The notes beneath the pieces are model-generated. The model searched no databases. It saw only the letters and a program-made list of their open reading frames with translations, and was not told the DNA's origin. Of a stretch of DNA of 64,000 nucleotides, positions 1 through 64,000 are shown in pieces. Origin of the DNA: Nitrospira sp. (GTDB taxonomy: Bacteria; Nitrospirota; Nitrospiria; Nitrospirales; Nitrospiraceae); the NCBI GenBank assembly GCA_029194535.1, contig JARFXR010000002.1:682001-746000 (forward strand), given 5' to 3'. Every line of letters begins with the position of its first letter. Position 1 is the first letter of the stretch. Both the position numbers and the translations under genes were made by a program.

Positions 1-429
1 TTCGAGTGTGCGGGCGCACAGATGCAGCACGTCGGGGTCGTCCTCAACAACGAGGACCGTGCAGGGAGCCTTGCCTGCCTTCGGCTGAAGCGCCTGAGCC
101 GAGACCTGCCGGTTGCTCTCGGCCGTGGCTCGACTGATGTACGGGAGGTCCTCGGCAGACCGTTGGATGAACTCCACCCCGAAGGATCCAGCCTGGACCC
201 ATCTGACTCGAGCCATGCCGATCAGCACCGGATGGGGCGCCTTGGGAATGGCGAGCCGCAGCCGCACGTAACTTCCACGAGGCACGGGACTGCTGCTTTC
301 AATCCGACAGCCGTTGATATTCAGATCGAGCGTATACCCCTTTCCTTTGATCGACACGTCTTCCGAAATGCCTTGGAATTCGACCTGAATCCTGATCAGG
401 GTACGCGATCGTCTGGGAGCGCGGTGCAT
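1..429 (-). CDS. PilZ domain / response-regulator receiver protein (3' end outside window)
   Basis: Reading leftwards from an ATG at 429, the frame stays open to the window edge (143 codons, no stop), so the gene is truncated by the window and not broken. Residues about 3-95 resemble a PilZ domain: an RRSRT segment near the start, then DLNINGCRIES and a VRLRL strand, the arrangement used to bind cyclic di-GMP. After a short linker, TVLVVEDDPDVLHLC starts a CheY-like receiver domain with its acidic pocket. A likely role is c-di-GMP-responsive signalling; the output domain is not visible. An AAAGG motif lies about 10 bases before the ATG. It is divergent from the metal transporter gene. Confidence 0.75.
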   Translation of the reverse strand, partial: MHRAPRRSRTLIRIQVEFQGISEDVSIKGKGYTLDLNINGCRIESSSPVPRGSYVRLRLAIPKAPHPVLIGMARVRWVQAGSFGVEFIQRSAEDLPYISRATAESNRQVSAQALQPKAGKAPCTVLVVEDDPDVLHLCARTLE

Positions 430-479
430 CGCCGTGAAGCCTTTCGTACCGGTTCTATAGTTCTAATTGTTCTCTAAGT

Positions 480-508
480 TTTCTATCGTAGTGCGGCGGC
501 TTCGTCAA
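480..508 (-). promoter_or_regulatory. Possible sigma-70-type promoter of the PilZ/receiver gene
   Basis: On the minus strand TTGACG (503-508) and TAGAAA (480-485) are separated by 17 bases, about 50 bases before the ATG at 429. The -35 is good and the -10 is mediocre. Inference from consensus only. Confidence 0.35.
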
Positions 509-581
509 GAAAACCGGCGGAATAGACGATTCCGTGCGAGCACCGGCCAAGGCCTTGTCGACGGAACCGGAAGCTGTTCGC

Positions 582-587
582 TATAAT
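582..587 (+). promoter_or_regulatory. Perfect -10 hexamer upstream of the ferritin/VIT gene
   Basis: TATAAT lies 26 bases before the ATG at 614. No convincing -35 is present; TCGACG at 18 bases is the nearest candidate. It may therefore be an activator-dependent or weak promoter. Confidence 0.3.
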
Positions 588-613
588 CTGTCGGTAATCG
601 GTACTCACCCCCC

Positions 614-1582
614 ATGACACATCCCCATGGCTCGCACCATCCATCCCTGGCTCGAACTCTGATCTTGGATGAATTGTTCGATCTCTTCCTGTATCGCAAG
701 CTCCGTGAGATCACGCGCGACCGTGACGCACAACAGACTCTGGACGCGCTGATCGCGATCGAGATCGACCACCTGGCATTCTGGAAACGATTCTTCTCAA
801 TGGATATCGAGCACTTGGATCTGAGCCGATCCATCAAGCTGCAGCTTCTCATCCTCACCTGCCGCTGCTTCGGCATCACCGCCGTGCATCTGGTGCTGGA
901 AGCCATTGAGGTTCACGGGGTTCGGAAGTACCTTGCGTTGTGGAAAGAGTTTCAGGACCAACCGTCGGGAGCGGCTCTCCGCGACGTTCTGATGGACGAG
1001 TTCAAGCATGAAGACGTGCTGGTGACCAGTCTGACCGAACGGAAGATCAATGCTGAGAAGGTCCGCAATATCTTCTTGGGTCTCAATGACGGTTTGGTGG
1101 AAATTCTCGGCGCCGTCAGCGGCTTCTTCGGAGCCTTCGGCAGCGCGACGCTGGTGCTGATCGCCTCATCGACGACCGCGGTGGCCGGTGCGCTTTCGAT
1201 GGCGGCGGGAGCCTTCCTGGCGCTCAATTCCGAACAGGAGGTCAGAGCGACCGAAAGCGCCAAGAAAATGTTTCTGGGGGAACCATTCGAATCGACGGTC
1301 ATGGCGGAGCAGCCGCTCGCATCGGCTGCCTTCGTAGGGATCGCCTACCTCTTCGGTGCGACCATCCCGGTGCTACCGGTGCTTCTCGGCGCGGCTGACG
1401 CCGTCTTGTCCGTGATCACAGCCGGCCTGATGGTCGTCGTGATCTCGGCCATCCTGTCTTTTCTGTCCGGTATGGACATCAAGCGGCGAATCCTGCTGAA
1501 CTTGGCGATCATTACCGTAGCCGTAAGCGTCAGTTACGGGATCGGGGTTCTCGCCAAGGGCATCTGGGGAATCGCCTTGTAG
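614..1582 (+). CDS. Ferritin-like domain fused to VIT1/CCC1-family metal transporter
   Basis: 322 residues. The N-terminal ~145 residues look like a ferritin/rubrerythrin-type helical bundle, with acidic/His pairs such as IEIDH (about 48-52) and DEFKHED. The rest matches the VIT1/CCC1 transporter family: GLNDGLVEILGAVSGFFGA, then SMAAGAFLALNSEQE, and three more hydrophobic segments towards the C terminus. Proteins of this architecture (for example MbfA) move Fe(II) or Mn(II) across the inner membrane and generally act as exporters; the substrate here is inferred. It stands alone, divergent from the PilZ gene and convergent with sucD. Confidence 0.8.
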   Translation: MTHPHGSHHPSLARTLILDELFDLFLYRKLREITRDRDAQQTLDALIAIEIDHLAFWKRFFSMDIEHLDLSRSIKLQLLILTCRCFGITAVHLVLEAIEVHGVRKYLALWKEFQDQPSGAALRDVLMDEFKHEDVLVTSLTERKINAEKVRNIFLGLNDGLVEILGAVSGFFGAFGSATLVLIASSTTAVAGALSMAAGAFLALNSEQEVRATESAKKMFLGEPFESTVMAEQPLASAAFVGIAYLFGATIPVLPVLLGAADAVLSVITAGLMVVVISAILSFLSGMDIKRRILLNLAIITVAVSVSYGIGVLAKGIWGIAL

Positions 1583-1653
1583 GACATCGCCGACTCTCGT
1601 GAGGGATCTCGGGGTCACAGGCGGTACACTCTCCGTTATCACGCCCCCCGCGA

Positions 1654-1776
1654 TCAGACCGTTGAGTTGCGCGGCACGAGGTAACGGCTGCCCAAGGATC
1701 CGATGGTCCAAGCATGGATGATGTCCACCCCTCTGACTTTCTGTTCGTCCAGAAAGTCCATCGGCAGATTACTCAT
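1654..1776 (-). CDS. Possible 40-residue small ORF in the gap after sucD
   Basis: The 310-base stretch 1583-1892 lies between the convergent VIT gene and sucD and holds no clear gene. The only candidate is this ORF, starting ATG at 1776 with MSNLPMDFLDEQKVRG and ending YLVPRNSTV. A GAGGGG motif lies about 11 bases before the start, which is loose spacing. I recognise no family; it may be chance or a gene remnant. The same gap holds a 7-bp hairpin (1800-1817) without a T-run. Confidence 0.2.
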   Translation of the reverse strand: MSNLPMDFLDEQKVRGVDIIHAWTIGSLGSRYLVPRNSTV

Positions 1777-1892
1777 CAGCACACCAGCCCCTCAGCGCCA
1801 GGCCGTGATTACGGCCTTCCTTAGCCGGAGCGGCTCGAGGATCACGGCAAAGTCTAGAACGGCCGTGGCGGGCGGGAGATCAGACGTGATGG

Positions 1893-2765
1893 TTACTTGC
1901 CCAACGCCTTCTTCACCGCCCTGGCGATCTCGGCGGGATTCTTCACCACCTTCACGCCGGCTTGTTCGAGCGCCTTCATCTTTTCCGTGGCGGTGCCTTT
2001 CCCCCCGGAGATGATCGCACCAGCATGTCCCATCCGGCGCCCCGGAGGCGCCGTAATCCCGGCGATAAAACTGATGACCGGCTTCTTGACGTGCTTTCTG
2101 ATGAATTCCGCCGCCTTTTCTTCTGCATCCCCCCCGATCTCGCCAATCATGACGATCGCCTGCGTTTCGGGATCTTTCTCGAACAGCGGCAGCACGTCGA
2201 CGAACCCGGTTCCGTTGACCGGGTCTCCGCCGATACCTACGCATGTGGTTTCGCCGAGTCCGAGCGTCGACAACTGATGCACGGCTTCATATGTCAGCGT
2301 GCCGCTTCGAGAGACCACGCCCACGATGCCTTTTTTATGGATGAAGCCCGGCATGATGCCGATTTTCGCCTCATCGACGGTGATGACGCCGGGGCAGTTG
2401 GGCCCGATCAAACGAACATCCCGACCACGGAGGGCGCGCTTGACCTTGATCATGTCGTTCACGGGTATGCCTTCGGTGATGCAGATGATCAGCTTCACAC
2501 CGGCATCCGCCGCTTCCAGAATGGCGTCGGCGCAGAACGGAGGCGGCACAAAGATCAGGGACGTGTCGCACTCGGTCTTTCTGACCGCATCGGACACCGT
2601 ATTGAACACCGGGATGCCTTCGACCTCCTGCCCGGCCTTACCGGGCGTCACCCCCGCTACGATCTGCGTTCCGTAGGCCTTGCACTGCGTCGCGTGGAAC
2701 GAGCCTTCCTTGCCCGTGATCCCTTGCACCACTACCCGCGTGGCTTTATTCACGAGAATTGACAT
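1893..2765 (-). CDS. sucD: Succinyl-CoA synthetase (ADP-forming), alpha subunit
   Basis: 290 residues, the normal length for SucD. An N-terminal CoA-binding Rossmann fold starts at [13 protein letters not shown] (about 9-21), and the active-site histidine that is phosphorylated is H247 in RMGHAGA. With SucC it interconverts succinate + CoA + ATP and succinyl-CoA; in the rTCA direction it makes succinyl-CoA for 2-oxoglutarate synthesis. It is the last gene of the rTCA operon. An AAAGGAC ribosome-binding site supports the ATG at 2765. A lipoprotein gene separates it from its partner sucC, which is unusual. Confidence 0.95.
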
Positions 2766-2795
2766 GGAGTTGTCCTTTTATCCGGTGTCTGGTTT

Positions 2796-3389
2796 CTAAA
2801 AGATGCCCTTGCCGTGGGCTTCTTGAATGGTGGCTCGATGCATATCGTAGTGCACCGACTGGCTGATCGAGGCTGTGGCTTCCGTAAACGGCATCGCAAA
2901 AAGCAGGAAGAACTGCATCCAGAAACCCAATTCCTCTTTTTGCTCCACGCTGTCGAGCGACCGCCTTTGACGGTCCGAAAAACTCGTCGAGACGATCACT
3001 TCTTCGGAGACGTATCCCGGTATCATCGCAAACGTCAATGCCGACAGATAGGCCCACACCCCCGGACCGTCGCCCTCGTCTTCGATGACCGCGATGTCGG
3101 CTCTGATGTCCGTCGGCTCCCCCGATGTCACGACCGACGAAAACAAGCCTGACTCCGAATAGGCTTTAAATGCCTGGCGGCGGACCGATTCTACCGTTTC
3201 CATTCGAGGCATCTGGCTGAAACCCTTGGGATCCAATGCACCGGCCACGATCAAGCCGATGGACTTTTTCTGCTGTTGAGTCTGCTGGGGAGGCCACTGT
3301 GCCGGAGGCTTGACCTTACCCTCCCGCACCATCATGCATCCCGACATAGTCACGATTAGCAGCGCAAATGTTGCCGTCGTCCAGTGCAT
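2796..3389 (-). CDS. Lipoprotein of unknown function between sucC and sucD
   Basis: 197 residues. The start MHWTTATFALLIVTMSGC is a classic lipoprotein signal ending in a lipobox, so the mature protein should begin at Cys18 and be membrane-anchored. A Pro/Gln-rich linker follows, then a mixed domain with a hydrophobic stretch near residue 110 (WAYLSALTFAMIPGY) and another near 155 (FWMQFFLLFAMPF). I do not recognise a family. It has a good AGGAA ribosome-binding site and runs in the same direction between sucC and sucD, so it is probably co-transcribed with the rTCA genes; a functional link to them is not shown. Confidence 0.8.
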   Translation of the reverse strand: MHWTTATFALLIVTMSGCMMVREGKVKPPAQWPPQQTQQQKKSIGLIVAGALDPKGFSQMPRMETVESVRRQAFKAYSESGLFSSVVTSGEPTDIRADIAVIEDEGDGPGVWAYLSALTFAMIPGYVSEEVIVSTSFSDRQRRSLDSVEQKEELGFWMQFFLLFAMPFTEATASISQSVHYDMHRATIQEAHGKGIF

Positions 3390-3467
3390 TGAAGTGTTCC
3401 TATGGACAATAGGATTCGGCCGATCGAGCCTGCTGCACGACGGTCGCGAAGGTTCGGAGGAACCGAC

Positions 3468-4646
3468 CTACGCCGCCTTTCCCGTCAACTTGACAATCTT
3501 TTGCGCGGCCTCCCACAGATCATCGGCCACGTCCAGCTTCAGACCGGATTCCGCCAGGAGCTTTCGCCCTTCTTCCGCGTTCGTTCCCTGGAGACGCACG
3601 ACCAAAGGCACCGTGATTTTGACTTCCTTCGCGGCTTCGATCACTCCGTGGGCGATCCGCTCGCAGCGGACGATCCCGCCGAAGATATTGATGAAGATCC
3701 CCTTGACGTTCGGATCCTTCAGCAAAATTCTGAAGCCCGCCGCCACCGTATCCTTGGTGGCACCGCCGCCCACGTCCAGAAAATTCGCAGGTTCGCTGCC
3801 GGCGAGCTTGATCACGTCCATCGTCGCCATCGCGAGGCCCGCGCCGTTGACCATGCAGCCGATGTTTCCATCGAGTTTGACGTAGTTGAGGTTATTCGCC
3901 GTGGCTTCGATCTCCAACGGTTCTTCCTCGTTCAAGTCCCGCATGTTCTGCACGTCTTCATGCTTGAAGAGCCCGTTGTCGTCGAAAGATACCTTGCCGT
4001 CCAGGGCCACCAGAGTCTTGTCCTTGGTGATGATCAACGGATTGATCTCGACCAGCGCCGCATGTTTCTCCATGAACAGTCTATAGAGATTGCCGAGCAG
4101 TTGAACGAAGGGCGTAATGACCGCAGGCTCGATGTTCTGAAGGCCGAGGGCATAGGCCACGTTACGCCCATTGTGCGCCTGAAAACCGACCGCTGGATCG
4201 ATGGCTTCCTTGATGATCTTATCCGGGGTCTTTTCAGCCACCTCTTCAATTTCCATTCCACCTTCTGTGCTGGCGATGAACGTTGGCCATGCGGTCTCAC
4301 GGTCGACGAGAATGCTCAGGTATAGCTCCTTGCTGATGTTGGCCCCTTCCTCGATCAGCAGACGATGGACGGTGCGCCCCTTGGGACCGGTCTGATGCGT
4401 CACGAGCGTCTTGCCGAGCAGTTCCTTGGCCAGGCCCGCCACCGTCCCCTTGTCCTTCGTGATCTTGACCCCACCGGCTTTTCCACGACCGCCTGCGTGA
4501 ATCTGGGCTTTGACGACGAAGACAGGTGTATTGAGTTCATCGACCCAGGCCGTCGCCGCACCGGGGGACGTGATCTCCTTCCCCCGGGGTACAGGGACAC
4601 CGAACTGGGCAAAGATCGACTTGGCCTGAAATTCATGAACGTTCAT
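3468..4646 (-). CDS. sucC: Succinyl-CoA synthetase (ADP-forming), beta subunit
   Basis: 392 residues, the usual SucC size. The start MNVHEFQAKSIFAQFGVPVP and the following ATP-grasp domain (KAQIHAGGRGKAGGVK, about 46-61) are typical; the C-terminal CoA-ligase domain contains NIFGGIVRCERIA and ends with VVRLQGTNAEEG. It binds nucleotide and completes succinyl-CoA synthetase with SucD. AAGGAG precedes the ATG at 4646. The gap to frdA upstream holds a mirrored repeat element, and the downstream neighbour is a lipoprotein gene, not sucD. Confidence 0.95.
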   Translation of the reverse strand: MNVHEFQAKSIFAQFGVPVPRGKEITSPGAATAWVDELNTPVFVVKAQIHAGGRGKAGGVKITKDKGTVAGLAKELLGKTLVTHQTGPKGRTVHRLLIEEGANISKELYLSILVDRETAWPTFIASTEGGMEIEEVAEKTPDKIIKEAIDPAVGFQAHNGRNVAYALGLQNIEPAVITPFVQLLGNLYRLFMEKHAALVEINPLIITKDKTLVALDGKVSFDDNGLFKHEDVQNMRDLNEEEPLEIEATANNLNYVKLDGNIGCMVNGAGLAMATMDVIKLAGSEPANFLDVGGGATKDTVAAGFRILLKDPNVKGIFINIFGGIVRCERIAHGVIEAAKEVKITVPLVVRLQGTNAEEGRKLLAESGLKLDVADDLWEAAQKIVKLTGKAA

Positions 4647-4664
4647 GTCGCTCCTTCTGTCGCT

Positions 4665-4757
4665 TCAGTGCTGAGTACTCAGTTCTGAGTGCTGAGTAGC
4701 TGAACAAAAGCTCTCGCATTCCCAATCTCAGCACACAGCACTCATCGCTCAGCACTA
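4665..4757. repeat. Mirrored CTGAGTGCT-type repeat element after the frdA stop
   Basis: The left arm (4665-4702) is built from degenerate repeats of AGTGCTGAG; the right arm (4726-4757) is built from the complement CTCAGCACT and includes the frdA stop codon. Aligned by eye, the arms pair over about 30 bases with roughly three quarters matching, leaving a loop of about 25 bases. It could fold as a large RNA hairpin between frdA and sucC. There is no T-run, so it is not a standard terminator. Confidence 0.6.
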
Positions 4758-6338
4758 TCCTACTTTTCGTGTGTACGCTGGCAGCACCATCGGCGAAATC
4801 ACTCCGCTGGAATTGCCGTGCTTACCGGCTTCGGCGCGAAACCGCTGCAGGTGTTTCAGCGTCAGTGTTCCCTGTTGCATTGACGCGGCGCGGGACGCAG
4901 CCATCAGTCCCGACCGCTTGCCGAACACCATGAGATCCAGCAGCGAATTCCCCATCAAGCGGTTGCGCCCATGCAGACCGCCGGAAGCTTCACCCGCCAC
5001 GAAGAGGTTACGCACGTCGGTCTCTGAATTCGTATCGATCTTCACCCCGCCGTTCTGGTAATGCAGCGTGGGATAGATCAGTACCGGATCCTTGCTGATA
5101 TCGATACCAAACCGCTCGAACTGCAGCATCATGGCAGGGAAATGCTTTTCCACCGTTCCGGGTCCATGCTCCGCGTCCAAAAGCGGGGTATCGAGCCAGA
5201 CTCCGACACGACCCGACATCGTACGGATACCGCGACCCTCCTCGCATTCGCGGATGATGGAAGACGATACCACGTCGCGCGTGTCGAGCTCATTCACGAA
5301 GCGTTCGCCTTTGGCGTTGACGAGATGTCCGCCTTCGGACCTGATGCCTTCCGTCACCAAGGCCCCGATCAATTGTTCCGGGTACACGGCGCCGGACGGG
5401 TGATACTGAAACGTGTCGATATGCGCGAGTTTGGCACCCATTCGATAGGCCAGACAGAGCCCGTCGCCGGTGGCCCCATAATGGTTGCTCGTGGGAAACC
5501 CCTGGATGTGCAGGCGACCGATGCCGCCCGTGGCGAGAATCACGGACTTGGCCGCAACCACGACCGTACGATGATTGTCGAGGTCCTTGAACACGGCGCC
5601 GGCACAACGCCCCTCGTCGTCGCTGAGCAGTTCGACTGCCGCGCAGAACTCCAGCAACTGAATCTTCTGATTGATGACCTCGTCCTTCAATACCCGCATG
5701 ATTTCAAGCCCGGTGTAGTCTGAACAGGTCAGGAGACGAGGCTTCGAGCTGCCGCCGCCCTTCTTCACGTGAAGATTGCCGTCCGCCTGCCGGTCGAACA
5801 GAACGCCGAGATCAATCAGCCATTGCGCGATGGCCGGCCCGTCTTCGACCATCACCTTGAGCAGGGCATGGTCATTTTGCATGTGACCGCCCTTCAGGGT
5901 GTCGATGAAATGCGTGACCGGCGAGTCCTCCGGGGCGACCGAAATCTGCATCCCACCCTGGGCCATCACGCTGTTCGAATCTCCGAGTCGGAGCTTGGTG
6001 GCCAGAATGACTTTGGAGCCGGCGCCGTGCGCATGCAGAGCCGCGGCACAGCCCGCGCCTCCGCCTCCGACCACCAGCACGTCGGTCGTGTAGTGGGGCG
6101 TCAGGTCGCTGTCGCTCTGAATCGGACTATCCCCTTCCAACAGGGTCGCCAGCTCCACAACGGTCTTGTCGCCGGCATTGGGGCCGAATCGGATGGGGCG
6201 ATAGGCGCTCGCGCGAAAGTCGGGATGGTATTTGTGAATCAGCTGGTCGCGATCGGCGGGAGAAAACTTCGGGATGGTTTGCTTACGGCGTGCATCTCGA
6301 GTCTTGTGGACGATTTGTTGGAGTGCGTGAATGTCCAT
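4755..6338 (-). CDS. frdA: Fumarate reductase / succinate dehydrogenase flavoprotein subunit, compact form
   Basis: 527 residues. The FAD-binding motif DVLVVGGGGAGCAAALHA starts only at about residue 86, so there is an unusual ~85-residue N-terminal extension. Active-site segments are present: FQYHPSG, TEGIRSEGG, ELDTRDVVSS, and GLHGRNRLMGNSLLD for the second FAD contact. The histidine that normally holds FAD covalently (SHT-V-A-x-x-GG) is replaced: here SNSVMAQGG, residues 121-129. After the NRLMGNSLLD motif only about 70 residues remain, so most of the usual C-terminal helical domain is missing. With FrdB it should reduce fumarate in the rTCA cycle. L-aspartate oxidase is a related alternative, but the neighbour FrdB argues against it. 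Confidence 0.85.
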   Translation of the reverse strand: MDIHALQQIVHKTRDARRKQTIPKFSPADRDQLIHKYHPDFRASAYRPIRFGPNAGDKTVVELATLLEGDSPIQSDSDLTPHYTTDVLVVGGGGAGCAAALHAHGAGSKVILATKLRLGDSNSVMAQGGMQISVAPEDSPVTHFIDTLKGGHMQNDHALLKVMVEDGPAIAQWLIDLGVLFDRQADGNLHVKKGGGSSKPRLLTCSDYTGLEIMRVLKDEVINQKIQLLEFCAAVELLSDDEGRCAGAVFKDLDNHRTVVVAAKSVILATGGIGRLHIQGFPTSNHYGATGDGLCLAYRMGAKLAHIDTFQYHPSGAVYPEQLIGALVTEGIRSEGGHLVNAKGERFVNELDTRDVVSSSIIRECEEGRGIRTMSGRVGVWLDTPLLDAEHGPGTVEKHFPAMMLQFERFGIDISKDPVLIYPTLHYQNGGVKIDTNSETDVRNLFVAGEASGGLHGRNRLMGNSLLDLMVFGKRSGLMAASRAASMQQGTLTLKHLQRFRAEAGKHGNSSGVISPMVLPAYTRKVG

Positions 6339-6344
6339 CTTCTC

Positions 6345-6430
6345 AATCCGTCATGCGTCAAGCGTCATTCGCCAACCGTCTTCTCTCAGAGCTTCGATAC
6401 GATTGAGGACTGACGATTGACGAATATCGC
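6345..6430. repeat. Mirrored CGTCA/TGACG repeat element after the frdB stop
   Basis: CGTCATGCGTCAAGCGTCA (6351-6369) repeats a CGTCA unit; 6408-6425 carries TGACGATTGACG in the opposite sense. The arrangement is the same as in the frdA-sucC and aclB-aclA gaps, but with a different unit. It fills the frdB-frdA gap and begins within about 10 bases of the frdB stop. No promoter or terminator was recognised inside. Confidence 0.45.
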
Positions 6431-6434
6431 CATT

Positions 6435-7145
6435 TCACTTCACCGTCGCGCAGTGATCGGCGAGTTCCTTCTCGCTCATTTTGAGAATCTTCTTCCACTC
6501 GTCGTTGAAACGACCGTCTCGAATCTCCTTGATGCGAGTCTGTAAGCCCGCCGGCTTCTCGGCGAAATGCGCGCCTTGGGCCCGACTCACATACAGTGCG
6601 ACAAGGTTGGGGGCGATATCGGCAATGCAGACCGGCGTGCACATCCCGCACATCACGCAGTCCATGAACATTTCCGATACGCTCTTGAAATCGCCGAACA
6701 CAGCCTTCCAGACGCCCTCACGAACGTCGATTTTCTGCGGACAGGCTTCCGTGCATGCGTTGCAATTTCTACAGAGAGGGGCTTCGGGATAGAGGTTGAA
6801 CAGGTCTTGCTTGGGGTCCTTCAGGGTCTGGATGTCGTAAATGGCCTTCCGGGCCGGGAAGGGCGGCATGATCGTAAACGACATACCGTCCTGCACCGCC
6901 GTCTGACAGGCCAAACAGGTTCTGACCTTGGGGTCATCCTTGGTTCGATAGTAGGTCGCACAAGCGCCGCAGAAACCGCCGAGACAACCTGCGCCTCTGA
7001 CCACTTCCTGGCCGGTATACCACAGGGCTTTGATGACGGTGATCCCTTCCGGGACTTCGTATTTTTTCCCGGAGATTTCAATCGTCACCATCCTGGGTTT
7101 CAGCACCTCAGGTTGGTCGATGACGTTGGTATCGTCTGGAGCCAT
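6435..7145 (-). CDS. frdB: Fumarate reductase / succinate dehydrogenase iron-sulfur subunit
   Basis: 236 residues. A plant-type [2Fe-2S] site is visible in the N-terminal half (C54, C59, C62, with C77). Two further clusters follow: CRNCNACTEACP (125-136) and CVMCGMCTPVC (163-173). In ordinary SdhB/FrdB the last site is C-x5-C-x3-CP and binds [3Fe-4S]; here it has four Cys and predicts [4Fe-4S], as in HdrC or thiol:fumarate-reductase-type proteins. It should pass electrons to FrdA. No gene for a membrane anchor is adjacent, so the electron donor and location are open. It lies downstream of icd and 96 bases upstream of frdA. Confidence 0.85.
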   Translation of the reverse strand: MAPDDTNVIDQPEVLKPRMVTIEISGKKYEVPEGITVIKALWYTGQEVVRGAGCLGGFCGACATYYRTKDDPKVRTCLACQTAVQDGMSFTIMPPFPARKAIYDIQTLKDPKQDLFNLYPEAPLCRNCNACTEACPQKIDVREGVWKAVFGDFKSVSEMFMDCVMCGMCTPVCIADIAPNLVALYVSRAQGAHFAEKPAGLQTRIKEIRDGRFNDEWKKILKMSEKELADHCATVK

Positions 7146-7202
7146 TTCCCTGCATCCTCATTCTGAATCGTCGCCGGAACCGACTGTCTTGACGCTCACT
7201 CC

Positions 7203-7227
7203 GGCCGGGCCGCCCTGCGGCCCGGCC
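7203..7227. other. Perfect GC-rich hairpin between icd and frdB
   Basis: GGCCGGGCCGC (7203-7213) and its exact complement (7217-7227) enclose a 3-base loop, starting 15 bases past the icd stop. No T-run follows on either strand, so it is more likely an mRNA-stability or processing structure than a full terminator. The functional reading is inference. Confidence 0.6.
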
Positions 7228-7241
7228 GTCTTGCCCATGAC

Positions 7242-9497
<2,256 letters not shown>

Positions 9498-11744
9498 TTA
9501 GTTCAGCGCGTTCAGCGCCGAACCTGCCTTGAACCACGCAAGTTGTTGTGCCGTCATGCTGTGGTTCGCCTGGATGGTGAGCGTGTTGCCATCCGTCTTG
9601 TGAATGATCACCTGCACCGGCTTGCCAGGAGCCAGATTCGTCAGCCCCGTCACACTGATGCGGTCCTGCTGCTCGATCTTCTCGTAATCCTTCGGATCAG
9701 CGAAGGTCAACGCCAAGATCCCCTGCTTCTTCAGATTGGTCTCATGGATGCGGGCAAAGCTCTTCGTGATCACCGCTCGGACGTTGAGGAAGCGCGGGGA
9801 CATGGCCGCATGTTCCCGGCTGCTTCCCTCGCCGTAGTTCTCATCGCCGACGACGATGGATCCGATGCCCTTTGCCTTATAACGGCGCGCGATCTGCGCG
9901 ATCGTCAACCCGGTTTCCCCGGTCAGTACATCTGTCCCCTTGCCCGGCTCCGAGGAAAATGCATTGTTCGCGCCCAAAAACATGTTGTCGCTGATCTTGT
10001 CCAGGTGGCCCCGGAACTTCAACCACGGACCGGCGGGAGAAATGTGATCGGTCGTGGTCTTCCCCTTCGTCTTGATCAGGAGGGGAAGCTTTTCAAAATC
10101 CTTTCCGTCCCAGCGCGGGAACGGCTGCAGCAGTTGTAACCGCTCGCTTGTGGCGGGAATGTCTACCGTCAAGCTCTCGCCGTTTTCAGCCGGCGCGACG
10201 AACCCTTCCTCGCCCTTGGCGAATCCCTTCGCGGGCAACTCCTCGCCCTGCGGTGGATCGAGCTTGAATTCCTTTCCATCGGCTCCCTTCAATTTGCCGT
10301 TGACCGGGTCAAACCCCAGATCCCCCGACAAGGCATAGGCCGTCACGACTTCCGGGCTCGCCAGGAACGAGAGCGTTTCGTTGATCCCGTCATTGCGCCC
10401 CGGAAAGTTCCGGTTAAAGGAGCTGACGATCGAATCCGCCTTCCCTTTCACTCCGTCGGCGCGCTTCCACTGGCCGATGCAGGGGCCGCAGGAATTCGAC
10501 AATACGGTGCCTCCGAGCTTCTCAAAGGTTTCCAGAAATCCGTCGCGCTTCATCGTGTGATAGATGCGCTCCGAGCCCGGCGATACGAGAAACGCTGTCT
10601 TGGCCTTGAGGCCGGCTTTCATTCCCTGCTTGGCGATGTGGGCCGAACGGCTGATGTCTTCATAGGATGAATTGGTGCAACTCCCGATCAACGCCGCCTT
10701 CAATTCGACCGGATACCCCTTTTCTTTCGCTTCCGCCGCCAGCTTGGAGACCGGGCGAGCGAGATCCGGCGTATGCGGCCCGACGACGTGCGGCTCCAGC
10801 TTGGAGAGATCGACCTCGACGATCTGGTCGTAGTACTTCTCAGGCGATTGATATACTTCCGGATCGGCAACCAGGAGGTCCTTGTGCGACTGCGCGAAGT
10901 TCGCCAGATCAGCACGATCGGTGATCGTCATATAGGCGACCATTTTCTGATCAAATGGGAACACCGATGTCGTCGCGCCCAATTCCGCGCCCATGTTGCA
11001 GATCGTGCCCTTGCCGGTAGCGCTGATCGTCTCGGTTCCTGGGCCGAAATACTCGACGATTTTGTTCGTCCCGCCCTTCACGGTGAGGAGCCCGCACAGA
11101 TAGAGAATCACGTCTTTGGGTGATGCCCATCCGTTCAACTTGCCGGTTAATCGCACCCCGATCAACTTCGGATGGAGCACTTCCCAGGGGAGTCCGGCCA
11201 TCACCTCCCCGGCATCCGCTCCTCCGACTCCGATCGCCAACATGCCGAGCCCGCCGCCGTTCGGCGTATGGGAATCCGTGCCGATGATCAAGCCGCCGGG
11301 GAATGCATAATTTTCCAGAACGACTTGATGGATAATCCCGGCGCCCGGCTTCCAGAATCCGATGCCGTACTTTTTCGCCGCGGAAGCAAGGAAGTTATAG
11401 ACCTCTTTGTTCTCGTCCATCGCGCGAAGTAGATCCTTTTCGGAGCCCATTTCAGCGCGGATCAGGTGGTCGCAGTGAATCGTGCTCGGGACCGCAGCCT
11501 GTTTCTTCCCCGCCTGCATGAACTGCAACATGGCCATCTGAGCCGTCGCGTCCTGCATCGCCACCCGGTCCGGTCTCAACGCGAGCATCGCTTTCCCGCG
11601 ATCCCAGACTTGCGTGTCGAAATTGTCGGCGTGCGACACAAGAATTTTCTCGGCGAGCGTGAGGCCCCGGCCGAATTTCGTTCTGGCTTTCGCGCAGACG
11701 TCCGGCATCTTGGCATAGAGTTTTCTGGCGAGCTCGAGTGACAT
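9498..11744 (-). CDS. acn: Aconitate hydratase
   Basis: 748 residues, of the mitochondrial-like aconitase subfamily by length. It has IGTDSHTPNGGGLGMLAIGV in the N-terminal half, the [4Fe-4S] cysteines in IGSCTNSSYEDI and in SNSCGPCIGQW, and the swivel domain with GDENYGEGSSREHAA. It interconverts citrate and isocitrate in the cytoplasm, here the step joining Icd and the citrate-cleaving AclAB. A strong AAGGAG precedes the ATG at 11744. It lies between aclA and icd in the rTCA operon. Confidence 0.95.
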   Translation of the reverse strand: MSLELARKLYAKMPDVCAKARTKFGRGLTLAEKILVSHADNFDTQVWDRGKAMLALRPDRVAMQDATAQMAMLQFMQAGKKQAAVPSTIHCDHLIRAEMGSEKDLLRAMDENKEVYNFLASAAKKYGIGFWKPGAGIIHQVVLENYAFPGGLIIGTDSHTPNGGGLGMLAIGVGGADAGEVMAGLPWEVLHPKLIGVRLTGKLNGWASPKDVILYLCGLLTVKGGTNKIVEYFGPGTETISATGKGTICNMGAELGATTSVFPFDQKMVAYMTITDRADLANFAQSHKDLLVADPEVYQSPEKYYDQIVEVDLSKLEPHVVGPHTPDLARPVSKLAAEAKEKGYPVELKAALIGSCTNSSYEDISRSAHIAKQGMKAGLKAKTAFLVSPGSERIYHTMKRDGFLETFEKLGGTVLSNSCGPCIGQWKRADGVKGKADSIVSSFNRNFPGRNDGINETLSFLASPEVVTAYALSGDLGFDPVNGKLKGADGKEFKLDPPQGEELPAKGFAKGEEGFVAPAENGESLTVDIPATSERLQLLQPFPRWDGKDFEKLPLLIKTKGKTTTDHISPAGPWLKFRGHLDKISDNMFLGANNAFSSEPGKGTDVLTGETGLTIAQIARRYKAKGIGSIVVGDENYGEGSSREHAAMSPRFLNVRAVITKSFARIHETNLKKQGILALTFADPKDYEKIEQQDRISVTGLTNLAPGKPVQVIIHKTDGNTLTIQANHSMTAQQLAWFKAGSALNALN

Positions 11745-11883
11745 CTCTCTCTCCTTGCAAACGGGCTAGGCCTCTGAGAACAGGAGCCGGGGAGTGACTC
11801 CCCCCGACCACGCACCCTTTACCGATAGCCTCTTGTTAAGGCGGCACTTCCCCCCGCTCTTTGAACGGCAGGACCTCCCGCGG

Positions 11884-13704
11884 TTATTTCAATGGCGGCA
11901 CTTCGCGCCGTTTTGGCGCCGCATAGTTGACCAGATAGTCGAACAGCCGGATCAAACGGCTGTCCTGACGCTTCTGATCCACCCAGTGTCCGATCAATCC
12001 GATCGTACGGGACAGAATGAAGAAGCCGTTCAAACTGTCGATCGGGAACCCGATGTCGACGAGCACGGCCGCCATCGTTCCGTCCACGTTGAGGATCAGG
12101 TTGTCCTTCTTCGCGGCCGTGACCTTCTCGACTTCCAATGCGAAATCCAGACAGGGCGTCTTGATGCTCAGGCTCTTGACGTACCCCACCAGTTCCTTCA
12201 CCCGCTTGTCCGGATTGCGCAGGCTCTTGACGCGGTGGCCGATGCCGGGGACGGGGCCCACATTCTTTTTCATGTACGCCAGGAATTCGTCCACGTTCAT
12301 CTTGTTGTCTACCGCGTGCTTGAACCAACGGCCCGCGTCCGTCACGGCGCCGCCGAACCGGGGACCGATCATGATCATGCCGGCTGCAACCGACTGCGAC
12401 AGCCCGATACCGGCGCAGGCGGCCAGGATCGTCGCATAGGCTCCGCTGACGCAGGGGCCATGGTCGGCCGACAGCATCATGATGCGCTTGATGATTTCGG
12501 CTTCCTGTTTGGAGATGAGCCGCTTGTCCCACAACAGGCCGATGACATGCGGGATTTCGTAGCCCTTGTTGATCAACTCGGAGGCCGGATAGCCGTCATA
12601 GCACGGCTCGTCTCCCCGGTCGTCGCTGATCGTCGTGCGGATCAGCGGCGCGACCATCACTTCGTCGGCCTTCATCGCCTCTTCGATCGACTTGGGCAAC
12701 CGTGGCAACACCGCAGGCTCGACCGGCTCCTTCACTTGCCCGGACTTCAACAGTTCCTGATAGGTCTCCTTGATCGCCGGGCCGAGCGCCCCGAACGTGG
12801 GAGGGACGAGCGCACCGGCTTTCTTGAGCGCTTCCGATTTCGACCGGGCGGACCCTTCCCCCTTCATGCCTTCCTTGGCCCCTGCGTGACCGAATTTCAT
12901 GCCCTTAGGCAGACTCTCCTGACAGAAGCCGGAGACCACGCCGATCAACTTGATTCGCCGCTTCTTGGCGCCGTACCACTCGGCGGCGCGCTCTTCGAGA
13001 TCACCGCCCATTTCCCCGACGATGACCACGGCCTTCGTCTGGGGATCGTTCTCGAACATCTCAAGATAACTGACGTAGTCCGTGCCGGGATAGGCGTCCC
13101 CGCCGATGCCGATCGCCGTGGTAATACCGTCTGCGAACTGGGAACAGATCCAGATGATCTCGTTGGAGAGCCCGCCTGACTTGGTGATGACCCCGAACGA
13201 TCCCTCGCGATAGAGCTTCGACAGGACCAGGTTGTCGAAGGCGCCGCCGATCACACCGAGCCGACAGGAGCCGGCCGAAATGATGCCGATCGACGACGGA
13301 CCGTTGAACACCTTGCCCAGTTTTCGCGCATGGGCCCCGAGCAGTTTGGCGTCTTTCTCCGGCACCCCCTCGGTGATCATCGACACAACCTTGATATGGG
13401 GATCGTCGAGCGCTTCCATTCCGCCTTTCATCGCGCGGTCGGCGCCGATGTAGACAAGGCTGGTATTGATCGTGGCATGATGCTTGGTCGCCTCCGCAAT
13501 CGTCTTGTACACGGGAATGGCGATCAGTCCGCTCCCGTAGGGGATCTCGTTGGTCTTCCCGGCATCGGGCGGATAGACGAAAGCCTCGACGTTGAGCGGG
13601 CGCTTGATGAGATAACAAAATTCAGCCATGCGGCGGGCGGCGTTGACACCAGCCTGTCCGCCTTGGATCACCACGCGGGTGTCTTTGTTTGCCAGAATGC
13701 TCAT
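11884..13704 (-). CDS. aclA: ATP-citrate lyase, alpha subunit
   Basis: 606 residues, close to the length of Chlorobium AclA. The N-terminal half is SucD-like: an N-terminal CoA-binding domain (TRVVIQGGQAGVN), and the active-site H273 in KFGHAGAKEG that carries phosphate. The C-terminal half is citrate-synthase-like and provides cleavage of citryl-CoA: SADHGPCVSGAYATI, GPRFGGAVTDAGRW and PGIGHRVKS. With AclB it converts citrate + CoA + ATP to acetyl-CoA + oxaloacetate, the diagnostic step of the rTCA cycle. A citryl-CoA synthetase/lyase pair would split these halves, so this is the fused AclA form. Confidence 0.95.
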   Translation of the reverse strand: MSILANKDTRVVIQGGQAGVNAARRMAEFCYLIKRPLNVEAFVYPPDAGKTNEIPYGSGLIAIPVYKTIAEATKHHATINTSLVYIGADRAMKGGMEALDDPHIKVVSMITEGVPEKDAKLLGAHARKLGKVFNGPSSIGIISAGSCRLGVIGGAFDNLVLSKLYREGSFGVITKSGGLSNEIIWICSQFADGITTAIGIGGDAYPGTDYVSYLEMFENDPQTKAVVIVGEMGGDLEERAAEWYGAKKRRIKLIGVVSGFCQESLPKGMKFGHAGAKEGMKGEGSARSKSEALKKAGALVPPTFGALGPAIKETYQELLKSGQVKEPVEPAVLPRLPKSIEEAMKADEVMVAPLIRTTISDDRGDEPCYDGYPASELINKGYEIPHVIGLLWDKRLISKQEAEIIKRIMMLSADHGPCVSGAYATILAACAGIGLSQSVAAGMIMIGPRFGGAVTDAGRWFKHAVDNKMNVDEFLAYMKKNVGPVPGIGHRVKSLRNPDKRVKELVGYVKSLSIKTPCLDFALEVEKVTAAKKDNLILNVDGTMAAVLVDIGFPIDSLNGFFILSRTIGLIGHWVDQKRQDSRLIRLFDYLVNYAAPKRREVPPLK

Positions 13705-13722
13705 CGGAGTCTCCTCTTTCCT

Positions 13723-13799
13723 AGTGCCGAGTGCTGCGTGCCACGTGCTGAGTTGAAGAGCAGGGCTAATCGCTCAGCACCCAGGACTCAGGACTCATG
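13723..13799. repeat. Mirrored AGTGCTGAG-type repeat element between aclB and aclA
   Basis: The left arm 13723-13755 (AGTGCCGAGTGCTGCGTG and following) and right arm 13771-13799 (CGCTCAGCACCCAGGACTC and following) are degenerate reverse complements built on the same AGTGCTGAG unit as the element at 4665-4757. It begins two bases past the aclB stop codon and ends just before the aclA ribosome-binding site. Confidence 0.55.
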
Positions 13800-13800
13800 G

Positions 13801-14997
13801 CTACTTTTGCAGCGCCTTGTCGACGATGTCGGTCAGCGGTGTGTTGCGATCGAAGACGTGGATGTCGAATCCTTCGTCCCTGAGAGCCCGCATGGCGTCG
13901 AGGCCCTCCTTTTCCCTGGGGCCGCCGCGGCGGACCCAAATCTTGACACTCTTGAGCTTGCCGTCCGACTTGGCCTTCCGGAATCCGTTGATGATGCCGC
14001 CGAAGGTCTTCTTGACGTCGGTAAAGTTGGCGATGGCGCCACCCACGATGATGTTCTTGATGTGCGGGAGCGAACAGATCTTTTCCGTCAGGACTTCAAC
14101 GGCCCAGTCCGGAGGATCTCCGGAATACTCCGCATAGTTGGCCAGTTTGCCGCCGCGCGCAACAACCGCGTCCGAGTAGTACACGCTGGCACCGCCACCG
14201 GCCGGGAGCATCGCCGTATCGCCACCGGGAATTTCAATGAATTTCACGGATCCTTTGATCTTGCTGTCGACGGCCATCACGTCCATCTCGTCCTTGGAAT
14301 AGGCGCGGCCGAACTCGGCGGCAAACTGAAAATTCCAGTCCGGATGCCTGAACTTGGCGTCACCGTCGAGCAAGGTGACTGCATCGAGGGCGACCAGTTC
14401 GCCGTCGCTCTCCCGCACGACCACGGGATTGACTTCAAGATACTGCGCGTCTTCGTTGTCGAAGCAGGTGAACATTTTTCCGGCAAAGTCCGCCATTTTC
14501 TTCGTCAAGGAGCCGGAGAATCCCGCATCCTTAGCCAACTTCTCCAACGCTTCGGAGGTCGGCTGCTGTCCCACATCCAAAGTCAACCGCTTGACCCTGT
14601 CCCAATTTGACTCCACTTCGATACCACCGCAATTGGCGACGAGAATCTCGCTGCCTTCGCGGGTCGACTTGACCGCGCAGTAGTACTCCTCCTTGTGCGG
14701 AATCATCTCGGAGACGATGACTTGAGTCACGGTGATGCTGCCGACCTGACGGCCGATCATCTCCTTCGTCGCGGCCACCGCCTCATTCACATCGAGGCCG
14801 ACCTTGACCAGACCGAGCTTGAACCGGGATCCCAGGGCTTCGTGAGCCTTGGCGACCAGCTTGCTTTTCTTCATCCATTCATTGGCTTGTCCCAGCTTGG
14901 CAAGTTCATCAGCAGAGGTGACGACGACGTACTGCGGAACGGCGATTCCCCATTTCTTCATCAGTCCCATACCGGGACCTTCGAGCACTTTGGCCAT
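13801..14997 (-). CDS. aclB: ATP-citrate lyase, beta subunit
   Basis: 398 residues from the ATG at 14997, the same length as Chlorobium AclB. I rejected an upstream in-frame TTG at 15075 because it lies in the -35 box of the promoter, and AAGGAG sits correctly before 14997. The protein starts MAKVLEGPGMGLMKKWGIAV, has an ATP-grasp fold related to SucC, and ends with a CoA-ligase-like domain (IIVGGAIANFTDVKKTFGG). It binds ATP and completes the citrate lyase with AclA. It is the first gene of the rTCA operon, expressed from the promoter about 43 bases upstream. Confidence 0.93.
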   Translation of the reverse strand: MAKVLEGPGMGLMKKWGIAVPQYVVVTSADELAKLGQANEWMKKSKLVAKAHEALGSRFKLGLVKVGLDVNEAVAATKEMIGRQVGSITVTQVIVSEMIPHKEEYYCAVKSTREGSEILVANCGGIEVESNWDRVKRLTLDVGQQPTSEALEKLAKDAGFSGSLTKKMADFAGKMFTCFDNEDAQYLEVNPVVVRESDGELVALDAVTLLDGDAKFRHPDWNFQFAAEFGRAYSKDEMDVMAVDSKIKGSVKFIEIPGGDTAMLPAGGGASVYYSDAVVARGGKLANYAEYSGDPPDWAVEVLTEKICSLPHIKNIIVGGAIANFTDVKKTFGGIINGFRKAKSDGKLKSVKIWVRRGGPREKEGLDAMRALRDEGFDIHVFDRNTPLTDIVDKALQK

Positions 14998-15046
14998 GAC
15001 GGGTCTCCTTCGTGACGCGAGTGGCAAGCGGTAACAAGGGAGCCGG

Positions 15047-15075
15047 ATTGTAACGAAATAGCGGAGATGACTCAA
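15047..15075 (-). promoter_or_regulatory. Sigma-70-type promoter of the rTCA operon
   Basis: On the minus strand TTGAGT (15070-15075), a 17-base spacer and TACAAT (15047-15052) give a near-consensus promoter. The predicted transcript starts near 15040, leaving a leader of about 43 bases before aclB. No operator-like dyad is obvious. Confidence 0.65.
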
Positions 15076-15191
15076 TACACCAGAGGGACTAATTCACGGG
15101 GGATCAAAAGGCCTAGCCCATGGGACAAGCCGTGCGAGATTGCCGCAAGTTACCGATTTCTAATGGTGTTTCCTTGAGATCTGCGGTGTAT

Positions 15192-16043
15192 TCAGGCTTG
15201 CCCCCCCGCCTGTCGTCGCCGCCGCTGACAACCGGGGCAGATGAACGAGCTTCGCTCGCTCTGGAGCCGCCTAATGGTCGCTCCGCACCGGTTGGGACAA
15301 GGCTCACCCTCTTTCCCATAGACCAAGTGATGATCCTTGTAGCGCCCTTCCGTCCCGTCGGGAGCGAAGAAATCGCGTACGCTCGATCCGCCGCAGTCGA
15401 TCGCCTGCCTAAGCACCTGTTGGGTGATCCGGAACAGCCGGTCGATTCTGTCCGGATGCAGACGATTGGCGAGACAGTTCGGGTGCAAGCCGGCGCGGAA
15501 GAGGATCTCGTTCGCGTAAATATTGCCGATTCCGGCCACCATCTGTTGATGCATCAACAGGGGTTTCAATCTGCCTCGCCGACGGGTTAGGAGGCCGGCG
15601 AACTCCTCGCGCGAGATCGTCAATGGATCGCAGCCGAAGCGGCGGGAGATGTACCGGTCAAGTCCGGACGCATCAAGGAGGGACAGGCGGCCGAATCGGC
15701 GTGGGTTCCAATAGCGAAGCATCCGCTCGGAGCCTTCTACGAAGGTCAACTCCACGTGAACATGGCGAGGATGTCTGATCGGAACCGCGTCGAACAGCAG
15801 GAGGCCGGACATGCCGAGTTCCGCTACTACGTATCGCACCTCGACACTTTTCTGAAACCCCAGCGCGACACTTTTGCCATATCGGTCGACGGAGATCAGT
15901 CGGGTCTCGCGATACCAGGACAGGGTGCCCACCCCTTCCCTGACGATGTCCCGGCGACCGAGGACCACATCGACCAGCCTCGCGCCGGCTAAACGAGACC
16001 GGATCTGTCTGGCAACGACCTCCGCTTCAGGCAGTTCGGGCAT
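15192..16043 (-). CDS. mutM: Formamidopyrimidine-DNA glycosylase
   Basis: 283 residues from the ATG at 16043. This start is required because Fpg uses the processed N terminus: MPELPEAEV puts Pro at position 2 and Glu at 3 as catalytic residues. The central helix-two-turn-helix is seen in GIGNIYANEILFRAGLHPN. A C-terminal zinc finger (CPNRCG and CPGCQ) completes the family pattern. It removes 8-oxoguanine and other oxidised bases and nicks the abasic site. It lies upstream of the rTCA operon on the same strand, separated by the operon promoter. A Nei-type enzyme is a less likely reading. Confidence 0.9.
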   Translation of the reverse strand: MPELPEAEVVARQIRSRLAGARLVDVVLGRRDIVREGVGTLSWYRETRLISVDRYGKSVALGFQKSVEVRYVVAELGMSGLLLFDAVPIRHPRHVHVELTFVEGSERMLRYWNPRRFGRLSLLDASGLDRYISRRFGCDPLTISREEFAGLLTRRRGRLKPLLMHQQMVAGIGNIYANEILFRAGLHPNCLANRLHPDRIDRLFRITQQVLRQAIDCGGSSVRDFFAPDGTEGRYKDHHLVYGKEGEPCPNRCGATIRRLQSERSSFICPGCQRRRRQAGGQA

Positions 16044-16127
16044 GAACAAGCTACTCCGTCTCGTCAAGGACCGGCTTGAACAGTGTGGTCTGCGGAGAGA
16101 CGCGAGCGGTTCTCGGCCTGGCTGGTA

Positions 16128-16568
16128 TCAAGCCCTCAGACCGGACGCATCGGCCGTTCTTCGAGATTCGCGAAGCTGTTGCACCGCCTCAATGACCCAG
16201 CGCAAGTTCGGTAAGGGGACAGCGCCAGGCCGCTGCTTCAGAAGCAGGCTCAGGGCATCGGGATAGGCCATGTTTTCCACACAGCAGAGATAGGCCAGTA
16301 CGACCGAGACGGAACGTCCCATGCCCGCGCGGCAGCAGACCAGGACGCTGTTTTCAGGCAGGTGCGCTTCAATCCAGGCTACGGCGTGATCCAACGAGGA
16401 AACGCCCGCTTCTCCGTATTCCTTCAATGGAATGCTGTTGTACGCAACACCTGCCGGTGGTGCAATCGACAGCTCGGCCGCCACCATCAGCAATGCGCCG
16501 ATGCCGGCGGGTGGACTCTCGGCATCGAAAAGATTGCCGACGGCCAACTTGTCGGTGATCTGATACAT
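16128..16568 (-). CDS. Dual-specificity protein phosphatase-like protein
   Basis: 146 residues from the ATG at 16568 (an in-frame TTG three codons earlier is possible). The start MYQITDKLAVGNLFDA resembles cysteine-dependent dual-specificity phosphatases. The signature loop reads VCCRAGMGRSVS: Cys, Gly, Arg and Ser of the Cx5R loop are kept, but the usual His before the catalytic Cys is Cys. The helices after it (VVLAYLCCVENMAYPDALS, then a KQRPGAVP segment) also fit the fold. It may dephosphorylate a protein, nucleotide or phosphoinositide; the substrate is unknown. It is divergent from the zinc-ribbon gene. Confidence 0.75.
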   Translation of the reverse strand: MYQITDKLAVGNLFDAESPPAGIGALLMVAAELSIAPPAGVAYNSIPLKEYGEAGVSSLDHAVAWIEAHLPENSVLVCCRAGMGRSVSVVLAYLCCVENMAYPDALSLLLKQRPGAVPLPNLRWVIEAVQQLRESRRTADASGLRA

Positions 16569-16624
16569 CGCAATCAACTATAGAATCGATGCGGCTCTTG
16601 ATCAAGTCCGAATCTGTGCCGCGG

Positions 16625-16654
16625 TTGCAGTCATTTCGGTCAGAACGCTATACT
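16625..16654 (+). promoter_or_regulatory. Sigma-70-type promoter of the zinc-ribbon gene
   Basis: TTGCAG (16625-16630), 18-base spacer, TATACT (16649-16654), 27 bases before the ATG at 16682. Confidence 0.55.
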
Positions 16655-16681
16655 CGGCAAGGTCGAAGGAGAACCGGTCCG

Positions 16682-17041
16682 ATGCCCAATCTCTCCGTTG
16701 CGGACGTTGAATCCAGGCTGTCCACCGTGCAGTGTGCCATCTGCAAGGGGTCCAGCTTCGGTATCGACCAGCGATTCATGCAGTCCGACGGTGAATGGCG
16801 CGGGGTGTGCAAAAAATGTTTCTACAGTTTTCCGGTCCATACGGACATGGAGTTCTATCTGCGAACCCAGCCGGATGTGCCCTATCGGTTGAAGGAAATC
16901 TCCTGCACCTCCTGTAACCATCGTGGCGTCAGCCTGGATTTTCGGATCACCATGTCGGTGCGTGAAGCCATTTACTTCGTGACCTGCACGAACTGCAAGA
17001 GAGCCTTCCCGGAACGGTCTTCACTCGAAGCCTTTGAATAG
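16682..17041 (+). CDS. Small protein with four CxxC motifs (double zinc ribbon)
   Basis: 119 residues from the ATG at 16682, supported by AAGGAG nine bases upstream. Four CxxC pairs are visible: CAIC, CKKC, CTSC and CTNC, suggesting two zinc ribbons or an iron-sulfur centre. There is no signal peptide and no other recognisable domain. A nucleic-acid or protein contact is possible, but I do not recognise the family. It is followed 37 bases later by a small acidic protein gene in the same direction. Confidence 0.7.
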   Translation: MPNLSVADVESRLSTVQCAICKGSSFGIDQRFMQSDGEWRGVCKKCFYSFPVHTDMEFYLRTQPDVPYRLKEISCTSCNHRGVSLDFRITMSVREAIYFVTCTNCKRAFPERSSLEAFE

Positions 17042-17078
17042 CTCGCCTTTTCTTCGACCGGGTGTGTATACTTCAGCT

Positions 17079-17261
17079 ATGACCGATAAGCCTAAGCAGC
17101 CTGAGCCGCCGGAATCAGAGAAAGAGCCCAAGGCTCGGAAAGAAATCCCCCTCATCTCGGTGCCGAACGATCGCGACATGATCGCAGAGGAAATGGAAGA
17201 GTTGTTCGACGAGGATCGCGTATCGCACCAGCACGGCAGTTCGGAACCGGAAGCGGATTAA
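17079..17261 (+). CDS. Small acidic protein of unknown function
   Basis: 60 residues starting MTDKPKQPEPPESEKEPKA, with many Glu, Lys and Pro, then a hydrophobic-acidic segment (DRDMIAEEMEELFDE). It is probably largely unfolded or a short helix. An alternative TTG start at 17034 overlaps the preceding stop; the ATG is preferred, although no clear ribosome-binding site is seen. It lies directly after the zinc-ribbon gene and may share its transcript. No known family recognised. Confidence 0.5.
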   Translation: MTDKPKQPEPPESEKEPKARKEIPLISVPNDRDMIAEEMEELFDEDRVSHQHGSSEPEAD

Positions 17262-17561
17262 ACCAAGCGGGTCCTGTCGCCGATCACCTCGTTCGTCCTC
17301 ACTCCACCCATCCCCCCGTGGGGGCAATCTAGATTTCATCATCGCGTTGGCCCGTCAGGCCCCTTTGCCTTATGCTTCTCCCAATAGCCGTTCTCCCCTT
17401 CCGTTGCGGGCGAACGAGGTTGTGATCGGCGCCACCCGCAAATTCCAAAACAAGACCGCTCAGCGCTACTCTAAAAGGGAGTGACCGGCGACGAGTCGAT
17501 TCCAGACCCGTGGCATTCATAACTAGTTTGGAGTTCTGGCCTCAATAACTTAGGCGCGATA
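17262..17561. other. Gene-poor gap beside the HNH patch
   Basis: 300 bases between the small acidic protein and the end of the HNH gene (convergent). It holds an imperfect GC hairpin (CCCCC-GTG-GGGGG near 17314-17327) and a minus-strand reading frame (17329-17520) that I do not trust. No tRNA, terminator with T-run or attachment-site repeat was identified. Confidence 0.4.
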
Positions 17562-18167
17562 TTAGAGTACGACTCGACCTCTTTCTATCTCACCCAAGGC
17601 TTTTGAACCTGCGCGAAACCATTGTCGTACCCCAGAATCGACCACGGCTTTGGGATGGCGATTGCAGTAGTCAATGAACCAGTGGAGGAGCCCATCCCAC
17701 TTCTTGAAATCTCCCGGAGGCTGCAGTTCCCAACCCAGATCAGCCAAGGCCCAGTTCATCTTCGCGCTGTTGCGAGCCATAGAAGTCGTAATCCAGTTCG
17801 ATGGCTCATCGGTGCCGCCCCGAGTAACTGGCACAAGATGGTCGATTGTGGCTCCAAGCTCCCAATATGCCGGATGAGTAACTTGTGTTTTCCAATTGGG
17901 GTGATACGGGAACTTCTCCGGTAAGGCGAAGGAGATCACGCGCAAGACAGGTGGAAATATGAGTTTTTGGTCGGTGTATCGATCAATGAATCCGTCTCGG
18001 ATGAAGACCCGCGTGTAGTCGAGGGGTCGAAATCGACGTTTTATTACGAGTTCCGGCGCGAACGGATAATCACCTTCTAGAATTGATGCCGCCCCGTCAG
18101 AATTATCATTCGTGAGGGCATCGCATGCCGCAGCGATAACGTCGGCTTTCTGGCGTGACGATGACAT
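17562..18167 (-). CDS. HNH endonuclease family protein
   Basis: 201 residues. The core is GATIDHLVPVTRGGTDEPSN (about 106-125) followed by MARNSAK (130-136): Asp109-His110, Asn124 and Asn133 match an HNH beta-beta-alpha-metal fold, without the zinc CxxC pairs of many members. The preceding part (RDGFIDRYTDQKLIFPP and FPYHPNWK) belongs to the same family type. It is a putative nuclease; targets are unknown. The gene reads visibly richer in A/T than its neighbours. It lies 12 bases after a 58-residue gene and downstream of two HigA-type antitoxin genes, which suggests an accessory gene patch. Confidence 0.8.
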   Translation of the reverse strand: MSSSRQKADVIAAACDALTNDNSDGAASILEGDYPFAPELVIKRRFRPLDYTRVFIRDGFIDRYTDQKLIFPPVLRVISFALPEKFPYHPNWKTQVTHPAYWELGATIDHLVPVTRGGTDEPSNWITTSMARNSAKMNWALADLGWELQPPGDFKKWDGLLHWFIDYCNRHPKAVVDSGVRQWFRAGSKALGEIERGRVVL

Positions 18168-18179
18168 CGGATGTTGGAG

Positions 18180-18356
18180 TTATACCTCAGGTCCCGTGTC
18201 GTTCGCAAAATCTTCGAGACCATGCTGCAGAGCTTGCTTGGCGATCTCCCGACGAAACCGATTGCTCTCGCGCTTGGCGTCAGCTTTACGGCCCCAGTAG
18301 GCGCCGCGCCCTCGTTTCGGCCCGGCGTGATCCGTCTTCTTGGCTTTTCCCGCCAC
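18180..18356 (-). CDS. 58-residue basic protein upstream of the HNH gene
   Basis: It starts with GTG at 18356 and ends with TAA at 18180, too short for many gene finders. The product starts MAGKAKKTDHAGPKRGRG, then YWGRKADAKRESNRFRRE, and ends in an amphipathic, more acidic segment. It is strongly basic over the first 40 residues. The gene begins three bases after the stop of the frameshifted antitoxin and ends 12 bases before the HNH gene, so it looks like part of one transcript. I recall similar short basic proteins next to accessory genes but cannot name a family. A nucleic-acid-binding role is inference. Confidence 0.5.
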   Translation of the reverse strand: MAGKAKKTDHAGPKRGRGAYWGRKADAKRESNRFRREIAKQALQHGLEDFANDTGPEV

Positions 18357-18359
18357 AAC

Positions 18360-18658
18360 TCAGCCTACCGACTTCCATACCGCAAGCTTGGGTACCCGAA
18401 GCTGTTTCCGCCGATGTTCGCCGTGTCGTAGATCGTAGTGCGTCTGATGGTTCATCCGGCTTTCTGCCGATGTGCCGAAGGCGATGGACAAGCGAACGGC
18501 CATTTCGAGGCTAATCCCTGCCCGACCATCAAGATGGCAGACAGCGTCTTCCTGTTGATGACCAGCGCTTGAGATGTCTCTGCAACACTGATCCGGAGCG
18601 GTTCGAGGCATAGCTGCTTGATGATCTCTCCGGGGTGAGGAGAATTGTGCATTCGCAT
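18360..18658 (-). pseudogene. higA: HigA-type antitoxin gene with a one-base frameshift
   Basis: The first part, from the ATG at 18658, reads MRMHNSPHPGEIIKQLCLEP through INRKTLSAIL in one frame. The normal continuation GRAGISLEMAVRLSIAFGTS is found in the next frame, ending at 18360. Adding one base near 18530 (restoring an Asn-Gly turn after SAIL) would give a full HigA-like protein of about 99 residues with its helix-turn-helix. As written, the main frame stops after 68 residues. It could be a true pseudogene or a sequencing error. No HigB toxin is next to it. Confidence 0.75.
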
Positions 18659-18670
18659 CAGTCAACCCTG

Positions 18671-18985
18671 TCAGGCTGCAGTCAGTGGCGAAATGCGATT
18701 GATTTTGCCCTTGGCTTGTCTAGCTGCCTCCCACAAATATACTGCCCCCTGGGCGTTCAACCAAAACTCGGGGGTATTGCCGAATAATCGAGACAGCCGA
18801 AGCGCCATCTCAGGACTCACAGCCCGCCGTTCCCGAAGCACCTCATTCACCGTCTGCCGCGAAACCCCAATGGCCTTGGCAAAGCCCGATACGGTCAATC
18901 CATAATCCGGAAGGAAATCTTCACGCAGCATTTCACCAGGATGAGTGGGGCGCACCTTTCGCGAACTTTTGTTGGGGATACTCAT
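18671..18985 (-). CDS. higA: HigA-family antitoxin / XRE-type regulator
   Basis: 104 residues. THPGEMLREDFLPDYGLTVS followed by the helix-turn-helix FAKAIGVSRQTVNEVLRERR and EMALRLSRLFGNTPEFWLN is a full HigA pattern. Such proteins bind their own promoter and neutralise a HigB mRNA interferase. AGAGG stands seven bases before the ATG. The 60 bases upstream, where higB normally lies, are too short for a toxin, so this is an orphan antitoxin or a regulator. A second, frameshifted HigA gene follows 13 bases later. Confidence 0.85.
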   Translation of the reverse strand: MSIPNKSSRKVRPTHPGEMLREDFLPDYGLTVSGFAKAIGVSRQTVNEVLRERRAVSPEMALRLSRLFGNTPEFWLNAQGAVYLWEAARQAKGKINRISPLTAA

Positions 18986-19046
18986 GCCACGCCTCTTCTG
19001 AATGGTACTCGGTCAATTCGACATTAAATGCACCGCCATTGTTTGT

Positions 19047-20255
19047 TCACACGGGCCTGACGATCTGGACGATTCCTTCGCTCGGGATTCTGGCCAGCGT
19101 CGCCCCGTCTTTTCGCTTCAGGCCCTCGATCTGCACGATCGCCCCACGCTGACAATCACCCCATGCGACATTCGTCTCCGATGCTGCCCGATCCAGCCGG
19201 CCGATTTCGGAGCGTCCCAACTCGTTGCACACCCAGGCTCGCGTGTCCCCTTTCAATTCACGCAGCTCGCTGACGATGCGGAAGGTGTGAGGCGAGCGCT
19301 GCGCGATCGTAGTTCCATCGGTTCGGAGCAGGAGATATGAAAACTTCAGCGAGTCCTTGATGAATCCAACTGCTTCATCAATTTCTTGAATATGAGCCGG
19401 CGGATTCCATGCTCGCTCTTCATGGCACCAGTCGTCGGGATGTCTCAACGCGGGACAGTCTTGTTCGTGCAGGCAGGGACTGTAGACGGTGCATCGCTTC
19501 TCTCGCAGCAAACGGTCCCGGACACGATGGAGCCCCCTGGCTGTTTCCCGAAGCGCAGGCTCAAGCAGCATCAAGGTGCCATGAGGGGAAAGCCACTGCA
19601 GGAGCTCCGCGAGTAGCTCGGCTCGCGCGACGATGGGATCCGACGCATCGAGGTGGAGTTCGTTCAGACAGTTGGCCAGGAGGATGAGATCGAACGGGGC
19701 TTTTTGCTTGACCCTGTCGCGCCACGCCGTTTTCTCGGGTCGCTCCAGATCGGCCTGGCATCGGATGAGTCCTGCCCCTGAAATTCCTGCTTCGTCGCAA
19801 TACCGGTTCCAGAGTTCACCCGCTCGCCGCAATGCTTCGCCGGAGGAATCCACGGCCAGGGCCGAGAGACGCCCGGCCGCTTCAGGATGACTTTGGCAAA
19901 GCCAGTCGAGCACGGCCAGGCTACCGGTCCCAGGGCCTGCTCCCAGGTCGAGGAGTCGCAAGCCCCTTCTGCCTTCGTTCAATGGTGCGTCCGGCGGCAG
20001 CTCCTCGAGCAGGACCTGCACCTTCGACAGATTTACCGGCATGAAATAGGCGATGTAGGCTGCAACATTGGACGATTCGTCGAGATAGCGGGACGCCAAA
20101 GACCCTCTACCTTTGGTGAACAGGTGGGAAAGCTGTGCGACGGTGGAAGGGATCCCGGCGGCAGGAGCCCCAGCCACTGTCCGAGCGACCTGATCCATGA
20201 CTTTGAGCACAAGAGGGGACAGAGGCGCCGAGAGGCGGCCTTTCGGTCCGTGCAT
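19047..20255 (-). CDS. Rsm22/METTL17-like class I SAM methyltransferase
   Basis: 402 residues. The SAM-binding motif LRLLDLGAGPGTGSLAVLDW lies near residue 100 and a motif-IV-like segment LILLANCLNEL near 200. Farther on, CLHEQDC, then ALRHPDDWCHEE, matches the cysteine pattern of the Rsm22 family, whose mitochondrial members assist small ribosomal subunit assembly and bind an iron-sulfur cluster. A ribosome-associated methyltransferase-like role is likely; the true reaction is unproven even for the family. It is divergent from the 82-residue gene at 20293. Confidence 0.8.
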   Translation of the reverse strand: MHGPKGRLSAPLSPLVLKVMDQVARTVAGAPAAGIPSTVAQLSHLFTKGRGSLASRYLDESSNVAAYIAYFMPVNLSKVQVLLEELPPDAPLNEGRRGLRLLDLGAGPGTGSLAVLDWLCQSHPEAAGRLSALAVDSSGEALRRAGELWNRYCDEAGISGAGLIRCQADLERPEKTAWRDRVKQKAPFDLILLANCLNELHLDASDPIVARAELLAELLQWLSPHGTLMLLEPALRETARGLHRVRDRLLREKRCTVYSPCLHEQDCPALRHPDDWCHEERAWNPPAHIQEIDEAVGFIKDSLKFSYLLLRTDGTTIAQRSPHTFRIVSELRELKGDTRAWVCNELGRSEIGRLDRAASETNVAWGDCQRGAIVQIEGLKRKDGATLARIPSEGIVQIVRPV

Positions 20256-20292
20256 GGGCTAGTGTATGCTCAGGGCGTGAGGGAGGACAACT

Positions 20293-20541
20293 ATGACGGA
20301 CGAAATCCTCAAGGCGTATAAAGAGGTGGAACTGGCAGTCGAACGCTATACCAAGTTGCTGCAGGACCATGCCCTGATGCTGCAAAACATGGAGCCGCCA
20401 GGTTCCGACAAGGTGGTTCGGATGACGCAGGGATCCAAGGCGATGCGCGACAGCGCCATGATCTATCTGTCATATGCGAAGTATGTCGCCTACGGGATGC
20501 CGGCGAGCGAAGAGATGATCGAGGACGAGATCCAAGGATAG
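20293..20541 (+). CDS. Small conserved-looking protein of unknown function
   Basis: 82 residues from an ATG with a strong GGGAGG site. The sequence (MTDEILKAYKEVELAVERYT, then MRDSAMIYLSYAKYVAYGM) predicts two or three helices and no signal peptide or metal motif. I recognise no family. It is monocistronic, followed about 90 bases later by a strong terminator shared with the oxidoreductase operon. Confidence 0.65.
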   Translation: MTDEILKAYKEVELAVERYTKLLQDHALMLQNMEPPGSDKVVRMTQGSKAMRDSAMIYLSYAKYVAYGMPASEEMIEDEIQG

Positions 20542-20631
20542 ACTCGTCGCTCGTATGCCGTGAAGCGCCGTTCGTGGTTCGTACGACATACGTTTGATGA
20601 ATGACGAAGAACGCGGCGCGCGGTAAAATTA

Positions 20632-20664
20632 AAAGAGCCTGTCCGGAACCCGGACAGGCTCTTT
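20632..20664. terminator. Bidirectional intrinsic terminator
   Basis: A perfect 15-bp stem (AAAGAGCCTGTCCGG, 20632-20646, with its complement 20650-20664) closes a 3-base loop. On the minus strand it is followed by TTTTAATTTT, giving a strong terminator for the oxidoreductase operon that ends at 20688; on the plus strand a shorter T-tract follows the 82-residue gene. Confidence 0.9.
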
Positions 20665-20687
20665 ATGTTTCACCAGGCCGTGCGCCG

Positions 20688-22031
20688 TCAGATGCTGCGC
20701 ATAAAGTGAGCGACTTCGTCGGGATTGACGACACCACCCATGATCTGCGACATCGCCACATTGGTGGATTTCTTGCCGGTCAGGCCGGACTCAACTTCGT
20801 CCACGATCAACTCCACCGGCATCGACTGACCGCCGTAGACCCGCGGGCCGCCGATGATCTTCGCCTTGGAGAATCCGTAGATCGCCGTCGCGACTTCTTT
20901 CGCCAACCAACCGACGTAGTTGAATTCCGGCACCACGATCAGCTTGGCCTTTCCGCAGAGCTCCCGGAGTTCCTTCGTCGGGAACGGGCGGAGCGAGCGG
21001 ACCTTGATGAGCCCGACTTTCAAGCCCTTTTCCTTGCAGAGGCGCACCGCTTCACGCGACTGAGCCGCAGCGCTGCCCGAAGCGATGATGATCGCATCGG
21101 CGCCTTCGACATTTTCGGCCGTCAGCAGTCCGCCCATATATTTGTTGATGTACTTACGCGAACGTTCCACCGCCGCCCAAACTTCCTGCTGCCATACGGC
21201 GTGGATGTTGTAGGCCATGAAGTTCGACTTCTGAACCGGAGCATCGCGAGACAGGCGCGCGGGAGGATTCTCCGCATCAAGCACGGGCACAGCTCCGCGC
21301 CAGGCTTCGCGGGGCGGGAGTTTGATCCCTCGGTCCTGCATGCGCACATACCCGCGGGCGTGCGTGACGAAAAAACCGTCGCAGCACACGCCAACCGGCA
21401 GCGTCACATCGTTCTTTTCGCTGATGGTGAACCCGGCCATGGTGAAGTCGAACATGTCCTGCTGGTTCTCGGCATGGAAGACGATCATGCCGCAATTCAG
21501 CAAGTAGGAAACCTCGATGTTGTCCGGCTGAATGGCCAACGGAGCGTTGACGACACGGCACGTGAACATGGCGACCACCGGCAGCCGGTGCCCCGGCCAG
21601 GACGCAATGCCTTCGAGGCCTCGCAAGGTGCCTGGTCCTGCGGTGGCGGTGTAACACCGGACACCCGATCGCGATCCGCCCGCAATCGCAGCCATGACAC
21701 CGACTTCCTCTTCGCCGCGATAATATTCTTTGACGTATCCTTCGCCGTAGAGCACCCCGACCAGCTGCATCGTTTCACTCTGCGGGGTGATCGGATAGGC
21801 AATGGCCAGATCGACATTCGAACGGCGGATCGCCTCCTTGGCCGCTTCGCTTCCGGTAATAAATTCTTTGGTTCTCGGAGCCTCGTGAAACATGTATTCC
21901 GGCGTCACGACTTTCTGCCGCTTCGCCTCGGCATGAGGGTCCTTCTTCCCGTCGGACTTCGGAACCGCCACGCTGGTGATCGGATCACCCTGTGGGTTGG
22001 TCTTTTGCTGGGCTTCCAACGCTTCACTCAT
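20688..22031 (-). CDS. 2-oxoacid (pyruvate or 2-oxoglutarate):ferredoxin oxidoreductase, alpha subunit
   Basis: 447 residues from the ATG at 22031, which has AAGAGG seven bases upstream. Domain I of the OFOR alpha chain is seen in LAIAYPITPQSETMQLVG and GVMAAIAGGSRSGVRCYTAT; domain II follows near ADAIIIASGSAAAQSREAVR. With the beta (TPP) chain it catalyses reversible decarboxylation to acyl-CoA with ferredoxin; in the rTCA cycle it carboxylates acetyl-CoA or succinyl-CoA. Sequence alone does not tell which. It is the last gene of the five-gene operon and ends 24 bases before a terminator. Confidence 0.9.
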   Translation of the reverse strand: MSEALEAQQKTNPQGDPITSVAVPKSDGKKDPHAEAKRQKVVTPEYMFHEAPRTKEFITGSEAAKEAIRRSNVDLAIAYPITPQSETMQLVGVLYGEGYVKEYYRGEEEVGVMAAIAGGSRSGVRCYTATAGPGTLRGLEGIASWPGHRLPVVAMFTCRVVNAPLAIQPDNIEVSYLLNCGMIVFHAENQQDMFDFTMAGFTISEKNDVTLPVGVCCDGFFVTHARGYVRMQDRGIKLPPREAWRGAVPVLDAENPPARLSRDAPVQKSNFMAYNIHAVWQQEVWAAVERSRKYINKYMGGLLTAENVEGADAIIIASGSAAAQSREAVRLCKEKGLKVGLIKVRSLRPFPTKELRELCGKAKLIVVPEFNYVGWLAKEVATAIYGFSKAKIIGGPRVYGGQSMPVELIVDEVESGLTGKKSTNVAMSQIMGGVVNPDEVAHFMRSI

Positions 22032-22074
22032 GATCACACCTCTTTAAGTGATGAGCCGATTCGCTCAGCTACAA

Positions 22075-22839
22075 CTACCCTTCTCGTTTCATGTGTTCCG
22101 CGGAATGACCGAACATGGCGGCGCTGCCCGTCCCGTCTGGGGACGGAGCGAAGGTCATCGGATTTGTATGGGTCTTTCCGCCGTGCACTTTCGACTGTGT
22201 GCCCGTAAAGCGAACGTTTTCTCCGCTTGTCGGCAGCTTGATGCCCATTTCTTCGCGAACCTTTTTGAAAATTTGCGCGACGCGCTTGATCTTCGCCGTA
22301 TCGGAGTCGCGGATCGTCAGCATGGCATCCTCATGGCCTTGCTCGGCACAAATGGCCATGGTGCAGCAATTGGTCCCCGCCCGGATCATCTTGAGCGTGA
22401 GATTCGCATAGTGGCAATGGACGCCGATGAAAATACACGCCTCGATTTTGTTGCCCCAGATCGTCAGGTTGGGATGGTTGGGGTTAATGACCTCTTCAGG
22501 ATCGATTTTTGGATACTTCGGGCGATAATCCGGCATCGGGATGATCATGACTTCGGGAATCTGCGCGGCGATCTCCAAGGTGGCCTTGGCCTTTTCCACT
22601 GCGTGATCATTCCAGGCCCACAGCAACAAGGGACCGGGAAAGATCGTGGCGTTCGGGCTGGTCAACATCTTTCGCGCCATCTCTTCGATGACCTTCTCCT
22701 CGTTCGGCTCCAGCAGTCCGTAATACAGCCCCTGACCGGGATCAGGCAGCGCCACGCCCAGCTGCGCCGCAGAAGGTGGATGAAACCCGGCCGGACCCGG
22801 GACAATGATCTTTTCTCTCGTGTCTGGTGTGGTCGCCAC
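22075..22839 (-). CDS. Fifth (epsilon) subunit of 2-oxoacid:ferredoxin oxidoreductase
   Basis: 254 residues from a GTG at 22839 with GGGGAG six bases upstream; an in-frame TTG two codons earlier is the alternative. Hallmarks of a known fold are not obvious. It contains VHCHYANLTLKMIRAGTNCC, several Cys, and a C-terminal TGTQSKVHGGKTHTNPMTF. The position between delta and alpha genes, plus the five-gene make-up known from Hydrogenobacter thermophilus, identifies it as the extra subunit. Its role is not established; structural or electron-transfer functions are guesses. Confidence 0.75.
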   Translation of the reverse strand: MATTPDTREKIIVPGPAGFHPPSAAQLGVALPDPGQGLYYGLLEPNEEKVIEEMARKMLTSPNATIFPGPLLLWAWNDHAVEKAKATLEIAAQIPEVMIIPMPDYRPKYPKIDPEEVINPNHPNLTIWGNKIEACIFIGVHCHYANLTLKMIRAGTNCCTMAICAEQGHEDAMLTIRDSDTAKIKRVAQIFKKVREEMGIKLPTSGENVRFTGTQSKVHGGKTHTNPMTFAPSPDGTGSAAMFGHSAEHMKREG

Positions 22840-22861
22840 GCCCAACTCCCCTTTCTGGTGC

Positions 22862-23185
22862 TTACCCGACTACGGGGCTCGCCAAGACTGCGGTGGTGCT
22901 CTTTTCACCGTAGGTGATGTTGTCGGTCAAGGCGGCTTTCGGCAATTGGTCGATCATGATCATCTTGATGGCGTTGTTCTTCGCCATATTGTCGCAAACC
23001 CATACGCATTGCGCGCAGCCCTTGCACCGGTCCACCGCCACATAGGCCGAGCCGTACTTGAAACCCTTGTCCTTGCCCATCTCATCGCTGTACAGAATCG
23101 TGTTGGCTTCCGGACAATACTGTGTGCAAAGCTTACAGCTCTTCGCAGCACAAATCTCAACACTAATATCGGCTACAAGATACAT
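22862..23185 (-). CDS. 2-oxoacid:ferredoxin oxidoreductase, delta (ferredoxin-like) subunit
   Basis: 107 residues. Two [4Fe-4S] sites: CAAKSCKLCTQYCPE (about 12-26; C-x4-C-x2-C-x3-CP) and CKGCAQCVWVC (about 54-64). It relays electrons between the TPP site of the beta subunit and free ferredoxin. AAGGAG before the ATG at 23185; nine bases downstream of the gamma gene. The first site has an x4 spacing in place of x2 between its first two cysteines. Confidence 0.88.
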   Translation of the reverse strand: MYLVADISVEICAAKSCKLCTQYCPEANTILYSDEMGKDKGFKYGSAYVAVDRCKGCAQCVWVCDNMAKNNAIKMIMIDQLPKAALTDNITYGEKSTTAVLASPVVG

Positions 23186-23194
23186 GGTGCTCCT

Positions 23195-23911
23195 TTAGGC
23201 GTTGGCAGCCGCGACCGGTTCTTCCGCACGCTTGATTTGTGGAGCGGCCCAACCGTGATCGACGGCATAATTCCATCCCGCCCGCATGACCGCAACGTTC
23301 TTTTCGATCAATTCTTGCTTCTTCTTGAATTTTCGTTCGACGACACTGTCCAAGGCCGCCGTTCCTCCCGACACCACAAAACCTTTACCCAGAAAACGAT
23401 CCTTCACGGCCTGCTCCAGACCCGCCATGTTGGTGAGCCCGGTAATCGCCCCGATGCAACCCATCAGCGCCATGTTCGTCGCCAGATCCATACCGGCGAC
23501 CTCCAACGAGGTCTTCGTCGCGGGGAAGTAGTAGAGCTTCGCGCGGCGCTCTTCCAACTCCCGAGCCTGATCCTTGTGGAGCTTCATCGGCCCGTCATTG
23601 TTGATGAGCGCGATTCCGTCTTCCTTCAGTCCGAAGTAGAACGGCATCGTGTAGGACTTGCCGTGCGTGATGACCTGCGGATGGAAAATGATGATGATGT
23701 GTGGGAACGTGATCTCACCGATCTCATAGATGGCTTCATCCGACACGCGAACATAGCTTTCGACCGGCGCCATCCGCTTTTCCGATCCGTAAAACGGAAC
23801 GATCGTGCTTTCTCCTCCGGCATTGATGACGGCCGTACTCAAGATGTGAGAGCCGGTCACGACTCCTTGACCTCCGACGCCCGCCATCCGAATGTTGAAT
23901 CGTTTTGCCAT
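23195..23911 (-). CDS. 2-oxoacid:ferredoxin oxidoreductase, gamma subunit
   Basis: 238 residues. The family start is clear: FNIRMAGVGGQGVVTGSHIL, followed by AVINAGGESTIVPFYGSEKR and PVESYVRVSDEAIY. This domain contributes to CoA binding and subunit contacts in OFOR enzymes. The C-terminal 60 residues are rich in Lys and Glu and extend past the usual domain. GAAGGGAG before the ATG. It lies between the beta and delta genes with short gaps. Confidence 0.9.
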   Translation of the reverse strand: MAKRFNIRMAGVGGQGVVTGSHILSTAVINAGGESTIVPFYGSEKRMAPVESYVRVSDEAIYEIGEITFPHIIIIFHPQVITHGKSYTMPFYFGLKEDGIALINNDGPMKLHKDQARELEERRAKLYYFPATKTSLEVAGMDLATNMALMGCIGAITGLTNMAGLEQAVKDRFLGKGFVVSGGTAALDSVVERKFKKKQELIEKNVAVMRAGWNYAVDHGWAAPQIKRAEEPVAAANA

Positions 23912-23935
23912 GGTCCGGTCTCCCTTCTCTGGGTG

Positions 23936-24838
23936 TTAGGCCTTGCCCGGAATCGCCCCGGCAGGAGCAGCCGGCTTCGGGAGAAACTCCTTGTAGCCAT
24001 AGCGCTCGGTCAAATACTGCTTGGCTTCGTCGCTGATGTACTCCGAAAATGCATACCGATCGTTCTCAACCGTCTTCGCGTCCTCCATGACCTTATCGGT
24101 AGGAATCGCGTATTCGATATTGCAGGAGGTGTACGCCTGAATGTACGCGGAACCGACTTCTCTGGCGATCAATACGGCCTTCTTGATGACGCTCTCAACA
24201 CGGCGGGGATTGTTCGGAACAACCGTCGCGACGTAGGCACAGCCGGCCACCTTGGCCATCTGCACCATATCCATCTTTTCAAACTTCTTGCCGAGGGGAG
24301 CCATCTTCAACACGGCGCCGCGGTTGGTCATACCGCTCTCCTGACCGCCGGTGTTGCCATAGACTTCGTTGTCCAGCATGATCGTCGTGAACCGCTCCTT
24401 CCGGAACCAGGAATGGAGAACCTGCTGGAACCCGATGTCGGCTGTACCGCCGTCACCCGCCATCACCACCACATCCTTGGGTTTGTCACCGAACCGGAGA
24501 CGGAGCCCACGAGACAATCCGCTCGCGACGCCATTCTGGTCTCCGTAATTGCCGTAGACGAAGGGAATGGCAGCCTGGGAAATAGCCAGACGACCGCAGC
24601 CGGCAGTGCCGACCGTAATGGTATCCTCGGGATTGGGGAATGCGATCATGGCGAGACGGATGAAGAGAGTCATTGCGCAACCGGCGCACATCGGATGTTC
24701 TTCCAGGACTTCCTTGAAGCTGCCCATCTGAGAGACGGAGATTTTCTTTCCGAAGGGACCATGCTCGACCATGTCCCGATATTCTTTCGGCATGAACTTT
24801 TCAAACCCATTGGAGAACTTCACATAATCAAGACTCAT
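23936..24838 (-). CDS. 2-oxoacid:ferredoxin oxidoreductase, beta (TPP-binding) subunit
   Basis: 300 residues from the ATG at 24838, chosen over an upstream in-frame start because GGAGGT stands eight bases before it. MCAGCAM near residue 45 and GTAGCGRLA provide [4Fe-4S] cysteines; the thiamine-diphosphate motif is VVMAGDGGTADIGFQQV followed by LDNEVYGNTGGQESG. It is the catalytic chain for acyl-CoA carboxylation. First gene of the operon; the promoter is about 136 bases upstream, leaving a long leader. Confidence 0.92.
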   Translation of the reverse strand: MSLDYVKFSNGFEKFMPKEYRDMVEHGPFGKKISVSQMGSFKEVLEEHPMCAGCAMTLFIRLAMIAFPNPEDTITVGTAGCGRLAISQAAIPFVYGNYGDQNGVASGLSRGLRLRFGDKPKDVVVMAGDGGTADIGFQQVLHSWFRKERFTTIMLDNEVYGNTGGQESGMTNRGAVLKMAPLGKKFEKMDMVQMAKVAGCAYVATVVPNNPRRVESVIKKAVLIAREVGSAYIQAYTSCNIEYAIPTDKVMEDAKTVENDRYAFSEYISDEAKQYLTERYGYKEFLPKPAAPAGAIPGKA

Positions 24839-24861
24839 CGGGACACCTCCCTCTCTCGTGA

Positions 24862-24884
24862 CACCGGCCATCGACCAGCCGGTG
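24862..24884 (-). other. Leader hairpin upstream of the oxidoreductase beta gene
   Basis: CACCGGC (24862-24868) and GCCGGTG (24878-24884) pair around a nine-base loop, 24 bases upstream of the ATG. It lies in the transcribed leader and could affect translation or RNA stability. No known riboswitch was recognised. Confidence 0.35.
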
Positions 24885-24973
24885 AACAGCTATGATTGTG
24901 CGCAACAAACCTGCAGGAAATCGAGGCTGGATGAACCGCGTTGATACTTCCACACACTTTCAAAAGTTCGATC

Positions 24974-25003
24974 ATCGTAGCAAAGGCGAAAAAAGACTGT
25001 CAA
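24974..25003 (-). promoter_or_regulatory. Sigma-70-type promoter of the oxidoreductase operon
   Basis: TTGACA (24998-25003), 18-base spacer and TACGAT (24974-24979) on the minus strand. The 414-base stretch 24839-25252 otherwise holds only the leader, its hairpin and, beyond the promoter, about 250 bases in which I see nothing. Confidence 0.65.
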
Positions 25004-25252
25004 CGGCAATGTTACTCCCACACTCAACCGGGCTTGTCGGTTCAAAGTCTATAACTTCCTGATAATCAACGCAACTTCTCAGAAGACCCACCGTCGCCGA
25101 AAGAAGGCCTAGCAGCAGATCATTCGATAGGCCATTCGCCCTAACCTCATTCTCCGCTTGCGGAAAACCACGACACGCGCGAGTATATTCATCTGGCTCG
25201 CAGGATGGCGGACGTTGCCGATTCGACGGAATCTGTCTACACTAGGAACATA

Positions 25253-25501
25253 ATGAACAAGCGCGTCATGATCCCTGGGGAGGATGAGGGGGCTCAGCAT
25301 GTGGGAGGAGTCCATAAACGCCCACCTATTCCCGATAGTTCCCTCAAGGCCGAATGTCCAAAATTCATGAGCCATGGTCCCTGCGGTGGTGTACGCAAAG
25401 GCGGGCTCTGTGAAGTGTATCCCGACATGAAATGCCCCTGGGTTTCGTTGTATATCGAACTGGAAAAGATCGGCCAAACCGAGTGGATGAAACAACTGTG
25501 A
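25253..25501 (+). CDS. Stand-alone MTHFR_C-type cysteine protein
   Basis: 82 residues from an ATG with AGGA six bases upstream (an in-frame ATG at 25205 is possible). The core ECPKFMSHGPCGGVRKGG followed by LCEVYPDMKCPW matches the small C-terminal domain found with methylenetetrahydrofolate reductase in some bacteria (MTHFR_C, also part of MetV-type proteins). Four Cys could bind zinc or an iron-sulfur centre. A separate MetF lacking this domain is encoded 3 kb downstream, so the two may work as partners; that is inference. The gene is followed by queF. Confidence 0.75.
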   Translation: MNKRVMIPGEDEGAQHVGGVHKRPPIPDSSLKAECPKFMSHGPCGGVRKGGLCEVYPDMKCPWVSLYIELEKIGQTEWMKQL

Positions 25502-25617
25502 AGACCGTGAAGCGGTCCTGGTGGAGTGTGGAGCGCCCGAAAGCCTGAACGAGATACGCCTCAGCAGATACGAGCGACGTCGCTTGATACACGACAAAAG
25601 CCGGGAAGGAGTGAAGA

Positions 25618-26022
25618 GTGCAGAAGAGAGCCGCCAAGACGACCCACCTGGGCTACAACGATCGGCACGCCAAAAGCGGTATCACAGCCCCCTTACCGGA
25701 TATCGAAACGTTTCCCAACCAGTACAAGGGATACGAAATCACCATCGAGATTCCAGAGTACACGGCAATTTGTCCTAAAACGGGACTGCCGGATTTCGGA
25801 ACAATCACGGTGCACTACATGCCGGACAAAGCATGTCTGGAGCTCAAGTCCCTGAAGATGTACATTCATGCCTATCGCGACCTCGGGATCTTCTATGAAA
25901 ACGCCGTCAACCGCGTGCTCCACGACGTCACAAGGGCTTGCCGGCCCGTATGGGCGAAGGTGACCGGCACCTTTGCCGCGCGCGGAGGGCTACGAAGCGT
26001 TATCGAAGCCCGCTACCCTTGA
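25618..26022 (+). CDS. queF: NADPH-dependent 7-cyano-7-deazaguanine (preQ0) reductase
   Basis: 134 residues, the short single-domain QueF type. It starts with GTG at 25618 behind AAGGAG. The catalytic Cys is in YTAICPKTGLPDFG, the family motif ELKSLKMY follows, and the C terminus keeps VTGTFAARGG. It reduces preQ0 to preQ1 for queuosine in tRNA. No other queuosine gene is in the window. Confidence 0.92.
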   Translation: MQKRAAKTTHLGYNDRHAKSGITAPLPDIETFPNQYKGYEITIEIPEYTAICPKTGLPDFGTITVHYMPDKACLELKSLKMYIHAYRDLGIFYENAVNRVLHDVTRACRPVWAKVTGTFAARGGLRSVIEARYP

Positions 26023-26183
26023 TGGCGCTCCGTCACACTCAACCGAACTGAAGCGGTCAGCATCATGGTCGCCGCATGGGTCCTGGTTCGTTCGATCTCT
26101 CCATACTACCGGATCTGCTCGACGACGGGCTCAAGGAATCCCAACATGGTCGCTGATCACCACACCGAACGATCTCTCGGCTG

Positions 26184-26993
26184 ATGGCTACCTATGCAAT
26201 CGGAGATGTGCAGGGTTGCCGCGCTCAACTCTCACAGTTGGTCGACCGAATCGACTTCAATCCGACGCGGGACCACCTGTGGTTCGTCGGAGATCTCGTC
26301 AATCGCGGACCGGATTCATTGGGGGTCCTGCGTCTGATCAAGAATCTCGGCGCGGCGGCGTCCGTGGTCTTGGGTAACCACGATCTCTTTTTGCTGGCCG
26401 CAGCAGAGAGCATCGTGACCTTACGTCCTAAAGACACCATCGATGACGTCCTCAAAGCCGACGACCGTTCGGAGTTGATCGACTGGCTGCGCGGGCGCCC
26501 ACTTCTGATCCACGACGACTCGGTACTCATGGTCCATGCCGGACTGCTACCGCAATGGACGGCCGCGGAGGCGGTCCAGCTGGCAGGCGAAGTGGACGGC
26601 GCGTTGGGAGGACCGGACTATCGGGAATTTCTCCGCGACTTCTTTCATGCCTCGCTTCCATCCTGGCATCCGTCGCTGACGGGACGGATGCGGCGAGCCA
26701 GTGTGGCGCGAGCGATGACGCGAATCCGAAGCTGCACGCCGGCCGGCGAGATGTCCGGGTTTTCCGGCGCTCCACAGGATGTTCCTCCCGGCTATTTACC
26801 CTGGTTTCGCGTGCCGGGACGCCGCAGCGCGGACACCACGATCGTCACCGGCCACTGGGCCGCCTTGGGGTTGCAACTCGAGTCCAATCATTTGGCAATC
26901 GACAGTGGATGTGTGTGGGGCAGACACCTGACCGCGGTCAGGTTCGAAGACCGTGCCGTGTTCCAGGTCGAAGGTCCGCGTCCGAGACGATAG
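26184..26993 (+). CDS. apaH: Symmetrical bis(5'-nucleosyl)-tetraphosphatase
   Basis: 269 residues. The metallophosphoesterase motifs are present in order: AIGDVQGC (about 5-12), FVGDLVNRGPDS (about 35-46) and VLGNHDLFLL (about 62-71), then MVHAGLLPQW and VTGHWAALG. It hydrolyses Ap4A to two ADP and tends to affect stress responses. No strong ribosome-binding site. It is convergent with the fatty-acid-hydroxylase-type gene at 27013. Confidence 0.93.
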   Translation: MATYAIGDVQGCRAQLSQLVDRIDFNPTRDHLWFVGDLVNRGPDSLGVLRLIKNLGAAASVVLGNHDLFLLAAAESIVTLRPKDTIDDVLKADDRSELIDWLRGRPLLIHDDSVLMVHAGLLPQWTAAEAVQLAGEVDGALGGPDYREFLRDFFHASLPSWHPSLTGRMRRASVARAMTRIRSCTPAGEMSGFSGAPQDVPPGYLPWFRVPGRRSADTTIVTGHWAALGLQLESNHLAIDSGCVWGRHLTAVRFEDRAVFQVEGPRPRR

Positions 26994-27012
26994 CCTGCCG
27001 CCGTCCCGCTTC

Positions 27013-27789
27013 TCACACGCCCAACGCCAGACGGACGAGAGGCACTTTTTCCCCGATCCCGAACGACAACGGCTCCAAAACTTCGTCAGGATCGACATAG
27101 GTCCCGAACAATCGATCCCAGACGGTAAAGAAGGCGGCGAGATTCGCCGTGTAATGTTCGGGACGATTACTGTGATGGATGTGATGGTAACACGGCGTCA
27201 CGATCAGCCATTCCAGCCACTTGAATCTCCACCCGACGTTCATGTGCATCCAGTCGTTTTGAAGAGCGTTGAACATCCCGATCGCCAGGTACATCCACCA
27301 CGGAGATAGATCAAGGAAAGCGTAGGCGAAGATGTACGGGAGATTCACGATCACCTGCTGCGGGATGGTCGCCCTGATACCGGCGAGCCAGTACATGTAC
27401 GTCGGCGTGTGATGCCACTTGTGGATGCGCCAGATCGGAGCCGTATGCATCAACCGATGGATCCAATAGTGACCAAAATCCGCGACCACGAAATAGGCCG
27501 TGACGCGCAAGGGCAGCGGCAGATTCAGGATGGCGTCCGGCAAGTGTGGACGCACCGCAATCCATTGATCGATGTATCCCGCGGTGGGAAAGATGATGAA
27601 CTGATACACCAGAAACACCGTGAAGTCGTACAGCATGACTCGGCCGTATTCGATCTTCCTCGCCGGCCTGATCAGTTCGAGAGCGGTCACTCCGATCAGT
27701 CGGACCAGAAAAAGAAGGGGAAAAACGAGGTCGTGAGCCAGGAGGAACTGCCGGAACTCTCGAGTGAAGACCCACTCGATCCAATCCAT
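27013..27789 (-). CDS. Fatty acid hydroxylase / sterol desaturase superfamily membrane protein
   Basis: 258 residues from the ATG at 27789, preceded by AGGAG; a longer upstream extension is not needed. Several hydrophobic segments alternate with the di-iron histidine boxes: HYWIHRLMH, HKWHHTPTYMYW and YHHIHHSNRPEHY. The superfamily inserts hydroxyl groups or double bonds into lipids using O2; a hopanoid, carotenoid or fatty acid substrate is possible but not determined. It lies downstream of panB on the same strand, with a small hairpin in between. Confidence 0.85.
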   Translation of the reverse strand: MDWIEWVFTREFRQFLLAHDLVFPLLFLVRLIGVTALELIRPARKIEYGRVMLYDFTVFLVYQFIIFPTAGYIDQWIAVRPHLPDAILNLPLPLRVTAYFVVADFGHYWIHRLMHTAPIWRIHKWHHTPTYMYWLAGIRATIPQQVIVNLPYIFAYAFLDLSPWWMYLAIGMFNALQNDWMHMNVGWRFKWLEWLIVTPCYHHIHHSNRPEHYTANLAAFFTVWDRLFGTYVDPDEVLEPLSFGIGEKVPLVRLALGV

Positions 27790-27803
27790 GAACCCATCTC
27801 CTG

Positions 27804-27821
27804 CCAGCCGCGATCGGCTGG
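27804..27821. other. Short perfect hairpin between panB and the hydroxylase gene
   Basis: CCAGCCG (27804-27810) pairs with CGGCTGG (27815-27821) around a 4-base loop. No T-run follows, so termination is uncertain. Confidence 0.35.
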
Positions 27822-27854
27822 ATAGGTGCGAGCGCGGCGGGACGGCCCGCGATC

Positions 27855-28643
27855 CTAATGATAGCTTTCGGAGTCCGAGGGGAACTTCCCTTGCTCCACT
27901 TCTTCCTTGTAACGACGCAGGGCCTGGAGCGCGTCGGCCCTGAGGTGGGCGTACGGCTTGACGAACTTCGGAACGAAATCGTCGAACAATCCCAGCAGAT
28001 CGTACAGCACCAGAACTTGGCCGTCGCAATGAGGCCCCGCGCCGATACCGATGGTCGGGATGGTCAGTTCATCCGTGATCGACTGGGCCAGGTCCGCCGG
28101 CACGGCCTCCAACACCACAGCCACGGCGCCGGCGGCTTCGAGCGCCTTGGCATCCTGCACCATCGTCCTCGCCTGAGCCGCATCCTTTCCTTGCACCTTG
28201 TATCCGCCGTACTGATTGACGGACTGCGGGGTCATCCCCAAATGTCCGACCACCGGAATTCCCGCCTGCGTCATGTCGTGCACCCGGTCCACAACGGCCG
28301 CCCCCCCCTCAAGTTTCACCGCATGGGCGCCGACCTGCAGAAACCGTCCCGCATTGCGCAGAGCATCCTCCCGGCTGGCTTGATAGGACATGAAGGGCAT
28401 GTCTCCGATCACCAGGGCCTGTTGCACCGCCCCGGCGACCAGTTTCGTGTGATACAGCATCTCGTCCATTGAGACGGACAGGGTATTGGCCTTGCCTTGC
28501 ACGACGACACCCAACGAGTCGCCGACCAGGATCGTCTCGATCCCGGCCTGTTCGACCAGACGGCCAAACAGGGCATCGTAGGCCGTCATGACGATCAATC
28601 GTTTACCTTGCTTGTACCGCCGAAGATCGGGGATTTTCATCAT
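27855..28643 (-). CDS. panB: 3-methyl-2-oxobutanoate hydroxymethyltransferase
   Basis: 262 residues, standard PanB length. It shows VMTAYDALFGRLVEQAGI (about 18-35), VGDSLGVVVQG, the region VKLEGGAAV, and VVGHLGMTPQSVNQYGG. It uses 5,10-methylene-THF to make ketopantoate for coenzyme A. Its first ATG overlaps the metF stop by four bases, indicating translational coupling. Pairing with metF and folD fits their shared folate substrate. Confidence 0.95.
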   Translation of the reverse strand: MMKIPDLRRYKQGKRLIVMTAYDALFGRLVEQAGIETILVGDSLGVVVQGKANTLSVSMDEMLYHTKLVAGAVQQALVIGDMPFMSYQASREDALRNAGRFLQVGAHAVKLEGGAAVVDRVHDMTQAGIPVVGHLGMTPQSVNQYGGYKVQGKDAAQARTMVQDAKALEAAGAVAVVLEAVPADLAQSITDELTIPTIGIGAGPHCDGQVLVLYDLLGLFDDFVPKFVKPYAHLRADALQALRRYKEEVEQGKFPSDSESYH

Positions 28644-29527
28644 CCGATGCCCGCCTTGGTGAGGATTTCTCCGAGCCGGTGCGTCGCTTTGATGGCCATG
28701 ATATGGACTCCGTCACAGTGGGGCCGGACCGCCGCGATGGTCCGGACGGCGATCTCCACGCCGGCGTCCTCCGACTTGTCACCCGCAGCCCGCAACTCGT
28801 CGATCATCGCTTGTGGAACGGACACGCCGGGAATATGCGCGTTCATGAACTCGGCCATCTTGGCGTTCCGCAGCACCAGAATGCCGGCGAGCACCTTTAC
28901 CTTGAACGGACGAACGGCCGTCATGAAGCTTGCAAACTGTTCCGGATGGTATATGGCCTGCGTCTGAAAGAATCCCGCCCCAGCTTTGACCTTGATCTCG
29001 AATTTGGCGAGCATCGGTCCCAACGGATCGGCTTCAGGCGTGACGGCGGCGCCGACTTGAAACGCCGTGACGCCGTCGAGCTTGTTGCCCGCCATGTCGC
29101 GGCCGTCGTTGAGCCCCTGCACCAATTGCATCACCTGGACCGAGTCCAGATCATAGACAGGTTTGGCTTCCTTGTGATCGCCGACAGTGGGATAGTCGCC
29201 GGTCAGACACAGCACGTTCCTGATTCCCAGCAGATGCGCGCCCATCAGGTCGGACTGCATCGCAATTCGGTTCCGGTCTCGGCAGGTCAACTGCATCACC
29301 GGATCGTGTCCCAGCTCGTATAACAATCGACACACCGGCAGCGACCCGGCGCGGACCACCGCGGCCGTGTTGTCGGTCACATTGACGCCGTGTACTCGGC
29401 CGACCAGTTGTCTGGCGTTGTCCAGCAGGCTGACGACGTTCGTCCCCTTCGGAGGGTTATATTCGACCGTCACGGCAAACTGTCCGCGATCGAGGACGTC
29501 TTTAAATCGCCTAGGCTCCCGAGTCAT
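28640..29527 (-). CDS. metF: 5,10-methylenetetrahydrofolate reductase
   Basis: 295 residues with the MTHFR TIM-barrel pattern: FAVTVEYNPPKGTNVVSLLD near the N terminus, QLTCRDRNRIAMQSDLMGA, LCLTGDYPTVGDHKEAKPV, and GAGFFQTQAIY. It converts methylene-THF to methyl-THF. It resembles the forms that work with a separate MetV/MTHFR_C-like partner, and such a small protein is encoded at 25253. GAGGAAAG precedes the ATG. It overlaps panB and follows a 32-residue ORF that stops at the base before the ATG. Confidence 0.92.
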   Translation of the reverse strand: MTREPRRFKDVLDRGQFAVTVEYNPPKGTNVVSLLDNARQLVGRVHGVNVTDNTAAVVRAGSLPVCRLLYELGHDPVMQLTCRDRNRIAMQSDLMGAHLLGIRNVLCLTGDYPTVGDHKEAKPVYDLDSVQVMQLVQGLNDGRDMAGNKLDGVTAFQVGAAVTPEADPLGPMLAKFEIKVKAGAGFFQTQAIYHPEQFASFMTAVRPFKVKVLAGILVLRNAKMAEFMNAHIPGVSVPQAMIDELRAAGDKSEDAGVEIAVRTIAAVRPHCDGVHIMAIKATHRLGEILTKAGIG

Positions 29528-29626
29528 TCAGCTTTCCTCGTCAAGATTTTCTTCGTCCCCCCTCACCACTAGGAGGGTCAGGGCTCGGATGGCTTCCACC
29601 GCGCGCATGCACCGAGCACAGTCCAT
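29528..29626 (-). CDS. Possible 32-residue ORF abutting metF
   Basis: ATG at 29626, TGA at 29528-29530, directly before the metF ATG. The product starts MDCARCMRAVEAIRALTLLV and ends acidic (RGDEENLDEES), with one CxxC. The ribosome-binding site is weak (AGG two bases before). The fit to the metF start suggests a leader peptide or translational coupling, but chance is possible. Confidence 0.25.
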   Translation of the reverse strand: MDCARCMRAVEAIRALTLLVVRGDEENLDEES

Positions 29627-29697
29627 AACCTACGAGTTCGAAGGAATCTTGCGTGCGCGGGGCGCGAGCGCAGAAGGTGCCTGTGTCCCGAACACAC

Positions 29698-30558
29698 CTA
29701 TGCCATCCCTGCCATTCTCCTAGCAGACTCCACGGTATTGTCCAGCAACATCGCGATCGTCATCGGACCGACTCCCCCGGGCACCGGGCTGATCCAGCCG
29801 GCCTTCTGACTCACGGGCTCGAAATCGACATCACCGCACAGCTTGCCCTCCGGGGTCTTGTTCGTGCCGACATCGATGACAACGGCTCCCTCGCGGACCA
29901 TGTCGGCTGTGACGAACTTCGCCTTTCCGATAGCCACCAGCAACAGTTCAGCCTCCCGGCACACGGCAGCCAGATCCTTCGTCTTCGAATGACAGATGGT
30001 GACTGTGGCGTTGCGCTGTAACAACATGAGCGCCAACGGCTTGCCCACGATGTTGCTCCGCCCGAGCACCACCGCGCGTTTGCCTTCGATGGTGACACCG
30101 GTGGACTCAATCATCCTGATTACACCCTTCGGCGTGCAGGCTTCAAATACAGGATGACCCTCGACCAACCGGCCGAAGTTGTAGGGATGGAACCCGTCGG
30201 CATCCTTGTCGGGAGACACCGCCTCCAAGATCACTTTGCTGTCGATGTGCTTCGGCAGCGGGAGTTGCACGAGGATGCCATGGATTTTCGGATCGGCGTT
30301 CTCTTTACCGATCAGGGCGAGCAGTTCGGCTTGGGTAGTCCCGGCAGGCAATTTGTGGTCGTCCACGTAGATGCCCGCCAGCTCGCATGCCTTCTGCTTG
30401 TTTTTGACGTACACGTGAGAGGCGGGATCGTCCCCCACAAGGATGGTCGCCAAACCCGGTTTCGTTCCCGTCTTGGCCAAGACTTTCGCCGCCTTGGCCG
30501 CCAATCCATCCCGAACCTGCTGCGCCAATGCTTTCCCATCAATGAGTTTCGCTGCCAC
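29698..30558 (-). CDS. folD: Bifunctional methylenetetrahydrofolate dehydrogenase / cyclohydrolase
   Basis: 286 residues from a GTG at 30558 with GGGGAGGAAG before it. Family motifs: YVKNKQKACELAGI containing the catalytic Lys, ILVQLPLPKHID (about 95-106), and GRSNIVGKPLALMLL in the NAD(P) domain, then PVPGGVGPMTIAML near the end. It interconverts methylene-, methenyl- and formyl-THF. It is read from a promoter of its own at 30610-30639, divergent from the beta-propeller gene. Confidence 0.95.
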   Translation of the reverse strand: MAAKLIDGKALAQQVRDGLAAKAAKVLAKTGTKPGLATILVGDDPASHVYVKNKQKACELAGIYVDDHKLPAGTTQAELLALIGKENADPKIHGILVQLPLPKHIDSKVILEAVSPDKDADGFHPYNFGRLVEGHPVFEACTPKGVIRMIESTGVTIEGKRAVVLGRSNIVGKPLALMLLQRNATVTICHSKTKDLAAVCREAELLLVAIGKAKFVTADMVREGAVVIDVGTNKTPEGKLCGDVDFEPVSQKAGWISPVPGGVGPMTIAMLLDNTVESARRMAGMA

Positions 30559-30609
30559 GGCTTCCTCCCCGTTCCGACCAGTCGACGAGTTGTTCGATTA
30601 AACGTGCGC

Positions 30610-30639
30610 ACCTTAACAGGGCATTTTTGTGCAAGTCAA
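30610..30639 (-). promoter_or_regulatory. Promoter of folD
   Basis: TTGACT (30634-30639), 18-base spacer, TAAGGT (30610-30615) on the minus strand, about 50 bases before the GTG start. Confidence 0.5.
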
Positions 30640-30682
30640 CGTGCGGTGCCGGTCGGCTTCAGACAGCCTCCACCGCCGTTTC

Positions 30683-30712
30683 TTGACAGATTCTGCGCGG
30701 CACGGCTACGAT
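30683..30712 (+). promoter_or_regulatory. Promoter of the beta-propeller protein gene
   Basis: TTGACA (30683-30688), 18-base spacer, TACGAT (30707-30712). The hexamers equal those of the oxidoreductase operon promoter. An ATG at 30711 is inside this -10 box and therefore unlikely to be a start codon. Confidence 0.6.
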
Positions 30713-30746
30713 GATTCATCATCACACTCATCAGGCCGATCCATTC

Positions 30747-31766
30747 GTGACCACGATCCACTCATTCCTTCGTTTCGGCTGTCGCCGCCTCGGCACCCTG
30801 TTATCTGTCTGGCTGGTCGGGACCGTTGTCGCCCACCCCGCCGGCGCGCAAGTGACCGTCGTCGATCTCCAGTCGCCATATAGTTTCGTCAGCGGGCCGG
30901 CGGGGAATCAATATTTCATCTCCAGCGTCAACGGAGATCCGGAGCAAGCCGATAACAACGGCTTCATTACGAAACTCGATGCCGGCGGCAAACTGGCTAA
31001 CCTGAAATTCATCCAGGGCGGCAAGAACGGCGCGACACTTCACGCCCCCAAAGGCATGGCGCTCGTCGGCGACACCTTGTATGTGGCCGATCTCGATACC
31101 ATCCGAGGGTTCGACGCCGCCACGGGCAAACCGACCGCGGCGGTGACGATCTCGGCCGGCGTGTCAGACGGTGCTTTCGCCGTGTCCCTCACCGATGTAG
31201 CGTTTGACGGCAAAGGTTTGCTGTATTGCTCGGACCAGCGAAGCAACCGTATCTATCGTGTCGATCTCGACTCCGGAAAAGTCTCGCTCTTGCTCGCCGA
31301 TCCTCAGCTCGCAGGCCCCACTGGGCTGGCTCTTCACCCCAAGTCGGGACAGTTGATCGTGGTGAGCTGGGACAAGGGGAAAATCTTTGAGATCAGTCCG
31401 GACGGACACCTGACCGAGTTGGTGTCCAACGGGTTTTTCTCGGCCCGATTCATGAATTTACGCGGTGTTGATTTCGACCGATGGGCGAACATGTACGTCT
31501 CGGATTTCACGACGGGGAAAGTCTGGCGCATGACCTGGGACAAACGATTTCAAGTCATCGCCGAGTATCTCCCTTCGCCGGGGGATCTTGGTATCGACCG
31601 CACCAACAATCTGATTTTAGTACCCTACGAGTCGGCGCACGCAGCCGAGATGAACGGTCTGGAAGCGCCGTCGGAAGGGAAGCCTAAGCAGGAAAAGCGC
31701 ACCCTCGCCGACTACGGCTTTATCCCGCCGCCGCCGAAACCGGGAGCGGGAGGCGCAGGTAAATGA
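30747..31766 (+). CDS. Exported SMP-30/NHL-type beta-propeller protein
   Basis: 339 residues from a GTG at 30747; the upstream ATG at 30711 overlaps the promoter. A signal peptide ends at about AHPAGA/Q. Then come repeated blades: HAPKGMALVGDTLYVADLD, LTDVAFDGKGLLYCSDQR and GPTGLALHPKSGQLIVVSW, typical of SMP-30/gluconolactonase-like or NHL propellers. The C terminus is a Pro/Gly tail (FIPPPPKPGAGG). It is probably periplasmic; ligand or enzyme activity is unknown. The stop overlaps the next gene by four bases. Confidence 0.7.
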   Translation: MTTIHSFLRFGCRRLGTLLSVWLVGTVVAHPAGAQVTVVDLQSPYSFVSGPAGNQYFISSVNGDPEQADNNGFITKLDAGGKLANLKFIQGGKNGATLHAPKGMALVGDTLYVADLDTIRGFDAATGKPTAAVTISAGVSDGAFAVSLTDVAFDGKGLLYCSDQRSNRIYRVDLDSGKVSLLLADPQLAGPTGLALHPKSGQLIVVSWDKGKIFEISPDGHLTELVSNGFFSARFMNLRGVDFDRWANMYVSDFTTGKVWRMTWDKRFQVIAEYLPSPGDLGIDRTNNLILVPYESAHAAEMNGLEAPSEGKPKQEKRTLADYGFIPPPPKPGAGGAGK

Positions 31767-32458
31767 ATCAGTGCCTGTACTGCAAGCAACGCAAGGGCAA
31801 ACGATCATGCCCGGCATTGGGCGGCCTCATCTGTCCTCTCTGCTGCGGAGAACACCGGATCGTCCGCATCGCTTGCCCCGAGAATTGCGTCTATTTGGAG
31901 TCAGGTAGCGACTATCAGCAAAAACGGCTGGGTGAGCAATTCATGCCCCTCCGGCGGGACTTCTACCGGCATCTGGCGGATCTCGGAGGTGAGAAGGCCG
32001 TCGCCCTCTACAACCTCGTCGAAGTGGTCACCTTCAGTTATTTCCAAGGACGCCGCGACGGACAGGATGCGGAAATCATCGCCGCGATCCAGGCCCTGCG
32101 ACGGACGCTGAGCCCGCTTCACGTGCCGTCCGCTCCAATGCCCGTCTTCGCCGAACACCTGAAAAAGGAATACGACTCATTCAAAAAGCAGAACCCTCAG
32201 CAGATCGCCGACGCAACCCTCGCCCCCGAGGTGTTGGATCGCGCGATCCGGTTCGTTGCGGACTTTTCCGGCACAGGATTCCAGTCTCAGCGGTTTCTGG
32301 CCGGTCTCGTCGGCTACGTCCGCGCCTATCATCCTGACATCGCGGCGCATCTCACCAAGCAGCACGAGGCCGGCCGAATCGTGCTCCCGAACCAATCCTT
32401 TGCGCCGCCTTCTCCGGACCCCCACGTCCATGGACCAGGCTGCGAACACCACCACTAG
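31763..32458 (+). CDS. Cysteine-rich N-terminal / His-rich C-terminal protein
   Basis: 231 residues. The first 45 residues hold a dense Cys pattern: CLYCKQRKGKRSCPALGG, ICPLCCGEHR and CPENCVYLE, most likely a zinc site. A helical middle part without known family follows, then a tail HVHGPGCEHHH. The N-terminal pattern looks like a recurrent Cys motif of unknown role. It starts by overlapping the propeller gene (ATGA), so the two are translationally coupled although the first is exported and this one has no signal peptide. Confidence 0.65.
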   Translation: MNQCLYCKQRKGKRSCPALGGLICPLCCGEHRIVRIACPENCVYLESGSDYQQKRLGEQFMPLRRDFYRHLADLGGEKAVALYNLVEVVTFSYFQGRRDGQDAEIIAAIQALRRTLSPLHVPSAPMPVFAEHLKKEYDSFKKQNPQQIADATLAPEVLDRAIRFVADFSGTGFQSQRFLAGLVGYVRAYHPDIAAHLTKQHEAGRIVLPNQSFAPPSPDPHVHGPGCEHHH

Positions 32459-32480
32459 GCCCGGTTCCGCTCATTTCACT

Positions 32481-33089
32481 TCATTCGACGATTGTCACCG
32501 TCATCTCGACCCGTTCGTTCGGCAGATCGCGATCGTTCCTCGGCAGCCCGGCAATCTTGTCCGCCACACCCAACCCCCGTGTAATTTCCCCGAAGACCGT
32601 GTACTTGCGGTCGAGGAAGGGCGAAGGCTCCACCACGATGAAAAACTGTGAGCCGGCGCTATCCGGTTCATTGGCTCGGGCCATTGACACGATGCCACGC
32701 TTGTGAGGTGTGTCGGTAAACTCGGCTTTGAGGAGAATCGGGTTCCCCTTTTCGTCCTTGGGGCCTCCCTGGCCGTAGGTTTCCTTGCGAAGAGAGCTCT
32801 TGGTGTTCGGATCGCCTCCCTGAATCATGAAACCGGGAATCACGCGGTGAAAGATCGTCCCGTTGTAGAAGCCGGACTTGGCCAGCTTGAGGAAATTCTC
32901 GACATGTTTGGGAGCGAGGTCCGGGTAGAATTTCATGTGCATCTCGCCGAACTTGGTCTTGATGATCGCCTTGGGGCCATGGTCCGGAGGCGGAAGCGGC
33001 GGTATGACCTCCGTTTTTCCGCCACAGCCGACGACAAGCCCGACCGCGGCGATCGCGACCATCTTCCACAGAGATCGGCGAACCCGCAT
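32481..33089 (-). CDS. Cyclophilin-type peptidyl-prolyl isomerase, lipoprotein
   Basis: 202 residues. The N-terminal hydrophobic segment ends AVGLVVGCGG, a lipobox, so the enzyme should be lipid-anchored facing the periplasm. The cyclophilin core is clear: GTIFHRVIPGFMIQGGDP, SMARANEPDSAGSQFFIVVE and YTVFGEITRG. It speeds prolyl isomerisation during folding. A closely similar paralogue is encoded directly upstream. Confidence 0.9.
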   Translation of the reverse strand: MRVRRSLWKMVAIAAVGLVVGCGGKTEVIPPLPPPDHGPKAIIKTKFGEMHMKFYPDLAPKHVENFLKLAKSGFYNGTIFHRVIPGFMIQGGDPNTKSSLRKETYGQGGPKDEKGNPILLKAEFTDTPHKRGIVSMARANEPDSAGSQFFIVVEPSPFLDRKYTVFGEITRGLGVADKIAGLPRNDRDLPNERVEMTVTIVE

Positions 33090-33103
33090 ATCTCAGGTCT
33101 CCG

Positions 33104-33706
33104 CTAGTCCACCACGGTAATCGTCATTTCCACACGCTCGGTCGGAAGGTCGCGGGGACTTCTCGGCAGGTTGACGATCTGATCGGCCACGTCCAGGCCC
33201 TTCACGACTTCGCCGAACACCGTGTACTGACGGTCCAGAAAATTCGAGTCCTTGACGACAATGAAAAACTGCGAGCCGGCGCTGTTGGGATCGTTCGTGC
33301 GCGCCATGGACACGATGCCCCGGCGATGGGGGATGTCGTTGAACTCGGCCTTCAGTCGCTCGCTCGGCCCGCCCATGCCGTACGTCTCGGGTTTGTTCAC
33401 GTCTTTGGTGTTGGGATCGCCGCCCTGAATCATGAAACCGGGAATCACGCGATGAAAGATCGTCCCGTTGTAGAAGCCGGATTTCGCCAACTTGAGGAAA
33501 TTCTCGACATGCTGGGGCGCTTTGTCCGGAAAAAACGCGATCTCCATGTCACCGAACTTGGTCTTGATGATCGCCCTCGGCGACGCTCCGGAGTCGGCCT
33601 TGCCGGATATCTTATCGGCGGCCTCGGCATTCCACGCCCCCGCGATGAGGCTACCGCCGAGACACGAACAGACTATCATCCGCTTCCACAGCTTCCACGT
33701 CTGCAT
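33104..33706 (-). CDS. Cyclophilin-type peptidyl-prolyl isomerase, exported
   Basis: 200 residues from the second of two adjacent ATGs (33706), which fits the GAGGAGG site better than the one at 33709. The signal peptide MQTWKLWKRMIVCSCLGGSL ends near WNAEA. The core GTIFHRVIPGFMIQGGDPNT, SMARTNDPNSAGSQFFIVV and VFGEVVKG is nearly the same as the lipoprotein paralogue. It is a periplasmic prolyl isomerase. The two genes sit 14 bases apart and likely arose by duplication. Confidence 0.9.
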   Translation of the reverse strand: MQTWKLWKRMIVCSCLGGSLIAGAWNAEAADKISGKADSGASPRAIIKTKFGDMEIAFFPDKAPQHVENFLKLAKSGFYNGTIFHRVIPGFMIQGGDPNTKDVNKPETYGMGGPSERLKAEFNDIPHRRGIVSMARTNDPNSAGSQFFIVVKDSNFLDRQYTVFGEVVKGLDVADQIVNLPRSPRDLPTERVEMTITVVD

Positions 33707-33812
33707 CATTGCCCTCCTCGCTCTGGTCGCGATCCCTGTCCCGTTCATCCATCGGTCGGTCTTCAGCGCGAAGGACACCGACCGCTCATCATCATACCAT
33801 GGTCCGCGCGGC

Positions 33813-34520
33813 TTACCGCTCGAGCCGCTGCAACGCCTGCCTTGCGGCGGACTGTTCCGCCTCTTTCTTGCTCCGCCCGGTTCCCCGACCGACCGGCTCA
33901 TCCTTCACCGTGACGACCACCTCGAATACCTTGTCGTGATCCGGTCCGGTTTCACTGACGATGTCGTAGCGAGGAAGCAGATCGTGTTGTTTCTGACACC
34001 ACTCTTGGAGCTGGGTCTTAAAGTCCTCGGCGCCTGGATACGTCCCCTGATCGGTCGCTGAGCGGAGTTCGACCTCAAACAGACGCAGCGTCACCGCGCG
34101 ACTGGCCCCGTAGCCCCCGTCCAGATGAACGGCGGCGATGACCGCTTCCACTGCATCGGACAGCAGTGAGCCCTTCTCACGCCCTTTGGACCGCTCTTCC
34201 CCTCGGCCGAGTCTGAGATGCTCGCCCAATTTAATGCGTCTGGCGACTCGGACCAACGAGGACTCGCTCACGAGCTTGGCCTTGAGTTTCGACAAGGCCC
34301 CTTCAGAGCAATGCGACAACTGAGAGGCCAGATGTTCGCTGATCACCAGCGACAACACGGCATCGCCTAAAAATTCAAGTCGTTCATTGTGGGCTGCGCC
34401 GACCGACCTGCGCTCATGGACGTACGAGGAGTGTGTCAAGGCCTCCTCCAGGAGAGTCGCGTTCGCAAATTGATAGGCCAAGGAGTCCTGTAACGCGACG
34501 ATCGAGTTGGTGGGCGTCAT
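33813..34520 (-). CDS. rnc: Ribonuclease III
   Basis: 235 residues. The RNase III signature NERLEFLGDAVLSLVISEHL is at about 44-63, with the second acidic site at LLSDAVEAVIAAV. A double-stranded RNA-binding domain forms the C terminus (GRGTGRSKKEAEQSAARQAL). It processes rRNA and structured mRNAs. It closes the fab block, 34 bases after fabF; the next gene is a cyclophilin. Confidence 0.95.
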   Translation of the reverse strand: MTPTNSIVALQDSLAYQFANATLLEEALTHSSYVHERRSVGAAHNERLEFLGDAVLSLVISEHLASQLSHCSEGALSKLKAKLVSESSLVRVARRIKLGEHLRLGRGEERSKGREKGSLLSDAVEAVIAAVHLDGGYGASRAVTLRLFEVELRSATDQGTYPGAEDFKTQLQEWCQKQHDLLPRYDIVSETGPDHDKVFEVVVTVKDEPVGRGTGRSKKEAEQSAARQALQRLER

Positions 34521-34554
34521 GAGAGCCCGCGCATCCCCCTGCGAATGAGGGCGG

Positions 34555-35805
34555 CTACGCGTCGGGTTTCCTAAACAACAGACACGCGTTTACGCCTCCG
34601 AATCCAAAGGAATTCGACAGGGCGACCGTCACCGCCGCGGGCCTGGCCTTGTGGGGGATGTAGTCGAGATCGCACTCGGGATCGGGATTGTCCAGATTGA
34701 TGGTGGGAGGCAGCATCCCGTGATGCAGCGCCAGCACGCTGAATACCGCCTCGATGCCGCCGGCTGCGCCGAGCAGATGTCCTGTCATGGATTTCGTCGA
34801 GCTCACGGGAATCTGAAAAGCCCGCTCCCCGAAGACCTGCTTGATGGCCTTGGTTTCGATGGCATCCGCCATGGTCGACGTGCCGTGGGCGTTGATGTAG
34901 CCGACTTGGTCTTTCCGAATCCCGGCGTCCTTGAGGGCCAGTTCCATGCACCTGACGGCACCCTCCCCTCCTTCGGACGGCGCGGTGATGTGGTAGGCGT
35001 CGCTGTTCATGCCGTATCCGATAAGCTCGGCGTATACACGTGCACCGCGACGCCGCGCGTGCTCGATCTCTTCCAGAACCAGCACACCAGCCCCTTCTCC
35101 CAACACGAACCCGTCACGGTCTTTGTCGAACGGACGGCTCGCTTTGGTGGGCTCGGCATTGCGGAACGACAGCGCCTTGGATGCGGCAAATCCGGCCACG
35201 CCGAGCGTCGTAATCGCAGCCTCGGCCCCTCCCGCGATCATCGCATCGGCATCGCCTCGCTGGATCAATCTGAACGCGTCGCCGATGCAGTGATTGCCCG
35301 TCGCACAGGCGGTCACCGCGCAGGAATTCGGCCCCTTCGCCCCAAGTCGAATCGCCACCTGTCCCGAAGCCAAATTGATGATCGTCATGGGGATGAAAAA
35401 TGGGGAGACACGACCTGGCCCCTTGTCTTTGAGCACCGCATGGTAATGCTCGATCGAACCGAGGCCGCCGATGCCGGATCCGATGTACACGCCAACCTTG
35501 GTTGCTTCCTCCGGCGCGACTTTCAGCCCCGCGTCGTCCACCGCCAACTGCGCGGCGCCGACCGCGTAGTGGATGAACGCGTCCATCTTCTTGATTTCTT
35601 TCTTTTCGATGAACTGCGCTGGATCAAAGTCTTTGACTTCGCCTGCGATCTGAGCATCGTACCCGGCGGGATCGAACTTTGTAATGCGGCCGATTCCGGA
35701 TTGGCCGGCGCACAACGCCTTCCAGACCTTATCCACCCCGGTACCCAGCGGCGTCACCAATCCCAACCCGGTGACGACGATGCGCCTGATTGATCGGTCG
35801 ACCAT
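34555..35805 (-). CDS. fabF: 3-oxoacyl-[acyl-carrier-protein] synthase II
   Basis: 416 residues. Starts [20 protein letters not shown]; the catalytic Cys is in [13 protein letters not shown] (about 165), with histidines in [19 protein letters not shown] and [15 protein letters not shown]. It elongates acyl-ACP in fatty acid synthesis. acpP lies 15 bases upstream, so the enzyme and its carrier are co-expressed. Confidence 0.97.
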
Positions 35806-35819
35806 GCCTGCCCCGCCGC

Positions 35820-36053
35820 TTAGGCCTTTTCCTTGATATAGTCCAACGCCTTCCCGACGGTCAGAATCTTCTCCGCGTCTTCATCGGGGATCTCGATTCC
35901 AAATTCTTCCTCCAGCGCCATCACCAACTCGACCGTGTCGAGAGAGTCGGCTCCAAGATCCTCCACGAAGCTTGCCTCGCTCGTCACTTCGTCCTCTTCG
36001 ACTCCCAGTTGTTCGGCGATAATTTTCTTGACCCGTTCATCTACCGTTGCCAT
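35820..36053 (-). CDS. acpP: Acyl carrier protein
   Basis: 77 residues, acidic. The phosphopantetheine Ser is in [14 protein letters not shown] (about 34-47). It carries acyl chains for FabD, FabH, FabG and FabF encoded around it. AGGAGG is present but about 11 bases from the ATG. A TATAGT at 36076-36081 (minus strand) could be a -10 for extra expression; a matching -35 is not evident. Confidence 0.97.
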
Positions 36054-36191
36054 GGATGTCCCACCCTCCTTCTAGACTATACTGTGAACTCACTTCCGTC
36101 GCCGGTCCAAAACCGCCGCGGCAATGCCCGGTCATTCACAACCACAACGACTCGACGCCCAGACGACGGCCTGGTCTCGTCCCGGCACGGA

Positions 36192-36938
36192 TTACGACAT
36201 CAACATCCCCCCGTTCACGTGCAACACATGCCCAGTAATATACGCCGCTTCCTCCGATACCAGAAACCGGACGGCTGCGGCAATGTCCTGCGGCGTCCCC
36301 AATCGTCCGAGAGGAATCTGTTTCTGCAGGGTTTCCTTGACCTCGGCCGACAATCCTTGGGTCATCGCCGTGTCAATGAACCCGGGCGCCACCGCATTGA
36401 CGGTGATGTTGCGGCTGGCATACTCACGGGCGACCGTCTTGCTGAATCCGATTACCGCCGCTTTCGACGCGGCATAATTGGCCTGGCCGACATTCCCCAT
36501 GGCACCGACGATGGAGGCAATATTGACGATGCGACCATAACGCTGTTTGGTCATCGGCTGCAAGACCGCCTTCGTGCAGTTGAACGTTCCAGTCAAATTC
36601 ACCCGGAGTACCAGATTCCAGTCTTCTTCTTTCATGCGCAGCAACAATCCGTCACGCGTGATTCCGGCGTTGTTGACCAGGATGTCGATCTTTCCCCACT
36701 CTTTGAGCACCTGATCGGCCATGGCCTTCGTGTCGTTGGCATCCGCGACATTCACTTTCACATTGAGCGCCTTCCGGCCCGCCTGCTCGATCGCTGCGAT
36801 CGCCTCCGTTGACCGGGCCGGATCGAGATCCGCTACCACGATATCCGCTCCCGCCTTCGCCAACGATTCCGCAATGGCTCGCCCGATTCCCTGGGCTCCA
36901 CCGGTTACGACCGCCACCCGACCTTCCAACGATGCCAT
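36192..36938 (-). CDS. fabG: 3-oxoacyl-[acyl-carrier-protein] reductase
   Basis: 248 residues from the ATG at 36938, supported by AAAGGAG; an upstream in-frame start would overlap fabD. It has the SDR cofactor motif VTGGAQGIGRAIAESL, NNAGITRDGLLLR and the catalytic SIVGAMGNVGQANYAASKAA (Tyr and Lys). It reduces 3-oxoacyl-ACP with NADPH. Confidence 0.96.
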   Translation of the reverse strand: MASLEGRVAVVTGGAQGIGRAIAESLAKAGADIVVADLDPARSTEAIAAIEQAGRKALNVKVNVADANDTKAMADQVLKEWGKIDILVNNAGITRDGLLLRMKEEDWNLVLRVNLTGTFNCTKAVLQPMTKQRYGRIVNIASIVGAMGNVGQANYAASKAAVIGFSKTVAREYASRNITVNAVAPGFIDTAMTQGLSAEVKETLQKQIPLGRLGTPQDIAAAVRFLVSEEAAYITGHVLHVNGGMLMS

Positions 36939-36994
36939 GCTGCTCCTTTCGTTTCGAGAGACAGAGGGGAACCCATCAGTCTGCCGATCCTCCG

Positions 36995-37930
36995 TCATCG
37001 CAGCGCCGTAACCGCAGCTTCCAACGACTTGGGATCATTGACGTTCATCGTCACCACATCCGGCACGATGCGCTTGACCAATCCGGTGAGCACGGTCCCG
37101 GGGCCGACTTCAACGAACGTCGTGACGCCCATTGCTGCCATCGCTCTGACCGAATTTTCCCACAGCACCGACGACGGGAGTTGCCGGACGAGGGATGGAG
37201 CGATCTCCGCCGCGCGTCTCAGCGGCTTGGCTTCCGCATTCGTAATCAATGGTATTTTCAAGTCCGACCAGGATACCGCGGCAAGATCCCTGGCCAGCCG
37301 ATCGGCGGCCGGTTGCATCAGAGGCGTGTGGACCGGCACACTGACGGGCAACGGGATGACCTTTTTACATCCCTTTGCCTTGGCGATTTCGATGGCGCGC
37401 TCCACTGCCGCTTTTGCGCCGGCGATCACGATTTGGCCGGGGGAATTAAAATTGGCGGCCTGAACCACACCCACCGAGGCGGCTTCACGGCAGACATCCT
37501 TCACGGCATCAGCGCTCAACCCCAACAGAGCGGCGACCGAGCCGGTGCCGGGCGCTACAGCTTCCGACATGTACCGGCCTCGTTTCTGAACAGTGCCGAC
37601 CGCGTCACGAAACGAAAGGCCTCCCGCCGCCACCAGCGCGGAATATTCCCCCAAGCTGTGGCCGGCCACGGCGACCGGTTTGACGGCCGTCGGTTCCAAG
37701 GCTCGAAACGCGGCGATGCTGCTGACCAGCAGCGCCGGCTGAGTATGCTCGGTCAGATTGAGCCGTTCGGCCGGCCCGTCGAAACACAGCGCCGCGACGT
37801 CGTACCCCAACACCGACGAAGCCTCTTCGTACACCTGTTTGAGCGCGGGATAGGCTTCGTACAGCGCCTTTCCCATCCCGACGGACTGGGATCCTTGGCC
37901 CGGGAAAATCAATCCAATTCCTGCAGTCAT
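36995..37930 (-). CDS. fabD: Malonyl-CoA:ACP transacylase
   Basis: 311 residues. It starts LIFPGQGSQSVGMGKALYE, has the nucleophile in VAGHSLGEYSALVAAGGL (Ser93 region), and ends with VTTFVEVGPGTVLTGLVKR. It loads malonate onto AcpP. The ribosome-binding site is weak and a promoter-like pair lies just upstream, so it may have an extra internal promoter inside the fab operon. Confidence 0.96.
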   Translation of the reverse strand: MTAGIGLIFPGQGSQSVGMGKALYEAYPALKQVYEEASSVLGYDVAALCFDGPAERLNLTEHTQPALLVSSIAAFRALEPTAVKPVAVAGHSLGEYSALVAAGGLSFRDAVGTVQKRGRYMSEAVAPGTGSVAALLGLSADAVKDVCREAASVGVVQAANFNSPGQIVIAGAKAAVERAIEIAKAKGCKKVIPLPVSVPVHTPLMQPAADRLARDLAAVSWSDLKIPLITNAEAKPLRRAAEIAPSLVRQLPSSVLWENSVRAMAAMGVTTFVEVGPGTVLTGLVKRIVPDVVTMNVNDPKSLEAAVTALR

Positions 37931-37941
37931 ATGAAAGCTAG

Positions 37942-37969
37942 ATATCTAAGAAATCCCTTGGAATGTCAA
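37942..37969 (-). promoter_or_regulatory. Possible internal promoter before fabD
   Basis: TTGACA (37964-37969), 16-base spacer, AGATAT (37942-37947) on the minus strand. The -10 overlaps a short palindrome (AGATATCT). The start codon is only about 12 bases after the -10, implying a very short or leaderless transcript. Confidence 0.35.
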
Positions 37970-38033
37970 CGGGAAAAGTTCCCCGAGTGCGCAGTCCTCA
38001 TCTCTCGGGACCGCTCCGGGCATGAACAGGGGA

Positions 38034-39008
38034 TTACCACCGAATGAGCGCTGAGGCCCAGGTCAGCCCCGCGCCGAAGGCGCCCAACATCACCAGCGAT
38101 CCGTCCTTGATACGGCCTTGCCGAAGCGCTTCGTCGAGGGCGATGGGGATCGACGCCGCCGATGTATTGCCATAGCGGTCCAGGTTCAACATGATCTTCT
38201 CGAGAGGAAGTCCCAGACGTTCCGCCACGGCATGCAGGATGCGGATGTTGGCTTGGTGGGGAACGTACAAATCGACGGCTTCGATGGTGAGCTTGTTCGC
38301 CGCCAGTGTCTCGCGAGCGATCTCTTCCAGCATGCGTACCGCGACCTTGAACGTCTCGTTGCCCTTCATCTTGACACAGTTCATTTTCTCCGCGACGACC
38401 TTCTCGGACAGCGGCAGCCGGGATCCGCCGGCTGGCACGGCGATCAACTCGTGCAACCCGCCGTCGGAGCGGAGATGCGTTGAAAGAATCCCGGCATCGC
38501 CCTGGACGCCGCTGACGACTGCGGCACCGGCTCCGTCGCCGAACAAGATACAGGTATTGCGGTCGGCCCAGTCGAGAATGGCGGACATGACCTCCGATCC
38601 GATCACCAAGACATGTCGCATACCGGTTCGGACATAGGCGTCGGCAACGGATAATGCATAGACGAATCCGCAACAGGCGGCGGAGAGGTCGCAGGCGGCC
38701 GCGCGCGTGGCCCCCAGGCGGTGCTGAACCAAACAGGCCGTGGCGGGAAGCGGATAGTCGCCAGTACAGGTGGCCAACAGAATGAGATCGAGATCCTCCG
38801 GACGAATGCCGGCCGCACGCAGGGCTTGCTCCGCCGCCTTGACCGCCAGATCCGAACAGGCTTCCCCCTCTACTGCCACGCGCCGTTCGCGAATGCCGGT
38901 GCGTTCAGTGATCCATTGATCCGAGGTGGCCACCAGGGCTTCGAGATCGAAGTTGGTCAATACCTTGGCCGGCGCGTACGAACCGGTGCCTGTAATGCGC
39001 GCTCTCAC
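38034..39008 (-). CDS. fabH: 3-oxoacyl-[acyl-carrier-protein] synthase III
   Basis: 324 residues from a GTG overlapping the plsX stop (GTGA). Catalytic Cys in DLSAACCGFVYALSVADAYV, His in DLYVPHQANIRIL and Asn in NLDRYGNTSAASIP. It starts fatty acid synthesis from acetyl-CoA, the direct product of the citrate lyase encoded in this window. Confidence 0.97.
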   Translation of the reverse strand: MRARITGTGSYAPAKVLTNFDLEALVATSDQWITERTGIRERRVAVEGEACSDLAVKAAEQALRAAGIRPEDLDLILLATCTGDYPLPATACLVQHRLGATRAAACDLSAACCGFVYALSVADAYVRTGMRHVLVIGSEVMSAILDWADRNTCILFGDGAGAAVVSGVQGDAGILSTHLRSDGGLHELIAVPAGGSRLPLSEKVVAEKMNCVKMKGNETFKVAVRMLEEIARETLAANKLTIEAVDLYVPHQANIRILHAVAERLGLPLEKIMLNLDRYGNTSAASIPIALDEALRQGRIKDGSLVMLGAFGAGLTWASALIRW

Positions 39009-40030
39009 GCCGACGGCTCCTCGGACAGTCGGCTCTGCGCCAGGCTCTCTTCGATGTCCCGCTGGATCAGCTCATCGACCCGGCTCTCGGCCAGCCCTTT
39101 TGCCCGTCGGATGGCGTTCTTGATCGCCTTAGCGGAAGACCGGCCATGACAAATCATCGTGATGCCGTTCACGCCCAGAAGCGGCGCACCGCCGAACTCG
39201 GCGTAGTCGATCCGGCGCTTCAGGTTTCGGAGCGGCGAGGCGATCAGCGGGTACGCGAGCCGCCCCAGCAAGGACCCGGAGATTTCCTTGAACAGCAGTT
39301 TCTTGATCGTGTCCGCCACGCCTTCGGAGATTTTGAGGGCGACGTTCCCGATAAATCCGTCGCAGACCACGACGTCCGCGTTTCCGCTGTAGACGTCCCG
39401 TCCTTCGACGTTACCGACGAAGTTCAGCGCGCTCCCTTTCAGCATCCTGAAGGCTTCCTTCGTGACCTCATTGCCCTTGCTGTCCTCCTCGCCGATGCTG
39501 AGGAGTCCGACCCGCGGATTCGGTTTGCGGAACAAGTGCTTACCGTATTCGTTGCCCATGATGGCAAATTGAGTCAAATGCTGGGCCGTGCAATCCACGT
39601 TGGCGCCAACGTCCAGCATGATCGCCTCTCCGGTCAGGGTCGGCAGGCTCGTGGCGATCGCCGGACGCTCGACCCCCTTGGTCAGGCCCAGCACAAAGAA
39701 CGAGGCCACCATACTGGCCCCGGTATTACCGGGGCTCACGACGGCGTCGGCTTCGCCGCTTTTCACCAATTCCGTCGCGATCCAGATCGAGGACTCGCGT
39801 TTCCTCCTGGCCACGGCGGCCGGCGACTCGTGCATTTCGACGACCTGGGGCGCGTGTTTGATGGAGAGACGGGCATCTGTGCAACCCAGACGTCGGCATT
39901 CCTCTGCCAGGACCTTTTCGTCGCCGACCAGGACGACATCCACGTTCAGATCCTGCGCGGCAGACAGCGCGCCCTCGATGCAGGGAGCGGGGCCATGATC
40001 GCCTCCCATCGCATCGAGCGCAATTTTCAT
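39005..40030 (-). CDS. plsX: Phosphate acyltransferase
   Basis: 341 residues from the ATG at 40030; the typical start MKIALDAMGGDHGPAP fixes it, though the ribosome-binding site is weak. Further motifs: VSPGNTGASMVASFFVLGL, MLDVGANVDCTAQHL and FIGNVALKISEGVADTI. It makes acyl-phosphate from acyl-ACP for phospholipid synthesis. It follows rpmF after a 272-base gap in which I see nothing recognisable. Confidence 0.96.
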   Translation of the reverse strand: MKIALDAMGGDHGPAPCIEGALSAAQDLNVDVVLVGDEKVLAEECRRLGCTDARLSIKHAPQVVEMHESPAAVARRKRESSIWIATELVKSGEADAVVSPGNTGASMVASFFVLGLTKGVERPAIATSLPTLTGEAIMLDVGANVDCTAQHLTQFAIMGNEYGKHLFRKPNPRVGLLSIGEEDSKGNEVTKEAFRMLKGSALNFVGNVEGRDVYSGNADVVVCDGFIGNVALKISEGVADTIKKLLFKEISGSLLGRLAYPLIASPLRNLKRRIDYAEFGGAPLLGVNGITMICHGRSSAKAIKNAIRRAKGLAESRVDELIQRDIEESLAQSRLSEEPSA

Positions 40031-40302
40031 TCGGGATGGTGTGGTCACTCGTGCTTGAAGATTCGTTTGAACTACCGCAACACACCGGCGGCTTGATCGT
40101 CGGCCTGGAAGCTTATAGCAGAAGTACCGGCGACACAACAGGGGACCTCAACGGGTCACTCTGCGTCTCATCCGGGCGGAAACCGCCTCGATCGTATGTC
40201 TTGCCGAAGCTTGGTCCCGGCGCGGGTCTGAACTCATCCGCTCACGCCGGCCGGCGGTTGGAGCGACATCACCGCGAAGTGCACGGCCGTGTCGCCATCC
40301 GC

Positions 40303-40488
40303 CTAGACCTCTTCGACTTGGATGACGGCCTTGCCTTTATACGTTCCGCAATTGAGGCAGGTGTAATGCGGCAGCTTGAGTTCGTGGCATTGAGGGCACA
40401 CGGACATGCCCGGAGGCGTGACCCGCAACTTCTGCGTGCGACGTTTGTCGCGTCGGGCTCGGGAATGCTTATGTTTCGGATTTGGCAT
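40303..40488 (-). CDS. rpmF: 50S ribosomal protein L32
   Basis: 61 residues. The start MPNPKHKHSRARRDKRRTQK is typical, and two CxxC pairs (CPQC, CLNC) form the zinc-binding L32 variant. GGAGG precedes the ATG. The yceD-rpmF-plsX-fab order is widespread in bacteria. Confidence 0.97.
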   Translation of the reverse strand: MPNPKHKHSRARRDKRRTQKLRVTPPGMSVCPQCHELKLPHYTCLNCGTYKGKAVIQVEEV

Positions 40489-40548
40489 CGTTCTTCCTCC
40501 AAACTGTCGACGCTCGATCGGCGGATGATTCGACCGGTCATCGCTCGA

Positions 40549-41145
40549 TTATTTCATGCTCCGGATGACCCTGAACGCCGTCGGTGCCGGCTCCATCGGA
40601 CACTGACAGGGCCCTTCATTCAAATCCTTGCCGCAACGCGGGCACAACCCGGCACAATCTTCGTGGCAGAGCGGCTGCATGGGCGCGGCGAGGATGACGT
40701 GCTCGCGCAGCATCGGAGCCAGTTCCACATGATCGCCCTGGTAAAAATATCGGTCGTCATCCTCGGCGTCTTCCTCGGAAGCGGGCTCACCCTTTCCAGG
40801 CACACTCTTGCCTTTACGGGCGTCGGCTGGCCGGGTCTGGCGTCCCCCTGCGCGAGAATCCTTCCTGGCTTCTTTGCCCTCTCGGGCGTACGCCGCATGA
40901 ACGGAAAACGCCAGGGCGTCGTCATATTCCCCTAAACAGCGGACGCACTGCCTGACCGCCGTGCCTTCCACGACTCCCGTGACGGCGATCATGTCGTCCG
41001 CCTTCATGAGATCCAGACTCACCGACAAGGGCCCACGGATCACGGCGTCGCGCTCCGTCAGTCCCAGCTCTTCGGAGGTCACTTCTCCGACCAACGAGAC
41101 CTTCTCGGCGGTGATTTCCGCGATCAGCGGTGTAAGCAGTCCCAT
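40549..41145 (-). CDS. yceD: YceD / DUF177-family 23S rRNA accumulation protein
   Basis: 198 residues from the ATG at 41145 (a TTG at 41169 is possible). The family core GTAVRQCVRCLGEYDDAL and the C-terminal LCHEDCAGLCPRCGKDLNEG are present. Between them lies an unusual charged linker of about 45 residues (ARKDSRAGGRQTRPADARKG and an acidic stretch). It supports 23S rRNA accumulation in E. coli and is typically joined to rpmF, as here. Confidence 0.88.
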   Translation of the reverse strand: MGLLTPLIAEITAEKVSLVGEVTSEELGLTERDAVIRGPLSVSLDLMKADDMIAVTGVVEGTAVRQCVRCLGEYDDALAFSVHAAYAREGKEARKDSRAGGRQTRPADARKGKSVPGKGEPASEEDAEDDDRYFYQGDHVELAPMLREHVILAAPMQPLCHEDCAGLCPRCGKDLNEGPCQCPMEPAPTAFRVIRSMK

Positions 41146-41182
41146 CGCCGCACCTGCCTGCAAGATCAATCGGACGACCGGA

Positions 41183-41458
41183 CTAGCGCTCTTCGGCGAA
41201 ACTGATCAACGCGATGTGACGGGCGCGTTTCACGGCCGTCGTCAATTCGCGCTGATGGCCCAGGCAGTTGCCGGAGATACGGCGCGGCACGATACGCCCG
41301 CGCTCGGTCAGGAAATTACGCAGCAGGCCGACATCTTTGAAATCGATCTGCCCTTTTTCCACGCAGAAGCGGCAGGGCCGCCGGCGCTGAAAAAACCGCC
41401 CGCCTCCTCCGCCCATCTCACCGCGCCCACCGCCGCTTCCACCCCGTTCTCGTTCCAT
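41183..41458 (-). CDS. rpsR: 30S ribosomal protein S18
   Basis: 91 residues. The S18 core [20 protein letters not shown] is clear. The N terminus is a Gly-rich extension ([19 protein letters not shown]) followed by RRRPCRFC with a CxxC. AAGGAG before the ATG. Third gene of rpsF-ssb-rpsR; the usual rplI (L9) does not follow. Confidence 0.96.
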
Positions 41459-41483
41459 CGCTGCTCTCCTTCACCATCACCGC

Positions 41484-41885
41484 CTATTGCGGTTCTTCGT
41501 ACTCGTACGCCGGTTCCTCATGATGGCCGGTGGCGTCGCTTCCGCCGCCCGTCTCACCGCGTTTGGGCATGAACGTCACGGTCTGCGCGACCACCTCGTG
41601 TTTGCTCCGCTTTTGCCCGTCTTCGGTTTCCCAGCGTCGATGCTGCAACCGGCCTTCCACGATGACGCCGTTTCCCTTGCTCAGATACTGTCCGCAGTGT
41701 TCGGCCTGTTTACCGAACACGACGATGTCCACGAAACACACCTCTTCTTTGAGATCCTCTCCCTGCTTATACCGCCGGCTGACCGCCAATCCCAACGTCG
41801 CCACCGGGGTTCCGTTCGGGGTATAACGCAGCTCCGGATTGCGTGTGAGGTTACCCAGGAGAATGACTTTGTTAAACCCGGCCAC
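41484..41885 (-). CDS. ssb: Single-stranded DNA-binding protein
   Basis: 133 residues from a GTG at 41885 with GAGGAG seven bases upstream; it overlaps the rpsF end by 14 bases. The OB-fold start FNKVILLGNLTRNPELRYTP and YLSKGNGVIVEGRLQHRRW are typical. The C terminus is short and acidic (EEPAYEYEEPQ) but lacks the usual DDDIPF-type tip that recruits partner proteins. It protects single-stranded DNA in replication and repair. Confidence 0.94.
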   Translation of the reverse strand: MAGFNKVILLGNLTRNPELRYTPNGTPVATLGLAVSRRYKQGEDLKEEVCFVDIVVFGKQAEHCGQYLSKGNGVIVEGRLQHRRWETEDGQKRSKHEVVAQTVTFMPKRGETGGGSDATGHHEEPAYEYEEPQ

Positions 41886-42219
41886 CGGCAAACTCCTCGG
41901 ACGGTGCCTCGGCAACTCGACGCGGCACCAGTTCTTTTTCGAGATGGACCGTCAGAAACTTGATGATGTTGTCCTCGAGCCGATAGGCGCGCTCCAGCTC
42001 GGCGACGGTATTGTTGGGCGCCTTGAAGTAGAAGTACACGTAGGTACCCTTCCGCTCCCGTCGGACTTCATAGGCAAGCTTTTTCCGGCCCCAATTTTCG
42101 GCCTTGATGAACTGTGCACCCGTCTTGTCGGCGACCGCTTTCATCTTCTCGATGAGCGCGCTGGTTTCCTCATCGGTCACGGACGGACGGATAATGAACA
42201 GAGACTCGTAGAGCTCCAT
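41872..42219 (-). CDS. rpsF: 30S ribosomal protein S6
   Basis: 115 residues from the ATG at 42219 with AGGAGG in front. MELYESLFIIRPSVTDEE and NWGRKKLAYEVRRERKGTYV are standard S6 motifs. It pairs with S18 in the 30S subunit. First gene of the long ribosome/fatty-acid block. Confidence 0.97.
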   Translation of the reverse strand: MELYESLFIIRPSVTDEETSALIEKMKAVADKTGAQFIKAENWGRKKLAYEVRRERKGTYVYFYFKAPNNTVAELERAYRLEDNIIKFLTVHLEKELVPRRVAEAPSEEFAGGRV

Positions 42220-42298
42220 GGGGATCCTCCTGGACAAGGCCCCGGATCACGTCCGGAGCGAGGTGTAGGTGCGCCTCTGTTCGGCGCAAAGGTCATGC
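42220..42298 (-). promoter_or_regulatory. rpsF leader with two hairpins (possible S6:S18 autoregulatory element)
   Basis: The transcribed leader carries TGCGCC/GGCGCA (42270-42275 with 42283-42288) and CCGGA/TCCGG (42242-42246 with 42252-42256). Many bacteria regulate rpsF through an S6:S18-binding RNA here; whether this leader matches that motif was not tested. Confidence 0.3.
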
Positions 42299-42328
42299 AC
42301 CCTAGCATAAGGTTGAAAATGCTGTCAA
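42299..42328 (-). promoter_or_regulatory. Promoter of the rpsF operon
   Basis: TTGACA (42323-42328), 18-base spacer, TAGGGT (42299-42304) on the minus strand, about 80 bases before rpsF. Confidence 0.6.
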
Positions 42329-42398
42329 ACCCTGAAGGCTTCTGCCGCGGCCTGATTCGAGCGTGGCCGAGTCCGGCAGCTGTTCGGGAGACATCCGG

Positions 42399-43031
42399 CT
42401 ACTGATTGGAGCTGTCTTGCGGCGCAGGCAGTTCCGACGGCGAGCGGTCTTCAGAGGCCGGAAATTCCACGAAAACGGCGCTGAGCAACCCGACAACGGC
42501 GGCGAGAGCAATCGCGGAGACCATGACCGTTATCGTGTAGCCGAGAGACCGTTCGGGTGGAGATTTCATGAGGATGGGCAACCCCAAATAGAAGAGATAG
42601 AGCGTGTAGCATCCCGCCAACAACCCCAAAATGCCCAACGTCGGCACGAGATGGAAGACTCCACCGACCCAGGAAGCCGTTGCACCATAGGCCGCCACTT
42701 TCAATGCTTGCATCCGATCGCTCTTGCCGCCGAAGGTCGGCGCCAGCGCATTGATGATCAGAGCCAACACATAGACGGCTGCCAATCCCAATCCGTAGCC
42801 GATCACTATCTGCGGGAGCAGAGTCGGAAGCGGTAGCTGCACGGTTCCAATGGAAGGAATCTCTACACCGATGATGGACATTCCGATCAGCATCGCGACC
42901 GGTCCGATTGCGGCAAGCGGTATGATGTATCCGGTATAGAGCGCCTGCGCGGAGATATGCTCCGGTTCGATCGTTGCCCATTCGACCTTGGGCTGAAGTA
43001 ACATGTTTTTTGCTCGCACGACGAGATCCAT
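42399..43031 (-). CDS. Yip1-domain integral membrane protein
   Basis: 210 residues. The start MDLVVRAKNMLLQPKVEWAT and four to five hydrophobic segments match the YIP1 family (PF04893-type) of membrane proteins of unknown role in bacteria. The C terminus is a short polar tail. No neighbour suggests a function; it is divergent from the imuB cassette and is probably a single gene. Confidence 0.75.
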   Translation of the reverse strand: MDLVVRAKNMLLQPKVEWATIEPEHISAQALYTGYIIPLAAIGPVAMLIGMSIIGVEIPSIGTVQLPLPTLLPQIVIGYGLGLAAVYVLALIINALAPTFGGKSDRMQALKVAAYGATASWVGGVFHLVPTLGILGLLAGCYTLYLFYLGLPILMKSPPERSLGYTITVMVSAIALAAVVGLLSAVFVEFPASEDRSPSELPAPQDSSNQ

Positions 43032-43286
43032 TGTATTTATTCGCGGAGGCTACCATGCACAAGCCGATATAGCAAAAATACGAGACCCGGTTCGAACGCC
43101 CTTCCGCTTGCAATTGCTCATTGCGCGTGAATCCATACAGCAGTCGTTGTTGCCCCGTCGTTTTTCCAGCCCTCGTGGATCGAAGGCCTGGTCTGCTTGC
43201 CGCTAAGAGACACACAGGGTTTGCGGCCGCTGCGATCCCACAGACGCCGAGCAATGCGTGTCGAACACCGACCTCTTTTCGCACGA

Positions 43287-43315
43287 TTGACATCGGACAC
43301 CTTCATTTGTAACCA
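43287..43315 (+). promoter_or_regulatory. Promoter of the imuB-dnaE2 cassette
   Basis: A perfect TTGACA (43287-43292), 17-base spacer, then TAACCA (43310-43315) as a weak -10 that lies within the palindrome at 43309-43323. The rest of the 43032-43345 stretch holds no gene that I can support. Confidence 0.55.
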
Positions 43316-43323
43316 TTGGTTAC
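43309..43323. promoter_or_regulatory. 15-base palindromic operator candidate before imuB
   Basis: GTAACCATTGGTTAC is a perfect inverted repeat with 7-base arms around one base. It covers the -10 region and probable start point, where a repressor would block transcription. Damage-induced cassettes of this kind are usually controlled by LexA, so a LexA-type site is a fair hypothesis; the sequence differs from the classic E. coli, Bacillus and alphaproteobacterial boxes. Confidence 0.55.
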
Positions 43324-43345
43324 GTTTCAAGCCATGATTCAGGTT

Positions 43346-44542
43346 ATGGACCGTCATATTGTCTATCTGCAGATTCCTTGTTTCGGAATTGCGCTGGCTC
43401 AGGCAACCGAACCGGCACTACGGAACCGCCCTGTCGTGCTGGCCCCTATTCACACCCAACGCGCATTGGTCCTTGAAGCCTCTCGCGAAGCGATGCAAGA
43501 AGGAGTACGGCTCGGCATCCCAATCGAGTTGGCCCGGCGACTATGTCCAAGCCTACGACTCATTCCACCGGACTTGTCGTCGATACAGGCAGCTCATCGC
43601 GCCGTGCAACAGACCGTCCTGCCTTTCGCGCCGGTGTGGGAATCGATCAGGCCCGGAGCGCTGTTTCTGGATCTCACCGGAACGACCCGTTGCTTCGGCC
43701 CTCCCATCGATACGGTTTCCCGCCTCGGACGAGCATTGACCCGGCAACAAGGATTGCAGAGTGTCATCGGACTGGCAGGAAGCAAACTGGTTTCGCAACT
43801 GGCGGCGACCTCTCTCGCCGCACCGCCGCAAATACTCTCCATCCAAGCAGGCTCGGAGCAACCGTTTCTCGCCCCCTTGCCGGCCGCATGGCTGCCAGGT
43901 CTCTATCATCACACACAGCACATACGCCCATCGCAAATTTTGCAGCGGCTGGAAGATTTGAATCTGCGGACCATGGGAGACGTCTCGTCCGTACCGCTGA
44001 CTCATCTGCAATCGGCGTTCGGTGCCGCCGCCGCCGCGTGGTTGCATGATTGGGCATCGGGAGTCGATCCGTCTCCCGTCCGTTCTCTGACCGATCAACC
44101 GTCGATCGAGCGGTCGCTCAGGCTGGATCCCGAAGAGATCGACGACGGTCTGTTACTGGGACGCTTATACGAACTATTGGAGAGCCTCTGCACGATGCTT
44201 CGACAACAGGGACGAGTCTGCCGGCGCCTGCTGCTCATCGTTCGGCACAGTGATCAGCATCAACAGGTCACCCAGCAAAGGCTCCACCAGGCGACCTATT
44301 GGGAAGCCGATCTCAAACCGGTGCTCAGGCGTCTGTTCATTCGGTGCTTCCGACGCCGTGTCCGGCTGCAGCACGTGACGCTTCAGGTCGATCACTTGGA
44401 ATCTCCGGCCGAACAACTTGGACTGTTCGAGACACCGACGTCCTCTGCGCAACCGGCGCACCAGCGTCTGTCCCTGGCTGTGGATCGGATTCGTGCCAAG
44501 TTCGGCGCGCAGGCCGTTTCTTGGGGCGCGGTCCGACGATGA
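43346..44542 (+). CDS. imuB: ImuB-like, probably non-catalytic Y-family DNA polymerase
   Basis: 398 residues from the ATG at 43346 (43334 is possible). The start HIVYLQIPCFGIALAQATEP aligns with Y-family polymerases, but the catalytic Asp of motif I is replaced (YLQIPCFG). The place of the S-x-D-E motif reads ALFLDLTGTTRCFGPP. Loss of both acidic sites is the mark of ImuB, which acts as adaptor for the DnaE2 polymerase in mutagenic repair. QLGLFETP near the C terminus may be a clamp-binding motif. Stop and dnaE2 start overlap (ATGA). Confidence 0.82.
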   Translation: MDRHIVYLQIPCFGIALAQATEPALRNRPVVLAPIHTQRALVLEASREAMQEGVRLGIPIELARRLCPSLRLIPPDLSSIQAAHRAVQQTVLPFAPVWESIRPGALFLDLTGTTRCFGPPIDTVSRLGRALTRQQGLQSVIGLAGSKLVSQLAATSLAAPPQILSIQAGSEQPFLAPLPAAWLPGLYHHTQHIRPSQILQRLEDLNLRTMGDVSSVPLTHLQSAFGAAAAAWLHDWASGVDPSPVRSLTDQPSIERSLRLDPEEIDDGLLLGRLYELLESLCTMLRQQGRVCRRLLLIVRHSDQHQQVTQQRLHQATYWEADLKPVLRRLFIRCFRRRVRLQHVTLQVDHLESPAEQLGLFETPTSSAQPAHQRLSLAVDRIRAKFGAQAVSWGAVRR

Positions 44543-47500
44543 CGCCCTCTCCGTTCGTTCATCTGCATGTCCACTCGCATTACTCACCGATGCGCGGCGC
44601 GTCCTCTCTTGACGAGTTGTGTGTCGCGGCGCAACGGCAAGGCCTCTCCTGCCTGGCGTTGACCGATACCAACGGGCTCTACGGCGCCATCCGATTTATC
44701 GATCACGCTCGGCAGCGGGGACTGCGGCCCATTCTCGGCGCCGAACTGACGACCGCCGGCCACCGCGCCGTGCTGCTGGTCAAAACCCTCGATGGCTATG
44801 CCAATCTCTGTCGTCTGCTGTCTGAACGACACGATGATCAGTCGTTCGATTTTCTTTCCGCCGTCGTCCGCCATCGCCAAGGCTTGATCGTCTTCACCGA
44901 CGATGAAGCGGCCTTGTCCGCGTGGGCCGGGGAATCCACTCGCGATCTCTACGTGGAGTTGACGCCTGGCCCCGCCATGTACGAGACGTTGCAGTTCAGC
45001 CGCCGCACCGGGCTGCCGCCGGTCGCCACCAACCGGGTGTATTTTGCGGACCCGGAAGACTACGGCACGCATCGATTGCTGCGCGCGATTGCGCTTAATA
45101 CCACGCTGTCGCGATTGCCCGCCGAAGCTTGCTGCGGACCTTCTCAATGGCTGATGTCGCCCGCGCGGATGGCTTCGCATTTTCCCCATGCGCCAGACGC
45201 TCTGGACAATACGGCCCGAATTGCCGACGCCTGTCACAGCGAGTGGTGCGTTCGCGACGCCGTATTTTCCTCGTTTGGAGACCTCACGGATGACGAAGCA
45301 TTCACCGCTCTTCGCGCGCGCACCTATGCAGGGGCCTTAGAACGATACGGCACCCTCTCGCCACAGATCCGCGAGCGGATTGAAAGGGAACTCACCATCA
45401 TTCGACACAAACGCTTCGCTCATTACTTCTTGGTGGCGCAGGAAATCGTCGGAACGCGCCTGACGTGCGGCCGCGGCTCTGTGGCGGCTTCGATCGTCTC
45501 TTACTGCTTGAGAATCACGCACGTGGATCCTCTCAAACACAATTTGTTCTTCGAGCGGTTTTTAAATCCGGGGCGAACAGACCCGCCCGATATCGACATC
45601 GATTTCCCCTGGGATGAGCGTGAGAAGGTCCTCGAGCAGATCTTCGAGCAGTACGACGGTCGGGCGGCGATGGTCGCGAATCAGAACCATCTCGGTCTGC
45701 GCGCGGCCATCCGCGAAACCGCGAAGGTCTACGGCATGCCGGCCAAGGCCATATCGACCGTCTGCTCCCGCATCATGCGTGAACAGGCCTTCATCGACGC
45801 CAAAACCCGCGGACAATGGCTCCATGCGATCGTGACGTCCCTCCGCTTGAACGGCCCATGGCCTGAAATTTTAGAGCAGGCACTGCGGGTGCAGAACCAT
45901 TTTCGCCATCTCTCTCTTCATTGTGGAGGCGTGGTGATCACACCCGATGACGTCAGACGTTATGTGCCGGTAGAGCGAACGGTCAAAAGCCGGCCGGTTA
46001 TTCAATGGGAAAAGAACCAGGCGGAGGAAGCAGGCCTGGTCAAGATCGACATTCTGGGGAACCGTTCGCTCGCCGTCATCCGTGATGCGTTGAAGGCCGT
46101 CGCACGTCATACGGGCCGCAACATCGACTACGCGACATGGGACCCGTTACGCGACCAGGCCACACAAGATCTGATCAGACGCGGCGATACCATCGGGTGT
46201 TTCTACATCGAATCTCCGGCCACGAGACTCCTGTTGAAAAAGCTCTGGGTCGGCATGCCGCCCGACCGGCTGTCGACCGCCGATGTATTCGACTATCTCG
46301 TCATCGTCTCGTCGCTCGTCAGGCCCGCCGCCATCACTTTCGTCCATGACTTTGTCCGGCGTGCCCACGGACAATCCTACAAGCCGTTGCACCCTCTGAT
46401 CGAGCCCATTTTGGACGACACGTTCGGCATTATGGTGTACCAGGAAGATGTCACGAAGGTGGCGATGGCGCTGGCCGGCTTTTCCGTGGAAGACGCGGAT
46501 CAACTCCGCAAGATCATCAGCAAAAAACACAAGCAGCGGCAGCTTCGGGATTATTACCGGCAGTTTTGCCGCGGCGCGGCCAGCAACGGCGCATTGCAGG
46601 AAGTGATCGAGAAGGTGTGGGCGATGATCATGAGCTTCGCCGGCTATAGCTTTTGCAAGCCTCACTCAGCCAGCTATGCGCAGGTCTCATTCAAATCGGC
46701 CTATCTTCGCGCCCATTTTCCGGCCGAATTCATGGCGGCCGTCATCAGCAATCGCGGCGGATTCTATTCGACGGTCGCTTACCTCTCTGAAGCGCGTCGC
46801 ATGGGGCTGGCGGTCCTGCTTCCGGATGTGAACGCCAGCGAGTGGGCCTATCAGGGCGAAGGAGATCGGCTGCGCATGGGTCTGATGCAGGTTAACACGT
46901 TGTCGGAAGACTTTTGCGCCCGGATCGTCAACGAGCGGACGGCACGCGGCCCCTATCGCTCCTTCCAGGACTTTCTTCAGCGCATCCAACCCGACACAGA
47001 GCAAGCTCGAGCGCTCGTTCGCGCGGGCTGCTGTGATTCCATCGCCGGCGAACTCACCCGTCCGGCGCTGCTCTGGCGAGCCTACGCAGGCGAGGCCGAA
47101 TCCGATCCATTGCCGATACCAGACGAGTACGTTCCCAGGCAGAAGTTGACCCATGAGATCGAGTCGTTTGGTTTTCCGGCGAGCCGTCACCCCTTGACCC
47201 AGTATCGCAGCCAGATTGAGCGAGTGCGACCGATTCCGGCTTCACACATGGATCGGTTCATCGGACGACACATCACCATGGTGGGATGGCTCGTCACGGA
47301 AAAGCCCGTGGAAACCAAAGACGGTCTCGCGATGGAATTTCTGACCCTGGAGGATACCACCGCCCTCTATGATGCGACTCTGTTTCCCGACGTCTACCGA
47401 CGCTGCCGCCGACTCCTGTCGTCCGGGCGACCATACCGGCCATATGTGGTGCGCGGGGTGGTGGAAAACTCATTCGGTGCCGTGACCATCACAGTCTCGG

Positions 47501-47565
47501 ACCTCCGTTTCCTCGATCTCCTACCGGAGGACGATATATCTCCGTTCCTGCCTTCGGAGTCGTAA
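44539..47565 (+). CDS. dnaE2: Error-prone DNA polymerase DnaE2 (ImuC)
   Basis: 1008 residues from the ATG overlapping the imuB stop. An N-terminal PHP domain (VHLHVHSHYSPMRGASSLDE) is followed by ALTDTNGLYG, in which the usual metal-binding His (TDH) is Thr. The polymerase active site is PPDIDIDFPWDERE with GRGSVAASIVSYCL; SFCKPHSASYAQVSFKSAY and a C-terminal OB-fold segment complete the C-family layout. It carries out translesion synthesis with ImuB. No imuA is adjacent. Confidence 0.92.
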   Translation: MTPSPFVHLHVHSHYSPMRGASSLDELCVAAQRQGLSCLALTDTNGLYGAIRFIDHARQRGLRPILGAELTTAGHRAVLLVKTLDGYANLCRLLSERHDDQSFDFLSAVVRHRQGLIVFTDDEAALSAWAGESTRDLYVELTPGPAMYETLQFSRRTGLPPVATNRVYFADPEDYGTHRLLRAIALNTTLSRLPAEACCGPSQWLMSPARMASHFPHAPDALDNTARIADACHSEWCVRDAVFSSFGDLTDDEAFTALRARTYAGALERYGTLSPQIRERIERELTIIRHKRFAHYFLVAQEIVGTRLTCGRGSVAASIVSYCLRITHVDPLKHNLFFERFLNPGRTDPPDIDIDFPWDEREKVLEQIFEQYDGRAAMVANQNHLGLRAAIRETAKVYGMPAKAISTVCSRIMREQAFIDAKTRGQWLHAIVTSLRLNGPWPEILEQALRVQNHFRHLSLHCGGVVITPDDVRRYVPVERTVKSRPVIQWEKNQAEEAGLVKIDILGNRSLAVIRDALKAVARHTGRNIDYATWDPLRDQATQDLIRRGDTIGCFYIESPATRLLLKKLWVGMPPDRLSTADVFDYLVIVSSLVRPAAITFVHDFVRRAHGQSYKPLHPLIEPILDDTFGIMVYQEDVTKVAMALAGFSVEDADQLRKIISKKHKQRQLRDYYRQFCRGAASNGALQEVIEKVWAMIMSFAGYSFCKPHSASYAQVSFKSAYLRAHFPAEFMAAVISNRGGFYSTVAYLSEARRMGLAVLLPDVNASEWAYQGEGDRLRMGLMQVNTLSEDFCARIVNERTARGPYRSFQDFLQRIQPDTEQARALVRAGCCDSIAGELTRPALLWRAYAGEAESDPLPIPDEYVPRQKLTHEIESFGFPASRHPLTQYRSQIERVRPIPASHMDRFIGRHITMVGWLVTEKPVETKDGLAMEFLTLEDTTALYDATLFPDVYRRCRRLLSSGRPYRPYVVRGVVENSFGAVTITVSDLRFLDLLPEDDISPFLPSES

Positions 47566-47737
47566 CACAGTGCTCGATGAGACCCCGCACGGCGGCGACA
47601 GAATAGTTTCGATCCCTCCTCCGGGAAAAGACGATTCCTTTCTACTGCTGTGGCGTCGAGGCAGGCGGGATTCATTCTGCAGAATACACGCTCGAGATTC
47701 GGCGCATCCTGATCAAGCGAGGGGTCTCAACATGCAT

Positions 47738-48325
47738 CTACCTGCCGGTCTTGAACCAGTAAATCAACTCAAAGAGATGGAGATCGGCCCCGCGCGTGTG
47801 ATGCCCGTAGATCATCGCGTCAGAATAATGCTGAAAATGGTATCCGAGTCCAAGCGGCCCAAGGAAACGACTGGTCGCGCCGAAGGTCCAGACGAATTGA
47901 AACGGGCCTCCGAAATTCTGGATTCCGTACTTGTGATCGGCGAGCAACGCTCCGCCGAACCCCATGTCGAGGGACAATAGCCCGTCTTTCCTGCCGATCG
48001 CGAGATCCAGCGGCACCAACGTGAAAATTCCATTGGTTTCTTGGGCCGCGTGGAGTACTCCACCGGAGGTCAACAGTCTGGTCCCGGCCACCCAGCTCAT
48101 TCCGAGGTCCCACTCCCACGGCAGACGTACCGCGAGCACAAGGTCGGCTTGCTGAAAGTAATACTTCTGTTCCTCTTCTAGCGGCGAAATGCCGCTGAAG
48201 CCGCCTCTCACCGCGAGCGATTCAAGCCTGAACTCGCCGGCCCATCCGAATGAACCAGCTCCGACGATGCAGAAGCAGACGACACACACATACCGCAGCT
48301 TCCCGTGGCCACCGGCCGGACGCAC
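47738..48325 (-). CDS. PagL-like lipid A 3-O-deacylase family protein
   Basis: 195 residues from a GTG at 48325, preceded by AAGGGAG. A signal peptide ends near GSFGWA/GEF. The remaining strands have outer-membrane beta-barrel character, and LGYHFQHYSDAMIYGHHTRG near the C terminus keeps the His-x-Ser pair used by PagL-type acyloxyacyl hydrolases; a terminal aromatic YWF fits barrel insertion. It may remove an acyl chain from lipid A. Activity is inferred. Confidence 0.7.
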   Translation of the reverse strand: MRPAGGHGKLRYVCVVCFCIVGAGSFGWAGEFRLESLAVRGGFSGISPLEEEQKYYFQQADLVLAVRLPWEWDLGMSWVAGTRLLTSGGVLHAAQETNGIFTLVPLDLAIGRKDGLLSLDMGFGGALLADHKYGIQNFGGPFQFVWTFGATSRFLGPLGLGYHFQHYSDAMIYGHHTRGADLHLFELIYWFKTGR

Positions 48326-48396
48326 GCGACACTCCCTTACTGTCCGTGATTTCGAGGAATGGAATCGATGTCGGGCATGTTGCTACAGAAGCTAAT

Positions 48397-49488
48397 CTAC
48401 ACGTTGAACCTGAAGTATACGATATCCGCCTCCTTGATCACGTAGTCCTTGCCCTCGAGGCGAAAGAGTCCCTTTTCTTTGACCTTGGCTTCCGACCGCT
48501 GAGTCAGCAGGTCGTCATAGGTATACACCTCGGCGCGGATGAACCCCCGTTCCATGTCCGAATGGATCTTTCCGGCGGCTTGGGGCGCTTTGGTATTCCT
48601 CACGATGGGCCAGGCACGCGACTCGGTTTCACCAGCTGTAAAGAACGTGATGAGATTGAGCAAGGTATACGCCTCGCGCGTCAGGCGCACGAGACCGGAC
48701 TCGCTCAAGCCCATTTCGTTCAGAAAGTCGGCCCGTTCAGCCTCGGCCAGCGACGACACCTCCGCCTCGAATTGCCCGCAGATCCTGACCACTCGGGCCC
48801 CGCGTCGCGCAGCGAAGTCCTGTACGGCCTTCACTTCCGTCTGGTCGGCCTGCTGTCCCTCCGACACGTTGGCCACGAAGAGAACCGGCTTCGCCGAAAG
48901 GAGCTGGCATTCGTCCAGCAGCGCCCGCTCCTCCGGTTGATAGGTCAGATTGCCGAGCCATTCCCCTTTATCGAGCAACCCGATCAGGCGTGAGAGGAAT
49001 TCCATCTCGAACGCGGCCTTCTTGTCGCCTGCCCGCACTTTCTTTTCCGTCTTCTGCTTGCGGCGGTCCAGGGCCTCCAAATCAGCCAGCATCAACTCGG
49101 TCTCGATAACGGCAATGTCCCGGAGCGGATCTATCCGACCGGACACGTGCACGACGTCGGAATCGGCAAAGCAGCGCACGACGTGCAGCAAGGCATCCAC
49201 CTCTCGGATATGTCCGAGAAATTGGTTTCCGAGTCCCTCTCCTTTGCTCGCGCCCTCGACCAGCCCGGCGATGTCTCGGACCTCGAGCGTACTGTACGTT
49301 GTCTTCTTCGACTTGAAGATGTCGGTCAGTTTAAGAAGACGAGGATCCGGCACCAGCGCGATGCCCGTGTTGGGATCAACCGTGGCGAACGGGTAGTTGG
49401 CCGCAAGGGCCCCGCTGCCGGTCAAGGCATTGAATACCGTGGTCTTCCCCACGTTCGGCAATCCGATCATTCCGCAACAAAGTCCCAT
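48397..49488 (-). CDS. ychF: Redox-regulated ATPase / GTP-binding protein YchF
   Basis: 363 residues. The P-loop GLPNVGKTTVFNALTGSG is next to the N terminus, then YPFATVDPNTG, VRDIAGLVEGASKGEGLGNQ and a C-terminal TGS domain (AEVYTYDDLL to DIVYFRFNV). This Obg-related ATPase binds ribosomes and affects stress responses. It lies downstream of pth. Confidence 0.97.
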   Translation of the reverse strand: MGLCCGMIGLPNVGKTTVFNALTGSGALAANYPFATVDPNTGIALVPDPRLLKLTDIFKSKKTTYSTLEVRDIAGLVEGASKGEGLGNQFLGHIREVDALLHVVRCFADSDVVHVSGRIDPLRDIAVIETELMLADLEALDRRKQKTEKKVRAGDKKAAFEMEFLSRLIGLLDKGEWLGNLTYQPEERALLDECQLLSAKPVLFVANVSEGQQADQTEVKAVQDFAARRGARVVRICGQFEAEVSSLAEAERADFLNEMGLSESGLVRLTREAYTLLNLITFFTAGETESRAWPIVRNTKAPQAAGKIHSDMERGFIRAEVYTYDDLLTQRSEAKVKEKGLFRLEGKDYVIKEADIVYFRFNV

Positions 49489-49565
49489 GCTTCACCCTAT
49501 TTCCCGTCTCCGATCACGATCGCAGTAGCTGAGCTCCCGACAGTCAGATTCGACGCGCCGGTCAT

Positions 49566-50150
49566 TCATTCCTCGATCGCGTTCTGATGATCGCGCACGT
49601 TGAAGCGGTTCATTGCCACTTCGGTCCCCCGGTGAATCAGGCATTCCAGCGCGTCGACGGCTCGCTCCAGGCACGGCTCGAACACGTCCATCTCTTCCCG
49701 TGTCACCGGTTCCAACACATAGTCCGCCGAATCCTGTCGGGGAGCCGGTCGGCCGATCCCGATTTTGATCCTGACGAACTCCTGAGTACCCAAGGCTTCG
49801 ACGACCGACTTGATGCCGTTGTGTCCGCCGTGGCCGCCAGCCCGTTTGATCCGGAGACGTCCTGTTTCCAGATCCAGGTCATCATGGATGAGAAGGAGGT
49901 CGTCTGCGGTAAGCCGGTACTGGCGGAGGAGACCCTTGAGCGGCGGACCCGTCACATTCATGAAGTCGAGGGTGCCGGCAAGCTCGATGAGTTCCGAGCC
50001 AAGCCGTCCCGACCCCCGTTGAGCGGTCCCGCGCCTGGAGAGACGGATTCCCCATCGGGTGGCAGCCCGCTCCAGCACCCATATGCCGGCATTGTGGCGG
50101 GTCTGGGCGTACGAGGTGCCGGGGTTGCCCAGCCCAACGATGAGGCGCAA
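49566..50150 (-). CDS. pth: Peptidyl-tRNA hydrolase
   Basis: 194 residues. MRLIVGLGNPGTSYAQTRHN has the catalytic Asn and His, and LLIHDDLDLETGRLRIKRAG has the Asp; GGHGGHNGIKSV follows. It releases tRNA from stalled peptidyl-tRNA. It follows rplY by two bases, a common pairing. Confidence 0.97.
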   Translation of the reverse strand: MRLIVGLGNPGTSYAQTRHNAGIWVLERAATRWGIRLSRRGTAQRGSGRLGSELIELAGTLDFMNVTGPPLKGLLRQYRLTADDLLLIHDDLDLETGRLRIKRAGGHGGHNGIKSVVEALGTQEFVRIKIGIGRPAPRQDSADYVLEPVTREEMDVFEPCLERAVDALECLIHRGTEVAMNRFNVRDHQNAIEE

Positions 50151-50152
50151 CG

Positions 50153-50941
50153 TTACTTCTTCTTCTCGGCTTCTTTCTTCTCAGCCTTTGGGGCTGCAGC
50201 CGTGGCTTCCTTCTTATCTCCCACCTTGGCGTCAGCAGCGGCCGGAGCGGCAGTCTTGGAAGCCTCCGCAGCTTCGGCACCCTCCACCGGAACCTTGCCT
50301 TTCGCCATGACTTCCGGCTCCTTCGCCCCTTCCGGTCCGGCAGCCTGACTGGTCAATAAGGCTTCAAGTTTGGCATCCGACATCGGGACGGCAACGCTCA
50401 CAACCATCTGCTCCGGATCGTCGAGGTAGCGGACACCTTCGCGCTTGGCGATTTCCTTGAGATGAATTCCCTGCCCGATGGCCAGCGGAGACGCGTCAAC
50501 CTCGATATGATCGGGCAGCGCGGCGGGGAAGCACTCGACCGACAGCTCGCGCATGTTGAAATGGAGGATCCCGCCTTCCTTCACGCCGGCCGGCGTGCCT
50601 CCGATCACGTGCACCGGCACCTTGACACGAATCGGCTTTTCCATGGAGATCTCAAACAAATCCGCATGAAGCACGTGACCCTCAACAGGGTCCACCTGGA
50701 AATCGCGCAGGAGCGCGGTTCGCTTCGGGTTGGACTTGACTCCGGCGATGCTCAGCGAAATCAGCGCCGTGCTGCCCGCTTGCGACTTCAGGATTCTGAC
50801 CAGAGGTTCGGGCTCGATGGTCAACAGAAGGCACTCGCCTTGCCCATACAACACTGCGGGAACTTTCCCTTCTCGCCGCAACTGACGCGCAGCGCCCTTA
50901 CCGGATTTCTCCCGCACGGTGACCGCCAAATCGAATTTCAT
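50153..50941 (-). CDS. rplY: 50S ribosomal protein L25/Ctc
   Basis: 262 residues, the long Ctc form. Opens with DLAVTVREKSGKGAARQLRR and VPAVLYGQGECLL; the second domain holds HFNMRELSVECFPAALPDHI. The C-terminal ~60 residues are an Ala/Lys/Glu-rich tail. It binds 5S rRNA. It lies between prs and pth, the common order prs-rplY-pth-ychF. Confidence 0.96.
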   Translation of the reverse strand: MKFDLAVTVREKSGKGAARQLRREGKVPAVLYGQGECLLLTIEPEPLVRILKSQAGSTALISLSIAGVKSNPKRTALLRDFQVDPVEGHVLHADLFEISMEKPIRVKVPVHVIGGTPAGVKEGGILHFNMRELSVECFPAALPDHIEVDASPLAIGQGIHLKEIAKREGVRYLDDPEQMVVSVAVPMSDAKLEALLTSQAAGPEGAKEPEVMAKGKVPVEGAEAAEASKTAAPAAADAKVGDKKEATAAAPKAEKKEAEKKK

Positions 50942-50976
50942 GTCACTCCTCCGTTCCGCGTCTTCACAATCCCGCG

Positions 50977-51918
50977 CTAGGCGAACAGCGAACTCACCGA
51001 CTCATCTTCATGGATGCGGCGGATGGCTTCGCCCAACAACGGCGCGACCGACAATTGATACAATTTCGGGCAGGTCTGTTCCTTGCCTCGTAGTGGAATC
51101 GTATTCGTCACGATGACCTGTTTGATGCAGGACCCTCGCAATCGCTCGAGGGCCGGGCCTGACAGAACCGCGTGCGTACAGGCGGTCCACACTTCACGGG
51201 CACCCTTGTCGGCGCAGGCCTGGGCTCCTTGCACGATCGTCCCGGCCGTGTCGATCATGTCGTCCAACAACAACGCGCTCTTGCCTTCAACGTCGCCGAT
51301 GATGTTCATGATCTGCGTCTGATTCGGCCCCTCGCGCCGCTTGTCGATGATGGCCAGAGTGGCCTGCAACCGCTTGGCGAAGGCGCGGGCCCGTTCGACG
51401 CCGCCGGCGTCGGGTGACACGATCACGAGATCCTTGACCTTCTTCTTCGTGATGTAGTCCAACAGGACCGGCAACGCATAGAGATGGTCGACCGGCACAT
51501 TAAAGAACCCCTGAATCTGTCCGGCATGGAGATCCATGGTCAGCACGCGGTCCGTCCCGGCCGTGCTGATGAGATCCGCGACCAGTTTGGCCGAAATTGG
51601 AACGCGGGGCTGGTCCTTGCGGTCTTGCCTGGCGTAACCGAAATACGGAATGACGGCGGTGATCCGGTTAGCGGACGACCGCTTGAGCGCATCGATCATG
51701 ATCAGCAACTCCATCAGGGAGTCGTTGACCGGCTCGCAAGAGGACTGCACGACGAAGACATCTGCCCCGCGGACATTCTCCTCGATCTTGACCCGGATCT
51801 CTCCGTCACTAAAAGAGGCCACGGTCGCCTCGCCCAGTTTGACGCCCAGATAGGCGCAGATTTCATGGGCAAGGGCCAAGTTCGCGTTGCCAGAGAAAAT
51901 CATCAGTTCTCTGCTCAT
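50977..51918 (-). CDS. prs: Ribose-phosphate pyrophosphokinase
   Basis: 313 residues. [20 protein letters not shown], the PRPP-site [20 protein letters not shown] and [17 protein letters not shown] are the family marks. It makes PRPP for nucleotides, His and Trp. The 215 bases upstream (51919-52133) hold an inverted repeat (51996-52002 with 52015-52021) but no tRNA. Confidence 0.97.
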
Positions 51919-52133
51919 CGGTCCCTCGAGCGGTCCTATGGATTAGCCTGTTCAGATCCTGACTGAGTCGTGGTTCGTCTCGACGACGGGCCGAAGTAGG
52001 CGAGCATTGGAATCCGCCTACCCCTGTTTGCTGCGCGTTGTTGAGGAAGCCAACCGAGGGAAAAGACTCTAACGGAATCCGCAGGGTCTTGTCAACCAAG
52101 CGCAGACAGCTACATGTTGCAGCGCATGGGCCA

Positions 52134-53057
52134 TTAGCGGATGGCGAGCGGCCCCGAACAGGTCGGCACCACAAACGTTTTCAGCCGTTCATCGGACTGG
52201 AATTCCATCTGGGCGCGTCGTGCGGACTGTTCGTCCCCAAACAGTCCGAACACCGTGGCCCCGCTGCCCGACAAGAGCGCGATCTCGGCCCCCTGCGCGA
52301 GGAGTGCTTGCTTGATCCGACCCAAAGTCGGGTGCTTGGCGAAGACCGGTGCCTCGAAGTCGTTCTCCGCTGCCGCCTTGAGGTGCTGCCAATCCATCTG
52401 AGTCTCTTCGTCCAGTGCGCGCTGCCTATCCGACAAGGGAGTCACTCCCGGCCGGGAAGCGGCCAGTTCTTGGTAGGCCCATCTAGTCTCGACGGCAAAT
52501 CCCGGATTCACCAGGACCGCCCAGCGGGCACCGCGGACGGCCACCGGCTTGACCACTTCTCCGCGCCCGGCGACGACGGCCGACGGCGAGAACAGGAAGA
52601 ACGACACGTCACTGCCCAGCATCTGTGCAACGTCCCGCATCTGTATCTGAGACCATCCGAGGCTCAACAGCCGATTCAGGCCTATGATCGTCGCGGCCGC
52701 GTCGCTGCTCCCTCCGCCTAGGCCCGCTCCCAGCGGAATTGCTTTCTTGAGTTCGATTTCAAGTCCGACCGCCATCCGGGCCCGATCCAATACGGCGACC
52801 GCGGCCTTGTGGACGAGATTGTTGTGATCACCCAGTAACTCCGTCGAGTCGCATCGGAGACGAACCTCTTCTGAGGTCGACAGACGAAGACGCACCTCGT
52901 CCTCCAGGGCGACTGTCTGCATGATCGACCAGATATTGTGATAACCGTCGGAGCGACGGTCTAGGATTCGGAGGATGAGATTGATTTTTGCGGGAGCCAA
53001 GACGGTAACCGCGAACGAGGAGCCAGCTGGTTCGGATGCGGAGGCACGGTTAGTCAC
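52134..53057 (-). CDS. ispE: 4-diphosphocytidyl-2-C-methyl-D-erythritol kinase
   Basis: 307 residues from a GTG overlapping the pilR end by eight bases, behind AGGAGG. LAPAKINLILRILDRRSDGY and the GHMP-kinase motif PLGAGLGGGSSDAAATI are diagnostic. It phosphorylates the MEP-pathway intermediate for isoprenoids. The ispE-prs-rplY-pth order is common. Confidence 0.95.
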   Translation of the reverse strand: MTNRASASEPAGSSFAVTVLAPAKINLILRILDRRSDGYHNIWSIMQTVALEDEVRLRLSTSEEVRLRCDSTELLGDHNNLVHKAAVAVLDRARMAVGLEIELKKAIPLGAGLGGGSSDAAATIIGLNRLLSLGWSQIQMRDVAQMLGSDVSFFLFSPSAVVAGRGEVVKPVAVRGARWAVLVNPGFAVETRWAYQELAASRPGVTPLSDRQRALDEETQMDWQHLKAAAENDFEAPVFAKHPTLGRIKQALLAQGAEIALLSGSGATVFGLFGDEQSARRAQMEFQSDERLKTFVVPTCSGPLAIR

Positions 53058-54435
53058 GACCTCCTTTTATAGCATACTTCTCCAGCCGATACCGAAAGGA
53101 TCGAGTGTTGAGCTGCAGAAGACGCGCGGCCTTCTTCTTGACCCATCTCGTCCGCTCCAGCGCCTTCATCAGGAAATCCTTCTCTATGCCGTTGATCAGT
53201 CCTTCCAAGTCCAGGCCGTCCTCCGGAAGGTCCGTCGGGATTCCCTGCTGAGCCTGCGGTGCAAGCGAGTGATGCAGCCATCCGCGGATGTCGTGTTCCG
53301 TGACCGGCCCTCCCGCGGCGAACGCGACCACACGCTCGATCAGGTTTTCGAGTTCACGTACGTTGCCGCGCCATTCGTGACCGAACAGAACATGCATGGC
53401 CTCGGGGGTCAGAACCGGCGCCGTCTTCCCGCTATCCTGCGCGAACTTCTCCAGGAAGTGTTTGACCAGGAGAGGGATGTCGCCGGTCCGGAGCCGTAAC
53501 GGCGGCAGGCGGATCGGAATCACATCGAGCCGATAGTACAGGTCTTCGCGGAAAGACCCGTCCGCCACGGCCTTCTCCAGATCACGGTTGGTCGCCGCGA
53601 TGATGCGGACGTCGACCTTCATATCCTGATTGCCGCCGACGCGCCGAAATTCACGCTCTTGAATCACCCGTAAGAGCTTCACCTGAATCGGCGGGGTCGT
53701 ATCGCCGATCTCGTCGAGAAAGATCGTGCCCCCGTTCGCCACTTCGAAGAGTCCGGCCTTGTTCGCCACGGCACCGGTAAACGATCCCTTCATATGTCCG
53801 AACAGCTCGCTTTCGAGCAATGTCTCGGGCACAGCGCTACAGTTCACCGCCACGAACGGCATCGTACTGCGGGCGCTGTTGTAGTGAATGGCCCGGGCGA
53901 TCAGTTCCTTCCCTGTTCCGCTTTCTCCGCAGATCAGCACATTGCTCTTGGCGTCCGCCACCTTCCGCACCACGTCGAATACCTTCTGCATGGCTTCACT
54001 TTGACCGACGATCTGCGCGAAAGACGACTGGCTGGCCATCTCGCGCTTGAGCAACATGTTCTCGGTCGACAACCGTCGTTTCTCCAGCGCGTTGCGGATG
54101 ATGAGCTGAACCTCGTCGACTTGAAACGGTTTCGTCAGATAGTCATACGCTCCTTGCTTCATGGCTTCGACCGCGGAATCGGCCGTGGCGAACGCCGTCA
54201 CTACCAGCACCACCGTGTCCGGCGAAGAGGATTTGACCGCTTTGAGGACGGCCATCCCGTCGGCCTTCGGCATGCGCAGATCGGTGATGACCAGATCGAA
54301 GATGTCCTTGTTGACCTGGCCGATGGCCTCTTCGCCGTCGGACGCTTCCGTGACCGCGTAGCCGGCTCGCTTGAGCATGATGCTCATCACTTCACGGAGG
54401 CTCTGCTCGTCATCGACGACTAGGATCTTTTCCAC
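53050..54435 (-). CDS. pilR: Sigma-54-dependent response regulator, PilR/NtrC type
   Basis: 461 residues. Receiver domain with VDDEQSLREVMS and phosphoacceptor Asp in LVITDLRMPKADG; AAA+ domain with GESGTGKELIARAIHY, the sigma-54 contact GSFTGA and FLDEIGD; C-terminal helix-turn-helix WVKKKAARLLQLNTRSFRYR. It activates sigma-54 promoters. It overlaps the pilS stop by 16 bases, so the pair is a two-component system; pilC lies next to it. Confidence 0.9.
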   Translation of the reverse strand: MEKILVVDDEQSLREVMSIMLKRAGYAVTEASDGEEAIGQVNKDIFDLVITDLRMPKADGMAVLKAVKSSSPDTVVLVVTAFATADSAVEAMKQGAYDYLTKPFQVDEVQLIIRNALEKRRLSTENMLLKREMASQSSFAQIVGQSEAMQKVFDVVRKVADAKSNVLICGESGTGKELIARAIHYNSARSTMPFVAVNCSAVPETLLESELFGHMKGSFTGAVANKAGLFEVANGGTIFLDEIGDTTPPIQVKLLRVIQEREFRRVGGNQDMKVDVRIIAATNRDLEKAVADGSFREDLYYRLDVIPIRLPPLRLRTGDIPLLVKHFLEKFAQDSGKTAPVLTPEAMHVLFGHEWRGNVRELENLIERVVAFAAGGPVTEHDIRGWLHHSLAPQAQQGIPTDLPEDGLDLEGLINGIEKDFLMKALERTRWVKKKAARLLQLNTRSFRYRLEKYAIKGGRD

Positions 54436-56174
54436 GGTGTTCGTCCCTCATGCCAAAGCCGTACGCCGTCGCCCCCGGATCGGGGCATGCACACGACGAA
54501 GCGCGTCCCCTGCTGTCGATCGCTTTCTACTTTGATCCACCCTCCGTGCAGGTCGACGATACGATGGACCGCTGCCAGACCCAATCCGGATCCTTCTTTC
54601 TTGGTTGTGAAAAAAGGGAGGAAAATCTTGTCGAGATTCTCTTTCGGAATCCCTTCTCCCTGGTCCTGAAACGCGATCTCGATCACCTCTCCTTTTCGGC
54701 CTCCTGCATCGATTTGGCGGCATCCGGTGGCGATGCTCAGTTGCCCACCGTCCGGCATGGCTTCGAAGGCATTCGTCGCGAGATTCCAGAAGACCTGTCG
54801 CATTTGATTCTGGTCGATTTGAGCGACGAGCGAGCCCGATGCGAGCGTGGTCACGATCCTGATGTTCGAGCGGGTCCGTGCTTCATGTTGGACCAGATCC
54901 AGAGTCTCGGCAAGGACTTTGTTGATATCGGAGTCCACTAAATTGAGCGCCGGCGGACGGGCGTATTGCAGAAATTCCGTGATGATCGAGTTCAATCGTG
55001 TGGCTTCCCTGATCGCGATATCCATCAACCTCCGATCCGTATCGTCCGCCGCCGCTTCCTTCCTGAGCATCTGCATGGCTCCCGCCAACGCGCCTAGGGG
55101 GTTTCGGATCTCGTGCGCCATGCCCGCCGACATTTCACCCAGGTTGGCCAACCATTCTCTCCGGCGCATTTCCTCCTCAAGGTCCCTGATCTGTGTCAGA
55201 TCCTTGAAGACCCCGACCAACCCCTCCTGTTGTCCCTGCTCGTGAAGCGGAGACACCGTCATACCCAACACGAGTCGGGTTCCGTCGGCACGCTTGCATT
55301 CCACTTCAAAACGGCTCACGGACACGACCATGCCGTTTCCGCCCTTAGGGAGCGACTGCGAGGGATGCCAATTGAATACCTCGCGCCACTGGCACCCAAG
55401 GACGCGAGACAGCGTGTACCCCGTGGCTTCCTGCGCGGCCGGATTGAAGGAGGTGATCGCCCCGCTCCCGTCAGCGGTAAATACCCCGCTGCTGATGCTC
55501 TGCACGATATTTTCGTGAAAGGCCTGGAGTCGGGTCAGCCCTTGTTCCTTTTCGCGTAACGATCGGTCGGCCTGTTGGAGTTGGTCGGCCAAGGTCCCGC
55601 TGAGTAATCCCACCACCAGGAGCGCCAGGGCATAGGCGCCGAAGGTCTGGAACGTCTCAGGACCGGTCAAATGGCTCTTCGACATCCACTCCCACCTGTC
55701 GGCAAGCCCGTAGAGTTGGATATTCGTCACCGCGCCGAAGAGAACGATGCAGCCGCATGCCGCGAGCAGTCCGACGCGTTTTCGCAGCACGAGACTCGCG
55801 ACCGTCACTGTCATGACATAGAGAACCGCAAACGGGCTGTCGACGCCTCCGGTTCGCACCACCAACACGGTTTCCAGAAGAAAATCGATCCCTACTTGTG
55901 CCCAAAAAAATATCGTGAGGGTCGAGGGAGCGGCGAGAGAGGGAAGCAACAGGGCGGAAGGAATAGTGACCGCGTAGGTCAGGATGATGAGCGCATAGTA
56001 CGTTTCGACTTGCCCTCCTTTTGTGGCTTGAAACACGAGGGACAAGGCGAGCATCAAGGTGACGATCGCCACCCGGAACGCCATCAACCAGCGCAGTCTG
56101 GCGCGCAATCCATCCATGTCGTCAGACGAGAAGCGATGCCTGTCAAACGGGGTTGAGGCGTGTTGGGAGATCAT
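54420..56174 (-). CDS. pilS: Sensor histidine kinase, PilS type
   Basis: 584 residues from the ATG at 56174 (a TTG at 56213 is less likely). About six hydrophobic segments occupy residues 25-195, then a coiled linker and a PAS domain (ADGSGAITSFNPAAQEATGY). The H box is GMAHEIRNPLGALAGAMQML, the N box NLATNAFEAM, and the G boxes DQGEGIPKENL and KKEGSGLGLAAVHRIV. It should phosphorylate PilR. Both genes follow pilC. Confidence 0.9.
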   Translation of the reverse strand: MISQHASTPFDRHRFSSDDMDGLRARLRWLMAFRVAIVTLMLALSLVFQATKGGQVETYYALIILTYAVTIPSALLLPSLAAPSTLTIFFWAQVGIDFLLETVLVVRTGGVDSPFAVLYVMTVTVASLVLRKRVGLLAACGCIVLFGAVTNIQLYGLADRWEWMSKSHLTGPETFQTFGAYALALLVVGLLSGTLADQLQQADRSLREKEQGLTRLQAFHENIVQSISSGVFTADGSGAITSFNPAAQEATGYTLSRVLGCQWREVFNWHPSQSLPKGGNGMVVSVSRFEVECKRADGTRLVLGMTVSPLHEQGQQEGLVGVFKDLTQIRDLEEEMRRREWLANLGEMSAGMAHEIRNPLGALAGAMQMLRKEAAADDTDRRLMDIAIREATRLNSIITEFLQYARPPALNLVDSDINKVLAETLDLVQHEARTRSNIRIVTTLASGSLVAQIDQNQMRQVFWNLATNAFEAMPDGGQLSIATGCRQIDAGGRKGEVIEIAFQDQGEGIPKENLDKIFLPFFTTKKEGSGLGLAAVHRIVDLHGGWIKVESDRQQGTRFVVCMPRSGGDGVRLWHEGRTPWKRS

Positions 56175-56287
56175 GGACCCGGTCGATGGTCGCGGAAGAA
56201 GCGGCCTGAGCAAGCCTACGGATCCACCGCGTCGAACCGCATCCGTAGAATCCGGCTTCGGGAAGCGGTGGCAAATGCACCGCTCTC

Positions 56288-57502
56288 CTACCCGATCGCC
56301 GACGCCATCTTAAAGATGGGAAGATACATCGCGATGACGATGAACCCGATGACGACCCCCAGGAACACCATCATCATCGGCTCGAGCAACGACGTCAGGG
56401 ACGCGACCGCCTGGTCGACTTCGTCTTCATAAAAATCGGCGATCTTGCCCAACATCGCATCCAGCGCGCCGGTCGATTCTCCGACGGCGATCATGTGCGT
56501 GACCATCTTGGGAAAGACCTGACTCTGGGTCAGGGGATCGGCGATCGTCTTGCCCCCGCTGATACTGACCCTGGCATTCAACAGTGCTTCTTCGATCACC
56601 TTGTTGCCGGAAGTCTTGGCGCAAATCGAGAGGCCGTCCAGCAATGGGACGCCGCTCGACAACAACGTGCCGAGAGTCCGCGTGAACTTGGCCACGGAGG
56701 CTTTTCGAATGAGGTCCCCAAATACAGGAGTCTTCAGAAGGAACTTGTCGATCGCCATCCGACCTTTTGGGGTCGCATAATATTTCTTCACGGCGAATAT
56801 CATCCCTACGACCAGCCCGATCGCGACATACCAATAGGATTGGAACGCGTTGCTGATCTCGATGACCAGTTGCGTAGGCCCCGGCAGCCCCACCTTGCCG
56901 CTCGACAATTCGTCGAACATTTTTGCGAAGATCGGAATGACCCAAATCATCAGCACCGTAATGACGATTCCGGCGACTCCCAGAATCGCCCCCGGATAGA
57001 CCATGGCGGATTTGATTTGTCCCTTGAGTTTCATGGCCTTCTCGATGTGTTTTGCCAACCTGGTGAGGATCGTATCGAGCAGGCCGCCGACTTCACCGGC
57101 GTGCACCATATTCACGTACAAATCGTCGAACACCTTCGGATGGCGACGCAAGGCATCGGAAAATGTGGAGCCCGCCTCGACCTGCACTTTCACCTCACCG
57201 ATCGATTCACGCAGAGCCTTGTTTTCCGATTGCGTGGAGAGAATTTCCAGACATTGCACCAGGGGAAGACCCGCATTGATCATGGTACCGAATTGACGCG
57301 TAAAGACCACCAAGTCTTTGTCGGTCAGCCCAGTCCCGAAGCTGATCTTGAATCCGGATTTTCCCGCTTTTTCGTCGAGACTGGTGACGACGATGCTCTG
57401 CTTGCGGAGTTGATCGACGGCTTCGTCCCGGTTTTTAGCGGAAAGTTCGCCTTTCCTGACGGCACCAGACCGGGAGCGCCCGACATATGCAAAAGTCGCC
57501 AT
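56288..57502 (-). CDS. pilC: Type IV pilus assembly inner-membrane protein PilC
   Basis: 404 residues with two GspF-type domains: FTRQFGTMINAGLPLVQCLE in the first and FTRTLGTLLSSGVPLLDGLS in the second. Three hydrophobic segments, the last at the C terminus (MMVFLGVVIGFIVIAMYLPI). It is the platform protein of the type IV pilus machine. The start MATFAYVGRSRSG is typical. First gene of the pil segment; further pil genes are not in the window. Confidence 0.93.
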   Translation of the reverse strand: MATFAYVGRSRSGAVRKGELSAKNRDEAVDQLRKQSIVVTSLDEKAGKSGFKISFGTGLTDKDLVVFTRQFGTMINAGLPLVQCLEILSTQSENKALRESIGEVKVQVEAGSTFSDALRRHPKVFDDLYVNMVHAGEVGGLLDTILTRLAKHIEKAMKLKGQIKSAMVYPGAILGVAGIVITVLMIWVIPIFAKMFDELSSGKVGLPGPTQLVIEISNAFQSYWYVAIGLVVGMIFAVKKYYATPKGRMAIDKFLLKTPVFGDLIRKASVAKFTRTLGTLLSSGVPLLDGLSICAKTSGNKVIEEALLNARVSISGGKTIADPLTQSQVFPKMVTHMIAVGESTGALDAMLGKIADFYEDEVDQAVASLTSLLEPMMMVFLGVVIGFIVIAMYLPIFKMASAIG

Positions 57503-57554
57503 AGATCACTCCACTGGCTACATGATGGGTGCGGAAGCAAGGCTTGCGAAATCC

Positions 57555-57576
57555 TAGACTCTATCGAGCGAGTCTA
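57555..57576. promoter_or_regulatory. Dyad over the pilC promoter
   Basis: TAGACTC (57555-57561) and GAGTCTA (57570-57576) are exact complements with an 8-base spacer. The right arm coincides with the -10 box, so a bound dimer could block RNA polymerase. Not a known operator that I can name. Confidence 0.45.
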
Positions 57577-57599
57577 CTGACGACCCCAAAACCTGTCAA
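57571..57599 (-). promoter_or_regulatory. Promoter of pilC
   Basis: TTGACA (57594-57599), 17-base spacer, TAGACT (57571-57576) on the minus strand, about 70 bases before the ATG at 57502. Confidence 0.6.
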
Positions 57600-57659
57600 A
57601 CAAATGCACGTTCCGAGCAGGCATCCGACGTCGGTTCGTATGACGGACCGGGACACGGA

Positions 57660-58196
57660 CTACATGCCGACGGAACCTGCCCGTCGATAGCCGCGATACA
57701 GGTAGTGAAATCCGGACAGCAGGGTGAAGGCCACCATGCCGAAGAGCAGGGGATGAAGGTACTGCAGGTCGATCTGACGGGAACTCAAGAAGATCACCAG
57801 GAGAACGTAGGAAAGTTGCAGGAACGTGGTGCCTTTCCCGAGGAGGGTCGGTGTAATATCGATCTCAGTCTCGGTGAGCTGCGCGACCGCGGTACCCAGC
57901 AGAAGCATGACGTCCCGACTGACCACCAGGATGGTGACCCACGAAGGGATCGCGTGAATCGTCGACAGCGTGATGAACCCGGACGTCAGCAGCAGTTTGT
58001 CGGCCAGAGGATCGAGGAAGGCGCCAAGGCGGGTTTTCTGATTCGCCGCCCTGGCGATTGTGCCGTCGAGTGCGTCGGTCACTCCCGCCACGAGCAACAC
58101 CAGCAGAGCCTGGTCATATTGCTCATAGACCAGTAGCCCGATATACACGGGGATCAACAGAATGCGCAGCAGAGTCAAGCTGTTGGGAATATTCAT
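57660..58196 (-). CDS. pgsA: CDP-diacylglycerol-glycerol-3-phosphate 3-phosphatidyltransferase
   Basis: 178 residues from the ATG at 58196. The CDP-alcohol phosphotransferase motif is DALDGTIARAANQK, then GAFLDPLADKLL (DGxxAR-x8-G-x3-D-x3-D). It makes phosphatidylglycerophosphate in the membrane. MNIPNSLTLLRILLIPVYI is the usual start. Ribosome-binding site weak. Confidence 0.92.
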   Translation of the reverse strand: MNIPNSLTLLRILLIPVYIGLLVYEQYDQALLVLLVAGVTDALDGTIARAANQKTRLGAFLDPLADKLLLTSGFITLSTIHAIPSWVTILVVSRDVMLLLGTAVAQLTETEIDITPTLLGKGTTFLQLSYVLLVIFLSSRQIDLQYLHPLLFGMVAFTLLSGFHYLYRGYRRAGSVGM

Positions 58197-58236
58197 GCTA
58201 GTAGGAAATGCCTCTTGTTTCGCGGTCGGATCAAAA

Positions 58237-58265
58237 AGGATAGGAGGGGCGTTCTGGGTTGTCAA
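58237..58265 (-). promoter_or_regulatory. Promoter of pgsA
   Basis: TTGACA (58260-58265), 17-base spacer, TATCCT (58237-58242) on the minus strand. Confidence 0.6.
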
Positions 58266-58269
58266 TCTC

Positions 58270-58298
58270 TTGCAGTCCGCCGGGACCTTCCCTATACT
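58270..58298 (+). promoter_or_regulatory. Promoter of the 105-residue protein gene
   Basis: TTGCAG (58270-58275), 17-base spacer, TATACT (58293-58298). Its -35 box is four bases from the -35 of the divergent pgsA promoter. Confidence 0.55.
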
Positions 58299-58342
58299 GC
58301 CGCCTGACAAGCCATCGGTTGGATCGGTCTCGTGGAGAACTC

Positions 58343-58660
58343 ATGAATTCACTCGCATCACTCTTCAAAAAGGATGGATTGGTCGAGAAGCATCAAATCG
58401 AAGGGGTCGATCCCAGCGATCGCTACTTTAACCGTGCTATTCTCATCAACCGCACAACGTCCGGTTACGCGGCCAAGGCGATGTACGAAGCCCTGACCGT
58501 CGAAGGACAGTCACACCCGACGATCGCTGCGGCCGTGAAGGACCTCGTCGAGAAGCTTTCTCGGTTGGGCTTCCGCCGGCTTCGGACGCGGGCGAACTTC
58601 AAAGGCACGAAATATCTTGCCGAAAAGGAAACCTGGACCGACTACCCCGACCCTGCCTAG
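58343..58660 (+). CDS. Small conserved-looking protein of unknown function
   Basis: 105 residues from an ATG with GGAG eight bases upstream. Starts MNSLASLFKKDGLVEKHQIE, is mixed alpha/beta, and carries a basic stretch near the end (LGFRRLRTRANFKGTKYL). No signal peptide or metal motif. I do not recognise a family. It is convergent with the serine hydrolase gene, nine bases apart, and read from its own promoter. Confidence 0.65.
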   Translation: MNSLASLFKKDGLVEKHQIEGVDPSDRYFNRAILINRTTSGYAAKAMYEALTVEGQSHPTIAAAVKDLVEKLSRLGFRRLRTRANFKGTKYLAEKETWTDYPDPA

Positions 58661-58668
58661 CCTTTCTC

Positions 58669-59808
58669 CTACAGCGCGAACTCTCGAATGATCAGATCGT
58701 GAATGCGCGGGCGAAATTCGCGGATCTTTTCATTTCTTCTGGTCGGATGCACGCGGTTCGACAGGATCACGACTTCTAGGTTTCGAATCGGATCTACCCA
58801 TACCGACGTGCCCGTATATCCGAGATGTCCGAAGGCGCATTCCGAGAAATAGCTGCCGGAAGACGACGGCGTGGTCGGCGTGTCCCACCCCAAAGCCCAA
58901 CTCGACTGCGGAACGTTCGTCTGCCGGGCAACAAAGCGGTGAACGAGGTCGGGAGAGAAGATCGTGTCCTTTCCGTGGTAAGCGTCCAGCCACGTTCCGG
59001 AAACGGCAAGGACTCCTTCGGCCGTCCCGAAAAGTCCGGCGTGGCCGGCGATCCCACCCAGCGCCGCAGCATTCTCGTCATGAACCTCTCCCCTCAGCAG
59101 TCTCTGCCGCCAGGTATCGTACTCGGTCGGTGCAATCCCCGCAGCCTTCTCGGTGGAGGGCTCGCCGCCGATACCCACTCGTGAGATGGGAGCAAACAGT
59201 AACGGACCGGCCCCGAGCGGATCCGTCACCGCCAGCCGATACCACTCGTCCAACATGACTCCGGCCACTCGCTCGACAAGGAGCCCGAGTAGGATGAACC
59301 CCAGGTCGCTATACAGACTCCTCGTCCCTCTGACATAGACCAACGGCTCGTTACGGATCAGGTCCAGCACCGCAGCCCTGGCGGCTATCGGCTCGATGCA
59401 ACCAGATACCCCGACCTTCGCCGTCGTCCCTTCATATAACCGTTCGTACAACGGCCTCCATCCTGGGAGGCCGGAGCTGTGCGTCAGCAGGTCATTCACT
59501 GAGGCCTGTCCGACGGCACTACCCGCGAGTTCCGGCAAGCGATTTGCGATTGGATCATCCAGGCAGAGTTCGGCCCGCTGGACGAGCAGCAGGATCGAGG
59601 TGACGGTAACCAGCGGCTTGGTCAGTGACGCGAGGTCGTAGAGCGTGAAAACTTCCGCCGGCGGGCTGGCGGAGTCCGAAGACAACCGTCCCGCCGCGGC
59701 AAGATACGGCGCCTGTCCTCGCAACCTGACTGCGAGAACAACGCCGGGAAACACGCCGTCGTTCACGGCGGATTGCAACTCCGCATGAATCGCAGGCGGC
59801 AGTCTCAT
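58669..59808 (-). CDS. Beta-lactamase class C-like serine hydrolase
   Basis: 379 residues from the ATG at 59808; a longer upstream frame overlaps the end of divIVA and was rejected. The active-site SxxK is SLTK in YDLASLTKPLVTV, the YxN-like triad member is YSDLG, and the third motif is HLGYTGTSVWVDP. No signal peptide is visible, so it may be cytoplasmic. It could be an esterase or a peptidase for D-amino acid peptides; no resistance role is implied. Confidence 0.85.
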   Translation of the reverse strand: MRLPPAIHAELQSAVNDGVFPGVVLAVRLRGQAPYLAAAGRLSSDSASPPAEVFTLYDLASLTKPLVTVTSILLLVQRAELCLDDPIANRLPELAGSAVGQASVNDLLTHSSGLPGWRPLYERLYEGTTAKVGVSGCIEPIAARAAVLDLIRNEPLVYVRGTRSLYSDLGFILLGLLVERVAGVMLDEWYRLAVTDPLGAGPLLFAPISRVGIGGEPSTEKAAGIAPTEYDTWRQRLLRGEVHDENAAALGGIAGHAGLFGTAEGVLAVSGTWLDAYHGKDTIFSPDLVHRFVARQTNVPQSSWALGWDTPTTPSSSGSYFSECAFGHLGYTGTSVWVDPIRNLEVVILSNRVHPTRRNEKIREFRPRIHDLIIREFAL

Positions 59809-59887
59809 AAGAAATCTGAAAATGAGATCTTTCGGAAAGGACGGCAGGTATCCGAGCGACTGATCACTCCGGGGATCGCCCCGCAGA

Positions 59888-60400
59888 TCACAACGCCTGG
59901 CTCGATTGCCCTTCGAGTTTGCCTTCAGGCGTGGTGTCCGCGTCGCTGAACGCCTCCTGTTCTTCGACTTCCAGCATTCGCTCGAACGTGCGCAATGTCG
60001 CACGAAGTCGTTCCACCATCAAAAACCGTTGCTTTTGAAGCGCCGTCACATCGCGCTGGGTGTTGTGCAACTCCACCCGAGCCTGCCGGATCATTTCTCC
60101 CGCCTTGAGCTCCGCTTCCTTGATGATGAGGTCCGATTCACGTTGGGCGCCGCGTTTGACGTCCTCAGCCAGCGATTGCGCGGACACCAGTGTGTTGGAC
60201 AGCGTGACTTCCGTCCGCTTAAGTTCGGTGATCTGCTGTTCGAGGAGAACGATTTTTTCCCGCTGCACCGCGTTGTCCCGGTTCAACAGCTCGACGGTTT
60301 CGGCGATCTCTTCGAGAAAGCGATTGACCTCTTCCTTGTCGTAACCTCGGAAACTCATCTTGAACACCATCTGTTGAATGTCGAGCGGCGTGATCTTCAT
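59888..60400 (-). CDS. divIVA: DivIVA-domain protein
   Basis: 170 residues from the ATG at 60400 behind GGGGGGAC. ITPLDIQQMVFKMSFRGYDK is the conserved DivIVA N terminus, followed by a long coiled coil and a polar tail. It probably marks curved membrane at the septum or poles. It sits in the cell-division cluster after yggT. Confidence 0.9.
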   Translation of the reverse strand: MKITPLDIQQMVFKMSFRGYDKEEVNRFLEEIAETVELLNRDNAVQREKIVLLEQQITELKRTEVTLSNTLVSAQSLAEDVKRGAQRESDLIIKEAELKAGEMIRQARVELHNTQRDVTALQKQRFLMVERLRATLRTFERMLEVEEQEAFSDADTTPEGKLEGQSSQAL

Positions 60401-60425
60401 GGCGTCCCCCCAAACAGAAGTGTTA

Positions 60426-60719
60426 TCAAGCCAGCGCGGCCATCCGGAACAGAGTAGGGACAATGAATCTCTGTAGAAAGATAATAATCAGAATAAGGAC
60501 AACTGGAGAGATGTCCACTCCCAGTCGCCACCCTATTATTCTCCGAATGGGAGCCAGTGCCGGTTCGGTCAGCTTGTCGAGAAATTGAACGATTGGATTC
60601 CATGGATCTGGGTTCACCCATGAGATCAACGCACGGGCGACCACCACGTACATGTATATGTCGAGAACGTAGTAGACTATGTATCCAAGTGCGCTGAAGA
60701 AATTCTCGACGACAAACAC
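60426..60719 (-). CDS. yggT: YggT-family membrane protein
   Basis: 97 residues from a GTG that shares one base with the proC stop (TAGTG). Two hydrophobic segments flank YVVVARALISWVNPDPWNP and LDKLTEPALAPIRRIIG, the family motifs. Function uncertain; the gene is typically found between proC and divIVA, as here. Confidence 0.92.
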   Translation of the reverse strand: MFVVENFFSALGYIVYYVLDIYMYVVVARALISWVNPDPWNPIVQFLDKLTEPALAPIRRIIGWRLGVDISPVVLILIIIFLQRFIVPTLFRMAALA

Positions 60720-61531
60720 TATTGTCCCAACTCCTGTGATCGCCTCGTGGCCGCCTCAACGGCCCCCATCAGTGTAGCACGGAAGCCACCTTGTTCAAGC
60801 CAGTGCAGGCCGGCAATCGTCGTTCCGCCGGGGGACGCCACGCGGTCCTTGAGGGTGGCAGGATGCTCCCGAGATTCCAACACCATTCGCGCGGCGCCAA
60901 GTACGGTTTGCGCGGCCAGGAGTTCCGCAGTGCCCCGAGGCAGGCCCATCTTCACCCCGCCGTCGGCCAATGCCTCGATGGCTTGAAACACAAACGCCGG
61001 ACCGCTGCCGCTGAGTCCCGTCACCGCATCCATCAGCCGTTCCTCCACCTCCACCACCCGACCCACCGCTTCAAATATTGCGCGCACAAGACCAGCATCA
61101 CGGGCCGGCATGTCGGCACCACCCGTAAGCGCCGTCATTCCTTCACGGACAAATACCGGCTGATTCGGCATGGCGCGGATGATGCCTCCGACGGCCGGAG
61201 TGTGCTCCGCGATAGCCCGAATGGGCACCCCGGCGATGATCGAGACGACGAGCTTCCCGGCGAGGAAGGGGCCGATCTCCTTCAACACACTGGGAAGCAC
61301 TTGTGGTTTGACGGCCAGAATGACCAGATCGGCCCACGCAGTCAACGCACGATTGTCTTCGCCGACGCGGATACCGAACACCGCCTTCAATCGATCGCGT
61401 CTCGCGGCGACGGGATCAGTCGCCCATACGAATTCCGGCGAGCGCACCCGTGCACCGAGCATCCCGCCGACAATGGCCTCCGCCATCTGGCCGCCGCCGA
61501 CGAAGCCCACCGATGTGACAGGATCAGGCAT
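60719..61531 (-). CDS. proC: Pyrroline-5-carboxylate reductase
   Basis: 270 residues from the ATG at 61531 that overlaps the yggS end by eight bases. Rossmann motif VGFVGGGQMAEAIVGGML at the N terminus and VTGLSGSGPAFVFQAIEALA and ASPGGTTIAGLHWLE near the C terminus. It makes proline from pyrroline-5-carboxylate. Confidence 0.95.
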   Translation of the reverse strand: MPDPVTSVGFVGGGQMAEAIVGGMLGARVRSPEFVWATDPVAARRDRLKAVFGIRVGEDNRALTAWADLVILAVKPQVLPSVLKEIGPFLAGKLVVSIIAGVPIRAIAEHTPAVGGIIRAMPNQPVFVREGMTALTGGADMPARDAGLVRAIFEAVGRVVEVEERLMDAVTGLSGSGPAFVFQAIEALADGGVKMGLPRGTAELLAAQTVLGAARMVLESREHPATLKDRVASPGGTTIAGLHWLEQGGFRATLMGAVEAATRRSQELGQ

Positions 61532-62234
61532 CTCGCCTCCCGAAGATGGCCGTTCCCACCCGCACAAGCGTCGCCCCCTCCTCTACAGCCACGACGTAGT
61601 CGCTCGACATCCCCATCGAAAGCTCCGTCATTCCGACCCCAGGAACGGCCTGGCCCGACAAGCGCTCGGCTAATTCACGCAGGGCGCGGAAATGGACCCT
61701 GGCCCGCTCCGGATTATCGACCGGCGGCGGAATCGTCATCAGTCCACGGATGCACAGGTGCGTCAGTCCAGAAAATTGCGAGAGCTGTTCCTCAAGCTGA
61801 TCCGAAGAGAACCCCGTCTTCGTCGGCTCGTCGGCCACATTGACCTCCAGCAACACATCCTGCCGGATCGCCGCCGCCTCAGCCCGCCGCTCGATTTCCA
61901 ACGCCAACTCCAACGTGTCCACCGAATGAATCATATCGAACCGTGCAACGACGTCGCGGACTTTGCGACGTTGCAGTCGCCCGATGAAGTGCCACCGGAG
62001 AGGATCGTCGCGAAGGGCCTGGATCTTGGGAATCGCCTCCTGCAGTCGATTCTCGCCGGCAAGCCGCAATCCCGCCGCAACTGCTTCGCGAACACGTTCG
62101 GCGGAAACCGCTTTGGTGGCCGCCACCAGTCGGACACTGTCCGGTTCACGGCCGACGGCCACCGCAACCTGCCTGATGCGATCCATCACGGCCTTGACGC
62201 GATCTGCGATTGAATCGGCCGTCCACACAGCCAT
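61524..62234 (-). CDS. yggS: YggS-family pyridoxal phosphate homeostasis protein
   Basis: 236 residues from the ATG at 62234. LVAATKAVSAERVREAVAAG carries the PLP lysine, with GENRLQEAIPKI, HFIGRLQRRK and MTELSMGMSSDYVVAVEEGA further on. It is a PLP-binding barrel protein that buffers the cofactor; no catalytic reaction is established. Confidence 0.94.
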   Translation of the reverse strand: MAVWTADSIADRVKAVMDRIRQVAVAVGREPDSVRLVAATKAVSAERVREAVAAGLRLAGENRLQEAIPKIQALRDDPLRWHFIGRLQRRKVRDVVARFDMIHSVDTLELALEIERRAEAAAIRQDVLLEVNVADEPTKTGFSSDQLEEQLSQFSGLTHLCIRGLMTIPPPVDNPERARVHFRALRELAERLSGQAVPGVGMTELSMGMSSDYVVAVEEGATLVRVGTAIFGRRDA

Positions 62235-62288
62235 GCGCGCGAAGCCCCTACTCCCACAAACACAATCTAGCCCGGCCACTGGCGAGCG

Positions 62289-63023
62289 TTAGCGGCGCGA
62301 CATCAATGCTATGCCGCTGACCATCGTGCCGTTCACGCGTCCTTCCCGGCGATAAGAGTAGAACAGATCGTCATGACAAATCGTACATAGATTGACGGCG
62401 GTGACCTGCGCCGGTGCAATGCCGATCCGTTCCACCTGACGGCGAACCAGCTGCTTCAGATCCAGCCGCGCCCTGGCACCCCCGGCGCCCCGGACGACGG
62501 ACTCCCATTCCGGCATCCGTTGCCGCAACGCACTCAGGACTGGCTCGTCAACCTCGTAGCAACAGGGTCCGGCCGAGGGACCGATGCTGACGCGAAGCTC
62601 CGCCGACATCACGCGAAACCGTTCAACGAGCAGGGTGATCGTCTTGGGGACGATTTCCGCTACCGCGCCGCGCCATCCCGCATGAATGGCCGCCACCGCC
62701 CGCCGCTGACGGTCATAGATCAGGACCGGCACGCAGTCCGCTGTTCGGACGGTCACGGTCACGCCCGGCTGATCCGTGATCAGTGCGTCCCACCCTCCGT
62801 CGAATCGATCGTCTTCGGTCAGCGGTCGGTTGAGAATCAACGCGTCGGTGCCGTGCACCTGCTTGACAGACAATAACCATCCCCTGCCGCGTGGACCCGC
62901 AGCCGGTACGCCGACTTCGAGCGCCAGGCTGTCGGCGTGACGGCGCGTACCGAAGAAATGACGGACGCCGTCCTGGGAGGAGGCGAATGCCGGCACGGTG
63001 ATAACCGGACTGTTGGTGTGCAC
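62289..63023 (-). CDS. pgeF: Purine nucleoside phosphorylase / laccase-domain protein YfiH
   Basis: 244 residues from a GTG at 63023 with AAAGG before it. VKQVHGTDALIL, RTADCVPVLIYD, AAIHAGWRGAV and SIGPSAGPCCYEVD are the metal and catalytic motifs of the YfiH/PgeF family. It lies between ftsZ and yggS, its usual place near the division genes. Confidence 0.93.
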   Translation of the reverse strand: MHTNSPVITVPAFASSQDGVRHFFGTRRHADSLALEVGVPAAGPRGRGWLLSVKQVHGTDALILNRPLTEDDRFDGGWDALITDQPGVTVTVRTADCVPVLIYDRQRRAVAAIHAGWRGAVAEIVPKTITLLVERFRVMSAELRVSIGPSAGPCCYEVDEPVLSALRQRMPEWESVVRGAGGARARLDLKQLVRRQVERIGIAPAQVTAVNLCTICHDDLFYSYRREGRVNGTMVSGIALMSRR

Positions 63024-63039
63024 CGGACAACCTTTCCGA

Positions 63040-64000
63040 TCAATCGGCTTGTTTTCTCAAGAACGTCGGCACATCCCATTCGTCCTCAGCCGGAAGCGCC
63101 GCCCGATCCATCGACTGGACCAGTTCACTCCGGCGCAAGAACGTCGGCCGATCGATGTCTTTGTGATGCCGGTTCGCCACGGGCGTTCCACCTCCGTTCA
63201 TCGCCTGCGAGGTTGTCCGTGACGCGCGGGCCGCCCCCACCGGCACGGCCGCCGACTGTTCCTCGCGTTCGAACCCGGTCGCAATCACCGTGACGACCAG
63301 ATCATCGCCCATATCGGGATTGATGACCTGCCCGACGATGATGTTGGCCTCCGGATCCGCGGTCTGCTGAATGATCGACGCAGCCTCCTCAATTTCATGC
63401 AGCGACATATTGGGACCGCCCGTGATATTCAGCAGCACGCCGCGAGCCCCCTCAACGCTTCCTTCTTCCAGCAATGGACTGCAGATCGCTTTCTGCGCCG
63501 CCTCGATGGCCCGATTGGTGCCGCGTGACACACCCATGCCCATCACGGCGCGGCCGGTGTGCGACATGATCGTGCGGACGTCGGCAAAATCCACGTTCAC
63601 ATGGCCGGTCGTGGTGATCACATCCGCGATGCCTTGAATCGCCTGACGCAAAACATCGTCGGCCACCTTGAACGCTTCCAGCAATGGCGTCGTCTTATCG
63701 ACGATGCCGAGCAAGCGCTGGTTCGGGATCACCAACAGGGTGTCGACATGACGCCTCAGATCTCTGATGCCCTCATCGGCGTGCAACATCCGCCGGTGTC
63801 CCTCATACTGGAACGGCTTCGTCACCACTCCGACGGTCAAAATACCCAATTCCCTGGCGATGCTCGCGACAATCGGCGCCGCACCCGTTCCGGTCCCGCC
63901 GCCCATGCCGGCGGTCACGAAAACCATGTCCGCTCCTTCCAGACATTCACGCACTTGGTCCTTGCTCTCCAACGCCGATTCTTTTCCGATTTCCGGCTTC
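63040..64000 (-). CDS. ftsZ: Cell division protein FtsZ (5' end outside window)
   Basis: About 320 residues are visible; the frame is open to the window edge and the N-terminal ~100 residues are cut off. The tubulin signature [17 protein letters not shown] is near the edge, followed by [10 protein letters not shown]. The C terminus ends [12 protein letters not shown], the conserved peptide that binds ZipA/FtsA partners. It polymerises into the division ring. It is the first gene seen of the ftsZ-pgeF-yggS-proC-yggT-divIVA run. Confidence 0.97.

What the first reader, a model, noticed from the sequence alone, without database searches (positions are those of the whole stretch)
43309..43323. 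Perfect palindrome GTAACCATTGGTTAC over the promoter of a mutagenesis cassette
The palindrome overlaps the -10 region behind a consensus TTGACA, the expected place for a repressor. It differs from the usual LexA boxes, so it may reveal the SOS box of this lineage or a different regulator.
Basis: partly seen in the sequence, partly recalled or inferred. Interest (0 to 1): 0.65.

Follow-up and report, generated by a model that had tools for sequence, protein, structure and literature searches.

The report
Operator of a LexA-like mutagenesis repressor
The palindrome is most likely the DNA site where a phage-type repressor, which appears to stand in for the classic DNA-damage regulator LexA in these Nitrospira-type bacteria, switches off error-prone DNA-copying genes.

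Summary
The palindrome GTAACCATTGGTTAC is real (43309-43323), 17 nt behind TTGACA and just before an inactive Y-family polymerase gene (imuB-like) that overlaps dnaE2. Alone it is unremarkable; its conservation is not. With up to 1 mismatch it occurs in 121 of 175 family genomes. Of 173 sites, 92 lie before a gene for a repressor with an XRE helix-turn-helix and a LexA-type self-cleaving S24 domain, 42 before imuB, and 31 before a new ~120-aa protein with a QLRLF-like (clamp-binding-like) C-terminus; 3 lie near no recognised gene. Strong canonical LexA hits occur in 6 of 175 genomes, none with the palindrome; recA has no site in 30 of 30 genomes. So 'repressor site' is supported, 'SOS box of recA and lexA' is not. 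Best reading: operator of a LexA substitute controlling itself and mutagenesis genes. Caveat: the repressor gene is missing from this assembly; its expected place falls at a gap between two contigs. Binding, cleavage and damage induction are inferred. The kind is known (HdiR, FddR, Bacteroidetes LexA); lineage, motif and third target seem new.

The parts
43287..43292 (+). TTGACA, -35 box
   Evidence: Read directly. TTGAC(A) at the same spacing recurs before most related imuB genes and before 31 of 31 small-protein genes.
43309..43323 (.). Palindromic operator GTAACCATTGGTTAC, covering the -10 region
   Evidence: conserved in 35 of 35 related imuB loci and 121 of 175 family genomes.
43334..44542 (+). 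imuB-like inactive Y-family polymerase gene (402 aa; the start may be ATG 43346, where the homologues align)
   Evidence: PF00817 E 1.8e-24; Pol IV catalytic acids not conserved in the alignment.
44539..47565 (+). dnaE2-like error-prone DNA polymerase III alpha gene; its ATG overlaps the imuB stop (ATGA)
   Evidence: Frame; PF07733, PF17657, PF02811; TIGR00594 over its cut-off. Start codon chosen by eye.

Best explanation
The palindrome is the operator of a clade-specific repressor made of an XRE-type helix-turn-helix and a LexA-type S24 self-cleaving domain. Shown by sequence: the palindrome stands at the promoters of the repressor's own gene, of the imuB-dnaE2 cassette and of a small protein with a clamp-binding-like tail; it covers the -10 region behind TTGACA; its sequence changes along with repressor paralogues. 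Inferred: a repressor dimer binds it and blocks RNA polymerase; after DNA damage, RecA filaments trigger cleavage at the Ala-Gly bond, the repressor leaves, and the error-prone polymerase genes are expressed. The system stands in for LexA in this lineage but governs mutagenesis rather than recA.
For: Site before imuB in 35 of 35 loci. 173 sites in 121 genomes: 92 before the repressor gene, 42 before imuB, 31 before the small protein, 2 before another small gene, 3 near a methylase-like gene, 3 unexplained. In G018 and G016 the repressor gene and imuB lie in tandem behind one site. The repressor has HTH_3/HTH_31 plus S24, TIGR00498 over cut-off, and the LexA Ala-Gly, Ser and Lys aligned. Paralogues with a different recognition helix have a different palindrome in the same place. 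Canonical LexA is absent here and strong in only 6 of 175 family genomes, none of which has the palindrome.
Against: The repressor gene is absent from the own assembly, and 4 other genomes with an imuB site also lack a relative (36 of 41 have one). At the contig end next to modC a different gene of about 400 nt begins, so loss is possible. Co-variation is weak for the helix alone: partial Mantel r 0.18 (5 of 999 permutations), against 0.33 for the C-terminal domain. The -10 is poor and the promoter scan finds nothing. No binding, cleavage or expression data.
Confidence: 0.82

Rival explanations
1. Orphan operator: the site once served the repressor, but this strain has lost it, and the cassette is now unregulated by it.
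For: No repressor relative in an assembly rated 99.88% complete; a different gene lies beside modC where G001 has the repressor.
Against: The gene's expected place coincides with the gap between contigs C1 and C3; the palindrome is still perfect.
Confidence: 0.25
2. Canonical LexA SOS box of the lineage, also before recA and other repair genes.
For: Mutagenesis cassettes with imuB and dnaE2 are often LexA-regulated (passage in PMC3919608).
Against: No PF01726 here; the six family genomes with strong PF01726 lack the palindrome; no site before recA in 30 of 30.
Confidence: 0.02
3. A core-promoter element (for example for an alternative sigma factor), not an operator.
For: Fixed spacing behind TTGAC(A); the T before GTAAC is kept in all 35 imuB loci.
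Against: Both arms are kept, restricted to a few gene families, and vary symmetrically with repressor paralogue.
Confidence: 0.05
4. Another S24 regulator of this genome (L024 or L025) binds the site.
For: They are the only S24 proteins found in the own genome; L025 matches HTH_31 over its cut-off.
Against: They read as another family; L024 aligns Arg where lambda CI has its catalytic Lys; none of the near copies listed lies at their positions.
Confidence: 0.03

Closest known systems
Non-canonical LexA of the Bacteroidetes (PMC8565304; abstract, passages and sections 13, 14, 19 read)
   Same: CI/XRE-type N-terminal domain plus S24 domain with Ala-Gly and Ser-Lys; autoregulation; fixed palindrome; replaces LexA.
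   Different: [quoted passage not shown] here GTAACC-N3-GGTTAC, no recA, another phylum. The C-terminal half here scores as LexA (TIGR00498).
HdiR of Streptococcaceae (read only through passages of PMC8565304)
   Same: LexA-like XRE-S24 repressor controlling itself and a Y-family polymerase or mutagenic cassette: functionally the nearest.
   Different: Different lineage and cassette (umuC); HdiR clusters with streptococcal phage repressors according to that paper.
FddR of Francisella (PMC13148647; abstract, discussion and passages read)
   Same: Co-opted phage-type repressor, small autoregulated network without recA, palindromic operator.
   Different: GTG-N11-CAC; divergent units; experimentally shown; no imuB-dnaE2 cassette.
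imuA-imuB-dnaE2 cassette and DnaE2-iPolY systems (PMC12926913; passages and section 20 read)
   Same: Inactive Y-family protein with DnaE2 in one operon.
   Different: No imuA in the window's operon; XRE-type regulator; a separate small clamp-motif protein under the same operator in many relatives.

Membership tests
Canonical LexA / SOS regulon | Winged-helix LexA DNA-binding domain (PF01726) in the genome | tested here: not met
   0 of 1 in the own genome; 15 of 175 family genomes over the cut-off, 6 strong.
Canonical LexA / SOS regulon | Box before recA | tested here: not met
   0 of 30 genomes; best match 5 or more mismatches within 300 nt. Some published SOS networks lack recA, so this alone is not decisive.
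Canonical LexA / SOS regulon | Box before the regulator's own gene and a mutagenesis cassette | tested here: met
   92 and 42 of 173 sites; in relatives, since the own repressor gene is not in the assembly.
Non-canonical (XRE/CI-type) LexA substitutes | XRE-type HTH plus S24 domain | tested here: met
   PF13560, PF01381 and PF00717 over cut-off in the relative from G014.
Non-canonical (XRE/CI-type) LexA substitutes | Ala-Gly cleavage site and Ser-Lys dyad | tested here: met
   Aligned with LexA structures 7b5g and others.
Non-canonical (XRE/CI-type) LexA substitutes | Palindromic operator at its own promoter | tested here: met
   86 of 87 repressor genes by script, the last one mis-picked.
Non-canonical (XRE/CI-type) LexA substitutes | Specific binding, RecA-dependent cleavage, damage induction | not testable with these tools
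   Needs bench work.
Non-canonical (XRE/CI-type) LexA substitutes | Present in the genome of the window | tested here: inconclusive
   No match, but the syntenic place falls at a contig gap.
imuA-imuB-dnaE2 cassette | Inactive Y-family protein next to dnaE2 | tested here: met
imuA-imuB-dnaE2 cassette | imuA in the operon | tested here: not met
   imuB is the first gene; Yip1 upstream and PagL downstream lie on the other strand. The rest of the genome was not searched for imuA.

The most novel reading that the evidence does not exclude
The order Nitrospirales replaced LexA by a captured phage-type repressor that runs a mutagenesis-only damage response: itself, an imuA-less iPolY-DnaE2 mutasome, and a previously undescribed ~120-aa clamp-binding protein that acts as a further mutasome subunit or polymerase-switch factor. 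Cassette-borne paralogue repressors with shifted operators give insulated copies of the same response.
Probability: 0.4. Interest if true: 0.75.

Novelty: new variant of a known kind. Interest (0 to 1): 0.6.

Why it matters
Nitrospira are major nitrite oxidisers and include comammox bacteria (recalled). Six paper searches for their LexA, SOS box, SOS response or translesion synthesis, or for LexA-like substitutes, listed no paper that by title or abstract start treats a damage regulator of this group. This would be a further independent case of a phage-type repressor taking over mutagenesis control. Its set of paralogue repressors with matching operators makes operator switching testable, and it points to an unannotated small protein likely to touch the sliding clamp.

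Tried and rejected
Genome-wide regulon inside the own genome: rejected. All 22 strand-matches with up to 3 mismatches were read for a TTGACA (up to 1 mismatch) at promoter spacing; only the imuB site has it.

Viral source: the exact 15-mer is in 103 viral stretches; of 80 of these loci searched, none encodes a repressor relative. A viral scan for the repressor gave one partial relative (48% over 50 residues); 84 phage records hold relatives, all below 60% identity. The phage source is unresolved.

Identity of the small protein: Pfam and NCBIfam gave nothing of note (best E 0.27 and 0.052), PHROGs none, best PDB E 0.64, plasmids none. That it could be a standalone ImuB-C-like subunit is only an idea from PMC12926913.

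Mantel test: limited support for the recognition helix as such. Rows dropped: L102 (canonical LexA hit) and L164 (degenerate frame); one row with a wrongly picked palindrome. In one search the repressor list was typed from truncated outputs (137 rows); 47 of them have no site with up to 1 mismatch; those I read carry 2-3 mismatch variants (such as GTTACCAATGG..) or paralogue palindromes. The imuB list (44 rows) leaves out the more distant ImuB group: 41 have their own site, 2 follow a repressor gene behind one site, and the last (G104) has a site with 2 mismatches. The first recA script parsed only 15 of 30 loci and was replaced. Structure prediction was not used: its stated rule covers window proteins and loci of other tools than those that gave the repressor.

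Full report
Observation. The palindrome is present as described, 17 nt behind TTGACA, with an imuB-like gene starting 10 nt (ATG 43334) or 22 nt (ATG 43346) later and dnaE2 overlapping its stop codon. A perfect 7-1-7 palindrome is not rare by itself: 11 in the window, about 4.5 in shuffles. In its own genome it is unique up to 1 mismatch, and there is no excess of near copies. No broad SOS regulon is visible from this genome alone.

Conservation. Four named loci were found with the imuB product: three titled Nitrospira and one titled uncultured Nitrosospira. All four carry the palindrome, one with 1 mismatch, just before imuB, at about 60% protein identity. In the family, 121 of 175 genomes have a copy with up to 1 mismatch.

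What else carries it. Many copies were not at imuB. Reading them showed a protein of about 180 aa starting a few nt after the palindrome, with an XRE-type helix-turn-helix and an S24 domain. Its C-terminal half matches LexA structures with Ala-Gly, Ser and Lys in place, and TIGR00498 scores over its cut-off. It has relatives in 147 of 175 family genomes at E up to 0.001, a count that includes weaker, LexA-like hits. At E up to 1e-30 it is in 106 of 395 phylum genomes: 96 in the family, 9 elsewhere in the order and 1 weaker one in the class.

Census. Searches gave 173 unique sites. Matching coordinates against the listed gene hits put 90 before repressors and 41 before imuB. The remaining 42 were fetched and read: 31 precede a small protein of about 120 aa ending in a QLRLF-like motif, 2 are repressor starts at contig ends, 1 is an imuB remnant, 2 are another small gene (in L271 continued by a DUF72-like part; that name is recalled, not from a call), 3 lie near a methylase-like gene (name by eye), and 3 have nothing recognised. 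For the small protein, 31 of 31 have the site 0-5 nt before the start and TTGAC 16-18 nt upstream.

Is it LexA? The LexA DNA-binding domain is absent from this genome and over the cut-off in 15 of 175 family genomes; the six strong ones (G164, G165, G169-G172) have no palindrome with up to 1 mismatch. Nine weaker hits were not examined. recA has no site in 30 of 30 genomes. uvr genes were not individually tested.

Repressor and operator travel together. Of 87 distinct repressor genes, the script found a palindrome directly upstream in 86; in the last it chose a neighbouring palindrome. Paralogues, some of which head their own imuB-dnaE2 cassettes (for example L157: repressor, imuB, dnaE2, DUF72-like), carry shifted palindromes: GTAACG, GTAACA, GTGAC or GTATC arms, in step with the variable residue of the recognition helix. 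These changes are few and related by descent; the partial Mantel test is weak for the helix alone (r 0.18, 5 of 999) and larger for the C-terminal domain (0.33).

The missing repressor. The own assembly has no relative. In G001, whose imuB product is 83% identical, the gene lies next to an ABC-transporter (mod-like) cluster. In G000 the matching flanks are the start of contig C3 and the end of contig C1, so the gene's place falls in the gap; but C3 shows about 400 nt of different sequence beside the transporter gene. I cannot tell a gap from a loss. Four other genomes with an imuB site also lack a relative (36 of 41 have one). The two S24 proteins the genome does encode look like another family; L024 has Arg at the lambda CI Lys position.

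Mechanism. Shown: sequence anatomy, conservation and co-variation. Inferred from knowledge of LexA, CI and HdiR: dimer binding over the -10, RecA-triggered cleavage, derepression of an iPolY-DnaE2 mutasome. The imuB product lacks the Pol IV catalytic acids in the alignment (the catalytic positions are recalled), as expected of ImuB-type scaffolds.

Known kinds. The closest are the Bacteroidetes non-canonical LexA (PMC8565304), HdiR (through that paper), and Francisella FddR (PMC13148647). Neither paper mentions Nitrospir- in its main text. PMC12926913 describes DnaE2 systems without ImuA and also has no Nitrospir- mention. Paper searches listed no title or abstract start on a Nitrospira damage regulator; the library lacks most subscription papers. 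I rate it a new variant of a known kind.

Noticed in passing
L243, L263, L257 and 28 other loci among L238-L279: Small ~120-aa protein without any family match, ending in a QLRLF-like motif (resembles a sliding-clamp-binding motif, recalled), always directly behind the same operator.
   Followed up: partly
L240, L262, L270: Near copies of the palindrome next to a methylase-like gene in three genomes, without a clear TTGACA.
   Followed up: no
L157 (5.1-10.8 kb); also L156, L160, L164: A second cassette type: repressor paralogue with its own palindrome, imuB, dnaE2 and a DUF72-like gene in a row in L157; a DUF72-like match also in L156, L160 and L164.
   Followed up: partly
L024 1108-1806, L025 1168-1815 (own genome): Two S24-domain proteins, one with Arg in place of the catalytic Lys of lambda CI; possibly regulators without self-cleavage.
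   Followed up: partly
window 47738-48325 (-): PagL-like lipid A deacylase gene (PF09411) just downstream of dnaE2, on the other strand.
   Followed up: no
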